Shown here: one piece after another, positions 1 through 64,000 of the stretch | How positions within the stretch are numbered: position 1 is the first letter of the stretch | Layout of the letters: every line of letters begins with the position of its first letter | From: Thamnaconus septentrionalis | Taxonomy: Eukaryota; Chordata; Actinopteri; Tetraodontiformes; Monacanthidae | Assembly (NCBI GenBank): GCA_009823395.1 | Contig: CM020501.1 | Coordinates: 9,979,361 to 10,043,360, forward strand | DNA: 64,000 nt | Direction of reading: 5' to 3' | Program-made: the position numbers and the translations under genes | Notes under the pieces: generated by a model | Database searches by the model: none | What the model was told of the DNA's origin: nothing | Seen by the model: only the letters and a program-made list of their open reading frames with translations

Positions 1-3000
1 GTGATGTGCAGCTTCACCAGGAATCCTTTGGGGACAGAAATCTTCCAGGAGGTCTGCAGGTGAGCAGGGTATGGGTTTGGATAACCTGAGGACTGGATCT
101 CTCCTTTACGGCCGGTGAGGATGACTGAACCACTTCCTGTCAAACAGCAGCAGAGGAAGGAATACTGACTGCACAATCTGAGGATGTGAAAACTTTGACT
201 TGTGCTGCGGATTTCTTTTAAAATAATGAAACCTGGGTCAATGATTTTTATAACTCTTTCATTAGATGTAAAATCTCTTTTTTCAATGCAGACAAGTTTG
301 CTTTCTGCAAAAAGCTTTGATGAATAAAGGAAGTTTTATCTCGCCACTCATGCACTGAGTAACTTGGGTACATCCTTATTTGGCTGCTGTCACCTGATTA
401 GAGCAGTAAAAAGAGCACAGCCTGTGCACAGGTGGGCTGGGGTGCACAAAGATATCACAGATTCTGTATCAGCATCAGGTGATAACAAGACGACGGAGAA
501 AGTTGTGAAATTGCTGACTGAAGAATAGAATCACAGTGTTGCAGAAAGGTTTAGGCTGACTCAAAGAAGTTCTGTTGACACAAAGTGACTGCTTTTTACT
601 TTTTCTTTTTCATTTTCTTCTACTTTTTTGTTGACTTACCCATCAACCAGATCTGGAACTAAACACAATTGTGTTTAGTTCCAGATCTGGTTGATGGGTA
701 AGAGATCTGGTTGATGGGTAAGAGATGGGTAAGAGATGGTGTACAGATGGTTTTGCACCATTAATGAGCATCCAAAAAAATACACTGGTTCAAAGGTTCC
801 ACATCATGCATAATTCATTCAACAAGAACGTCTCCTAGCCTTAGCCTTAACCTTAGCCCGCACAAGGGAAGAAGGTTCATTCTTTACTTCAGAAGTTTGG
901 AATAAATATCTCACTGTGATGTCACTAAGGGCACTGGCTCTTCACTGATATCTCTCCCAGAACTCTCACAACAACCCCAGCCAGGTGTTTTTTCCTTCCA
1001 AACATGTAGTTCCAACAGGCCTGGATGTTAGGGGAGGAAGCTAATATTGATAGCTTTTGGCAGGAAGCTGCAAACACAGGGCTAAATATGTTGTCGACAG
1101 CTCGACAGAATCAAAAATCACGACCGTAAACAAAGACCTGGCAACAATATGAGTTCATACTGTTAAACATCGAAAAGGGAAACATAAAAAAGATGAGCAG
1201 ACTTGTGTAGAAGTGTGTTTACCAGTAGTTGCGGGAATTTCTGTTGTTGTTTTTGTTGTGGTGGTGGCAGGGGCGGGGGCGACAGTCGTTTGGATAAACT
1301 TGCTGTATGCTGCATTGAATCCCTGCGAGGTCAAGGTGTGGTCGGATTTGAAGCGAACCACCATTGTGTTGAAATCGGAGGTCAGAGGCTTCGGCAACTT
1401 CGGCCCACAAAATTTACCTGCAACAAATTATTATTTAAAAGTGACTGTGAGAAAGTAATGAAGTGAAAACAGTGATAAATGTAAATTCAAATGAAGCGGA
1501 GTTCATCTTGTGTAATGGAAACAGATCTGGAATTCTATACTGTGAAATCAGTGATGATAAAGAAAGATTTTTTTTTGAGTCAAAATCAAATTCTTCCACC
1601 CTCGTGTTCCTTCCTCCTTGCTTACTCCTTGCTTTATCAAGCACTTCAGCACTACGTGTAACATGCACTAAGCACTTCATGTTTTTATTTATTATAGGTT
1701 TTTTATTTATTATATTAATTTCCTTTGGGATTAATAAAGTTTTATCTAATTTAATCTAATCTAATCTAATCTAATCTACTGCAATCAGTGTGTGATGTGA
1801 TGTTTACCGAGCGAAGTAGATCCGGGCCTGTGGCCACCGTAGACCTGAACATAGTCTCCACAGGCTGAAGGCACCAGCTCCAAAGAGTTGAATGTCAGGT
1901 GAATCCTTTCTCCGACAGGCACAGTGATTTTCCACTGAGGAATCAGAGAGATCACACGTACAAAACACATTCTTGTTAATAATTTGAACATTTACAGACA
2001 ATTTCCCCCCCTGAAAATGATTGTGAAAAAGTGCTTCAGTGGAAGTGGTAGTAGAGTGTAAATGAAAACACCATATACCTGTTCACCTATTGCACAATAT
2101 AATTTTGACAGATCTGACGTGTAGCAATTTCTCTTTTCTGTCATGCTTGGAAAGGTGTTTTAATGTCTAGAACGGCGGCATTATGACAGCGTTATGATGA
2201 CGGCCACATAACAGAGTTTATGTCCGAAGCCAGCATGAACGCAGATGACAGCCTTGCAGATGAACGGCGGTGCTTTATCCCATATAGAAAAATGTGTGTC
2301 CCAGTACCTGGTAGAGCACTGAATTGGAGTAGTTTTTCTCAGGGAATCCAGGGGTCATCAGTTCCCCCTGTTCACCTTGGAGAAATCCACCAGCTCCGAC
2401 TAATTCTGTAAACAGGGTTACAAGGAGGGGCTTGAGGGTAACATGTAGTGAAGGGACACACCTCCTGCATACCTGTCTACCGCTATTTCCATCCACCTTA
2501 TCCAACATGTGTCTTTGTCCAGTACCCATCCTGACATTTATTTTCCGGGCCAGTCGTATACAAGCCGTGTACAACGTGATGTGTCTAGACATCGTCATAC
2601 CTGATGTGAGTGCCGGATCCACAGCTTTGAAATGAGCCTTGAATCCCTTGTCTGTGTCTCTTTCATTGGAGTTGAAGTAGACTATCAGGCGGTTTGAGAG
2701 AGACACCAGAGGCATCGGCTTGGTGTCTCCACAGAATCTGCCTGAAAATATCACAATCAGACCCAACATGACAATGTACGACTTCCCACTCTGCGGTTGA
2801 AATCATTAAGGAATACAGCTGCAAAGTTAACACAAAGTGGTACAACGTTAAATGTTTAACTGCAATGCTGCTATGCTATTTATTCAATAACATTTGGATA
2901 TTCATAATGTAGAGTTATTTGTGCCTGAGGCAATGAAGATCTTTTAAAGTCTTTTAAATGAATACAACTTCAATTATTACTGCCTTGGTCTGTCTCTGTT

Positions 3001-4835
3001 CCAGTGTCAATAAAGCAATGTTCAGTGTGTTAATGAGTGAATGTGTTGAGAGCGTTAATGGACAAGTGGACAGATGTGTGCAGACTGAAGGAGCTTCTCT
3101 TTATAGGTTTACACTGCATTCTTTCTTTTAGATCAACCTTTTTGGAGTTAGAATTAATGCAAGGTTTTACCAATGATCCCCAGTGAGTCCTGCAGTGTGA
3201 TGAAGTCTCTGGAGCAGGGCTGGTCGGTCCCAATAGAAAAGTCCTCGAACCACAGATGGACAACCTACAGTAGGAACATTGCAGAGGCGTTTTAATTTCC
3301 TTTATTTCAATCTGAAGAGCTAAAAAGAGAGAAAGGCTGACGACAGCCTCTGCACACTTATGTGCCGCCGTGCCTGTATAAACGTGCCACAAACCAACTT
3401 GTCTGAAGTGGATATTGTCGTATCTGGCAGGAATGCAACCTTAAAAAAAGGAAACTCAAGTTTCGTGTTTCCTTTTGTGGCTGTTGGTAGGAAAATGTGT
3501 GTCAAATGTGGAAGTATCCAAATATTGTGTTTCAAATAGTTTCTTTTCAAGAGAAAACAGAGGATTGAGAGGTAAATGACTGCTGTATCTGGTTGGAACC
3601 AATGCAGTTAACACACATAAAGCAAAGTCAAGTTTCCTCTTGTGGCTGTTGGGAGGAAAATGAAGGAGACAGTGCAGCCATCTGTCCGAGACGCTGCCAC
3701 TGCGTTCAGCCCAGCTGTCCACTGCTTGGCCTCACATTAAACCCATCCCAAACAGCAGCTTGACAAAGCAAGAGGTCTGCTTCCCGCAACCTTGAGTGCA
3801 GGAGAAGCGGTAACAGGAAATGGATAGATGGATGGATGCATAAAAGAATTTTACCCCCCCTGGAGGTACTCTCATTACTATTCATCCACATTGTCTTTTT
3901 ATAGCCCTTTTATACTGAGTGCAGTATTACTTTTTTCACAAGGAAGGCTTGGCTTACCTCTGATACAGAATATTACCGATCTGACTTTAAAACATTATTA
4001 AACTCACTTTGCACTGTGTCATAGTCACTGTGGGAGAGCAGGAGAAATTCTCCTCTATTCTCCACGGTCGACCTCGATCAAAAGCCGGCCCTCACATTAC
4101 CCTCAACAAGAGTGTGAATGGGTGAGTAAGCGTAGGCCGAGCAGTGATGCTGAACCATGTCACCTTGTCAGGCTCCACTGTGATTTCCCAGATGCAGTTC
4201 ATGCCGTTCTTGTAGTTCTCGGGATAGTTCAAACTGGAAAAGGTTCCCGACTCTCCGGACAGCTCCATGGGGCCACCACACCCTGAGCCTGAGGACATAA
4301 TGGAAATGGATGCTCAATGTCTCACTTTGTGATCCTCTATCCTCCTTTAACAGTGCACAAAAGGTCTAAGAAAATGTTTTTTTTTTATTAAACATATTTA
4401 ATTGTTTTGTCAAAATGACACACATACATCATATTGAAATGTGTTCAGATAATGTAAAGACGTGAGCAGTGTTAATTAGTCAGAAATGGGTTTATGGGCG
4501 TTCAATGGACTGACATTGTGTGGAGTTGTTTCGCTTCTTGATAAATGCCACTCTGAGAGGAGAAACTCCTCTGATGAAAAAAAACTTTCCCACAGACAAG
4601 GAACAAAGATATCTGTCAGTGGTATTTTTCTGGGCCACACTGTGCTGAAGATCAATGCAATTTCACAGAACACACACTCACCAGCAACAGGAGTAGATTC
4701 ATCATCGTTGGTCGGTTGGTCCACGAAGTACAGGACAATGAAGGCGATGCAGACCCCAGTCATGGCCACAAAGAGAAATATCAGCATCTTTTCCAGAGTG
4801 CTCATCCTTTTCGGCCGACTATTTGTTGACTCCAT
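1..4835 (-). CDS. Type II membrane CUB-domain protein, copy A (partial, 3' end beyond the left edge)
   Basis: I do not recognise this gene by name. Exons read on the minus strand: 4835-4682, 4288-4164, 3264-3171, 2741-2601, 2405-2308, 1934-1808, 1417-1223 and 136-1 (open). All joins keep phase at GT-AG sites. Exon 1 encodes a short cytoplasmic start (MESTNSRPKR) and one membrane helix (about residues 17-41, with TGVCIAFIVLYF) and no cleavable signal, so the protein should be type II. Exons 2-4 form CUB1 (GCGG, FSSLNYPENY, NCIWEI, then GRFCGDTK). Exons 5-7 form CUB2 (TPGFPEKNYSNS, GKFCGPK), followed by a Thr/Pro-rich linker ending ATTG. The last exon starts a different CUB (GEIQSSGYPNPYPAHLQ) that looks most like those of C1r, C1s and MASP. 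A protease domain further downstream is possible, as in type II transmembrane serine proteases, but is not in the window. Copy B to the right shares exon lengths 154, 125, 94, 141, 98 and 127. Confidence 0.8.
635..733. repeat. 68-bp perfect palindrome followed by a 20-bp tandem duplication
   Basis: Bases 635-668 and 669-702 are exact reverse complements with no spacer; the centre is ACACAATTGTGT. The last 20 bases (683-702, starting AGATCTGG and ending GGGTAAG) are repeated exactly at 703-722, and an 11-base remnant follows at 723-733. It lies in the intron between the last two visible exons of copy A. It has no coding content. The layout suggests a template-switch or fold-back replication event. 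Confidence 0.9.
1599..1779 (+). repeat. 3' tail of a non-LTR retrotransposon ending in (TCTAA)n
   Basis: A sequence ending GGGATTAATAAAG followed by five or more TAATC/TCTAA units, in the intron between copy A exons 6 and 7. This is the usual form of a 5'-truncated fish LINE tail: an AATAAA signal and then a short tandem repeat. The left boundary is a guess because no target-site duplication could be read. The family is not identified; a similar tail occurs at 48145-48225. Confidence 0.5.
3778..3838 (+). repeat. Short LINE/SINE 3' tail with (GGAT)n
   Basis: CCGCAACCTTGAGTGCAGGA followed by GAAGCGGTAACAGG and ATGGATAGATGGATGG has the form of fish L2-clade tails. The surrounding intron is nearly identical to copy B up to AAGAGGTCT (3778, compared with about 14340) and diverges exactly here, so the tail was inserted in copy A after the duplication or lost from copy B. 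Confidence 0.5.
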
Positions 4836-4931
4836 TTTTCCTCACTGCAGCGTAAATGCACGAAGCTGTGCCTTCCACGACTATTCATCAGTGGCAAGGT
4901 GTTTCAAGTTAGTCGGGGGGAGTCTATGAAC

Positions 4932-4937
4932 TTTATA
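4932..4937 (-). promoter_or_regulatory. TATA box of CUB gene copy A (putative)
   Basis: The minus strand reads GGTATAAAGTT about 100 bases upstream of the ATG at 4835. That allows a start of transcription near 4905 and a 5' UTR of about 70 bases. The aligned position in copy B reads TTTAAAG, so the element is not shared. It is a motif match only. Confidence 0.4.
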
Positions 4938-5744
4938 CCTTTCTCTTTAGCGGAGCAACATCCACCAGCGAGGTCCTGAGGGGACGCCATAAATCAGAGA
5001 CCATTATCAAGGCTAGTTAATCAGTGCTGGTAGTGATAGGATGGATATCTTCAAAGTCATATAGCTAAAAGGCAAATATTTTTTCTATTGATTTTTGCAC
5101 TGCTGTCAGTATTACAGACACAGAGTCTGTGCCTTTGTTGTGTTTTTTTTTATGTTATCGTGTATAATGTGTGCTGTTTTTTTTGTGAAAAGACAAAAAA
5201 AAAATCCCAAAGAAAAACAGAGCATGCAGCTTTTGTTGTGACTGGTCTAATCAGCCTCAAAGTGGCGACATCAGGGTTTATATACTGCCTCAACTTATCA
5301 TACCCACGACTTGAACTTGAAGACTGTTGAGTATAGTTTCTAATCTTTATTGGTACACAACACAAAACTGCAGGAAGCCACAAAACAACTAACTTCATTT
5401 TAGATAGGAGAAAAAAATAATAATATATATTTGTAATATTTTTTTAGTCTGTTGCTATGACTAGTTGCTATGTTGCTATGACCAACCCAAACTAAAACCA
5501 ACTAATTCTTGGATGAAATAAATTGTTGGTGAATAACCAAATGCGACTAAATTTTCTACTTTGAAATGATCAAAGAAAATTGAATGGTTTCCAGGGCACA
5601 ACTGCGTCTCAATGATGTGAAGTGTGCTTGTGACCAACAAGGCTGTTCGAGTGAGACCACCTTCTTGTGATATACAATACAGTTTTTTTTTTTGTTTTTT
5701 TTAAACACCTGTTTGCGAAAAGCATGTGTGAGGTAGGCAGAGAC

Positions 5745-6154
5745 GGGGAGATTCTTGGTGAGGGAACTTGCTCCAGCAGCCCGTCGTTGCACCACAAACA
5801 AATGTAGGCCACGTATTCCACTGGGAGTTGGCAGCCATCAGGAGGACAAGCCTCACTTCCAGCTCTCCGGCTAACACAATAGTTGGAGGAAAATTATGAT
5901 GTAACACAGTAATTAGCCAGTCCACAATCTCAAAGGGGGATCTGTAAATAGTAATTACTGCATTGATCCTGTAATAGAAGTCAAGTTAATGCGTCTCGGG
6001 TGATGTGAGAGTGATTCTGCTGAATTGTGACTGTTTCTGTGCTTCTGCTGGCTCATGATCAGTCTCATGACCCCTTTATGGGTTTTCCAAAGGTGTGAGC
6101 TGAAGAAATGAACATGTTTATTACGTCAACTGCGTCACGGCAAGCTGATTTCAA
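5745..6154. promoter_or_regulatory. Duplicated upstream block of CUB gene copy A (left part)
   Basis: Bases 5751-5885 match 20428-20562 with only about seven differences, and 5918-6154 match 20862-21091 less closely. Both lie upstream (minus-strand sense) of a CUB-gene start. Shared motifs include TCAAAGGG, GTAAATAGTAATTA and the CRE-like TTACGTCA at 6121-6128. The first 125 bases have open frames on the minus strand, but I see no convincing splice pair and the differences are not mainly at third positions. I therefore read it as noncoding, probably regulatory; a 5' UTR exon is the alternative. Confidence 0.45.
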
Positions 6155-6844
6155 GGGCCAATTCCAATTCCTCCCTTAACTCCTCAATCTCAACCCTCGC
6201 CCTTAACCCTCAATCTTTGGCCGTCAATCTTGGCCCTCAAAAATAAGTGTCAGGGCTATCTTGTGACTTAGAAATGGGACACCCCTTAAGTGCAGTTACG
6301 TCTTCAGACTGTGGGGGGCGGCCTTACGCCAAAGCTACGTCCAGTCTGTCAAGAAGACGACGACGACAAAGAAGAAGGAGACGGAAAAAGATGACGACGA
6401 AAAAGAAGTAGTCCTCCGTCGCTACACAACGAGGTATACAAGTAACGTGAAGCCGGGACCGCCGGTCCGGCTGACAAACATCGTAAAGTAAAAAAAAAAA
6501 AACGATGTCAATAATCCATAAAAAAGTCTTAAACTAAGACAATAAAATGGTTTCGTAATATTTATATCTCTATTAACTAAGAAAATACTTCCATTTGTAG
6601 CTTGCTTTTTTCATTGCCATTTTTCGAAGAATGTCTTGGATTGAAAATACACAATGCCTTCTGGGTAGCCCTTACTCCCAAGGGTGGTGCCGGAGAATCT
6701 CAATATTGAGGGCGATACAGCCCTTAAACTTGTCCCTCAACTTGACCTTCTGAGAATCGGGACAGCACTTGCACTTAACGGGAGTGCGCATTTTTGAGAT
6801 TGAGGGTTGAGATTGAGGGTTAAGGGAGGAATTGGAATTCACCC
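6155..6844. mobile_element. 690-bp MITE with long terminal inverted repeats, PIF/Harbinger-like
   Basis: The left end is GGGCCAATTCCAATTCCTCC and the reverse complement of the right end is GGGTGAATTCCAATTCCTCC; the similarity continues inward through CCTTAA and CAATCTCAACCCTC. The flanks are CAA (6152-6154 and 6845-6847), and the unfilled site TTTCAAATCCCC is present in the paralogous block near 21087. Length, termini and a 3-bp target duplication fit a nonautonomous PIF/Harbinger element, though CAA is not that family's usual target. There is no transposase. The interior holds a purine-rich GACGACGAC stretch near 6355-6410. Confidence 0.75.
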
Positions 6845-6957
6845 CAAATCCCCGTAGCAGAACAGCAACTTATCGGTGGGACTTCAGCTACAGCTCAGAC
6901 GTGTTGCCCTGAATTCCCCTAAGAGTCCAGAGATGCTCCATTTAGCATTGGCGGATG
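6845..6957. promoter_or_regulatory. Duplicated upstream block of copy A (right part)
   Basis: About 110 bases from CAAATCCCCG to TCCATTTA match 21085-21186 with a handful of differences. Similarity ends abruptly on the right (GCATTGGCGG here, AACATGGCAA there), which marks one edge of the tandem duplication unit. Confidence 0.55.
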
Positions 6958-7691
6958 TTTATAGTTTCAAAAGCAAAAGATTTTAACTCTCGGCTCCTAA
7001 ATAGAACCCTTCAATCATGCTTAGAAACATGAACAAACTAATGATTCTTAAGTTGTTTATTGAAATTCATCAGGTTCAAAGTCAGATTTAAGGTATTACT
7101 AATGCATTTAAAACCCCACTTAAAATCACCAAGACCAATGACCCCAACTGTCATCAGTTATCCCAACAGTCACAACATCAGTACAAAATCACTCATGATT
7201 TACAGCCTTGTTTCAAACAACAACAACAAACATTTTTTCGACCTTAAATATGATTAAACACAAAGTGAGATTTTAGAAATCTGGATAAAATATTCAACCA
7301 TGTAAATGACTTATTTTGGAGTTGTGCAAAGCACAAGTAAACATGATTACATATATGATCTATATTCTCATTAACGTTTTTTTTTTTTTTTTTTTTAATT
7401 CAACTGTCATTGTAGTATGTTGCAATATTTGGAATAATGTAAGTGGAATACTATTTCCACTTCTCCAGCTTCTGGATCAAAATCCTTATTGTGAATCTGG
7501 CATCAGTTTTAAAACTTGCCAGTGCCTTTTTTTGATGTCCATAAATAAAAATAGCCGTGAGCTGTTTGACCAGGACTAATTGAACTAACGAGAGTCAGGT
7601 GTTGAGATTAATAAGCAACAGCTGGTGACAAACCCGCCTTCTCCTCCTTCTGCTCTCCTGTATACATCACCTACTGTATCTTGCCTGTTTT
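6958..7691. other. Gap between copies A and B
   Basis: AT-rich sequence with a poly-T run at 7378-7397. It lies between the right edge of the copy A unit and the stop of copy B. I see no exon, promoter or named repeat in it. Confidence 0.5.
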
Positions 7692-8329
7692 CTAAGAGCC
7701 ACTGTGTGACGTGTTTGCTGCCGGGGCATCTGTCGGTGGGATGAATTTTCTGAACGTTGCTTTGAATCCTTTGGAGGTAAAGTAGCCGTCGGACTTGAAG
7801 CGAACCACCATGGTGTTGGAAGGAGAGATGAGCGGCTGTGGCAACGACTTCCCACAGAACTTTCCTGTGAACAACCATGGGTTAAAAGAGTTCAAAGTAA
7901 CTGAAACTTTGAATAAAGTCCATCATAATGCAGAATATCATTGCTGGACTCTTTACTTTTTCTTAAATTAAATTCATCCATATTTAGTGAACATGGCACA
8001 GAGCTCGTCTTGCTAACAGCCTGTCGTGCGCTCTCTTTCATCACTTTCTTTTCGCTTTTGGCCTGGTGTGTGAAAGTATTTTTTACCCACACTAATCTCG
8101 TTGATAAAAGAGTTTTTCTTTTTCCAACTCAATTCCTCTCCCTCTTGTGTTCCCTCCCCTCCCTCACTGAAACCAATGTGCCACATGATGTTTACCGAGT
8201 GAAGGGGCTCCGAGCTGGTGGCCGCCGAAGACCTTAACGAAGTCTCTGCAGACAAATGGCGCCAGGTCGAAGGAGGTAAATGTCAGGTGAACCCTTTCTC
8301 CTTCAGGCAATGTGATTCTCCACTGATGC

Positions 8330-8409
<80 letters not shown>

Positions 8410-10914
8410 GAGTGATTGCGGGTGAGTTTTCAGGAGCATTCAAACTGAAAAGGTGACATCAAGTATATTTTTGCCTCTGGTGGTTGTGCAAACAGTAGTT
8501 TTGACATGTTTATATTTGTAGCGTGCATCTAAATGCCTACAGCGAACGTGACATATTGGGCCTTTAAATATTTATTTTCAGTCTCTTGGAGGAAACGCAG
8601 TTGACAGCCTTGCAGATAAAGGTCAGCACCGCTTTCTCACATGTCTTGTAGAAGCTCCATTGTGTGTGCGTGTGCATATCAGTACCTGGTAGAGTGCTGA
8701 ATTGGAGTAGTTCCTCTCAGGGAATCCAGGGGTCATCAGTTCCCCCTGTTCACCTTGGAGAAATCCACCGGCTCCAGCTAATTCTGTAAACAGGGCATAT
8801 GGAGGGGCTTCAGCGTCCCAACATCCCAACATTTATTTTCTGGGTCAATTACATCCTGTGAGATGGATTTCCAACATTACAGCCCAGTCAATTTTCCTGC
8901 TGAAATGGATTCAGTCTCCTCTACCTGATGTGAGTGCCGGATCCACAGCTTTGAAATGAGCCTTGAATCCCTTGTCTGTGTCTCTGTCATTGGTGTTGAA
9001 GTAGACTGTCAGGCGGTTTGAGAGAGACACCAGAGGCATCGGCTTGGTCTTGCCACAGAATCTGCCTGCAGATATCATCACAATCAGACAAGTGTGACTA
9101 TGTACAATTTGTTTCTCTGTGATTAGAAACAAGGCTTTATAATTTAACAGCAAAAAAGGTTACAAGGAGAGTAATGCAAATGGACTGAAAGAAGGGTCAA
9201 CCCCAGCACAAGTAAAGATCAACACGGCTACAAAAGAGGGGAATGAACACAAAATAACAAACCAAAAAATAAGCTGGAAAAATGCAGAAGTTGAAAAAAC
9301 TTAAGTTCCAATAGTTATTTTATAATGGACAGCATGATCACAGATGAAATGCAGTTTTTCTGCAATGTACATATTTAGAGATTTTTAGAGCATGCAAGTG
9401 ACCAAGTTACCAATGATTGCCAGTGAGTCTTGTAGTGTGATGAAGTCTCTGGTGCAGAACAGGTCCATACCAAGAGAAAAGTCCTCAAACCACAGATGGA
9501 TCACCTGCAACACAAAGATGTCCTTGAATAGGCTACCAGCCAGGACACATACTGACAGTCATCAAGTTGAGTACAAAATCCTAACAAGTGTCTTGACCAG
9601 GGAGATTATTCAAAATTATTTTGGGCTTTATTTAGATCTTGATGGTGCAACAAAAAATTAATTTATCTGTGTCTGTGACACCTGTGATGTAGTAGGAGAC
9701 TGATGACTGAGCAATTGCATGCGGTGCAGTGATGCTGTCACCTTATTGGGCTCCACTGTGATCACCCAGATGCTTTTCATGCCGTTGTTGTAGTTCTCGG
9801 GATAGTTCACGCTAGAAAAGTTTCCTGACTCTCCCGACAGCTGCACAGGAGCGCAGCATCCTGATGCTGTATGAGGTCAAGAAGGAGGGGAGTGGTTATG
9901 GGTGCTGTCCCTTAATCTGATCCTCGAAACATGACGTCTGCACCCTGTAGTTCGCCATGTGTAAGGCATAACAACACTTTTTCTTGCTGTTTCCGGGAGC
10001 AAACACTGGGCTAAATATGGCGTTTTCTAGGGATGAATGGGGTTTTATGTGTAAAAGGTAACTAAATCCAAATGACAGGCTTATAGACATTGACCTGAAC
10101 TTGACGTTGATGCAACTTACTGTACATAAGACAGGGGCTATTTATACAAGAGGGCAGGGGAACACAAGTGAGAACAGTCAAGGGCAAGACTGACAACAAG
10201 ACACAGGTGAAAATCATGGGGTAAAAAAGGTGGGAAAACAGGAAAAGGAAGTAAATTATAGAACACACAAGGGGAGACTATCAAAACAAAACAGAAAATT
10301 ACTAACACAACAGATCACAACAAGAGGAGAGAGAGTTCACCGGAGGTTGTGGGTGTTCTTGTCGGGAAGGAGGTTGGCAGGATGAATTTTTTGTATGTTG
10401 CTCTGAATCCTTTTGAGGTGAAGAAGCCGTTTGATTTGAAGCGAACCACCATGGTGTTGGAAGGGGAGATGAGCTGCTGCGTCTTCAATATCCAGCAGAA
10501 TTTGCCTGTTGGGATCAAGTCACTGTTCATGAAGAAACTACTAAAACAGCGGCTTTGGTAAATGTACTAGAACATCATTTTTAGAACTCTGATCACAATG
10601 CAGTGTCTTAAATTTAATATTTTCAAAACTGACGCTGTTGTTTGAAAGTGTTCTGAAGAATTTTATAATTACCGTGGATAAAGATTTACCAGCGATGAGA
10701 AAAAAAATCTAAAAATCCTAATTCTCTTTGAGTAGTGCGCCCCTCTGCCCACTGAAACAAATGTGTAGTTTCAAGTTTACCGAGTGAGACAGCTCCAGGC
10801 CGGTGGCCTCCATAGACCTGAACAAAGTCTCCACAGGCTGAAGGCACCAGGTCAAAGGTGGTGAATGTCAGATGAACCAATTCTCCCACAGGCAATGTGA
10901 TCTTCCACTGAGAC

Positions 10915-10984
<70 letters not shown>

Positions 10985-12882
10985 CACACACACAAGTTTT
11001 TTTGAGATGGACAGCGAGGTCGGAGAGGTTGTCAGGGTTTCTGCGGTCTCATGTTAAATTCACTTTTTCAGTCTTTTCTAGCCAGTCAGTGAAGTTCCTG
11101 GAAATTATCAAACTGTTTTCCTTTCCTCCTTTTGCATGCTCCACTTTCCTGATGGTCTGTGTTGAATCACTCTTTTCTGGTTAGTACCCCTCTGTGACTT
11201 CACAGAGGGCTTATTTGCCTCCCCAAGGGTTCTCTCTTTGAGACCACAAAGAGAGGGATCACGACATATTAGCAGGATGCTCATTCTATGCGTTTTACAG
11301 GTAAACTGAGGGGTGAGAATGCTGCTCTGAAGGACATCTGTAGGTTATCTTTTTATTTTTATTTTTTTAAATCTATTTAACCATTTAAGGTTGCTCAACT
11401 GGGGACTGGGAGATAACTCCACTTCACATGTAGCCACTGCCACCCTGTGGCATATCTACCTTACTACGTTAGGATGAGGGGGTTAACGTGGACCTTAAAT
11501 AGTAGCACTATAACATTGCTTTGATGACCAGGTACCTTAAATGAGCACACAAACCAAGAGCAATATAATAATTTGTAAATATTTCCTATTTTGATTATTG
11601 TGTATTACCATTGTGCTGTATTGTATTACTGTTGCTCTTTACTGCTGTTGTTGACCTCCTTTAAAAGGTACTGTACCTATAACAACTGGCAGGGGGACCA
11701 CCAATGTAAACCAGCACTGGCTGAAATTGGGTACAATCACATCCTTGCAAAATGGGATGCTGTACACTGTACACTGTCTTCTTAAAAAATAAATACGTTG
11801 AAATTTAACTTGATCTTCAATATGAAGATGAGGGAACAGCCTTTGGAAACAAAGGGAAGGGCTGGCAGGCATCGACGTCACCGTTAAATACTACATGCCT
11901 CAGTCCAAATAAATCTTTGCTGAGCACAACTGACAGCATCTATTTGCAGTTGTGTTCTGGTAAATGAACTTCACCTTTTTACCGAGTCGTGCATGTCTGC
12001 ATGCAACAGCTCCCAGCAGTTTATCTGCCCTCATTATTTTACGGGTTGATATTTTGGTCCAGACTGTGTTTCTTTGTATGATTCATGCTCATGGCCATTT
12101 TTTGTATCCTGGATGTTAATTCTCTTCAGGTTTGTAGACACAGCACGTAGCTCTGTTCGTAATAAAGATAATTATATGCAAATCATTAATTTAAATTGCT
12201 TCTCAGTTTTTGGATAGGACAGAATTTGTATTTTAACCTTGTACTGCAGCTGCATTGCTATAATTTCATTCTGAAAATCCAAGCCATCTTGCCAACCTCC
12301 AATAGAAATAGAAATAGAGGCTGCCTGGGTTAACCTTTATTTAATGAAAAATTGGAAGATCAGATACAAGTTTTCACTGTGGGACTACATCTGTAATTCC
12401 AAAACTAAGAAAATGACGTATGTGTAATGTGATGATAATAAAACAAAATCTGAGTTAAAAGAACCAGCATGTAAAATTTAGCACCATCTTGTGGTAGAAA
12501 ACATATTGCAAACAAATTCATTTTGATTTGAATATTGTAAATAATGTAGTGTAGTGTTATTCCTATGACATGTGACTTATCAGCAAGTACCATTTGGGAA
12601 CAGCTAACCAAATGCTTAATCTTGTTTTTTTGTTTTAATTTTTTAATTTTTTGGATGTCTCACATGACAATGAAACCTTGAGCAGATCGGCATCCACACT
12701 TATTAGTGAATCAGCACTCTATCCATCTTACCTAACATTTGTTTACTAAATGCCTACAGTGAACGTGACATACTGGATACTGGGCCTTTAAATATTTATT
12801 TTCAGTCTCTTGGAGGAAACGCAGTTGACAGCCTTGCAGATAAAGGTCAGCACAGCATTCTCACATGTCTTGTAAAAGTTGT

Positions 12883-12924
<42 letters not shown>

Positions 12925-15900
12925 AGTACCTGGTAGAGTGCTGAATTGGAGTAGTTCCTCTCAGGGAATCCAGGGGTCATCAGTTCCCCCTGTTCACCTT
13001 GGAGAAATCCACCGGCTCCAGCTAATTCTGTAAACAGGGCATATGGAGGGGCTTCAGCGTCCCAACATCCCAACATTTATTTTCTGGGTCAATTACATCC
13101 TGTGAGATGGATTTCCAACATTACAGCCCAGTCAATTTTCCTGCTGAAATGGATTCAGTCTCCTCTACCTGATGTGAGTGCCGGATCCACAGCTTTGAAA
13201 TGAGCCTTGAATCCCTTGTCTGTGTCTCTGTCATTGGTGTTGAAGTAGACTGTCAGGCGGTTTGAGAGAGACACCAGAGGCATCGGCTTGGTCTTGCCAC
13301 AGAATCTGCCTGCAAATATCATCACAATCATACAAGACGTGACTACATACAACTTGTTTCTCTGTGATTAGAACCAAGGCTTTATAATTTAACAGCAAAT
13401 AAAGGTTATGAAGAGACCAAATGCTCGTAGCGTGTAATGCCATTTAACAGTATAACAATATAACAAAAACCATGAAAATATAAACGCCACAAAAGCAAAA
13501 CAACACAGGGTGAAATAAATGGTGATCAAACAGAAGGTGGCAGGATGTTTTTTTTTACTTCCATTCGTTTTTATATCCTATTTGCTTCACAAGCCAAACA
13601 TTGACCACAATCACTGTGCTGTGTGCCTAGAGAATCAGCCGTGAAGCCTGTTTCAGTGTAAATAAAGCAGTGTTCAGTGGACCAGCAGCAGGACTGTGTG
13701 GCTCAGTGGCTCAGAGTGTGTCCATGGATGAGTGGACTGATGGGAGCAGACTGAGGGAGCTTCTCTTACTGGTCGCTCTGCCTGTTTTTAGACACTATTC
13801 GCATTTTGTCCCTTTGGTTAGAATTAATGCAAGGTTTTACCAATGATCCCCAGTGAGTCCTGCAGTGTGATGAAGTCTCTGGAGCAGGGCAGGCCGAACC
13901 CCATAGAAAGGTCCTCAAACCACAGATGGATTACCTGTAGCAGAAATGTTGCAGAGGTGTTTCAACTTCCTTTATTTCAATCTGAAAAGCTAACAGCAGA
14001 GAAAGAGGGAAGCGCGGGAGCGACTGCATGAGCAGTGTGTGAGCGCACGTTGTGAGTTAAATGTGCCTGGAATCCAAATATTGTGTTTAAAATGGTTTCT
14101 TTTCAAGGAAGGAAACAGAAAATGGAGGTGTAAATAACTGCTGTATCTGGTCGGAACCAATGCAGTTAACACACATAAAGCAAAGTCAAGTTTCCTCTTG
14201 TGGCTGTTGGGAGGAAAATGAAGGAGACAGTGCAGCCATCTGTCCGAGACGCTACCACTGCGTTCAGCCCAGCTGTCCACTGCTTGGCCTCACATTAAAC
14301 ACTTCCCCCAAAACTAGCAGCTTGACAAAGCAAGAGGTCTTTGCTCGACGTAGAAACTTTCAAGATTTGAGATACTGGTGGTGAGTCACTTGCCTTTTGC
14401 AAAGAGTTTGTTGAGCATCTGAAAAAAATAAATCCTTCCAGTAGGTTTAATCAGTCAGCAGCACTTTGTTTGGCTCTTTTTTTTTTTTTTTTTTAACCAA
14501 AAACTGAGGCACACAGTGATGTTCAAAACCAAACTTCAGTATTAGAAGTAAGTAAGTAAGTAAGTAATTAAGTATTCTCCCTCTCATTTTCTATTTGCTA
14601 CTGCAGGTCAGACTTTCAGTGCACCGTGTGTGAAAACAGCAGAGTCATTGTGGGAGGTGTGTGTGAATCACTGAACACGCATAAGCAAAGCTGTGATGAA
14701 CCATGTCACCTTGTCAGGCTCCACTGTGATTTCCCAGATGCAGTTCATACCGTTCTTGTAGTTCTCGGGATAGTTCAAACTGGAAAAGGTTCCTGACTCT
14801 CCTGACAGCTCCATGGGGCCACCACACCCTGAGCCTGAGGACACAGAGGAGGTGGATGCTCACTGTCTGACCCTGTGATCCTGTAGATGCATCAGCTGTG
14901 TTAAATTGTCTGGAAAAGTTCCAGGCGAAAACATTTTGAAGTTGACCTCCTGCATATTAACACAGTGAAAATGCCATTAACTCACTGAGGATTCACACTC
15001 TGCACGATTGCTATTTTCCCCACTGCATTTTGGGATTAACAACAGAGATGCTTGTGTGTCTGGACCAGGCGTGGGCAAACTACGGCCCGGGGGCCATATG
15101 CGGCTGGTTATGCTTTTTAATTCGGCCTGCCGAAACTTGAAGAAATTATATTAACCGTAAGAAATAAAATAATTGAATTTAATCCATTTTTTCAGAGTTT
15201 TAATAGTAATTTATATGAAGAGCAAAATACCATGGGGCTTCAAAGACACACGTTGCAACAATTTTTTTCAATTTCAATTGACACTATAGCAAATGTTTTC
15301 TACATATCCCGTGATATATTTTTTGTTCTTATGAGGTGGGTCACCAAAACACTCCATCACTGCTCCTGCTCCAGCATACTGTCATATTTTAGAACCCATT
15401 GTGGCCCACCAGTTAAAAAGTTCGCCTACCCCCGGTCTAGATGCATAACACAGTCAATTCTTATGTAGTTATTCATTTTAGTCATTTGTCTATAAAAGTA
15501 GACCTGCAAACCCATCCTAATGGAGCTGAAGCATGCTGAGTGAAGCTGTTCCCATCGTGCTGAATTAAAAAAATAACAAAAATCAACCTGCAGAGGAAAA
15601 TTACTGTAATTCATTTTCTGGAGACCATATGTACACAAAGCATCTGCCTGAAAAAGGGTTTTTGCTTGAAATTAAATTAGCTGAACAACAACATGAAGCC
15701 ATAGTCTTACAAAAGACATTTCTAATGGTTATTTATTGGAATGCAGGCATTGCAAGGCAAGATGGGAAAAAATAAACCATGAAAAATAAAACACTAATAA
15801 ACATCCTGTGGCGTCCGCAGTGGATTGCGAAGCCTCGGCAGCAGCATTGATTATTCAGTATGTCATCATCTGCAGTCGCAGCGTGTGCTCTCCTGGGGCC

Positions 15901-16852
15901 AGGGCGGCTTCTGTTTGGAGCGCAGCTGTGTTTAACAACAAAATACAGAGCTTTTTGCGTCATTTTGGCAGAAACCAGGCGTCAGCATTCACATTGTTTC
16001 TGCCGAGTAAATGAAGCCATCTCTTAAAGGGCAATGACGCGTCTATTTCCTTACTTTTTTGTGTGTGCATGTGTGTTGGGGGCAGGAGGAGGTGCTTTCA
16101 GGGATCTTTTGTCGCTATGATGAAGATTTACTGCTGACATATTTGATTTGTATTACTTATTAGTAACCAGACTGAATGAAAACGGTAACAGCCCTCACTA
16201 CTCTGTTTCCTGTTGCTCCCCTGTTTCATCTCATCATCGAAAATAATGCACTCTAATCTATTTTTTCACAGGGAATACTGACTGATGACTGGCAACTTTT
16301 AAACGGTTTCAACATTTTCCAAATTGCTGCAACTATGCAAGAGTTTTGTTCCACGACATCTTCTAATTGACAAAATGTTCAAACTAACCGTTCAGCCTGC
16401 CTCTTCAATTCCATCTCGTAGCCCTAATTTAGCCAAAAGCAAAGTGTGTGTGACGCAATCGCTCAGCATGTTCCATGGTACAGCATGGCAAAAAAAAACT
16501 TTGGCTTTTTGGTTCTTCAATGAAAAAGAAGCAGTGAATATTACAGTTGTTTCTCAGGATTATGACCCTCATTACCATCTGTTGAAATTCAATTCAGTAT
16601 AGCAGTTTTTGCTGAAGTTTGCCAAGTTCACAGAGACGTATTAAGTCTGCCGTGTGATGCAGCTGGTAGGTGCTACTCCAGTTGAATTCAGCACTTACCT
16701 TCTACAGGTGCAGAACCTGCAGGTTTGTCAGTGAAGTAGAGGACGATAAAAGCGATGCAGACTCCGGTCACAACCACAAGGAGAACAAAAAACAGAACTG
16801 CTTTCAGAGAGCACATTTTTCTGCAGCAACCAGGACCTTCCTCTGCCTCCAT
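7692..16852 (-). CDS. Type II membrane protein with four CUB domains, copy B (complete)
   Basis: Not recognised by name. Exons (minus): 16852-16699, 14834-14710, 13934-13841, 13309-13169, 13027-12930, 10907-10781, 10505-10341, 9866-9742, 9504-9411, 9065-8925, 8783-8686, 8322-8196 and 7864-7692. They sum to 1,662 nt: 553 residues plus stop, with every junction in phase. Residues 1-16 are cytoplasmic (two Cys at 9-10), about 17-41 the membrane helix (VLLVVVTGVCIAFIVLYF), and the rest extracellular: CUB1 about 52-170, CUB2 171-295, CUB3 302-420, CUB4 421-545. CUB3-4 repeat CUB1-2 exon for exon. Odd points: CUB2 reads FCW where the others read FCG, and CUB3 reads GCCAP and MKSIW where CUB1 reads GCGGP and MNCIW, so a conserved disulfide may be altered. 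After CUB4 it ends in NTSHSGS and stop, where copy A splices on to a further CUB. Ligand and role are unknown; CUB domains usually bind proteins in a calcium-dependent way. Confidence 0.8.
8330..8409. repeat. (CA)n microsatellite abutting an acceptor of copy B
   Basis: About 38 CA units. On the transcribed minus strand this is (GU)n ending about eight bases before the CUB4 middle-exon acceptor (GTTGCATCAG at 8323-8332), where a polypyrimidine tract is normally found. Confidence 0.95.
8530..9165. repeat. Near-identical intragenic duplicate, member 1
   Basis: Covers two exons of copy B (9065-8925 and 8783-8686), their intron and flanks. It matches 12745-13410 almost base for base, including introns, with only a few substitutions and a microsatellite change. 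Flanking paralogous sequence (for example 9411-9504 compared with 13841-13934) is clearly more diverged. Confidence 0.85.
9900..10110. repeat. Dispersed repeat with the GGCTAAATAT motif (unclassified)
   Basis: The stretch around 9997-10040 (AGCAAACACTGGGCTAAATA, then GGCGTTTTC) resembles 63600-63660 (GTAAACAGAGGGCTAAATAT, then TCTGTTTTC), 50265-50305 and, more weakly, 1072-1092. Four related copies in 64 kb suggest a dispersed element. I cannot define its ends or class. Confidence 0.35.
10917..10995. repeat. (CA)n microsatellite abutting an acceptor of copy B
   Basis: About 38 CA units. On the transcribed strand it is (GU)n followed by TTGTCTCAG, the acceptor of the CUB2 middle exon (10907). 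The other end of the same intron carries the complementary (AC)n at 12885-12921. Confidence 0.95.
11188..11255. other. Two adjacent stem-loops in an intron
   Basis: Hairpin 1 pairs CCCTCTGTGA (11188-11197) with TCACAGAGGG (11200-11209) over a 2-base loop. Hairpin 2 pairs CTCTCTTTG (11232-11240) with CAAAGAGAG (11247-11255) over 6 bases. They sit in the long copy B intron 12929-10908. Function is unknown. Confidence 0.6.
12745..13410. repeat. Near-identical intragenic duplicate, member 2
   Basis: Partner of 8530-9165. It covers copy B exons 13309-13169 and 13027-12930 with their introns. The main length difference is the expanded (GT)n at 12885-12921, where member 1 has only a short imperfect GT stretch. 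Confidence 0.85.
12885..12921. repeat. (GT)n microsatellite next to a donor of copy B
   Basis: About 18 GT units. On the transcribed strand this is (AC)n beginning about 8-10 bases after the donor GTACTGGGAC of exon 13027-12930. It is complementary to the (GU)n at the 3' end of the same intron. Confidence 0.95.
15066..15434. mobile_element. Nonautonomous hAT-like element
   Basis: The left end CAGGCGTGGGCAAACTACGG and the reverse complement of the right end (CCGGGGGTAGGCGAACTTTT) are imperfect inverted repeats of the type common in vertebrate hAT elements (CAGGGGTGGGCAAACT). Flanks GTCTGGAC and GTCTAGAT could be a worn 8-bp target duplication (6 of 8). It has no transposase. It lies in intron 1 of copy B. 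Confidence 0.65.
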
Positions 16853-16900
16853 GAAGACACCAGGAGTGAAGACGAACCAAGATGTGGCTCCATATCATCT

Positions 16901-16907
16901 TTTTATA
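16901..16907 (-). promoter_or_regulatory. TATA box of CUB gene copy B (putative)
   Basis: The minus strand reads GCCTATAAAAAGATG 49 bases before the ATG at 16852, which predicts a start near 16877 and a 5' UTR of about 25 bases. This is a good TATA match. Confidence 0.5.
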
Positions 16908-17970
16908 GGCAACACCAGCAAGGTGTGCAGTTAGGAGATATGTGAACTTTAAACCCTGAGCTTGTTTTTCGGCTAAACTGGAGCGGCGCCAACCAGAGAG
17001 GGCCGGAGAAGACGTCGTGAATCATACAGCATCGCAGAGACATGTTAATGAGTGGCGACGGTGTCCCAATCAGAGGTCATCAGGATGTCTTTCAGCAAGG
17101 CCGACAGCAGAGACGACGTGTAGATTGTCCGCCAAAGCCGATGCCCATAAATCCTCGCAGGATTAAATTCGGAACATTCAATTCCTTCACGCAGATCCTT
17201 GAGGAAAAGCAGAGTCAAACTGTGAGATGAAGGTGGATGAAAAATGAAATGAAAAAAAAAAACTGTGTTGGAATTTTTACACTTTACCTCAGTTTTTACT
17301 TGCAATATCTCTTTGTTTGTGAATCGCAGTTGTTGGCGAGCTGAGCCTACCCCCACACGCCAGCCTTTACCAAAATTAACTGCTGAATATTTTAATCAGT
17401 GTCTCCTTTTAATGAAAACGATGCAGAACTAATTTGTGGTTAATCAACAAAGTAAAACAACAAAAAGCCTTGAGGAGAATATTGTCTTTGTCATTACTGA
17501 GAGGATAGAACTTGTAGTGTTTCTTTATATTCAGGGCCAGTGATCCTTCGACTGGAACCTGAGCATAAACGCAGAGAGAAAGAAAAATGCAGCATTGTTA
17601 TCATCCGTAAACTAAAAAATAAAATGCCATTATTGTTCGCCTAAATGGATACAACTCTAGTGGTTAATGGTTAGTGGTGCCTATTACCTCTGTTTTTCTT
17701 CCCAGCCCACCCCGGTTGGATGTATTTGGCTGGTTAGCTGCTAAATGTGGCACAATGTTCAGCAGCTAAGAGCAGCGGCAGAACTTACTGATGTCGTTTT
17801 TCTCAGCAAATGTTTGATTTTTTTTGAAGGGCAAATATGTATAATTCCTCCCAAAATCGTCAATCAAAAGTTTGGAAGAAGTTAGTGTTTTAGAAAAGTA
17901 CCGGAAGACAAAGTAGATACAGACAACCATTTGGAATTGGATTTTTCTCTTAAATTACAGTGAAGTGGGG

Positions 17971-18345
17971 CGACACGGTGGCGCAGTGGTTAGCGCTGCC
18001 GCCTCACAGCAAGAAGGTCGTGGGTTCGATTCCGCGGCCCGGGCCTGTGACCTTTCTGTGTGGAGTTTGCATGTTCTCCCCGTGTCTGCGTGGGTTCTCT
18101 CCGGGTTCTCCGGCTTCCTCCCACACTCCAAAAACATGCATGTGAGGTCAATTGAACACTCTAAATTGTCTGTAGGTGTGCATGTGAGTGTGACTGGTTG
18201 TTTGTTTCTATGTGGCCCTGCGATGAACTGGCGACTTGTCCAGGGTGTCACCCTGCCTTCGCCCTAAGACAGCTGGGATAGGCTCCACCAGACCCCCGTG
18301 ACCCTGAATTGGAATAAGCGGGCATAGAAGATGAATGAATGAATG
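17971..18345 (+). mobile_element. tRNA-derived SINE with intact 18-bp target duplication
   Basis: The head carries pol III box A (GTGGCGCAGTGGTTAGCG) and box B (GGGTTCGATTCC). The body follows with CATGTTCTCCCCGTG and CCTCCCACACTCC, and the tail GATGAACTGGCGACTTGTCC to GGAATAAGCGGGCATAGA and (TGAA)n is of LINE type. AATTACAGTGAAGTGGGG occurs exactly at 17953-17970 and 18346-18363 as the target-site duplication. The tRNA-like head is part of the SINE, not a working tRNA gene. Confidence 0.95.
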
Positions 18346-18363
18346 AATTACAGTGAAGTGGGG

Positions 18364-20424
18364 TGTGCGACAGAGCAGCAAACAGACAAATTATTATCCA
18401 AGCACACCTGAAAAATAAAACAACATTAGTTGAGATCGCAGCACTAAATGTTCTCTTTTGGAATGCGTCAATAAAACAGTTTGTTCCGTGCATCTGGAAT
18501 GTGGTTGATAATGCAAATGTTGTGTGGAGGATGACAAAAATGAGTCACGATTTAAAAAGTGTACCTTTTGTTGACAAATGAGACAAAGTTCATTACAACA
18601 GCGCCATAGAACAGTTGGTCGCACGTGTCCTGTAAAGCTGCTAATAAGCCAGCGCCATTACAAAGTGTGCAGAAATTAATATGCCATAAACTTCAAGTTA
18701 AGTCTTTTCATTTTTTTTATGTAGAACATTTCAGTGCCTCCTTCTTCACTGTGTTGATGAGTCAGCAGCCACAGGAGCAGCTTGTATAGTCAGTTGTTTG
18801 AGCGTTTTCAACAGATGCCTGGATGGGTCATGTGGACACACTCTGAGCCGTTACATTCATCCAATCATTTGTTCCAGAAAATGATGCATTTGGCGTGACA
18901 TACTTGAGCTTTACGCAAACCTTTGAAAAACACACACATTTTTAATACGCAGCCAAACTATTGGCTGTACAGAATGTTCTGATCTAGAATGAAGCAGATA
19001 AGGGCTGCACACTTTTAATAGTGTACATCTCGGAGTCACGTGCACGTGTTACGGGTTTCATTCAGTAGGTTTTATTTGTGTGGCCATGAAAGACAAAGAT
19101 GCATCGAAGGTGACTGACACCTTTAAAATTAGAGGGTACAAATTTAAACAGCACAAATGCTTGATGATAATGTCCAATACAAGCAAGTTTTTTTTTATTT
19201 CCATTTCCGCTGAGGTTTACATATTTTGTTTGTAATATGGGCAATACTCTTATTGAAAACTACTGAATGTCAGATCACTTAGTCTCGGAAAGAAGTGCAG
19301 CAGATATCACTAATATCATATATGAAAACACATGCAGCTATTGGGAAATAATTTTAAAAAATTAATAAAGACAGAAATCCCTGCTGTCGCTTAGATGGTG
19401 GTTGCAAGTGTGGCAGTGTGAAAATCTGAAGAAGGATTTTGCAGTTAACGTCTCAGCTGAAGCCCAGGAGACAATATTAATCAAAAGAAATTAAACTCCC
19501 ATATCATGCAAAATTTATCCACAGCATAATTTTCACACATTTTCTGTCAGTTATCTGCATCTCCATCCTTTCATTGAGGTTTCCAGACATGAAAAAAGGT
19601 TTTTCACCCTTTACTTCCTTGCTCCCTTTTGCAAGAAGAGGATAAACACAAAGTACTGAAAGTCATCTCCATGTGATGTCAAAAAGGGCACATCTCCAAG
19701 TTTAGTGAAAATACCCTGATTCATTTGGAGTGTGTCTGCTTTTGTTTTACATATCCATATGTACCCTTATATCGGTCAATGATGAAAACGGTGAAATTCC
19801 CCTTTAAAGACGGCCGACCTCGAAGCCTGTCTGTGTGTTTTAATGCCGGTGAAACTGGCTGCATCGCCAAGTCCTGGCGGAGGATCCTCCTCCGCCCCTG
19901 TGCAAACGCTCCAGTCGTTTTCATCGTCATCCTCTCCCTGCGCAGAGTCACTCCCATCCAGGTGGGAAACATTCCTGGTCATATGTTTTTCCGACAGGTC
20001 AGTGGGGTGGTTTTGATTTCATAAGACAAACGCATGTGTGTGAATCCCGGTATCTCTCTCGGTCCCTCTCTCCCCTCCCCCCTCCCTCTCTGCACTCCGC
20101 CTTCATCAGCTTGTTGTGCATCGTCCTCCTCCACCAGGGGACCTATGATTTATAGGCACACCTGTCAGCCATAATAAAGCAGTCTCTAATGAAGTCAAGG
20201 AAGGTGACCTCTTCGTGCACGCGCGTATATGCGCGCGGAACTGTGCGTCGAACTGTGCGTCTCATCCTGGCACGCGCGCGCTTATCTACAAGAGTTACAT
20301 AAGTAAGTGATGGATGACGAGCTCTAAAACGCTGGACTCTAGCGCAGACGGCAGAGATACAGGACCAACGCAGGCGTGTACAGAAAGGTGACACTGAAAC
20401 GGTCCGGTGCGGAGGAGATAGAGG
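18364..20424. other. Sequence upstream of CUB copy B, nothing recognised
   Basis: Unique-looking, moderately AT-rich sequence. Open frames exist on both strands at 19721-20024 but show no family similarity that I can recognise and overlap each other, so I do not call a gene. Confidence 0.4.
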
Positions 20425-21186
20425 AGCTTTCTGGTGAGCGAACTTGCTCTCGCAGCCCGTCGTTGCACCACAAACAAATGTAGGCCACGAATTCCACTGG
20501 GAGCCGGCAGCCATCAGGAGGACAAGCCTCACTTCCAGCTCTCCGGCTAACACAATAGTTGGAGGAATACAAGAGAGAGCAGAGAGGAGCTGCGGCCGAC
20601 TGCTTGATGGGAGCTGCTCTGCAGAGAGAAGGGGAGCCGCCAGAAGCTTTTAATCACCTCACTGTTTCTGGCTTCGGATGCTTCATTATGAAAAAGGGAG
20701 AAAAAAGGACGTTGGGGAGAAAATGGAGGACTGGAGTTGAAAAAAAATGACTTGACGTCACAACACAGAAATGACTTTAACCCACAGGCGGTTCATATCG
20801 CAGTTCTAAAGCCGGGGGTTGTGTGGAATTATCATGTGCCACTATGATCAGCAGCCACCCCTAATTAGCCACTCCACAATCTCAAAGGGCGATCTGTAAA
20901 TAGTAATTACCACATTAGTCCCGTGATAGAAGTCAAGTTAATGTGTCTCGGATGATGTATGAGTGATTCTGCTTAATTGTGGCTGTGTTTCTGCTGGCTC
21001 ATGGCTTCTTTAAGGGTTTTTCCAAAAGTGTTAGCAGAAGGAGTGATCGTGTTTATTACGTCAACTGGGTCACGGCAAGCTGATTTCAAATCCCCGAAGC
21101 AGAACAGCAACTTATCGGTGGGACTTCAGCTACAGCTCAGACGTGCTGCCCTGAATTCCCTAAGAGTCCAGAGATGCTCCATTTAA
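20425..21186. promoter_or_regulatory. Duplicated upstream block of CUB gene copy B
   Basis: Two conserved sub-blocks (20428-20562 and 20862-21186) match 5751-5885 and 5918-6154 plus 6845-6957. They are separated here by about 300 bases with no match in copy A. A CRE-like TTACGTCA is kept at 21056-21063. The MITE found in copy A is absent. The block lies 3.6-4.3 kb upstream of the copy B ATG and is probably regulatory or a 5' UTR exon. Confidence 0.45.
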
Positions 21187-24100
21187 ACATGGCAAGGCAA
21201 AGCCAAGACACCTTCATGGTACCCCAAAGCGCCTCTCATTCACCCATTCACTCACACACTCATATACCAATGGGCGATCATGTTTGGTTTGAATTCTGGG
21301 CTCCATTATCTGACCTGAACGTGCTGATGTCAAAGCCCTACTAGGTTTTATATTCCATTAGCATTTCATTTATACATTCTGGACATAATACATTCAGTGA
21401 GTGAGTGAGTGAGTGAGTGAGAAGGCTGTTGGTGGTTGATTTGATATGACTGCTAAGAGTCTATCAGCAGGTGTCAGATTTGGTCTTTGGTTTTTAAAGA
21501 CAGTGGTTCCAGGTATTTACTAACAGCAAAATAAGAGCAATAAGAGAACTAATGTCAAAATAATCTATAGCTTTAAAGAGCATTGACTGTAATATGGTGT
21601 TTGTAATTGACAGTCTAAATGCCTATATGTGTCATTTTAAGTTTTTCACTTTGGGTACTGACATCCAGCTGTGCTGAACAATCTAGGTTTAACTGCAGCC
21701 TCTACATATATGTGAGATGTCACACTTCTCAAATCAAATAATATTTTAAACATTTACTGTCTAACAGTTATATTACATGGCAAACACTTTTAAAATAAAA
21801 AAGGCTGGCAATCACACAGGCGGAGGTTCATCCATTACTTGTGCCCAACTTTCACCTTGCTAAAAAGAAAAAGAAGAAAAAAAGTTCTTGTATATGACAC
21901 TTTCCAATTTCTCAGTCATATTGATGATACTTAAATTAAAAGAAAATGGGATTCAGAAATGGGCTCAGACTCATTGGCTTGGATTTAATATCCTAGTAAT
22001 ATACATTAAGTACGATAAGATCCAAAGCTGCTCACAATCATTTATCATCTTAGGAACTGAAGTCATCAGAAGATGTATGTTGCTGTTTTCTTTTTGCTTC
22101 TTTTCCCTCATCTGAGCGTCTTGTCACATGTTATGTTCATCTCCTTGTTGTCCTGTGTGTATCATACGTCCCAACAATATCTGACTTTGTGTTTATCTTT
22201 CATCAGCACACTGTGAGGATAGCCAGCGTTATGTTGCTGCTCAAATAACACCACCTTAACAAAAAGACGCCTGATAGGCTGTCTTCTTTACTTTTGCTAG
22301 CATCCCTGTTAAGATATCAGCAGATCTCACGAGCCAATATCATCGCGACGGCCTTATTTACCTTATCAGCGTGCCATCATTATTTTTTTTTAAATTTTCC
22401 TCTCAGTCTTCCTTTATATTCATCCCGGACCCTCTGCAGGCTCCACCAGTCTTTCGGTCCATTAGCCTTCTTAGTCAGTCATCCTGCAGTGCCATCACCA
22501 CAACTGTCAAGGCTCCTTGGAGGATTTCCTCAGCTGCTTGCTTGGGGGCAAACAGAGGAAATCTACCAGTGTCAGGCATCTGTCAAGCATTCAGCAGAAT
22601 TCCTCCTAAACCTACTCATTGATCAGTCTTGAATAATATGCTGTACACTGTGAATCAGAAAAGCTCTTTGATTGAACATCATTGCCCGCCCTTTTTTAAC
22701 GATCATTATTAAAATGACTACTTTGTGACTGGGCATTGCAATGTCGGTCTAATGTAGCAAGTGTGCTTGAGCGCCACAGACGGAGCAGTTGAAATTTTGT
22801 GAAACGTGCCAATGATGCTGCACTGTGGGAGTCAGACACGATGGGTAACACTGTCACGTCTCCGTGGTAAATATTCTCCCACTGCTACCGAGTGCGTTTC
22901 TAAAATATGGAGATGCGTACCTATCAACAAAATGCAGTCTCTGTATTTTTGTTTGTCGGGTAGTTCGTTTTCAATAAAGCTGTCCCACTCAAAGACATGT
23001 GCCACACACACTATAGTGTACGTCTTACGATATGTGTCACTGAGCCAAGCGCAGACACTCTCCCATTTCAGAGCGTGTCTCACTAGGCGCGTCTTAATTA
23101 AGAGGGCAGCAGAGTGAATATTAAGCGCGCGTTGAGAGACGGCTGCTGGTAGCTGCAGCTGTGGGAAGTATTCATCCAAGCGTCTTGAAGTCCCTCTTCG
23201 TGTTCATCGCCATCGGAATAAATCCCCCATCAGCACTGACCACCACCTGTGGCCAAATCTAATCTGCCCTCGTAAATGGGAAGCGGGCGTGATGACACAG
23301 TGGGCAGGGGGTTATTAAAAATTGATGCACTCCTAATTAAAGGAGCGAGAGAATCAGAATCAAAGGCAGGGGACGTGGAAATAACGAAGAGAAGTTAGCG
23401 ACGCTGACACGGGAGGACGAGACACGAGACACATTCCACCTGAGGTCAGACCAGGGTGTTAAATATGACCGGACGGATTAGGGATGTCACTCTGACAACA
23501 CTCCCATCCGCAGCTCGACGAGTATTCCTGCTTTAAAGTGGGGCTGTTTTAACCAATTTAGACACCGTTGGCGCAGTTGAATCCAGGCACCGTTGTGCAC
23601 ACCTGAACTCTGACCTTCCGCTCCCAGCGGCTCAAGGAGAAGCCGCTGGGAATAGACTCATCACTCTGCACCATTTTTACAGGCTGTGACATCTCCTCGC
23701 GCTGAGATTACAAGCACAGGGGCGACTTTATACACCCCTACCAGCGCATCTTGATATTAACAGGAAGTGACACGCTTTTTAAGACAATAAAAGCCGTCGC
23801 TTGAGATCAGCATCGTGGGCAGCCGGCCCAGTAAATTCACCCTGAGAGGACGTGTCCCCTATTAGAGGACGCTTTTCCGGCACCGTCCTCTGCGGGAAGA
23901 GCGATTTCTTCAAAGCATGGATTTAATGTTAAAAAAAACAACAACAACAACAACAACAACCAGAAGAGTGCTTTGCGTTTTAAAATGACACCTTGAGTAG
24001 TAAAAGCACAACACAGCACAGGACGGCATAATTAACCTGGACAAGCATGATTAATTATCCAGCGTACACTCAATTGTCTCCCCAGGGTTGCAACTAGCAT

Positions 24101-26409
24101 TTGTTTTGGTAACAAAACTGCTTCTTCTTTTCTTTTTTCTTTTTTTAAACCAAAAATACTAATAAAAGAAAAAGGTTATATCACATGTCTGGTCTGGTTT
24201 TAACCGAATGGAATAGAATAGAATAGAATACCTTGTTTTTGCTCATGATGATTTGTTTCTTGTTGGTCATTGATGGGCAAAAGCCGTTTTTGCCTAGTAA
24301 TCCCAGTACAAAACCTCTTTCAGGCGAAATTATGAAGACCACCTGCAGCTGTTAAGCGTCTCCTAATGACATTTGGTGTCATGGATTGACGCTAATCCTC
24401 TCACGCTCATGTGTCACACACCAGGGTCTTCATCCTTCCTGAGCACAAAAAGAAAAAAACGTCGTTCAGCCACACTGAATGTTTAAAGAAGATGTGGAAG
24501 ATTTTTATTCTAATTGCCAACTTCGTCCATCTGATCATTTGAAGGGTTATTGTGTTGATGAATGTTTATAAAGCACTTTTCAAAATGACAGGAGGGAAAC
24601 AGGTTGTCATTCTCTAATGCAGTACAACGCACAGAATAGCTTGCTAGTCTGTCAGATATTAATTGTTTCAGTAGTCAGTCAGTCATTTAAGCATATATTG
24701 TCAATACTCAGTCGCTCATGTAGTCATTCATAGAGGTTGACATAAGATGGTAGTTAGTTATTAGTATGATGAGTTAAACCGCAGCTCAGCTAGTAAAGCC
24801 AACAGAGGTTGCAAGCACTAGCTAATAGTATTTTTTGTTCTTTTTCTTTACCGCTCATAATGGTGAACTAACACTCCTTTGACATTGTATTTTTTTCAAT
24901 TCCCCAATAAGAGAAGTGAATCTTCAGGAGGTGCCAACAGCTTCCAACACCAATACAAAATGCTCCGGCATTTCGACGTTTTATCATCTGTCACAGCCAG
25001 AAATGCTGTGTCTCTGGAGCAACTTCTCACACTGATATTATAGTAGATCTAAGTGGCTCTTCAGAACAAAACATCCACAATATCTGGATATTTTAATTTG
25101 TGGAAAGTATACAATACATTTTAAGAAAAAAATAATTCGCCTCATCGAGGTTTGATGCCCTATTCAAAACCAACACCCCTTTTTTTTGGAGGCACCTGTG
25201 CAAAGATGCTCATTATTGAGTGTGTTGATTTAGGATATAATGCATAATGATGAATGTTTTAGAAACTATGCATTGTTTTACCATTGTCATGACGACATTT
25301 CAGTGGCACTTTATCTATCTATCTTTATTGCCAACAAGGATGTAAACAAAAGGCTATAGAGTATCTCACCCATTTAATACTTTTCTCCCCCTCAACAAAC
25401 CCAGTGCCTGGATAACAGATCAGGAGCTTGACTGTGATTTGTGGAGCCCAATATCACACCCGTAACCAACCTTCCCCTTCAGCTGCAGGCTGTCAGGCTG
25501 GTGCTCCCACATTCCCTGACACGTGGCTAAACTTTAAACACACATTGCTGCACCGATTAAACTCGTCGTCGTGAAGGTTTAAATGTTTTAAAACAGCCTT
25601 TCCCCCCAAAGAAATTACTCTCCCCATTATCACTGCAGGCACTCTGCACCTGCCTCGCGTATCTTGTGGCTGTGATGCTCGGACGTGAAGAACATGTAAG
25701 GCCCAGCTTAGTTTTCTGTACTTTTAATATCAAATCATAGAACATAGATTAAACAGTGCATTGTAAGCATACATTCCCTTTGAACAGCTGTCACTACAAA
25801 AAGGTGCACAAAAATAAAAAATAAGAACAGCAATGTCATAAATAACCCCCCCCCCCCCACCACCACCACCACCAAAAAAATAACACTTCTGAAACATAAC
25901 AAATGCAATGTGATGGGACGTTGGTTTTAATATACTTGCACAAACACTCAGACGGAAAGCCATGTGACCACCCCGGGACCAGCGTCTCTCGCCGAGAAAG
26001 GTGTCGGCGCCTTTTTAGGGTTAATACAACTGCCATTGTTACGACTATACATGCGTTTAGCTATTATTGCCTTTATGGTGAATAAATAAAAATGCGCTCT
26101 CTCTCTCTCTTTCTTTCGCATTATATCTCTATCTAGAAAATATGTCTCGCTGTCTTTATGTCTCTATCTGCTAACGTCTTTGTTCACAAACATCACAAAT
26201 AAATCAGAGTTTTTACGCGACAACGTTTGGGCGAACTCGCGAGGGAGAATCCTCCCCTCCCCGTCAGCATTTCGCTCGTCGATGCACTCGCGACGAGGGG
26301 GATGACAAAAAAAACTTTTTGTCCTCTGGGGAAGGGGAGGTGGTGGGGGAAGGAGGGAGGTTGGAGGGCAAAAGGGGAGGAGTCTGACTGACCACGGGCC
26401 ATCTCTCCT
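21187..26409. other. Intergenic region and presumed gprin3 3' UTR
   Basis: Holds a (GTGA)n run at 21396-21421, a (CAA)n run near 23938-23960, a (GAATA)n run near 24208-24231, a poly-C plus (CCA)n stretch at 25846-25875 and a (CT)n run at 26097-26112. The right-hand part should be the gprin3 3' UTR. An ATTAAA on the minus strand at 25723-25728 is a possible poly(A) signal. No exon is recognised. Confidence 0.45.
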
Positions 26410-28626
<2,217 letters not shown>

Positions 28627-30651
28627 CTAAAGGAAAGAAATTGAAACAGTTTTAGTTTTTTTTCTTGAATAATCAATGCAGACTCACATAGTAATCAACG
28701 TGAAAAAGACATATACTTGTAGGTTCTTTGCAGAGTTATTGCAATGCATTTAAATACTCCAATGGAGAGCCAAGGCAAGCAACCAGAATATTAAATGACC
28801 ACTGTTTGCCTTATCGTCCACTGCTTCGAATTAAGATTGGTGCAAGATTACAGGCCTAATGACCTTATTGATCAAAACAATAGTAGTTTAAGTCTTTGCT
28901 AAGATAAAATGTTTTTCCTTTGTAATTTTGTTGACTTGCTTATTCATTCATCTTAAGTGTTTCTCTTGTCAACCAGTTTTAAGGGTCTATGAATATACAT
29001 ACATACATACATATATACATACATACATACATAAATACATACACACATTCATACGTACATACATACATATATATCGGCATTCAAAGGAGACTAATCTAAT
29101 TTAGTAATTTAGATTAAATTTATTGATTGCTTAGTACTTAGTACTTGAGCAAAACACAGAACTTTTGCTTCATTACATTACTGAGGCTGAAAGTAATGAT
29201 AGATAAAATAACCTGTTGGTTTGATCAAAAAACGTAGATATCCTGTTGCTAGTTAATTTCAATTTTGGCCCTACAGACTTGTCAGGTTTTACTCCGTTTG
29301 TAGTAGTAGTAGTAAGAGTTAGCTTGATAAAATCCCTCATGTCTTAGATCAATAACCCATCCAATTCATTGGTGAAAATACGAAATACACTGCATATGGC
29401 TTAAGTGGTCTCAATGAAAAGTAAACCTTTAATCTTGCCATGACGTAACATTATTACTACAAATTAGCTTCTGAATCAGAATCTGAATCAAAACTAAACG
29501 TGAAAAAACCTACATTTTGTATTGAAATAATAATTCCTTATATTTTTCTGAGACCATTCCATTGGAAAAGCAAACAAAAAAGGCTGAGTGGCTCATCCTC
29601 TTTTGTGCTATAATCCGTCTAGTATCACATCGAGCCACTGACCTACAATCGCACAAATCAAATGGACGACTCGATCTCAGACAGCCTCTTTAAAGTGCAG
29701 GATTATTTGGGACAATTCTGTCAGTGCTAGGAGACGCCACTTGGCAGACGTCTGAAGAGACTGGTCTTTTTTTTCACCAGAAGATGGATGAATTGCACGG
29801 TGATCAATTACTTCAGTTACACAGCCTGTAAGCTGCATCCACACAAACATCCATTCATAATTTGACATCGAAAGGAGGGGGAGGAGGTGGATGAAAAGGA
29901 GGAGAGGGAGGAGGCAGTAGTTTTCTTCTATTTCAGTGACATTCCTCCTAATGATGATCCATTCTGCATAATGTGTCAGTCTATCTCAATGTACCCAACA
30001 AGAATCCCCATTACCTCCCCGCTTTGGGTCTCCCTGTCTTTGGTCGGAGAGGACAACAAACACATTACACTTTAAATTTGCCCATTCATTCTGGGTTTGC
30101 TCTGGACAGAAGCGTAATAATCATTCATACTGATATCACAATCCCCAATCTAATGGCTACCTCAAAGGCCCATTGAAGGGAATAAAGCCGAACAGAGGGC
30201 GTCGTGCTTTGGGTCATGGTTAGGTTCCGGCAATTTGTGAAAGCTGCACTGCAGGTTAAGTGCAAATATTTATTCTGTGTCTGCTATTAGCCATTTAATA
30301 TATGAAACGCCCCCCAGCGCAGTCTCTTCCTGCAGCAATTCAGAAATATGGGGGGTGGGAGGGTGGGAAAGGAGGTGCATGCAGAATGGGATGTGCAGAG
30401 GCAAATGCTGCACACACGTTCAAGTGACGCCTATGCGAGCCAATTAAGACGTGTCATGCACCGTGGATTAGATTGGTGAACGCAGTTTCAACCCCAGAGG
30501 CCAAAAATCTTTGCTGATTTTGGTTTGACCTTGCGGACAAATTGAACATTTGACAGGGAGGAGAACAGGGTGCGACCGGAGAGCGGGGTGCAAAAAAAAA
30601 TATATATATATATGTTGGGGGGAGGAGGGAAAGGGGGAGGTGGCGGCTTAC
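28627..30651 (-). other. gprin3 5' UTR intron, with (ACAT)n array
   Basis: Spans the acceptor at 28627 to the donor AAG/GTAAGC at 30651. It contains an (ACAT)n array at about 28994-29074 and otherwise AT-rich sequence with no recognised exon. Confidence 0.5.
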
Positions 30652-31085
30652 CTTAAATGTTGCCCAAAGGTTGCGGTTCCCTCTGATCCGCGTCCGTGTC
30701 GGCGAGACGAGGGCTGGGAAATGAATATGGAAAATCAGCCGTGGTCTCGGTGACACAAAGCCACGCCTTCCACCACAGCGTGGATATCGATCCTCCACGG
30801 CGGAGCGGAGCGGAGCGCGGAGAGAGAGGGAGAGACAGAGAAAAAGACTCAACCTCCGTGCAGGCCGAGCGACTGTGCGCAATGAGTCACCGCGGTCAGG
30901 CCACTGGATGCCGGCCGAGGAGAGATGGTCGCTGTCGCTGCCTCAAACCGGTGGAGAGGAGAGTTGCGCGCAAAAAAAAATTAAATAAAAAAATAAATAA
31001 AGCTCATGTGCGCGCGCCATCCCCAGACTGTGCGGGTTCCAGCGCGGTGCGGCGCAGCGGAGCGGGTGAATGGATGGCGGAGGAT
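30652..31085 (-). promoter_or_regulatory. gprin3: gprin3 exon 1 and CpG-rich promoter (putative)
   Basis: A GC- and CpG-rich stretch in AT-rich surroundings ends at a strong minus-strand donor (ACATTTAAG/GTAAGCC). It includes a GGAGC repeat near 30800-30820. The start of transcription cannot be fixed from sequence alone. Confidence 0.5.
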
Positions 31086-32949
31086 GGAGGCAGCGCTCAG
31101 CGTCACTCCTAAATTGATTATTAGAGCAGTTTTGCAGTTTTTCCGATGTTTTACCGCCAGGATCAGCTGACGTTGCTTCTGCTGGATTCAAGTGAAAGAG
31201 TGAATGAATTGAATTCACAATAATACATTTCACATGGATGATACACTGTGCCATTGTGTTTTAAACAATGCAACCATAACAACGGGGGAGGGAATAATTG
31301 AAGGTTGTTTTTTTTTTCTGACACAGATGACTGGACATTGCTTGCCAATCAAAGTCGTTAAAATTGCGTCGTCAAGGGGCGTATCGCTGCAAATACTGAA
31401 TTTATAATTTTGCAAGGTGGCTGCACTGCTGAGATTTAAGTTCTGGAATCTCGCACATCCGTCTCGCCAAGCTCCAATTTAAATGTTTTGCAGTCTCTCT
31501 TAATGTACCACCACCAATCAGCTACTTTTCAGTTGTGACAAAAGCAAGCATTTCTTTGCTCACAAGGGCACACATCATATCTGAGCTTGTAGATATTGCT
31601 CATTACCAGTCATATCAGTAAAATACTTTAAGGACACCAAAATTAAATGGCCAATGAAAGATGTAATCAACCATTTTAATCAGTGTTGATGAAGGAAGTG
31701 GCCATATTTGCTGAAGAGCTGAGGGCTTATGAAGTTACTTCAACTCTCCATCCTGAAATTCCAAAGTGAAACTAGTCCAAGGATGCAGTGGGGCCTGAGC
31801 TTTGAAAATCTGACACATGTACCACACTGCACCAGTTGCCAGCCCAGCTAACTTTAAAACATTTGATTGCCTTGAATGAAAGACAGAATTTATATCATCC
31901 CTGCTTTTTTGAGTGGGCCTCCTCCCCTTTCAAAATGTTCTCTCTATGGGTTTTTACTTGTTGAACACATCAAATAATTCCAAATAATTCCAATTCCATT
32001 CAAGTGTGCCAGTTTGACAATCCTTGGATAGAAGACAAGAGCACAATAAACCTTTTCTTCCTGTTTCATTGTAAACACGATGATGATTTTTATCATTTGA
32101 TGCCTGATGCTTGTCCTAAGCTTGTTCATCTAAGCAACGGTGATAAACAACCACTCTAATAAGCAACAATTAATTATAAACACTAGTATCAATTAATGAT
32201 AAAATGTCTAAATATTATAGGACTGATTAGTCACAGTTAGACCCTGAGTTACATCGGTCCAGCTAAAGCTTGTGTCAATCCTTTTTCATTTTTAAGTATT
32301 CATGTCTTGAAATGATGGATGCATACTGTGATTTAGAATATGTGAAATTCAAATGTAGGCATGATGCAGTTTTGATTACGCAATGATAGAACATTTTTAA
32401 AACGTTCAAAATTTTACTTGAAAAATGAATGCGCCATGCACGCAGAGCCATGTTGTACATCTAGCTCCATCTTCTGGATAAATCAGAATAACGAAATACT
32501 TGATGAGGTTAAAGCAAGATGTGCACTCGTTTTTCACGACCAGCTATCGTGTATCTTGTATATATAGCAATCGGTCATCCTATCTCATACTTGGATTTTT
32601 TCTCTCTCTCTCTCTCTCTCTTGCGTTTCTTTGAGAAAGGTGATCAGTCTGACTAATCTTCCGCTAAGCGTGGCCAGGCAATACTGCCATTTGGCCAGTA
32701 GGTGGGAGCGCAGCAACGTTGGAAGCGTCATTGACGCGCTGGCGTGTGTTATGTTCACAGACATATTGTTTTATTGTATTCAGTTAGTACGAGTTAGATG
32801 GAGGCAGATACATCCCTGTAGTGATTCCTCAATTAAAGAGTCGAAAAATGTATTCATTAATCTTGTGTGTATAAACACTTTTACATAAAGTTTTCTCAAT
32901 TTATCCACAAAATACAATCAGGCAGGGAAACTCCTAATTTGTAGTCCGT
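31086..32949. other. Intergenic gap between gprin3 and elmod2
   Basis: AT-rich, with a (TC)n run at 32601-32622. The two genes point away from each other here. No exon or named mobile element is seen. Confidence 0.45.
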
Positions 32950-33113
32950 GTCAGTGTAGTCGCCTATTGTCTCGCCAGAACTTGAACGCGTCACTCCATA
33001 GACAGACTGTTGTGAAGGGACACAATGCTAACCACAGTTATCGCTTTTTAGCTCGCAAGTGTGAGTACGTTTGCGTATATCCTCGTTTTGTAACTTGTCT
33101 CTACGACGACGGG
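32950..33113 (+). promoter_or_regulatory. elmod2: elmod2 promoter and noncoding exon 1 (putative)
   Basis: The stretch ends in a consensus donor GACGGG/GTGAGT at 33113/33114; a second donor-like site lies at 33060 (GCAAGT/GTGAGT). No TATA is seen. The coding start lies in the next exon, whose acceptor is at 34050. Confidence 0.35.
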
Positions 33114-33896
33114 GTGAGTCTGACTTCAGTTTAATGTTTTTGCTATCTTTTCGCCATTCGTTAATGGCAAAAACCAGCGTGGATATACTGGAGGCGTTAG
33201 CTAATCTAGCTAGCCCAGAGAGTTAACACACCTGTTGTCTGGACTAGTTAAATGTCTCCAGTGATGACTAACAAGGGGAACTTAACTGGCCGTTTGAAAA
33301 CAATAATATTCCATTGTCCTAGTACACGATGGTAAAAAAGTGCTCTGTAGTTTTTAAATATTAGCTCCTTTGCTCTGAATTGCCACTGCTGCCTGACGCT
33401 AGTGTTAGCGGGACAGGCTGCCCCGTGTTGTTATTTTTTGTATCCCATCAGTGTTGTCTGTACTATATTTATAACGCCATGGTGATGTACAATCACACGA
33501 GTGCGTCATGTTTGAACTTAATAAATCATGTTTTACCTGAGATGTTGTTTTGACTCAACAATTGCACCGCAATGATGAGCCAGGCAGCCAAGTGTGTCTG
33601 CCCCGTTGGTAGTAGCAGGGGCAGCATCCTTACATCTAAATTGTTGTTTAATGCTTAAAAAGTCTAACTCAACTAAGATGTTGATTTCTTTAATTTCAAA
33701 TTTATGACATGCCTTTTCGCAACCTCTCGCGATAATACACCTGTGTGATCTAGTATCCAGCTACTCTGTCTTTATTGCTTGTCTCCTCCTCTTCGGTGCC
33801 GTTATAACTAGAAAGGGAAGGGAAACTAATTTTGAAGCTATGACGTTCAGGAAGATAAGCTACGCAATGTTGATTTTGTTTGATATTTTGTTCTGT

Positions 33897-34025
33897 CTGC
33901 GATGAACTGGCGACTTGTCCAGGGTGTCACCCTGCCTTCGCCCTAAGACAGCTGGGATAGGCTCCAGTAGACCCCCGTGACCCTGAACAGGAATAAGCGG
34001 GTATAGAAAATGAATGAATGAATGA
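33897..34025 (+). mobile_element. 5'-truncated retroelement tail with 12-bp target duplication
   Basis: CTGCGATGAACTGGCGACTT to GGAATAAGCGGGTATAGA and (TGAA)n matches the tail of the SINE at 17971-18345. ATTTTGTTCTGT occurs exactly at 33885-33896 and 34026-34037. The insertion ends 25 bases before the acceptor of the first coding exon of elmod2. Confidence 0.9.
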
Positions 34026-34053
34026 ATTTTGTTCTGTGTCCATGATCCAGAAG

Positions 34054-36482
34054 ATGCTGTGGTGCATCTGGCAGTACGTTTACACATCCTTCCTGAGATA
34101 CTGGCTGAAGTGGCTCGTCAGACAGGTGACTGGGACATGTGAGTTGCAAAGAATATGTTCTGGGCACAAACCAGGTGCCACAAGGACATCAAAAGCAGGT
34201 GAATCAAGACGTACAAAATCCCTTTTTTTGTTTTATTCTGCTTCTTCTGTATCATCAGCATTAACTCAAAACCTCCATTTGTGTCCTCTTGCAGAATATT
34301 CTCTTCAGTCATCAAAGAACAAGGCAAGGAAGTTACGGTTACTGGTCTAGGTTTTAAAGAGAGTTACAATTACAATTACAAGGGCCGTTGTTAGAGTGTT
34401 GAATATAGGTTATTTGAATAGGATTTAGGTTAATTATATTCTAAATATATAATTCTTTAATTTCATTTCAAGATTTAATAATTATTAAATATTAAATATG
34501 AGCTATGTGTTTAATATTTAAGATTAATACACAGGCCCTTCACTTTGAGTACATTACTGATCCACAGATTGAGGCTGTTGGAGTTGTGAACTGCATTAAA
34601 GACACTGTGAGGTCAATTGGTGTTTATCTTTCTGTACACTTATCAAACCCACCGTCGGCTCTTGCTGTGATTGTGTGATTGTGTCTGTCTTATCAATTCC
34701 CAGCAGCACCGGTACACTCATTCTAGACTTTGATGCACTTAGTTATCATTTTTAGCTGGTTAGCTATTTGATTTCTTGCTTCTTCTTTTTTTATGTAGAA
34801 GGAGGCACGGGTTATATATCTGTCTTTTCTTCCCTCTACAGGTTCTAAGAGCAGTTTTGGAAACCAACCAGGAGAAATTAGAGCAGTCTGTGGATCAAAT
34901 CATGAAGGTGAAGAACATTAAACCAGAGAAAGACCCGGGGTGAGGACACTTCCTGTCTGCTATCGTGACTCCTTGCCTTCTCTTTATTCCTAGACAGTGT
35001 TTGAAATCAAGGTTTTTAATCATTCTTTTCATCTCTGTATGTCTAGGTTCAAGGGAACCCTCCATGTCTGCTTGCTGCAGATAACAGGATACAACAGTTT
35101 GTTCTTATCTGTTGAAGACCTGAGAAAGGAAGTGTTCAGTTCAGACAACCAAGAACATGAGGCCTTGTTGCTGAAGGTGCGTTTTCCTGTATCCCAACAC
35201 AAAAACATAACACATGGAAATCGTATTTTTTTCCATTATTTTGTGTATGTTTTTATTTTTGACTGAAATGATTACGCTATATATTTGACAGAAATAAACT
35301 GTAATTAGCCATCCTTGTAGCTTCAGGAGTACTGCTGCACCTCAGATGTATAGCTTCAGAATAATTTGTCGCCACAGTTGTGGGAGCTGTTGATGCCGGC
35401 CATCAAGCTGGAGTCCAGGATCACCAAACAGTGGGGAGACATTGGATTCCAGGGAGACGACCCCAAGACGGACTTCAGAGGAATGGGCATGCTGGGGCTG
35501 ATCAACCTCGTGTGAGTTCTCATACACAATTTGTTCATTGTGTTTTGCAAAAAGACTGACTTTGCAAAAAGATGATGATAGTGACTGTGAACGTGACATG
35601 GTTGTCGATGCCAGATGAACTGCTCTGACTATTTTGACAAGCTGCTGATCTACTGGGATTGTCACACACAACCATCTCAGCAGTATCAGCGGTTACAACC
35701 TCCCACCTTCTCCATGCACTCGCATAGAAAGCCTTTGATCAAGAGAGAACAGCCTGAACTAATGCAGTGCTCAGTGTTTGTCTCTTGTACTTATCAGCCT
35801 TTATGCTATTGGAGTCGATCTTCTTCAGCAAGTACTGGCATTTCTCTCAATTGCAGGTTTTTCAGTGAAAACTACACAGAGGAGGCTCGCCAGGTGCTGT
35901 CCCATGCCAACCACCCCAAACTCGGGTAAGAGACATTTTGCAGCACGTGCAAAGAAACAGAGCTCAGAATGGACGTCCGTACTGTGTCAAAGTTGTTCCT
36001 CTGGACCGGCCAGCAGCCCATATCAACCCCTCCAACTGAACTTCCACCTTCCTGTTTGTCACACCATAGATATTCATATGCCATAGTTGGGATTAACTTG
36101 ACGGAGATGGCCTACAGCCTGCTGAAAGGTGGCGCTTTGAAACCCCATTTCTACAACACAGTGCAGGGAACACCTGAACTCAAGCACTTCCACCAGCTAT
36201 ACTGTGAGTTTTTTCTTTCTCTCTATTGTTTTTAATTATGCGCAATATCATATAATATCCTTTTAGTTGGCTAAAAAATGAGTTTTTAAAACAGAGAAGG
36301 TACATTTTTCATTTTGAACAGGTTATCTAGCGTATGAGTTTGACAAGTTCTGGGTGGCTGAAGAACCGGAGAGCATCATGCACTTCAATCAGTACAGAGA
36401 AAAGTTCCACGACATCGTCAAGACTCATCTGCAGGACCCCGACGTCACCCTCACGTTGACCATCAGCTCTGGCAAAAACTAA
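34054..36482 (+). CDS. elmod2: ELMO domain-containing protein 2
   Basis: Coding exons 34054-34198, 34295-34323, 34842-34939, 35047-35176, 35378-35511, 35857-35925, 36070-36203 and 36322-36482 sum to 900 nt: 299 residues plus stop (human about 293). ELMOD2 is a GAP for ARL2 and other ARF-family GTPases, with roles at mitochondria, lipid droplets and ER. The N-terminus (MLWCIWQYVY, then RYWLKWLVRQ and CELQRI) and the ELMO domain (exons 5-8) are typical; the GAP arginine lies in DDPKTDFRGMG (exon 6), followed by FSENYTEEA and AIVGINLTEMAYSLL. The ATG was chosen because it aligns with the family start and sits three bases after the acceptor. Intron 3 (34324-34841) uses GC-AG (AAG/GCAAGG); GT alternatives downstream of it run into a stop. 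It converges on ucp1. Confidence 0.96.
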
Positions 36483-37038
36483 CCTTGCCGGCCATGGAGC
36501 CGAGCTCCCCACTGCCGTCGGCCCTGTTTGACGTGGCTGCAGAAACTGGAACTGGGCGGCCAGTCACTGGCCACAATGACAAAGATATTTAATTCACCAT
36601 GTCTCATCATCTATCGTAGTTGATGGTGTTGAGGATGAGGTAGAACAGGACTGATCATCCCAGTGTTTGAACGAAAACGTCAGCTTGGTTTTTTGTTTCA
36701 TGGATTAAAGAATGATTCGGATGAAATGTCCTCTGTTTGTATGTAAGACCAATTTTTAGCTCTGAGCTGTCGGTGGCAGACACGCTGCATAAAACATTGG
36801 TTGAGTGAGATTTGCTTAATATGGGACCTTTTTTAATTGACTTCCAAAACAATAAGTAAGTAGGATCAACTAACATGATGCGAGGCGATATATTTATGTA
36901 AACCTGCTCAGGAACTGAATGTCTAAGTTAAGAATCAATTGAAGGGAACATGAACATGTGTGAACATTCCAGCCTGTTCTCATTGATATCATCATCATTG
37001 TTGTCTAAAAAAAAGTGTTTTGACCTCAAAATCACACT

Positions 37039-37044
37039 AATAAA
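37039..37044 (+). terminator. elmod2: elmod2 poly(A) signal (putative)
   Basis: AATAAA about 560 bases after the stop, followed within 30 bases by a GT-rich stretch (GGAGGTGTCGTGTGATTGG). The remaining gap to the ucp1 stop is about 570 bases. Confidence 0.55.
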
Positions 37045-37611
37045 AATTTTAATGTTTCTAGGAGGTGTCGTGTGATTGGAATGAACATCACTGACGAGTG
37101 TCTGTAGGTTCTCAGTCATCCAAGTCATCAAATTAACCCTTCTACAGTATCACTGACAAACAAGCCCTGGGTCAGCCACACAAGTCAAATATGTTAAAGG
37201 TCATCAACCTACTTTAAATAACAGATTTTGTGAGAGTGAAAATACTGTTTGCAAATTGAAAATTTGTACATTGGCAGATTTAGATACACAGTCCAAATTC
37301 CACTCTGACAGAATCTTGTGCGTTGTGCAGCCCATCCCTTTTTAAATTGATAATGTTTTTGTCATGTAAAGTCATAAATATAAAAATACAGCTTTGTGCT
37401 GAACATCAGTTCAGTTTAAGCCATAACAAACAATTGTCCAAGTTCCTTTTGAACAAAGCAGTATCTTCTTTGCCACTGTATGACCAAAAACACAAAAGAA
37501 AAAAGAAAGAAAAGAAAACACTGACGCGCTTTGCATTTGTTGTGTTTCGCTCCCCAGTGATTCTCTGCCCACTGGTTCAAGTCCTTGGATCAAACACTTG
37601 AAACGAGAATC

Positions 37612-39497
37612 TCAATTTCTGTCCTCAATCCGCTTCTTGGTGACCATCATCGCTCTCTTGATTTGCTCGAACGAGACGAACATCACAACGTTCCACGAGC
37701 CCAGCCTTAGAAACGAGGGCACAAATCTGTGCAAAGGAGGTAGAAAAAAACAGACAAAGAATATTATTTCATCATTGCTCACTTTAACCAAACAACAGGC
37801 GGGAGGCGGAGTCGTGGCAGAGCTCACCCTTTGTAGAATGCGGTGGGCCCCTCTTTAGTCAACATGGTCCAGGCACAGTTGATAGCGCTCTTGTACTGGC
37901 CTGGTGGTGAGTTCATGTACCTGGTCTTGACCACGTCTACGGGTGAGGCGATCACCGTGGTGACGAATCCGGCGCCGAAAGCAGAGACAAAGTGGCAGGG
38001 CAGGTTGTCTGCGGGATTGAAACACACAACCCTAAATCAATGAGGTCCGTTGTGTCAAACGTGTCAGGCGGGTTACGCAACCCCCTCCCTCCCCCCGCCG
38101 TGAGCAGAAAGCCACTGAGTGAATGAGATGAATCATTAGTTTATGTACTAACTGCCCCGTTTGCGCTATATCTTCATGTACCGCGGCTCGCTTATCAGCC
38201 GCAGCGGAGTTAAAAGCCTGAGTGGGTGTGTTGGTTTCTGCCCAGTCAGCTGTCACAGTGGGAGGGTGTGTGCGTGCGTATTGGAGCAGCGGCGCTCACC
38301 AGACAGGAGGTTGTGCCTCAGGATGGCCTCTTTGATCAGGTCGTACGTCACCAGCTCTGTGCAGTTCACCAGCGCGTTTCTCGTGATGTTGGGCAGAGTC
38401 CCTGCGCGGAAGAGGTGGCGTGAGCGAGACCGTCGGGTCCAAATGAAATGTCGTGGACTTGACGTTCAGCAGTGGAGCAGCACGGGATAATGGGTGACGC
38501 ACCTTTCCAGAGGCCGCGGAAGCCCTCCAGCTGGTATATCTGTTTGTAGGCCTGCATGGTGCCGCTGTAGCGCCGAGCTACGCCGCTCAGGTTCATCTGG
38601 GCCTGGAATCGAACCTTCACCACGTCGGTGGGCTGTGCGAAGGACACGGCCATGGCACCCGTGGTGCAGCCGGCCAGGATGCGGATCAGAACGCTCGGGT
38701 CTGCAGAGGGGAGAATTCGACAGCGGATGCGTTCAGACAAATACGTAATAGTGATTAATCAAAAGCGCTTGAATGCACTCTGGTGATGTCTGATTTTTAT
38801 TTGTTTTTTTACCACACTGTGAGCCAGCTTCCATTTGTATTTATTTTATCTCCATCGCCACTAAAATCCAGCACCTGAGTACCAAGCAGCATTCGCCCTA
38901 CAAGGGAAATCCCCCAATTTCCACCTTTGTCAACACAGCCAAGCACTCACTGTCTTTCCCCCCAGTGTAGAAATTCTTCACGTTGTCATAGAGGCCTATC
39001 CTGATGGAGGCGAAGCACAGTTGCCTCTGGAGACCTGCCACCAGCCCGTTGTACAGGGACCGGGGGCCCTCGGTCCGGACCATGGTGCTGATGGTTCCGA
39101 ACACGCCCCTGTAGCGGATGCCCTCCACGGCATTCTTCTCTCCCTGGATCTGGGGTCACAGTCAGAGCTCAACGCCCAGAACTCACAGAGGAAAAACACA
39201 CTAACTACACACTGAACTGTGCAGCACAAACAGCAGGGATATTGATTCATTGGAGGGGGAAAGTTGAAAACCCGCTCAGTTGACTTCGTGAGGCCCTTTC
39301 TTGTTGCAGTTTGTCGGTGTGCGGTTGAGATCACTTTTTTTTATTGTGAGGATTTTCTACGAATCATATACCTGAAGCCTGACTTTGGCCGTGTCCAGGG
39401 GGAACGTGATGAGGTCGGCGAAACAGGCCGCCGCACCAGCGCTGGCCATCTTTACCCCGAGCGGAGGGGGAACGTCCGAGGGCTTCAGTCCCACCAT
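37612..39497 (-). CDS. ucp1: Mitochondrial uncoupling protein 1
   Basis: Exons 39497-39372, 39149-38951, 38700-38503, 38401-38300, 38008-37828 and 37726-37612 sum to 921 nt: 306 residues plus stop, all phases consistent, the usual six coding exons. It is a mitochondrial inner-membrane carrier that conducts protons and dissipates the gradient in mammals; its role in fish is debated. Three carrier repeats show [20 protein letters not shown] and [11 protein letters not shown]-terminal [18 protein letters not shown] matches the UCP nucleotide-binding segment. UCP2 and UCP3 are close relatives, so the name rests on the neighbours elmod2 and tbc1d9, the classic UCP1 locus. The mammalian UCP1 histidine pair (HLHG) is absent: the segment reads [16 protein letters not shown]. 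Confidence 0.94.
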
Positions 39498-39660
39498 TGT
39501 TTACTTGCGTCCAGGGGAACAGACAGACAGACAGACAGAGACACGTGCGCGTGAGAGCGGCAGCAAGAGTTACTCACCCGCTGGCCCGGTTATAGTGTTT
39601 TATGAGGCACGGGCTGTGCCGATGGTATAAAAAAAACCCACTGTACTCACAGTTTAAAGG
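39498..39660 (-). promoter_or_regulatory. ucp1: ucp1 5' leader and promoter region (putative)
   Basis: On the minus strand a donor-like site (CCAGCG/GGTGAGTAA, near 39577) is followed 75 bases later by a pyrimidine-rich (GTCT)n tract and an acceptor-like GCAAG just before AACAATGG, so a tiny leader intron is possible. CATAAAACACTATAA near 39590-39604 is a TATA-like stretch. These are motif matches only. Confidence 0.3.
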
Positions 39661-40958
39661 CTCCTTGTGATCCTCAGGTGCATGTGTTGCCGGGCAGAGT
39701 TCGATTGACCAGATTACAATCCATACAGAGGCCTGCTGCAGGGAAAGGAAGGATGCATCTTTTCGCTTGTGTTTATATATCTGCTGCTGCTGGCCTTTTT
39801 TATGACATCCACAGAGAGGCGTTACTGTGTGCTGCTGGACACACAGGTCTAATCAAAGTCCACTGACAGTCAGAAAGTCAATGTTCAATTTTTACCCCCC
39901 ACCACACAGTAAAAAACAACCATTTTACTTTCCTTCATTCCCCACAGGGGCAATGAAAACTCAACATGTCCAGAAGTTTGATTGATGTCTTTTTATTTTT
40001 GCGTTAATGTAACTACATCCTTTTTCACTCACAGGACACAAAGTGTATTTTTGATCATTTGAGCAGATTTTTTTCCCCCTTCGCATCATTAATGTTAAAA
40101 AAAAAATATACGTGTAATTCATAGCAATAGTCGTAATGAAACAGAATCACACATTCATTGCAGCAACACAACAGGTGAGTGGACGACAGAGAAAGTGCTG
40201 TGGCCTGATGGCTGCACAACATCAAACCTGGTTGCCAACTGAGTCTATCAGTCTATCAGGGCCCTAATCACAGCACATTGTCAGAAAACAAAATATAAAA
40301 AATATATTAAAAAAATATATCTGGATCATGATTTTACTTTTCAAATAAATTTTCAAATAATTATTTTTAAAGAGGTTGTGCAAATCGGTAGCATAGCAAT
40401 AATACACACACACACACAAAAAAACAAAAAACAAAAAGACTTTGGGGGCGAGCAGTGACATGAACTGGGGAGTGAAGTTCACTATGGATCAGATAAGATT
40501 GTTGCAGCACTCCGGTTCGTCCTGTCAGCTGCCTGGCACAGCAGTGATGGTACCTGTTTCATAACGGTGCCCTGAATCCAACCTGCATTGCATAGTGACA
40601 GATGTTTTCAGTACCAAACCACTGTTTTCTGCTTACAATAATGCAAAAAAACCAAAAACAAACCAACAGAAACCGAATCATGTCGTGCAATTGATTTTTT
40701 TTTTCTTTTGGTAGTTTATATTTTTTTCCTGTGAAGTTTGCTGCTCTTCATTTCTTTAATTACCACCCAGCATATTGTATAGAAGCTAAGTATTATGGAA
40801 GGATACATATCAACTGTAATGAGGAACATGCAGTAGATTCATAAATCCCTCGCATGTTTCCAAGAGGGTCAGCTCCCGAGGGTTACTTGGCTATGATTGG
40901 TCGATCTGAGCCACAACCCCATTGTGTTGGTCCATGAGGAAGGGGAGGGGGAGGAGAC

Positions 40959-41007
<49 letters not shown>
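40959..41007. repeat. (TATC)n microsatellite
   Basis: About twelve uninterrupted CTAT units. It is a tetranucleotide repeat in noncoding sequence. Confidence 0.95.
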
Positions 41008-41274
41008 AAAAAAGAAACCAATAAATCTTAATTTTTAGTATGAACAATAATTATTTGTGTCTGTCGCATTTGTTGGTTGGGACCAAGGTGGTCTATGTAT
41101 TAATAATACTACATTTTAGAGTTAGAATTAGAGAATATGTTGTTGCTGAGTTTTTCAGGGGCAACATAATTTAAAAAGAAAAACTTTAAACTACCCTAAA
41201 CTCACATAAATTACCGTCCCATGATAGTTTAGCATGAGACAGAGTGGTAGAATATGTCTGAAAATAATGTGTGC

Positions 41275-41700
41275 GTATGTGTTGGGTTTCGGGTTGGGGT
41301 TAGGGTTAATTTTAAAATTAGGCGGAGGACTGGGTTTATGGTTGGGGTTGGGGTTGGGATTAGGGTTTTGGAATTAGGGTTAGGGTTTTGGGGTTCCTCA
41401 TGTGCTAGAAGCCCCAAATTTGGCGTGGGCGCGTCGAGAGGAATCCTGATGAACCAGCAAGTGGCCCCATGTCTCTAGCACAAAGTTGACTTTTGACCCC
41501 ATAGACTTGCATGGCGTTAGGGTTAAGGTTAAGGCTGGAATTAGGGTTAGGGTTACGCTTTAGGCTGAAATTAGGGTAAGGATTTCGGGGTTCTTCATGC
41601 ACTAGAAGCCCCAAATTTGGCGTGGGCACATCTTGAGGGATCCTGATGAAAAAGCAAGTGGCCCCATGCCTATAGAACAAAGCTGACTTTGCTCTCTTTA
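41275..41700 (+). repeat. Degenerate telomere-like repeats with two copies of a longer unit
   Basis: GGGTTAGGG-type motifs (GGGTTGGGGTTAGGGTT, ATTAGGGTTAGGGTT and variants) are interspersed with a repeated segment of about 105 bases, at about 41391-41495 and 41586-41690. Both copies contain CTAGAAGCCCCAAATTTGG and GCAAGTGGCCCCATG. The repeat period is about 195 bases, so this is a tandem array of two, not a simple telomeric tract. Confidence 0.8.
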
Positions 41701-43201
41701 TTATTAGGATTATGAAATGATTAAATATGCACTGAAACAAAAACATTTTAAAATGAATTAATGAATATTTTAGTAAATTAAATCCAATGAAATGTAAAAA
41801 TTGTGTGTTCAATAATTTATTTTTGCTTTTTACATTTTATTATATAACTATACCATTAAACAACATTAATTTTTAAATTTAATTTCTTTGTTTTGATTAA
41901 TTTCAAATTCATTTTTAAAAAAAATACTTTTAGCTATGTGCAACTCAGGTCTAAAACTGCTCAGCATCACCCTCTTCCACCAGAGTTAGGCGCTCAAGTC
42001 ACTTTGGTCACAAGCAAGAATCAAACTAAGCACCTCTGGCGCTGACTTTCAAACACAAACAACTCCACTGTACCGCTAAGGACACATCTTCACATTTTGG
42101 TCTTTTGGACTGTACAACACAACACCACACATTGATTCTCATGACAGTTAAACCAACAACCGCTTGATTCACACGCCACATTCATAATTCATCCTCCAAA
42201 TCCCTGAGTTATTTGTTCAGATGGACTCAGATCATTCTCTCTTTCATTGACTTTAAAACCCAAAGATCTTAAGGTAGATTTGAAACAAACTGCACCACAG
42301 TCAGCCTGAGCATTTTGCACAGGCACACTTTGGTCGCATTAAACTGAAGGAATATTTGACTGTAAGCGGTACATGCATGACCAAAGGTGAAAAACTAAAA
42401 AAATAAAATAAAATAAGATGCATCTTTAAATAATTAAAAGTGTCTTTAATCAAACGTGGAGATAGATGCATACATTCTTTTTTCAGTATGCTTTTAATTT
42501 ATTCCTTTGTTTGTGTGCATTGGAGTGCTGTTCTGTTAGATCAAGATAACACAACCAGGTTTAATCAATGCTCTGAGTTATTGAATTGGCACCAGCAGAA
42601 AGAAAAACAGTCAAACACAGGCAGGCCTTGTGTGTTTGGAAGCATCAAGTCAGCGAGTTGCATTATATTAATCATAAGGTAATTTTATTTGATGGAAAGT
42701 TATACACAACGCATCAGAATATTAATGTAAAATTAATAAAAAGAAAATATTTACATAACAAAATAGTTTGACACTGTAAAAAAATGTACAGGCAAAACAA
42801 AACGGAACAAAATATTTTGTACATCAAAAAGCATGTGCATGGGGGGCAAAGACGCGAGAGTGAAACAACGTTTGATGTAAACATAAAGTGCAGGCATTAT
42901 TGAACAGTGATGTCTTGGCTGTCGTCGACTGTCTTTAACAATCAAGAGTGAGTTGCCTCAATGAGCTTGTGCCCTCTGGTTGTCTACCGAGTCCTCACGG
43001 CATCGAACGCAAAGTGGATGTGGAGGAAGTCACAGAAACAGGAAGTCTGGCAAAGAGACGCCTCGAAAAACATTGAATCAGATGTTTTTACAGCTCTTTG
43101 CCTCGTTCTCACGCAGAGTTGTGTGAGTGTGCGTGTAAGGGTTTGGTGATTAAACAGCAGGGTTCGTAAAAGTGACTGATCACATGACCGGGAGTTGAGG
43201 A

Positions 43202-43236
43202 CACTCCGTCAGTCTGGACTTGTGACTGACGGAGTG
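43202..43236 (-). other. Stem-loop in the presumed tbc1d9 3' UTR
   Basis: CACTCCGTCAGTC (43202-43214) pairs perfectly with GACTGACGGAGTG (43224-43236) around a 9-base loop. It lies about 340 bases past the tbc1d9 stop and just past a candidate poly(A) signal. Confidence 0.65.
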
Positions 43237-43280
43237 GACATCTACATCTTCACAGTCTACCAGTGCTAGAGGTTACAATA

Positions 43281-43286
43281 TTTATT
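43281..43286 (-). terminator. tbc1d9: tbc1d9 poly(A) signal (candidate)
   Basis: AATAAA on the minus strand about 290 bases after the stop. A second AATAAA lies at 43453-43458. Which one is used cannot be told from sequence. Confidence 0.35.
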
Positions 43287-43574
43287 GACACCTATATGCA
43301 TACATGTCTTATAAATTACAGCTACTACATTGTTCACACTGATTTCATATGAGCGGACCTTAACAATAATATCTCCAGTGTCTCCAGTCGACGGGACAGT
43401 ATCTAGTGATTGGCATAATAAAACTTTCACCTTCTGTAAAATACTTTGTGTTTTTATTTACCCCCCAACCCTCAATTCGTTCAACTATCGTACAAACATA
43501 ATACAACCCTGATTGACCTTCCCCGGACCTCCTAAAGCTCTCTGTAATTTTTTTTCATTTGGAACTTTTTTCCT

Positions 43575-46500
43575 TCAGCCGGACAGCGAGATCTCATAGT
43601 CACTGGTGGACAGCAGGGGGCGCCCGGCCTTGCGCACGTTCTTGGCGTTGGTGATGCGGGCGGCCATCTCCACGGGCTTCTCGAAGTAGCGCACCAGCGC
43701 CTGCTCGGTGAGCACGGAGGCCAGGAACTGCTCGAAGGTGATGGCCCAGTCCTTGTCGATGCTGGTGCTGTGCGGCAGGCCGTGGCCCGGCTCGCCCTCG
43801 CTGCGCACCAGCACCGTGTCGTCCGCTATGTCCTCGCAATGCAGCTCGTGCGAGCCGGCGCTGAGCACCGAGTAGCTGGACACCGAGGTGTCGTCGTCCG
43901 ACACCAGCATGGCCGAGGACGTGGCCGTGTCCTTGCCCGGGGACGAGTCGTCCAGCTTGATGTCCTGCATGGACGGCGGCTGCTCGGGCCCGTCGTCCCC
44001 CTTCCCGTCCGCGTCCTGGCAGGGGATGGGGTCGCTCCTCCGAGGAGCCGCTCCCACGTCGCCCGCTCGGTCCTGGCTGCCCTCGCCGTCCTCGGGGTCC
44101 GTCTCGCCCGTGGCCGGCTCGGCTCCGCGCCCCCACGGGCCGGAGGAGGAGAAGAGCTTCCCCACCTCGCCCATCTCCAGCAGCAGGCTGGTGACGGTGG
44201 CCGTGGCGTGGTACAGCTCCTGCTCGGCCACGTCCTCGCTGAACATGCTGTACAGCGTCTTGCACAGCTCGATGAACTGGGCCTGCGCCGGCAGAGGGAG
44301 AGCATTTTGCTGTCATTTTAAATCCATTTAAATGAAATTATTTTTTGACATTTTAAGTGTCCTCCTGGTGTGTTCGGGTCCTGGAGGTGAGACCTCACCT
44401 GGTTCAGTTTGGGGAGGTTTTTGGATTTTTCCTTTTTGGGTTTGGCCTCTTCGTTCCACAGCTTCAGGTAGTGGTACTCTGGGTTGTTCAGTTTCTTTAC
44501 TGTGGGATCAATGAATGTAGCGTAACGCAATTTTACAATAAAGACCATCTTGGAAGTCAACTGTCTGCTTTGGTCATGTTTACTTAATCAAGGATGAATC
44601 TGGCCTTTTTTTTTAAAAACTACAGTCTTCACACATTACAGCCTGACACCCTAAATTATTCCCACTACGATTAATTTTTTATTCCAAAAAACAATTTTAC
44701 AAAGGTCTTTTTCATGCCCAAATTATTCATTTCAAAAATGATATTAAACCTCCTAAATTTAAAGTTTTTATTTATTTATTTATTTATTTATTTATTTTTT
44801 ACTTTTGCACTGACTGACACAGATTTTGTTCCAAACCTTTTTCAGTCTTGAACGTGACCCTGACAAAGCCGTCATCCTTCTCACTTCTGCACTTTGAGTC
44901 GTGTCCTGAGGACACAGGAAAGGACAAAATTAATAAGCACCAAACACCAGCAGAAAGACGAACACGTTCTTATTTGTCCGAGCAACAGTTTTCTGATTTC
45001 TATTCTGCCTGCAGGGAGTCATGACTGCAGTGCTCTGGCTAACATTTATGATTTAACCAGTGTGACTGTTTAAAGACTATTAATCTCTTAGCTAATGCAC
45101 ACTAGAGGTAGGTTTCAAGTTATTACAAGACAATCTCGGTGTGTCTGTATTGGACATTTTTAAATACAAGCAAAACAAGAAGAGCGTAAAAGTCTCCTCA
45201 TCTTTTGGATAAGTAGCAGAGCAGAAAAGGTGTGAAAAGCTTCCTGCTCGTGAACATATGATTCTGTAACTCGGAAGAGTAGATTCTGAAAAGAACTCTC
45301 ACCCATGGAGGTGTCGGGAGTGATGTCCTCAAAGAAGTACTGAGTGGCCTCGAAGGCGGAGTCCGGCTCCTCCGCCTCGTGGATCACTTCTGGAAGCAGA
45401 CCATCAACAACCAGAGACATTAAATTGTCATGACACATTTCCTACAATAACAAATTTCTTACTTTGTTCCCTGTCGACTTTATTCAATTACATTCAAACC
45501 TCAGTGGTCAGCAAGTCGGCGACTGACTACAGGAAGGCACAGCGAGCGCTCTGTGTGTGTGTGCGTGCGTGTGTGCCTGTGTTACTGCCCGGAGGTTCAC
45601 TCATTTAAAAATGGGAGGGAGCTAATCCTGGAGAAGTGATTTGTTCAGTCAAGTGAGACAAAGAGCTCGAGAACCTTTCTCTCTATTTTTTTTGCTCTCC
45701 ACTAGGTCGCCTCTTTTCTGTGCCGCTAATAATCCCCCTGGGTTCCACAGCCTCACCTGGTATGACGTGCATCTTGTAGAGGAGCTTCAGCTTCTCAGTC
45801 AGGTCGCCGTGACAGAGGACGTCTGCGGAAACAACGAGAGGCTCAGAGTTTAGGCGCCCCAGGAAGAAAAGACTCAACGCAACACGGGCGTAAATGAGCA
45901 AACTCTGCAGGGGCAAACGGCATCTTTACCCAGGCCGCGGATGAACTCCTGAAAATTAATGAGGGTGTCCCCGTTTTGGTCGAGGAGACGGAAGAAGCGC
46001 AGAGCCAGAGGGTCCGAGTGGGCGCCGTTGGCCCAGGGGAAGAGCAGCGTGAAGAGGACCTTGAACTGCTCCATGTCGATGCGGTACTGCTCCAGGTAGG
46101 GCAGGCTGGGGTCGTGGCGCTCCGTGGGGTTGCTGCTGCCGCCCCAGTAGCAGCTGGTCAGGTGCTCTGCCTGCAGGAGGACAACAACAAACTGTCACAC
46201 CGCGTGCAAAAAAACAATTAAAGTTAAGCGGTACAACAAGGAGCCTGCTGAGCTTGAGGCCAAAGGGGTTTAAAGGTCCAGCGTGTAAAATTTGGCTTAT
46301 TAACATCATTTTTTTAATTGGGAAAAGCTGAACACGATGCCCATACATACATTAATAAGTATGTATTAAGTATGTACTCGCAGTACAGTAAAGGTTAAGA
46401 ATATACATAAAGCAAGGGTCCTGCTCCTAGTTAGCTTACATCGTGCACTACCATTTTTTAAGAAAGCCAGCTTCCTTAAATGCCTCAAAAAATCTACACA

Positions 46501-49500
46501 CTGGACCTTAAAGGAGTGACCCAAAAAAAACCAACAACAACAACAACAACAAAAAACAAAACAAAAAGCTGATAGTAATGCAGCTGTTACGTCTACGAAA
46601 CCCAACAGAGTTTTTGGAAAATAATGCTTCATAATTAGTTTATTTGGATATGTGGTAAAAGCAAGACAAATGAAAAAAAAAGGTTCATGCTAGATTTCCT
46701 ACCTAGCTTGCTTTCAGCAAGGAGACAGAAGAGTTGTGCTAAGTGCTTCGATTGTGATTTAGCGCTTTACAAATAAAAGCTGATTGATTGATTGAGTCAT
46801 CAATCAATGTGATACAGGTGGTCTGAGGGCTCAAGACCACAACAAGCGCTGACCTTGAAGAGCACGTAGAGTTCCTCCAGTTCGTCGATACCAAAGGCCG
46901 TCTCCGTGACGATGGTCCTGACCTGGAACAAGCAATTGATAATAGTCAGTTAAGAAAACAGGTCAGATTCAAAGTGAAAAGAGTCCTGAGAGTCAGCTGA
47001 TGCTTGACTTTAAGAAGCAGGAGGTGGATTCTCACCACGTTGCGTTTAGTCGTGTCCTCGATGGTTTGAATGACCCTCAGTCTTTGCTTGAAACGCATCT
47101 GCTCGATCACATCCGCACGGATTGAACCAAATTTCTGCCAAAAGACGCAGGAGGATTAAAGCCGACATTAGACACAGACACTGATTCTTAAACGCGCGCC
47201 AGTTTGCTCCTGTGCCTTTAAAGCAAAAAAAAAAAAAAAAGATAAAGCAAGACAGGTTTACCTCGTAGGAGCTGCGCACCAACTTGAAGATGTCGACCTC
47301 CGGGTGTGGTTCTCCATTGTCCGTCAGCAAGGAGTGCAGGTGGGGGATGGGAGGGAGCGTACTGTCCTTATTGGTCACACTGTCCAAGTATCTGAGGGAA
47401 TAGAAAAAAAGCCGATACGTCACATGAGCAAAGGAGAATAAAGAAACTAGAGAACTGGACCTTTTCTTTTCCTTCTCCCTACCTGCCCAGAACCGTCATG
47501 GCCTCCCCGTCGTCCTTGCAGCCCAGCAGCTGGTGGATGTTGGCGTGCAGCACGGACAGCGCCAGCTGGAAGATGACCTTGATGCCGTCGTAGAAGAAGC
47601 AGTCCACGACCACCACGGCGCTCTCGAACGGCATGACGGACAGGAAGAGGGTGAGGAACCAGGAGAGCGAGATGGTGGAGATGACGCCGAGGTCCTGCAT
47701 GCAGTCGTACAGCTGGGGGACGTAGTCGCGGGCCAGCTCCTCAAACACGCCCTGATCCACCAGGGCCCCTGGAGAGGAGACGCAGCAGGAGGCAGGAGAG
47801 GTCGTCGTGAAAATTTGTGCCTTTGCTTATCCATCCAAATATCAGTAATATCTATACCAGTGTTAGTATTGGTAATATATTGTATATCAAAATTAGCCAA
47901 ATGGGATTGAACTATAGATTTGATAGATCTCAATATTGCATTTGTTTATATTGAATACAATGTTTAGACTATTACAGGGTTGCAAGTTCAAATAAAACGG
48001 TTTTGTTTTGTTAGTCATGAAATGATTCTATCGCGTGCAATTACAACAGAATATTTATGCTTGTCCTATTTATTTCACCCCTGCTTCTGTTTTTCTGTAA
48101 AAAAAAAAATATGTTTTTTGTTTTGTTTTTGTTTCTACTAGAAATTTTAATTTCCCAGTGGACACTGTCTGAAAGGATCAATAAAGTTTGATCTGATCTA
48201 ATATAATCTCATGTAATCTAATTAAAAATACGAAAAATACTACAACAAATACTACAAAACACTAACAATCACACTAAAAAATGACAAATACTAAAAAATG
48301 TCATTCAGACTGAGCAATTTGATGATACATTTCTTTAATTACCTATTAGTATTGGAGATAGTGGCCCTGTTTATCAGACTGATACCAAATCTAGCTTACC
48401 CTTTAAAGTCGTACCAAGAAAAAAGCTGTGGAAATTCTTTTTGTTGTGGTTTTTTTTGTGAATTTTTTTATTTCCTTGGGGCAACAATAGCAAAATTAAA
48501 TTTTTGTTTATAGACCATACATGTAAACCGAGTGGTTTATTTTGGTTTCAACTCATTGTCAATAGGATCCAAGGACTCAAAATGTGCTCGACCAAACAGC
48601 TGAGCAGAAAAAAATGGCTCTGAGTCACAGAGCCACGGCCACACACTGACCTACAACCCTGGTGTTGTAGTAGTCGGGCAGCATCCGCTCGCACAGCGCC
48701 ACCAGCAGCCAGAAGGCCTCCTCTTCTTTGGCGTAGAGCAGCAGCACGGACGTCACGATGTTCATGGCCTGAGGCGTCCAGGGAGACAAGAAGCAGTTCA
48801 AGCACATGGGACGGCCGCCGCGTCGAGTCGCGTTAAGATCAAGAGAGAGACAGAGGGAGCGAGCGAGTGAGTGAGCGATCGAGCTGCTGCACCTGACAGT
48901 ATCCGATGTTTGGGTTTCTGAAGGCGTAGGCGGTGAGGACCCTGCGGAGGGCGGCGATGCCCATCTCGTTCTGAAAGGCCGGGTGCTCGGGGAGGGAGCG
49001 GTGCAGGTCCCGCTCAATCTCCTCGGTGGCCAGGTTGTATTTGCCCATGGACTTCTCCACCAGGTCCTCGTAGTATCCGGGGTGGGTGGCCATCTCGTTG
49101 ATCGCCCCTGTGCAGAGAGATTTACATTGCTGTGAACCCCTTACTCTACAAATGTCAGCTATCAAAATGTCTTGGTTTCAGGACAATCCTGTCTCTCAAA
49201 ATAAATTGCGCTTTCTCCATGTCATGGTGCACCTGTCTTGTGGTCAAAGTAAAACATGTTTCAGAATGTCAAATCTTCTGAAATACATACTGGTATTTAG
49301 ATTTAAAGCAAATTCAACTTTTGCCATTGGATGTGAACTCTTTAAATTGGCCATTCCAAGTGGCAGAATGCCAAGAATCAACCAAAGGCGGCCGTATCGT
49401 AAATGATTCAGTCTGGAAATTTGTTGGCTGCTCCATCCCTGTTTCTGCAGAGTGATGAGTATGTCTCCCTCTATTGGCCCTTGAAAGTCATTACACAAAC

Positions 49501-49596
49501 AAAGTTAATGAGGGAAAAGGCTTGGCTCACTTTTATTGTTTGCTTTGGAACAGCGCAATGAAAACGTGTCCTACTCCAGTCTCAGGTGTCACATGG

Positions 49597-49668
<72 letters not shown>

Positions 49669-52600
49669 AAACCAGTTTCACTCCCTTCTGATCTAAAAAT
49701 GAACTCTTTCACATGAGAAGGTTTGTTTTGGTGTAGCTGTGGCGACACGGTGCACCTGTGACAAGTCAGGTCAGGTGAGCCATAAGTGGGTCTCGGTGGA
49801 GTGGGGGAGGGGCAGTAGCTCAACAGGTACTGATGACGTCGTCTTCATACTTTGACACAGACATGTTTTCGTTCTACTCAAGTGTGAACATGCGCCGTGG
49901 TGGGCGTGGCCTCGTCGGCGCAGAGCGCTCACCGGAGAAGAGCAGCCACAGCTCTCCTCTCATGCTCTCAGGGATCCCCTTGAGGACGAGCTCCTTGGTC
50001 TTCTCCGTGCGGTACATGCACACGCCCTGCCCGTACTCTGCAAAATGGTTCTTCCATGCCTGCTCCTTCAGGAACTCTTTCGCCTGAGCAGTAAAACAAA
50101 AACAGAAAAATGATGTCAAGCAATGAGGTAGACTGAGAGACATTGATACATACAGATTTTTTTCCCCCCCATTTTGCTATTAGAAAAAAGAAATTTGCTT
50201 CATCAGCTGATTTGCGACTATGATATCAATCAATACCTTCAGAATCAACATTTTTTTCACGGTGGCTTTAAACAGAAGGCTAAACAGGCTGTTTTCGGGA
50301 CATCAGTGTACAACATGTGTAATATGGCACCTTTAGATATTCCACGCTTTCAGCTCAGAAAAAAATATATATATAAAAAAAAACCACTAACACAGCGCAT
50401 GACTAATTCATCGTGGAATTTTTTTTATGGATGATTTAATGAATTTCATAGTTGACCTCATGTCCACAAATTCCAGTGAAAATCCTTTCGGCCAGTTGAA
50501 ATATATAACCACCGCTTGTAAAGCAAATTGGCCATGTGGTGTAATGGCGGTACAAAGAAAGTTACATAAAATGAAGAAAGGCACAATGCAAAAAAAAACC
50601 ATGGAATGGTGATTGTTTAGACGACCCACCAGTTTGGGGTTGAACTCCTCTGGCGAGCGGCGGCGGTACATGGTCATGAGGGCCTGCGTGGCCGTGGGGA
50701 CGCTGCTGTCGTTCAGGTTGAACGTTCGCTCGCTTTCCGAGCCCGTACTGTGCTGTGGACTGCTGGAGAGCAGAGATCCGTGCTGGGAGTAAACCTGAAA
50801 GGTGGGAAACTGGTTTCAATCGAGATTCAGGAAGGTTTGGACGCGGCGATTAAGGCAAAACGGCTAAACCGACGTCTCACCTCGTCGTCGGAGCTGTTCA
50901 GGCTACTGGTGAGCTCCTGCTCAAGGTAGATCTTGGAGGTGGTCTGCTGCAGGAAGTCAGAGATCCTCTGGACCAGGAAGTCCCTGTCCTTCAGGTTGGC
51001 AAACAGGAACGTCATACGATTCTTGGTGCTGATGGAGAGTGGGCTGGGCAGCACGTTGGAGCTGTCGGCCTTCTCCACGATGGTCACCTGGAAGATCAGG
51101 GAGGACCTCAGTTAGCGCAACGAGCCACAGACATAACATCATTAGGTATTGTACTTGCACATTAAAACAAACTCAGGCCTGAGCGTCTTCAGTGGCTGCC
51201 AGTACTGTGAGCACTGAACTTGCAACATGAATGTCGATCAGTAATGATAATGCATGCAGGGATTTCCCTCTCTTTAGTTTTTCAGTTCTCCTTGTAAAAT
51301 ACAATTTTGGCAACAACACAGAGGGGGTCCTGTTTTGTAAAATTCTAATAAGGCTGAATTTTGAATTGAGCTCCTTTAGGGCTAGTAAGAGGGATGCTAA
51401 TTGTAAAAGCTACTTTTACCTTGCTCATGAGATTAATTGAATTCAAATTAACTGAGCATGAGAACATCTAAAACCTGAACAAAATGAATTTTAAAACTAT
51501 GCATCAAACCTTTAAATTATTCAATCCTTTATTTAGAATTTCAGAGAACCGCCACTAATAAACAGCGGCTACTTCCTGTTTATGTTTCTGTCTGCTTTGG
51601 GCTGGAAGACACCGCACGCTCCAGGCAGGAAGTGATGCGCACTTACTACGCTACCGGTTTTAATGTCGTGACATATTTAGGAAACAACTATATGGAAAAT
51701 GGTGAGCATTAACCCTTAATGGCCCAAGTATAAAGTGTCTGTAAAACAGATGGATGTGATTCAGACTGACAGCTTCATGTTTCACACTCTGCCTGTGTGT
51801 GTGTGTGTGTGTCTTTTCAGAGCAGATGGCTTGTGACAAGCCAGACTACAGATTCTGCTGAGAGACCCTGCTTGGAGCGAGAGGAGGCTTTTTGCTTCTT
51901 TTGATTTGTTGAAGCCACTCATTTATTTTCTTTGCTCAATCGTCAGGCATGTAGAAAGCAAACAAACGTGCGCAGACGAAACTACTCACCTCTCGTAGCG
52001 GGATGATGAGGCTACACATCGTCTCCTCCTTGCTGGTAAAGCAGATGTAGTTGGTGGACACGAACATCTGCCCCAGGATGTGCTTTTTGTTAAAGGGCGT
52101 CCACAGTGTGCAGTCCGTGTGTCCGTCCAGCTTTTCATCCTTGGGCAAGCGGAAGAGCGCGCGGTAACGCTCGCTCTTGGCTCGTGCATCCAGGTCTCTT
52201 TTGAATGCAAAGGGGCAGAATTTGAATCAGTTTCCACGAGGAACAGACGGAAGAAGCTTTTTAATAATTGCCTTGTCAAAAAATACTGCATACCTACACA
52301 ACGCATATCTTGTTTAGCATTCTGTAGTCTCGCAATTTTGAAGGATAACATGACTGCATGACTAGCACCAGATGGACTAACACAAGAATGGAGCTCAAGA
52401 TCACTGCTAAATATTTATTTCTGCTTTAAAGAATTAAATCTGAACTTGTTCGGTTTATCCCTTCAGCGGTGGCCACAGCCAATCATCTGCCTCCGTCTAA
52501 CCCTGTCCTCTGCATTCTTTTCTCTCACACCTACGGACTCCACGCCCTCTTTCACTTCATCCAGAAATGTCCGCTTTGCTCTTCCTCTCAGCGTCCTGCC

Positions 52601-55600
52601 TGACAATCTGCGCCAATCGGCTCTGACCCATGGCTGATATGTTCACTGTCCCTCCTCCGCATAAGGTCCAAAACATCTCCAGCTCAGCATTTGAATCTCT
52701 GCTCCCTGCAGCTCAGCCTCCCGTCTAGTCCTCAGTGCCGCTGTGTCTGTGTGTCTCCACTGTCGCTGCTCCTGCCACTTAATTTGCTCCATGCTGACAC
52801 TCTTTATCTCACACCACGCCAGACTTTTTTCCACATGTTCTGCTTGCACGCGCTTTTTCACCTAAATTTTTTTTGACTGTTGACCCCGAGTGCTTTAAAT
52901 CTTCTGTGTTATTTATCTTTGCTCCCTGTAACCTCATTATTCTCTTTGAGTGGAACTAATATCTTATCTAAGGTAAATCGCTGAGCTAACAAGCAACTCG
53001 GCAAACTAACACATTATTGTCCGACCTCCAACCCCTCGTAAACACGCTTAATGAGTATCCACCATTGTTCCTCCTCCGCCTCTTTTCTTTTCTGACCTCT
53101 TTAGCGCCGACACCTTCTTGGGTGACTTCTTCTTGAGCTTGGGCAGCGAGCGGTCCTGTTCGAAGCCCTTGTTGTCCAGCAGCTGACGCATGGCGATGTT
53201 GGCCAACTGCTCGGCCAACTTGAAGGTCTCGTTGATGTTGAGGAAGACGGAGAAGACGTGCTCGTTGATGCGGGTGCTCACCTTGATGGCATCGGGCAGT
53301 AGGAGAGTGGCGCTCTTCTCCAGCTGGGTGATGTCTGCCCAGCGCACCACCAGCTTGACTGTCAATCACAAGGCGAGAAGCGGCTTTTGGTTCAGTCTGG
53401 CAGGATAAGGGATTTTAATGCACTTGCAACACAGTTTTTCATTTCTTCCTAGCTTATCCAACCGGAGTCAATCCGGTGTAATTGGTACTTTCTGCAAGAG
53501 AAAATAAGGTAACTTGAGCAGGGTAGCCCCCCATCACTGAACAACAAGCTCATGGAATGGGAACTCAGCAAGTTGTGTTTGCATAGCGTCGCATTTCAAA
53601 CAATGTAATTTGAGAATCACTTGGGAGGGGAAACGGGCCATGCAGTAACAGAGCCATGAACAGCACTGAACTAGTTCAACAGTTTAATCTGAGCGTGTGT
53701 GAGCCAGCTGCATTGCTGTGTACGGATCATATGGGGACAGAGTTGAGATACTGCAAATTGATTATCTGCAGCTGTATCTCCTGCTCTCCATGGAAAATGA
53801 ACTGGATGATGTGTCAACTTATTATCTGCAGAGATTCGGAAGGCTTGCAGGATTTGTCTTAATTATCTAAAGCAAATGCTGTAAAGAAAGATTGAAATAA
53901 ATCAGGGGTCAGAAACAGACACTCTCCTTTGAAACCAAAGGTACAACTTTATTCTAAAAGCAACTTTATACTGAGACTGTTTACCGAAGGAGGGTTCAAA
54001 CCCACTGTTTGTTAAAACCACGTCATGCACAAGCTAAACAGGAGCAATGCAAACAAACTCTTGTTTTGCTCGCCCATGAAAATTCAGCATATTTGTTTAT
54101 GGGCAACACTATGAAAACAACCATTCTGATTCTGAAGTATCTGACATTGATTTTTAAGACCAACATTTAGCGAAACAAAGTGTCACAATAGCAAATGTAA
54201 AACCACAGCTTTCCATGTTGTTCCATGTTTAAAAACATGGAAAATGGATAATTAGAGAAAGGCACAATACCAGCTTATCATTGCTATTGAAAAATAAAGG
54301 CGTTAAAAAAATGATGTGTAAAAGGTATAAATCCCACCTTCCTTCCCCAGCAGGTAGGAGTAGAAGCACAGGTGGTTGATGCTGAGGTACAGCCATCCCT
54401 GCCGCGGCACTTTGCCCTTCCAGTAGCTGCAGGAGTAGTAGTTGACCAGCTTCTCCTCCTCCGGCATGCCGAACAGCTTCCGGAACTTGGCGCTGGCCTC
54501 CTTGAACTTGTCGGTGTCGTCGTCCTCCTTGACATCGTGGTTCTTGTTGTACTCTGCTATGATCCCCTAAGGCGTGATGAAGGAGATTAGAGAAGTCATG
54601 ACCTACAAGTAGTGCAGTTGAAGGAATCTACTACCATTGAATCAAGACAAGGGGGGAAAAAAAACGAAGGAAGATTTTTCTCACACTGCAAAAAGGTTAA
54701 AGGTTCAACATGAACAAAACTATAGAGAAAATCTTAACCAGAATCTTGCTGTGTTGAAACTTTGAACAAAAAAAAAAAAAATCAGCAATATCACTACATC
54801 TATACAGAGAGGAACCACAACAACAAGAACAACAGGCAACATGGAAGGATGGGGCCGTGCTTGTGAAAACTTAATTTGAAGTGTATCTTCTCTTCAGCGG
54901 GAGAAGCTGGAACTCTGCATCAAGAGGCTGGGGAGGGTTTTCCAGAGTAGCCTTAGAGGCTAGCGCTTCAAGCACTTCTCAACAGGACTTGACTTCAATC
55001 CTCAACCAACAAGTTTCCAACTTGCAACTATTTTCTTGTCCAAATACCAATCTCCTCTTTGTGTTTCTTACCTGGACCTTTCCTTTGACGAAGGTAGTGA
55101 TGTCGTTCTCATTCTCGAAGATGGAGAGCGTCTGCAGCAGGTTGTGTTCCAGCCACTCCCAGTGCTCTGTGATCTCTTTACGGGAGGTTCCTGGAGACGA
55201 GGAGGCAGAAACCATCAGTACTACTGAACTATGGCTCATGTGATTGGATGTTATGCTTTCACTTTCAAACACTTTCTGTCTCGTTTATCGTGTCTACTTG
55301 GGCTCATGTAAACACCACAGACCGTTTTGAAATTGCTGCTTTTAACTTATTCAAAAATGACACACCCTCAGGCTTTAGAAGGATTTTATCTATGAAGAGA
55401 TGGACGGATGTGTTTCAACAGTGAGTCTGACATGGTGAGTATCTTTATTTGTAAATCACCAATGTCTATATACTAAAGCAAGCAATTTGAAAACTGGGGT
55501 GTTGACATGAGTCCAAGAAGACAAAAAAAAACATTTGGATGCAAAATATCCATATTGCAGGATGGCCAAGGCATCAGTGCAGGTCAAAGCCTGATAAAGA

Positions 55601-58600
55601 GGGTCTCGCAAAAAGGGTGAGAGTCAGTTGCACCAACATCACTACTGTGTTACAGTGGTAAGTGATCATGGTGGTTAACACTGATTTCTCTCTGTGGCTG
55701 ATGGCAGTAATGGCAGTGCCGGGCCCCATTATCCCTCCGCACTGCTGCCAGCAGCGCTCAGCGAGTGCTCTATCACTGAATTAGCTCCGTCTGCCAGGGC
55801 TGCTGCCTCCGGAGGCCCAGAGAATTAAACAGGAGACGACTGCTGGGAGAACTGGGGAGGGCAATTCCCTGTTAGAGGGCAGGCCAGTCTCCGGCGAGCC
55901 TCCATTTCACGAAGGAAAATTCTAGTTTCCACCATTCGTACATCATTGTATATTACTTAAAAAAAAAAAAAAAAAATCGTCAGTTGCATCTTAAATTTCT
56001 AATTGAAAATGTGATTCAAACATTTGCTGCTAACATCCAAACCATGTGATGTTAAAAAGCAACAATTTGATTGATTTCTATTTCCTTTTCAGTGTTTTGG
56101 CTGCGCTCGTACCCACAAGTTCCAGTTGCGACACTGTAAAGGGCAGCCTGAAAAAACAGACATTACAACTGGCGGCTGTGCACAAGTCAATCGATTCAGC
56201 ATGAGTGAAGACCACACTCAGCCGTTTGAGGTGTTAAAAAGTCAGGGGAGAAACTGCTGCTCACGCACACATTTTAGTGAAGTGGCTGGCGGTCATCACA
56301 TCGAGAGAGAAGCTGCTGATCAGCAACATTTCTCGGCCTCTCCAAGGATTTTCGGTTTCAGGCTCGTCGAATACGACTTTTTAACTGATTTGGAAGCGTG
56401 AACTTCTTGGTCCCCCAGTTTGAATGTCAAGCGGAAGCGAGAGTGTGATATACGGCCCGGGGCCTAATTTCACGCAAGATGAAAATGAGTCGAGTGCTGC
56501 TTCTAATCACTCTGAAGCGTAGCGGCACAGACGGCCTGTGAAGCACTCGGCCTGCGTGAAGTGTGTCGATTTAGACGCAGTGACTGCCAGCCGTCGGACC
56601 GCAACTCGGTTTGAGGAATGATGTCTGCCCTTTGAAACCAGCAGGGCATGATGTAATGCTCGGCATTCAGTGGCTAATAGGCATCATGTGTTTGTGTGGT
56701 GGGCTGGGGAGGGGGTGATGGTGAAGTTGAGAGTAGATATCTGTGAAGGTGCAGGAAGGTGTCAAGAGTGCACGTACCGTGAGCTATTGTCCAGTAAACT
56801 AACGAGTCCGGGGTCTGGTACAGGATCCTGTATGGAGCCATGCGAGCGCTGGAGTCCAACACGACATCCAGGGTGCCGACCAGTAAACCTGTGAAAGGTC
56901 AGAATTCTGTGAGCCAAAGTGGAAAAACGTCTCTCAGTCAGAGACACGAGAAGCAAATTGTCTCACAAGCTGAACAAAAGCAACATAAACACGTAAAGAC
57001 CAAAGATCCTGAACAAATTCCAGGGAAAAAAGGCCGCTCTTGTCCCTCAGTGAAGGGGAAACCCAGTCACTCTCGAGACACATTACCGACAGCGAAACCC
57101 TGTGAGCTTCAAACGCTTTGTCAACTTGTCCGATCGTTGATCTGTGAAAGACTCCCACCATGACTGCTTTGATTCGGAGCCAAACGCAGCGTAGTGACCA
57201 GCGGCAAAACAATGCAATAGTTCACTTTAAGCTCTTAAAAAACTACTAATAAACCGCTAGTGGCTGCCAGAAAAGCAAAAAAGGCGACGGACACATAATG
57301 ATGACCTGGAGACAAAGGTTTGGAAACACAAGTTGCTGTATTTATTTTTTTTTATTTTTAATTGAATCCAAAGGAAGACTGACACTGATTTTATAAGTAA
57401 ATCTATTCTTTCAATTCACACAAACGCTTTCTTTGCTGCTGGGTTATTTATTACGAACTCATTCCTATAGGACGATCCAAAATGACTGAACAACAGTAAC
57501 AAAAGTATGAAAACAAAAAAGCAATGGAAAAAGCAAAACCTCCTTGTTGTGTTGACCTTTTTCTTTTTTTCTGTGGAGTCACTGTTTACCAAGAGGATTC
57601 TCCAGGGTTGCAGCGACGGGAGGCGGGTTATTTTTGCTCACAACGCAGCATGAAGTCACCTCGGAAGAGGATGAGAGGGTGAAGGGGAGACGGCAGCGGA
57701 CGAGGAGAGCAGGGAGCTAACGTCGCCACGCTCTTCAGCGGAAAACACTTTTTTTTATTTTTAGGAAAGACAGACGATGTTTGAGGCTGAGTTTGTGGGA
57801 GTTGAGACCTTGCATTCGCAGCACAAGCCTTTGCCTCGTGCGTCTGCACCCACTGCTGTGTGTTTTCATTTCCTCTTTGTCGCTTCTTCTGAATCCTCCT
57901 TACAAATTTGTTGCAAAGAACTGAAAAAGGGGAAAATTTCCATCCACTTTGAGCCTCAACAAAAACCCGACTGACTTTTATGACGTGATACAATAGGAAC
58001 CGTCACATATGATTCCTGCTATGTGTCATATAAATTAGCCCAAACTACAAATAAAGCATTCTCTGTAATGAGGCTGAGGCCCTTTGCTTGCGCCATTGTT
58101 CGAATGTAAAAAAACCCAAAACTTCCTCTCGGAACGGTTGATCACAAGGTTGGAGAGCAGTCAGCGGGAAGAAAAGTTCGAGAGTAGCTCACATGTTAAC
58201 CTCGCACACAAACACACACGCCCATGTGTTAGACAGAAAAACAGTCTGAAGCCGAGCGACAAAAGCGACACGGGGGCCGCCATCAGCACCTTTGCGTTGC
58301 ACTTTGTGGTAAAAACTCACACACGCAGCCGTGAACTGACGCCGCAGCTCACTACAGTGAGGGTTTAACACAGGAAGCTGTGGCAGGAGACCACCGGTGC
58401 TGCGAGACCACTGGATTATCGCTCTCGTCATGCGTCGATGAGTCAAAATTGGGCCACTTTCAGACATGAACAAGGCAGCTGAAGGCCAAAGTGTGTTTGT
58501 GTTTGTTGTGCGACTCGTGGGGGATTTCCTGTTGATCAGAGCTGTGGAACCTCGTCATGATGCGAGACATCCCCAGATGTGTCACCTTCACTGACTCCTC

Positions 58601-61600
58601 AGTGGTTTTCCACACGGGGAAGTACAACAACAAACACTCCTAGTTCACCATCATATCAGTCAGACTTCAAAACAAAACAAAAAACAAAACAAAAACAAGA
58701 CGAACACCACGTACAAGTTCCTTGAACCTGCTGCACTTTAACGAACGCGGTTCGGGACACCCGGCGAGAGACAGATTCAGCATCACGGGAGACCTCCGAC
58801 CTCACAGTGCAACCTGGATTGTGAAATGCGGTGCCGTGTATTATGACTCAAATTATAGCGCAACATCACCCCGGCACCAGCGTGATGGGTTGCATAACCG
58901 TCAACATGTATTTTGCCTGATTCAGGGTTTATTTTTGAGTCCATTCCAATCAAAGCGTGTTTTGTTCTGCCTCGTTCCCTCTGCTTCTTCTTTCAGGGGA
59001 GAGTGTCCATAAAAATAGAAAGAACTAAAAGGAATCTATCTCAATGTGAGACTTTGTGTCCCTCCAGTGATTACCATCCAATACTTTAGACAGCAGATTT
59101 AGTTGAACGTTGAAAAAGTGATGTTGGAAATGAATACAAAGATAATCAATCTGTTGAGCACATAGGCTGAAAAAAAACAAACATTGCTTCACTCTTAAAG
59201 GTGCACTTTGTCACGTGTAGAGGATAGTTGAATTTAAAGTAGAGCCATTGATTACTGCAAACGTCTCAAACACATTTCTGATTATCTAACAGCATTATTC
59301 ATTGATTTTAAAACATGTTCAACGATTCATTGAAAGAGTTTCCATCATCACATTTAAGTTATATGGAACTGAATCGAAAAAGCATTTTCAATTAGACTAT
59401 TGACATATGAGTAACTTTATGATAAACATTAACAATCACTTGTGTATTTAATTGGAAATAATGTGCAATTCCATGTGACAGAAGCACAAAACTCTCCAAA
59501 ACGAAAGCAGACCAGCAGGTCAGTCTAGTTGCTACTCATCTAGTTGAGAAGCCCCTTCAGGTTTGAGGGGGGCCTATTTAAATTAACAACATTGTGTTAC
59601 GTAACGGGATTTATGTGAATTCTTTCAATACTACGGGACCTGGTTGCTCTCACGGCTCGAGTTGTTGAGAGCTGCACTGTGCTCCACTAGGAAAACCCAG
59701 AGTGGTGACAGATGGTGGAGCAAGCTTCACATATGCATATGTGGTTTTTTTTTTAGGTGAGGGGTAAAACTTTTTTCATTCTTGGCAAAACTGTTGTGTG
59801 AACATGGTTGACATTAGTCAATCAGTAAAGCCACAGACGTGTCCGTCCACATCTCAAATCTATAATATCGGTTGGTTCTTTTTTTAAACTAAAGGGACAT
59901 GATCAATACACCAGTTTTGTAAGAATAGCTCAGGCTGTCAGGGAGTTTGATTCAGGACGCCTGTTTTGACAAGCTGGACTCAGATGTTATTGTTGGAACT
60001 TGCAAGGACGTCCTAGCTCCACTACTGATATGCTGAAAAACCGCAACATCACATCCTTCACACTGAGCAAAGTTCACAGTTTTCCATCCTCTCCCTGGAT
60101 GGCCTGCCTTACTTCAATCTACTGTGGCGCCATGTGCTCTTCACAAACACTTCTTTGAGGAGTATCGCAGCTCGGGCCCTGCGAGGCCGTCTGGGCTTCG
60201 TCATGTAACAATCTTACGGTCCCGGAGGTGCTGCTGGTTTCTGATTTTCTCCGTGGTCCAAAACGGCCTGCGGACGGTGCCAGGGTGACCGTGCATGGAG
60301 GGCCAACTGGCGCGCGCTGCAAGTCAGCAAGCTCAGCAATTTACATAACCATGACATCATCCCCCAGCACCACTCACAGCGCACGTTGTCTCGCAGCAAT
60401 AATTAGGACTATTCATCAGGCACTGACGAGAAAACTACCTCATGTGAGACTGGTAGAAGCACAGGAGCACTATACACGTTGGATGCCAAGTCTGAAAACA
60501 GCTTCCCGTTCAGCCTAAAGGCCTAGCGTGTTTGCATGTAAAGGGCTTTTTTTAATCACAAAATGTAAACAACAACAACAGCAGCAAAAACAACAACAAC
60601 GGAATGTATTGTGTGAAAGAGAAGACTACTAAGAATCAATAAACTGTTGCGTTCGCAGTTGCTAACAAGCGTTTCTTTTCACACAAAGAACAGTCCCACT
60701 TGTATGGAGGCAAACATATTGCAACGTTTCTCCAGTCATGGACGTGGATCTGCTTGGGGCTTATGATGAGGTATGAGAATGACTTAAGATCAATTGAGAT
60801 ATCAGAAAACTAAGCTTGACATTATTTGCAATGTTCTTTATAAGCACTAGAAGCTGCTGCATCTTACAAACCGGGCCTTTGTTAAGGCTTTGTTTTGCAA
60901 TGTAAATACAGCATTGCAAAGAGATATACATTGGTTGGATCCTGCATTATTTCTCTTTAAATTTGCATCAGCACGTCATTACACGGCATAAAACTGCATT
61001 TCATTATTTGTCATGATAAGATGGTTGCAGCTTGACAACAGGCCGGTTGAACTTATTACGAGGATCAGACTCGAGACTATTGACTTCAGAGATTGTCTTT
61101 TGTTCTTTCAGACCTCTTTCATTCCCATAAAAGCCATGTCTTATCTGATTGACTTGCAGCACTTTGTTGTTGTTTTTTCCTGATAACTGCCACATCCAGG
61201 TCAGGGCGTGAGTCGTGCAAGAAATGAGAAATGGTAGCGGAGCGAGAGCAGCTTCATGTGTCTATAACCTGCCGTCCTCTCCTTCCTCCTCCTCCTCCTC
61301 CTCCTCCTCCACCCCTGCTGCTGCTGCTGCTGCTGCTTGACCCATTTTGGTTGAATCGAGCAGGAGGGAGGAGGTGGAAGGAATAGAGAGTGAGGGGTTG
61401 GGGGAGGGGGACAAGTGGGATGATTCAGCAAAGGAAACAGACTGTGTGTCTGCTTCGCCGGTCGGGAAGATTTAATGCTGTTCGGGCATCAGCAGCTGCA
61501 AAGACAACCGGCTGTGAAGAGGAAGGGAGCCATAAAAACGCACCCACTTTATTGGACAGTTAACCATCGGAGAGCAGCTGCGCTATCAGCACCGGTGGGT

Positions 61601-61900
61601 CACAGGTAGCGGGCAGGACGCAGACGCGCAGGTCACATTGAGGGAGGGAGGAAGGGGAGGGGTTGGCGCGGAAAACAGCTGATGGATCATATGATTTTCA
61701 GCAGCAATCAACACCTTACGGCAGCACAGTGCACAATGCCGATGAAAAACACAGTGACGGGACAGTGGTAAGCACTCACCGGCCAGTCCTCCGCCTCCAT
61801 CCCCGTGGCCCTTCCGCTTCTGCAGGATGAAGTAGGGGTTGGCTCGCTCCGTGATCCACAGCGCGCCCGCCAGCAGCACGTCCTCGGGACTGACCCACAT
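43575..61900 (-). CDS. tbc1d9: TBC1 domain family member 9 (Rab GTPase-activating protein)
   Basis: 21 exons: 61900-61780, 56888-56778, 55190-55072, 54566-54338, 53358-53097, 52197-51990, 51087-50881, 50794-50630, 50083-49933, 49107-48893, 48768-48651, 47768-47483, 47391-47262, 47134-47036, 46922-46854, 46170-45930, 45822-45757, 45389-45303, 44905-44837, 44499-44399 and 44282-43575. They sum to 3,762 nt: 1,253 residues plus stop (human about 1,266), every junction in phase. GRAM 1 is about 145-215 and GRAM 2 about 290-355. The TBC domain starts near residue 510 ([11 protein letters not shown]) and holds the arginine finger (IERDLHR) and glutamine finger (YCQ) that accelerate Rab GTP hydrolysis. 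An EF-hand loop ([12 protein letters not shown]) is near 895-907. The C-terminal exon has a very GC-rich third position. [11 protein letters not shown] and the C-terminus favour TBC1D9 over TBC1D9B, as does the ucp1 neighbour. Confidence 0.97.
44766..44800. repeat. (TTTA)n microsatellite
   Basis: About eight TTTA units in the tbc1d9 intron 44836-44500, about 35 bases from the donor of exon 19. Confidence 0.9.
46269..46513. mobile_element. Short MITE in a tbc1d9 intron
   Basis: The left end TTTAAAGGTCCAGCGTGTAA and the reverse complement of the right end (TTTAAGGTCCAGTGTGTAGA) form inverted repeats of about 20 bases. Flanks AAAGGGGT and AAAGGAGT could be an 8-bp target duplication with one mismatch, as for hAT elements. 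Length about 245 bases; no coding capacity. Confidence 0.6.
46728..46797 (+). repeat. Retroelement 3' tail with (TTGA)n
   Basis: GATTTAGCGCTTTACAAATA followed by AAAGC and TGATTGATTGATTGA has the form of a common fish LINE tail. It lies in the tbc1d9 intron between exons 15 and 16. The left end is not defined. Confidence 0.55.
48145..48225 (+). repeat. Retroelement 3' tail, (TCTAA)n type
   Basis: TTTCCCAGTGGACACTGTCT, then GGATCAATAAAG and degenerate ATCTAAT units, similar in layout to 1690-1779. It lies in the tbc1d9 intron between exons 11 and 12. Confidence 0.5.
49598..49667. repeat. (CA)n microsatellite in a tbc1d9 intron
   Basis: About 35 CA units, about 265 bases after the exon 9 donor on the transcribed strand ((GU)n there). 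No complementary AC tract is at the other end of this intron, unlike in the CUB gene. Confidence 0.95.
52440..52720 (-). pseudogene. Decayed non-LTR retrotransposon fragment, antisense
   Basis: The plus strand (CTGCCTCCGTCTAACCCTGT, CCTCTGCATTCTTTTCTCTC, CCAGAAATGTCCGCTTTGCT) resembles the reverse complement of the 3' part of the reverse-transcriptase ORF of common fish LINEs. All frames are interrupted. It lies in the tbc1d9 intron between exons 5 and 6. The family is not determined. Confidence 0.45.
56889..61779 (-). other. tbc1d9 intron 1 (4.9 kb)
   Basis: The largest intron of the gene. Apart from CAA-type runs (for example 60571-60600) and the trinucleotide repeats at 61283-61336 I see no exon, RNA gene or named mobile element in it. 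Large first introns often hold regulatory elements, but none is identified. Confidence 0.5.
61283..61336. repeat. (CTC)n followed by (CTG)n
   Basis: About nine CTC units at 61283-61310, then about seven CTG units at 61316-61336. On the transcribed strand this is (CAG)n then (GAG)n, inside tbc1d9 intron 1 about 450 bases from the exon 1 donor. Confidence 0.9.
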
Positions 61901-62660
61901 GATTGCGCGTTGCTTTTTCTCTTATTTAGGGGGACATCGAACGCGCAAGGCGGCCGATGGCGACCATCCGACTAATAAAACTAGAAGGCCCGACCGACCG
62001 TCTCCTCCTCGATCCAGTGGCGTCCAGGCGCAACTACGGAGGCGCATGCGAAGTGTTGCTATAATTAAACCCACCCGGCTCAGAATCGAGGGAGCGCGGC
62101 GAGGCCACCGAACAGAACTGGGCTTTGTCGGACGGTCTCCTCCTCCTCCTCCTCTCAATAAACAAACAAACAATCGGTGACTGGGTCGTTCAGGACGGTT
62201 CCGCCGCCGCCGCCGCCGCCGCCGCCGCACTGCTGCTGCTGGATCAGGCTTTGTTGTGGCTGCTGCTCCGGTACAGGTGCGATCCTGTTGTCGACTCGAA
62301 GGCGTTCGCGTCGCGGCTTCGGTTAAAAAAACAGTGAGACGGAGAGAGAATTGCGCGTTTGCAAGCAGGCAGACAGACACGGAACCGAGAACCGCCCACC
62401 AGCCGACCGCGCACCCGGAGTCTGCAGAGCAATGCCCGCCTTTGTGTTGGCGAGCACAGGGACGAGATTCGACGAAGAATCGACAATGTTTCCAGCTCTC
62501 TGGCCCTCCACCTCCTCCTCCCCTCCCCTCCGCCTCCTGCTACTGCTCTCGAGCGCCGCCGCACGCGCAGCACGGAGCGTGTCAACGCGCCGACGTCAGC
62601 GGCTGGAGAAGGAGGTGGGAGCAGAGCGAGTGGATTCAGCCTGAGATCAGGCGCCTTTCA
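61901..62660 (-). promoter_or_regulatory. tbc1d9: tbc1d9 5' UTR and CpG-rich promoter
   Basis: GC- and CpG-rich sequence directly upstream of the tbc1d9 ATG, falling back to AT-rich sequence after about 62,660. No TATA box is seen, as usual for housekeeping-type promoters. It contains the CGG repeat at 62201-62228. Confidence 0.6.
62201..62228. repeat. CGG/CCG trinucleotide repeat upstream of tbc1d9
   Basis: About nine uninterrupted CCG units (CGG on the transcribed strand), 300 bases before the tbc1d9 ATG, in the likely 5' UTR or core promoter. Confidence 0.9.
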
Positions 62661-64000
62661 TCACTGCTCACAGTTTTAGACGTAGAGTGATTGGTTTGTT
62701 TGTTGACACGCCGGGGCACTATTTATTTATTTATTTTTTTAAACAGTTTTCGTTTTAATTTGTTATTCTTCCAAGAATCGACGCCTGTGAGTCTGTGAAC
62801 ATGGAAAAACAACAACAAAACAAAAACAGAGAGGAAAGAATAAGACGCCTTTCAGTTTCAGCCGCCTAAAAGTCACACAGCACATGTATTTCTGTGAGTT
62901 TCGCCCCCATGCAAACCACATACACAACACCCACCACACATTACCTTCACTGCCCTGCTCTGATGTGGCCTCAATTTGACAAACATTCAACACAGTCGCA
63001 AAGAATAAGCATTTTGGTCAAACATACATCTGCCACACAACAACAACAACAACAGTCTGAACAACGTAGATATCATTGGTTGTTTAATTTGTCCGAGATC
63101 ACACGGAACTATAAGTGACACGACGATCAGTTCACATTTTTGTCTTGGAAAGAACAGCATGAATCATTGTCATCAGCACTTATTAGTCATACTAACTTTT
63201 ATAACAGACATACAATACTAAGTAAAGTAGTCCAAGTGCCTGAACCAGTTTAAGGCCCCTGCTGCTCAAATCGCTAAAGCATGTGTGGGCTGATAAATAA
63301 CCACATAAGGTGGCTGTAAGGTCCCACATTGTGCAAAATCCCCTTCGCAAAACAATTTCAGACTTGTCTGTAGCATGTCAGTGAACTCCCCAGAAGTGAC
63401 AAAAATTCCATTCTACATCTATTCTTCTTGCTTGACTTTTCTGAAACCATACAGTTGTGGAAATGCCACTTTCCTATGACACAAAGAGAACTTCTACATC
63501 AGTGACATCTTTCAACGAGGCTTTTATCCTCATTTGCAAAGGAGTCTAAGGTGCTACAAACCTTTGGTTTGGAAGGAAGGTAAAACTGAATGTTTTGTGG
63601 GCGACTGTAAACAGAGGGCTAAATATTCTGTTTTCAGATAAATCAGTGGGGGCTATTTTTTTCAAACAGTTAATTGTGCAAATCTTAAGATGCAGGATCT
63701 TGAAACAGTCTTTAGGTCTCAACAGCAGAACTGTAGTCTGAAATGTTTCTCTGTCTACTATGTATTGGTGCAACTTATCACAGATTTTGGTCATTTTAAA
63801 GATAATAATTAAAAAACAAATACAACGAAGGAAACAACAGAATCAATTCATATACTCTACACACGTGTGTGCGTGTGTGTGTGTGTGTTGGGGGAAGTGG
63901 GGAAGGGTTGGGGGGTTCATATGCTTTCAAAAACAGGATGCAGTGAAATGTGTGGCTGTGGTTTTATAGACGGGTCAGCACCAGCCGACTGAAACCAGGT
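62661..64000. other. Sequence upstream of tbc1d9
   Basis: AT-rich, with a (CAA)n run near 63037-63054, a GT-rich run at 63865-63888 and the GGCTAAATAT repeat near 63600-63660. No exon of a next gene is recognised. Confidence 0.45.

Follow-up and report, generated by a model that had tools for sequence, protein, structure and literature searches.

Intron B5, which separates exons 5 and 6 of gene B (10908-12929; 2022 nt, phase 0, GT...AG), carries a long AC tract beside its donor and a long GU tract beside its acceptor, and these tracts are predicted to pair into a helix that brings the two ends of the intron together. We regard it as an evenly balanced proposition that B5 is a genuine intron, of phase 0, with an AC/GU helix that juxtaposes the splice sites and aids their correct choice. 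The window, the whole stretch of 64,000 nucleotides analysed here, contains two related genes that lie, with all of the features described in them, on the minus strand. Gene B (7692-16852) has 13 coding exons with no internal stops and introns of the GT...AG type, and its 553-aa product contains four CUB domains, formed by a two-CUB unit present twice, and a membrane segment judged by eye. No protease domain was found in the gene B protein; some fish relatives carry one. Among 64 protein matches the best seven are to fish, at 42-52% identity and with 54-99% of the query covered, and the eighth is to a tunicate. Gene A (1-4835) also encodes CUB domains; it begins with its start codon inside the window and extends beyond the window edge.

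The location of B5 (12929-10908) and its length were as an earlier note on this DNA had claimed, and the flanking exons (13027-12930 and 10907-10781) join in frame, as it had also claimed. The frame is open over the junction and the splice sites are coherent, so far as expression of gene B can be read from sequence alone, and the intron is probably spliced as drawn. The AC tract (12885-12921) consists of 37 nt, (AC)18 plus A, spanning intron positions +9 to +45, which bears out the claim of an (AC)18 within 10 bases of the donor. The GU tract (10916-10994) is 79 nt long and is built of 16 nt, a C and 62 nt, with 8 nt left to the intron end, AG included. Its earlier description as (GU)38 is true of length (39.5 units) but not of purity, because the C interruption limits the longest pure run to 31 units. 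For a placement test, 10 AC/GT runs of at least six units were merged into eight tracts, which were given random positions in the window and random orientations in 1,000,000 trials. An AC tract within 15 nt of the donor together with a GU tract within 15 nt of the acceptor in one or more of the 19 annotated introns arose in 1.6e-5 of trials, a value that serves as a guide only because the 15-nt limit was set after B5 had been seen and B5 was itself picked by a reader.

B5 has two homologues in the window. Intron A5 of gene A (1935-2307) contains only ACACACA at +9 and no GU tract, and its acceptor is ordinary (longest pyrimidine run of 7, AG-free stretch of 35 nt), in agreement with what had been claimed for this copy. 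The earlier comparison was restricted to these two copies, however, and overlooked a third homologous intron within gene B that does have a GU tract. This paralogous intron, B11 (8323-8685; 363 nt, phase 0), bears a GU tract of 79 nt (8331-8409; 13 nt, a T and 65 nt, with 32 pure units) whose last base is followed by 8 nt of intron, so that the tracts of B5 and B11 are equal both in total length and in distance from the intron end. At the B11 donor there is a short interrupted AC stretch of 15 nt (8661-8675; edges set by eye). That B11 keeps a full GU tract with just 15 nt of AC is a point against a bridging function. The donor hexamer GTACTG is identical in B5, B11 and A5 and does not demand a helix, because A5 has the same hexamer and no bridge.

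Duplexes were computed between the first 60 nt and the last 110 nt of each intron and compared with 5000 pairs drawn at random from the window (median -24.5 kcal/mol). The predicted energies were -87.4 kcal/mol for B5, -51.2 for B11 and -22.7 for A5, and random pairs as low numbered 1, 14 and 2981, respectively. Partition-function folding of each intron with 40-nt flanks gave about 49 expected bridging pairs for B5, 21 for B11 and 1.2 for A5. The AC and GU tracts of B5 were thus predicted to pair and to bridge the splice sites when the folding check suggested for this intron was made, and the helix may form in cells. The predicted B5 helix reaches past the repeats, with +4 to +10 paired to -1 to -7, and the probability of being unpaired is 0.04-0.07 at donor +4 to +6, 0.06 at the acceptor AG and 0.48-0.81 at donor +1 to +3. 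Coverage of donor +4 to +6 and of the AG is a point against the bridging model, in that it could hinder U1 and U2AF1; the A5 donor is predicted to be even more tightly paired than that of B5, through other structure, which makes donor occlusion a weak argument either way. The best B11 duplex lies within the GU tract, from -46 on, and not at the AG. Donor +8 and acceptor -5 are G-C in B5 and U-A in B11, which by eye looks like a compensatory change; it was given no weight because the best B11 duplex does not use that pair.

The acceptors of B5 and B11 are set apart by AG-free stretches of 131 and 120 nt, compared with 15-38 nt for the other 17 of 19 introns. In both, the GU tract is preceded by matches to the branch-point consensus, which in B11 is a CTCAC with its A at 8423. 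The B5 candidate is a CTGAC with its A at 11032, 124 nt ahead of the last intron base, identified by match to the consensus; it is followed immediately by a pyrimidine-rich stretch (16/20, starting at -121) that precedes the GU tract, candidate and stretch together occupying 10995-11035. The branch point may lie here, with the long UG tract between it and the AG. The proximity of a pyrimidine-rich stretch to this candidate is a point against the bridging model; it suggests that binding of U2AF2 to B5 may persist. The earlier note cites a lowered need for this factor in teleost introns of this kind, and B5 may or may not share it. The claim that GU repeats stand in place of a polypyrimidine tract therefore holds only in part: the best 20-mer in the last 60 nt of B5 has just 12 pyrimidines, but the same is true of B3, B9 and A3 (11 in B11), and B5 has its 16/20 stretch from -121. 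No alternative acceptor was seen for B5, the nearest upstream AG lying beyond the 131 AG-free bases, and the alignment of the whole of exon 6 to its homologues is ungapped.

Under the proposed mechanism, the donor AC tract and the acceptor GU tract of B5 would form a long helix that brings donor and acceptor together and effectively shortens the 2-kb intron. The same helix would fold away the GU spacer that otherwise lies between the acceptor AG and the branch point. The outcome would be an aid to splicing, in that the right pair of splice sites is helped into use. B11 may work likewise with a shorter helix. Both introns combine a GU tract with a long AG-free stretch, which suggests that such helices could have, besides juxtaposing the intron ends, a second role in folding away the sequence from branch point to acceptor.

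The presence of two GU tracts and one long AC tract in a single pre-mRNA raises the possibility of exchangeable partners. The B5 AC tract forms almost the same duplex with the B11 GU tract (-85.6 kcal/mol) as with its own (-87.4 kcal/mol). Pairing of B5 AC with B11 GU would splice exon 5 directly to exon 12, leaving out exons 6-11; these total 750 nt, and their loss keeps the frame and creates no stop, giving a two-CUB protein of 303 aa rather than the 553-aa form. In a nested fold, B11 AC would pair with B5 GU, a geometry suited to a circular RNA of exons 6-11. The minimum-energy fold of a 4832-nt stretch has this exchanged arrangement, with 37/37 B5 AC bases on B11 GU and 14/15 B11 AC bases on B5 GU; its energy is -1325.5 as against -1317.6 when B5 AC is forced onto its own GU, a difference of less than 1%. 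The partition function for a shortened sequence of 3195 nt places B5 AC on its own GU at 94% (37 C) or 98% (25 C), with pairing to B11 GU at approximately zero. In that model, B11 AC is paired with its own GU at 84% and with B5 GU at 13% at 37 C, and at 1% and 96%, respectively, at 25 C. When separate duplexes are summed, ordinary pairing is ahead by about 3 kcal/mol, and the order of transcription would also favour the tract made first. We hold it to be quite unlikely that tandem duplication has produced two bridging introns with exchangeable partners in one pre-mRNA and that repeat length acts as a dial between four-CUB and two-CUB proteins. Paired or tandem bridging introns were absent from the titles and abstract openings of the literature matches listed, among which subscription papers were few.

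The duplication history is more complex than had been proposed. Exons 4-5 and 10-11 of gene B are identical, and a 391-nt stretch (12924-13314) matches the other unit base for base (9070-8680, by offset) and stops just short of the B5 AC tract, while the exons following B5 and B11 are identical at 98/127 positions. Trees were built with blocks from 6/64 matched proteins for exons 2-3 and from 7/64 for exons 6-7. The three copies A, B1 and B2 group together relative to the fish relatives used in both trees (support of 98/97 and 99/96, respectively). Exons 2-3 do not resolve the copies, A and B1 both having short branches, whereas exons 6-7 group B1 with B2 (81/77); the three copies are a mosaic. 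Of its two repeats, only the long AC tract sets B5 apart from both of the other introns. The earlier view that the state changed after duplication is too simple. A history of that form, with copy A left ordinary and copy B altered once duplicated, was rejected on three grounds: the GU tract is common to B5 and B11, the sequences of exons 4-5 and 10-11 do not differ, and the two blocks have no single history. As judged from these comparisons, the GU tract would be older than the split of the B units, or would have passed between them, or would have grown in parallel.

The anatomy of B5 may instead have arisen by neutral growth, if short AC and TG seeds beside the splice sites were expanded by slippage and were tolerated since the branch point and pyrimidines stay upstream, leaving a helix that exists on paper and has no function. 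We consider this explanation possible but doubtful. Copy A has plausible seeds, in ACACACA at +9 and a TG-rich sequence ahead of its acceptor, B5 retains the upstream CTGAC and 16/20 pyrimidine stretch, and an (AC)35 at 49598-49667, in the region of a TBC gene, does not lie at any visible splice site; UG repeats are in any case enriched near human splice sites according to excerpts of PMC12276007. It accounts less readily for two 79-nt tracts that both end 8 nt before the intron end when the exons that follow match at only 98/127 positions, or for an AC tract that begins at +9, given the 1.6e-5 for random placement. A different fate for the B5 acceptor, by analogy with the (UG)m of CFTR exon 9, would be regulation of the exon by proteins, with TDP-43 on GU and hnRNP L on AC. 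There are 31 pure GU units ahead of the acceptor, and, as a portion of PMC12697283 has it, (GU)6 is bound with picomolar affinity by the RNA-binding part of TDP-43; available sections of PMC12171016 attribute CFTR exon 9 skipping to TDP-43 at an upstream UG-rich sequence, those of PMC12276007 report enrichment of UG repeats of at least 12 near both human splice sites, and papers on hnRNP L and CA repeats are on record. Skipping of exon 6 alone (127 nt) would, however, shift the frame and meet a stop after 210 residues, so that strong repression would cost the protein, and the GU tract would be contested by its AC complement. Regulation by bound proteins is an unlikely account. Skipping of exon 12 alone meets no stop in the joined exons.

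The GU tract could also fold on itself into a pUG quadruplex, in place of pairing with AC, and block or delay use of the acceptor. Excerpts of PMC12276007 state that the fold needs 12 repeats and that at least 24 give double folds in vitro, and B5 and B11 have 31 and 32 pure units, respectively, but the same excerpts describe double folds as slow to form in vitro, and an AC strand transcribed earlier in that RNA would probably sequester the GU repeats. We consider this reading very improbable. We give least credence to the idea that gene B is a partial duplicate in decay, with little expression, or that its repeat lengths are assembly errors, such that the anatomy is without consequence. The protease domain of some fish relatives is absent from gene B and the 391-nt stretch is perfectly duplicated; against the idea stand the intact frame of 553 aa in 13 exons with GT...AG introns and the sequence around the identical 391 nt, which differs between units, so that the stretch is no simple assembly duplicate.

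If the helix of B5 does work, then the three introns form a ready-made series with the same GTACTG donor, from A5 without a bridge, through B11 with a short AC and a long GU tract, to B5 with both tracts long. This series would test how much AC is needed, whether GU precedes its AC partner and what results from two bridging introns in one transcript.

Zebrafish and other fish were reported by Lin et al. (2016, Genome Res 26:12-23) to have AC/GU-bridged introns. B5 resembles this class in having complementary AC by the donor and GU by the acceptor with a predicted bridge; the AC-at-donor, GU-at-acceptor orientation matches and is a point in favour of the bridging reading. In so far as the class is characterized in the accessible parts of its sources, the likening of B5 to it was apt as regards orientation, position and predicted helix, and B5 likely belongs to it. 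Minigenes and mutagenesis back the class (excerpt of PMC7404189), which is mentioned for zebrafish in a passage of PMC9198270 and spoken of as short introns in one from a citing paper (PMC6883713). B5 differs in its 2-kb length and its pyrimidine-rich sequence at the branch-point candidate, and in that another intron of its gene has a GU tract of equal length. The (TG)m(T)n acceptor of CFTR intron 8/exon 9 likewise has a long UG tract just upstream, and both TDP-43 binding and RNA structure are named for it in parts of PMC12276007 and PMC12171016; in that case the tract causes the exon to be skipped, and those parts describe no AC partner at the donor, whereas B5 has a long one. The intronic complementary repeats that drive back-splicing into circular RNAs flank a block of exons, and are paralleled by B5 GU upstream of exon 6 and B11 AC downstream of exon 11, although the B11 stretch is short (15 nt) and the pairing is favoured in some folding models only. 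End-matched AC/GU repeats are a known arrangement in fish, and a duplicated intron with an equal GU tract is the less usual feature of gene B.

Intron B5, between exons 5 and 6 of gene B (12929-10908, minus strand; 2022 nt, phase 0), carries two repeat tracts on the transcribed strand: 37 nt of AC at +9..+45 from the donor, and 79 nt of GU with a single interruption, stopping 8 nt short of the intron's end. Its paralogue in this gene, B11, which follows exon 11 (8685-8323, minus strand; 363 nt, phase 0), was absent from the earlier note. There too the GU tract totals 79 nt and stops 8 nt short of the end, with one interruption located elsewhere than in B5, but the AC stretch is only 15 nt and is interrupted. 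In gene A the corresponding intron, A5 (2307-1935, minus strand; 373 nt), contains ACACACA and no GU tract. The earlier note describes A5 correctly, but its proposal that the repeat state changed after duplication has to be corrected because B11, within gene B, also carries a 79-nt GU tract. Approximately 1.7 kb inside B5 (10998-12745) matched nothing else in the window at an E of 1e-10 and has no counterpart in B11 or A5.

The 10 AC/GT runs of 6 or more units in the window, merged into 8 tracts, were placed at random a million times. In 1.6e-5 of these trials at least one of the 19 annotated introns had AC no more than 15 nt from its donor and GU no more than 15 nt from its acceptor. This value serves as a guide only, because the 15-nt limit was chosen after the case was seen. 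In humans, moreover, repeats of at least 12 UG are enriched near splice sites (PMC12276007). A family scan matched 4 of 10 open stretches, all on the minus strand, with two of the four being the same TBC region: GRIN_C (26413-28560), mitochondrial carrier (38369-38758) and RabGAP-TBC (48628-49177). A plus-strand (AC)35 at 49598-49667, within the region of this RabGAP-TBC gene, is a useful comparison tract; no splice site was seen at it.

Genes A and B are related and adjacent on the minus strand. Gene A starts at 4835, leaves the window at base 1 and resembles fish CUB proteins, some with a trypsin domain, its own CUB domains being detected with Pfam; one of its introns has a 68-nt perfect inverted self-match (635-702), partly overlapping a 20-nt tandem repeat. 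Gene B (16852-7692) has 13 coding exons, which join without an internal stop to encode 553 residues, and all 12 introns are GT...AG. Pfam (E 0.001) detected CUB in four stretches but nothing from a protease family. Reading the sequence by eye suggests a single membrane segment near the start, and the product is apparently a membrane protein. The best-matching relatives in the database (P0001-P0005) come from fish and carry the names tolloid-like protein 2, cubilin or ovochymase-2. As three of these five have a trypsin domain (PF00089) and no protease family was found in gene B, gene B looks like a relative without the protease, whose exons 8-13 appear to repeat the two-CUB unit of exons 2-7.

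The two units are base-for-base identical over 391 nt (13314-12924 versus about 9070-8680), covering exon 4, intron 4, exon 5, the first six bases of intron 5 and their counterparts, while the other exon pairs (2/8, 3/9, 6/12 and 7/13) are 74-84% identical, with 98/127 positions shared by exons 6 and 12 downstream of B5 and B11. Because this identity stops just ahead of the AC tract, it suggests recent gene conversion between the units with an edge at a microsatellite.

Predicted duplexes between the first 60 and last 110 nt reached -87.4, -51.2 and -22.7 kcal/mol for B5, B11 and A5, energies equalled or bettered by 1, 14 and 2981 of 5000 pairs drawn at random from the window, and folding of each intron with 40-nt flanks gave about 49, 21 and 1.2 expected bridging pairs. 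The B5 helix is predicted to extend beyond the repeats, and because +4..+10 pair with -1..-7 (counted from the intron's end), donor and acceptor may be nearly in contact. This helix would mostly cover the acceptor AG and donor +4..+6 but leave donor +1..+3 partly open; the best B11 duplex lies inside the GU tract, from -46 on, away from the AG. Since the A5 donor is also predicted to be tightly paired, through other structure, the predicted masking of splice sites carries little weight.

The GU tracts coincide with unusually long AG-free stretches ahead of the acceptor (B5, 131 nt; B11, 120 nt; remaining 17 introns, 15-38 nt). The nearest branch-point matches lie immediately upstream of the GU tracts: CTGAC in B5, with its A at 11032, and CTCAC in B11, with its A at 8423, respectively 124 and 100 nt ahead of the final intron base. 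A 16/20 pyrimidine stretch directly follows CTGAC; in B11 pyrimidines reach at most 13/20 between CTCAC and the AG, and 14/20 in the last 140 nt. The earlier note read the GU tract of B5 as standing in place of a normal polypyrimidine tract. The region near the AG is indeed poor (12/20 at best in the last 60 nt; 11/20 in B11), but a score of 12 is shared by three other introns of these genes and the 16/20 stretch is kept upstream. Rather than lacking a pyrimidine tract, B5 is thus best seen as having a candidate branch point and a pyrimidine stretch that a long GU spacer sets apart from the AG.

The presence of two such introns in one transcript raises the potential for cross-pairing. The duplex of the B5 AC tract with the B11 GU tract (-85.6) almost equals that with its own (-87.4), and a junction of exons 5 and 12 would drop the 750 nt of exons 6-11, keep the frame and leave a 303-aa protein. 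Folding results conflict over the preferred partner. The minimum-energy fold of 4832 nt favoured the distant GU tract by under 1%, with the B11 AC stretch paired to the B5 GU tract; however, the partition function of a shortened 3195-nt version assigned 94-98% of B5 AC pairing to its own GU tract, with about 0 for the tract of B11, and the B11 AC stretch paired 84% with its own GU tract at 37 C and 96% with that of B5 at 25 C. Distant pairing of B5 AC with B11 GU is possible but probably minor.

The strongest rival to bridging is neutral growth of repeat seeds, still visible in copy A, into these tracts. Next comes regulation by proteins, with hnRNP L acting on the AC tract and TDP-43 on the GU tract (for TDP-43 on GU, PMC12171016 and PMC12697283). 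If exon 6 alone were skipped, the frame would shift and a stop would follow after 210 residues; no stop is met in the joined exons when exon 12 alone is skipped. Ranked third, the GU tract may form a pUG quadruplex (PMC12276007).

Under the bridging explanation, the B5 AC tract, being transcribed first, would most likely capture the GU tract on its emergence. The sequence and the predicted pairing are what the analysis shows; in the steps we infer beyond them, pairing would draw the splice sites together, shorten the intron and fold away the spacer between branch point and AG. Some fish introns have AC- and GU-rich structures at their boundaries, supported by minigenes and mutagenesis according to a review (PMC7404189, section 4.1). 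The tracts and predicted bridging helix of B5 fit its earlier comparison with this known class of fish introns, of which it is probably a sound new member, with one unexpected feature: a paralogous partner intron, B11, in the same gene.
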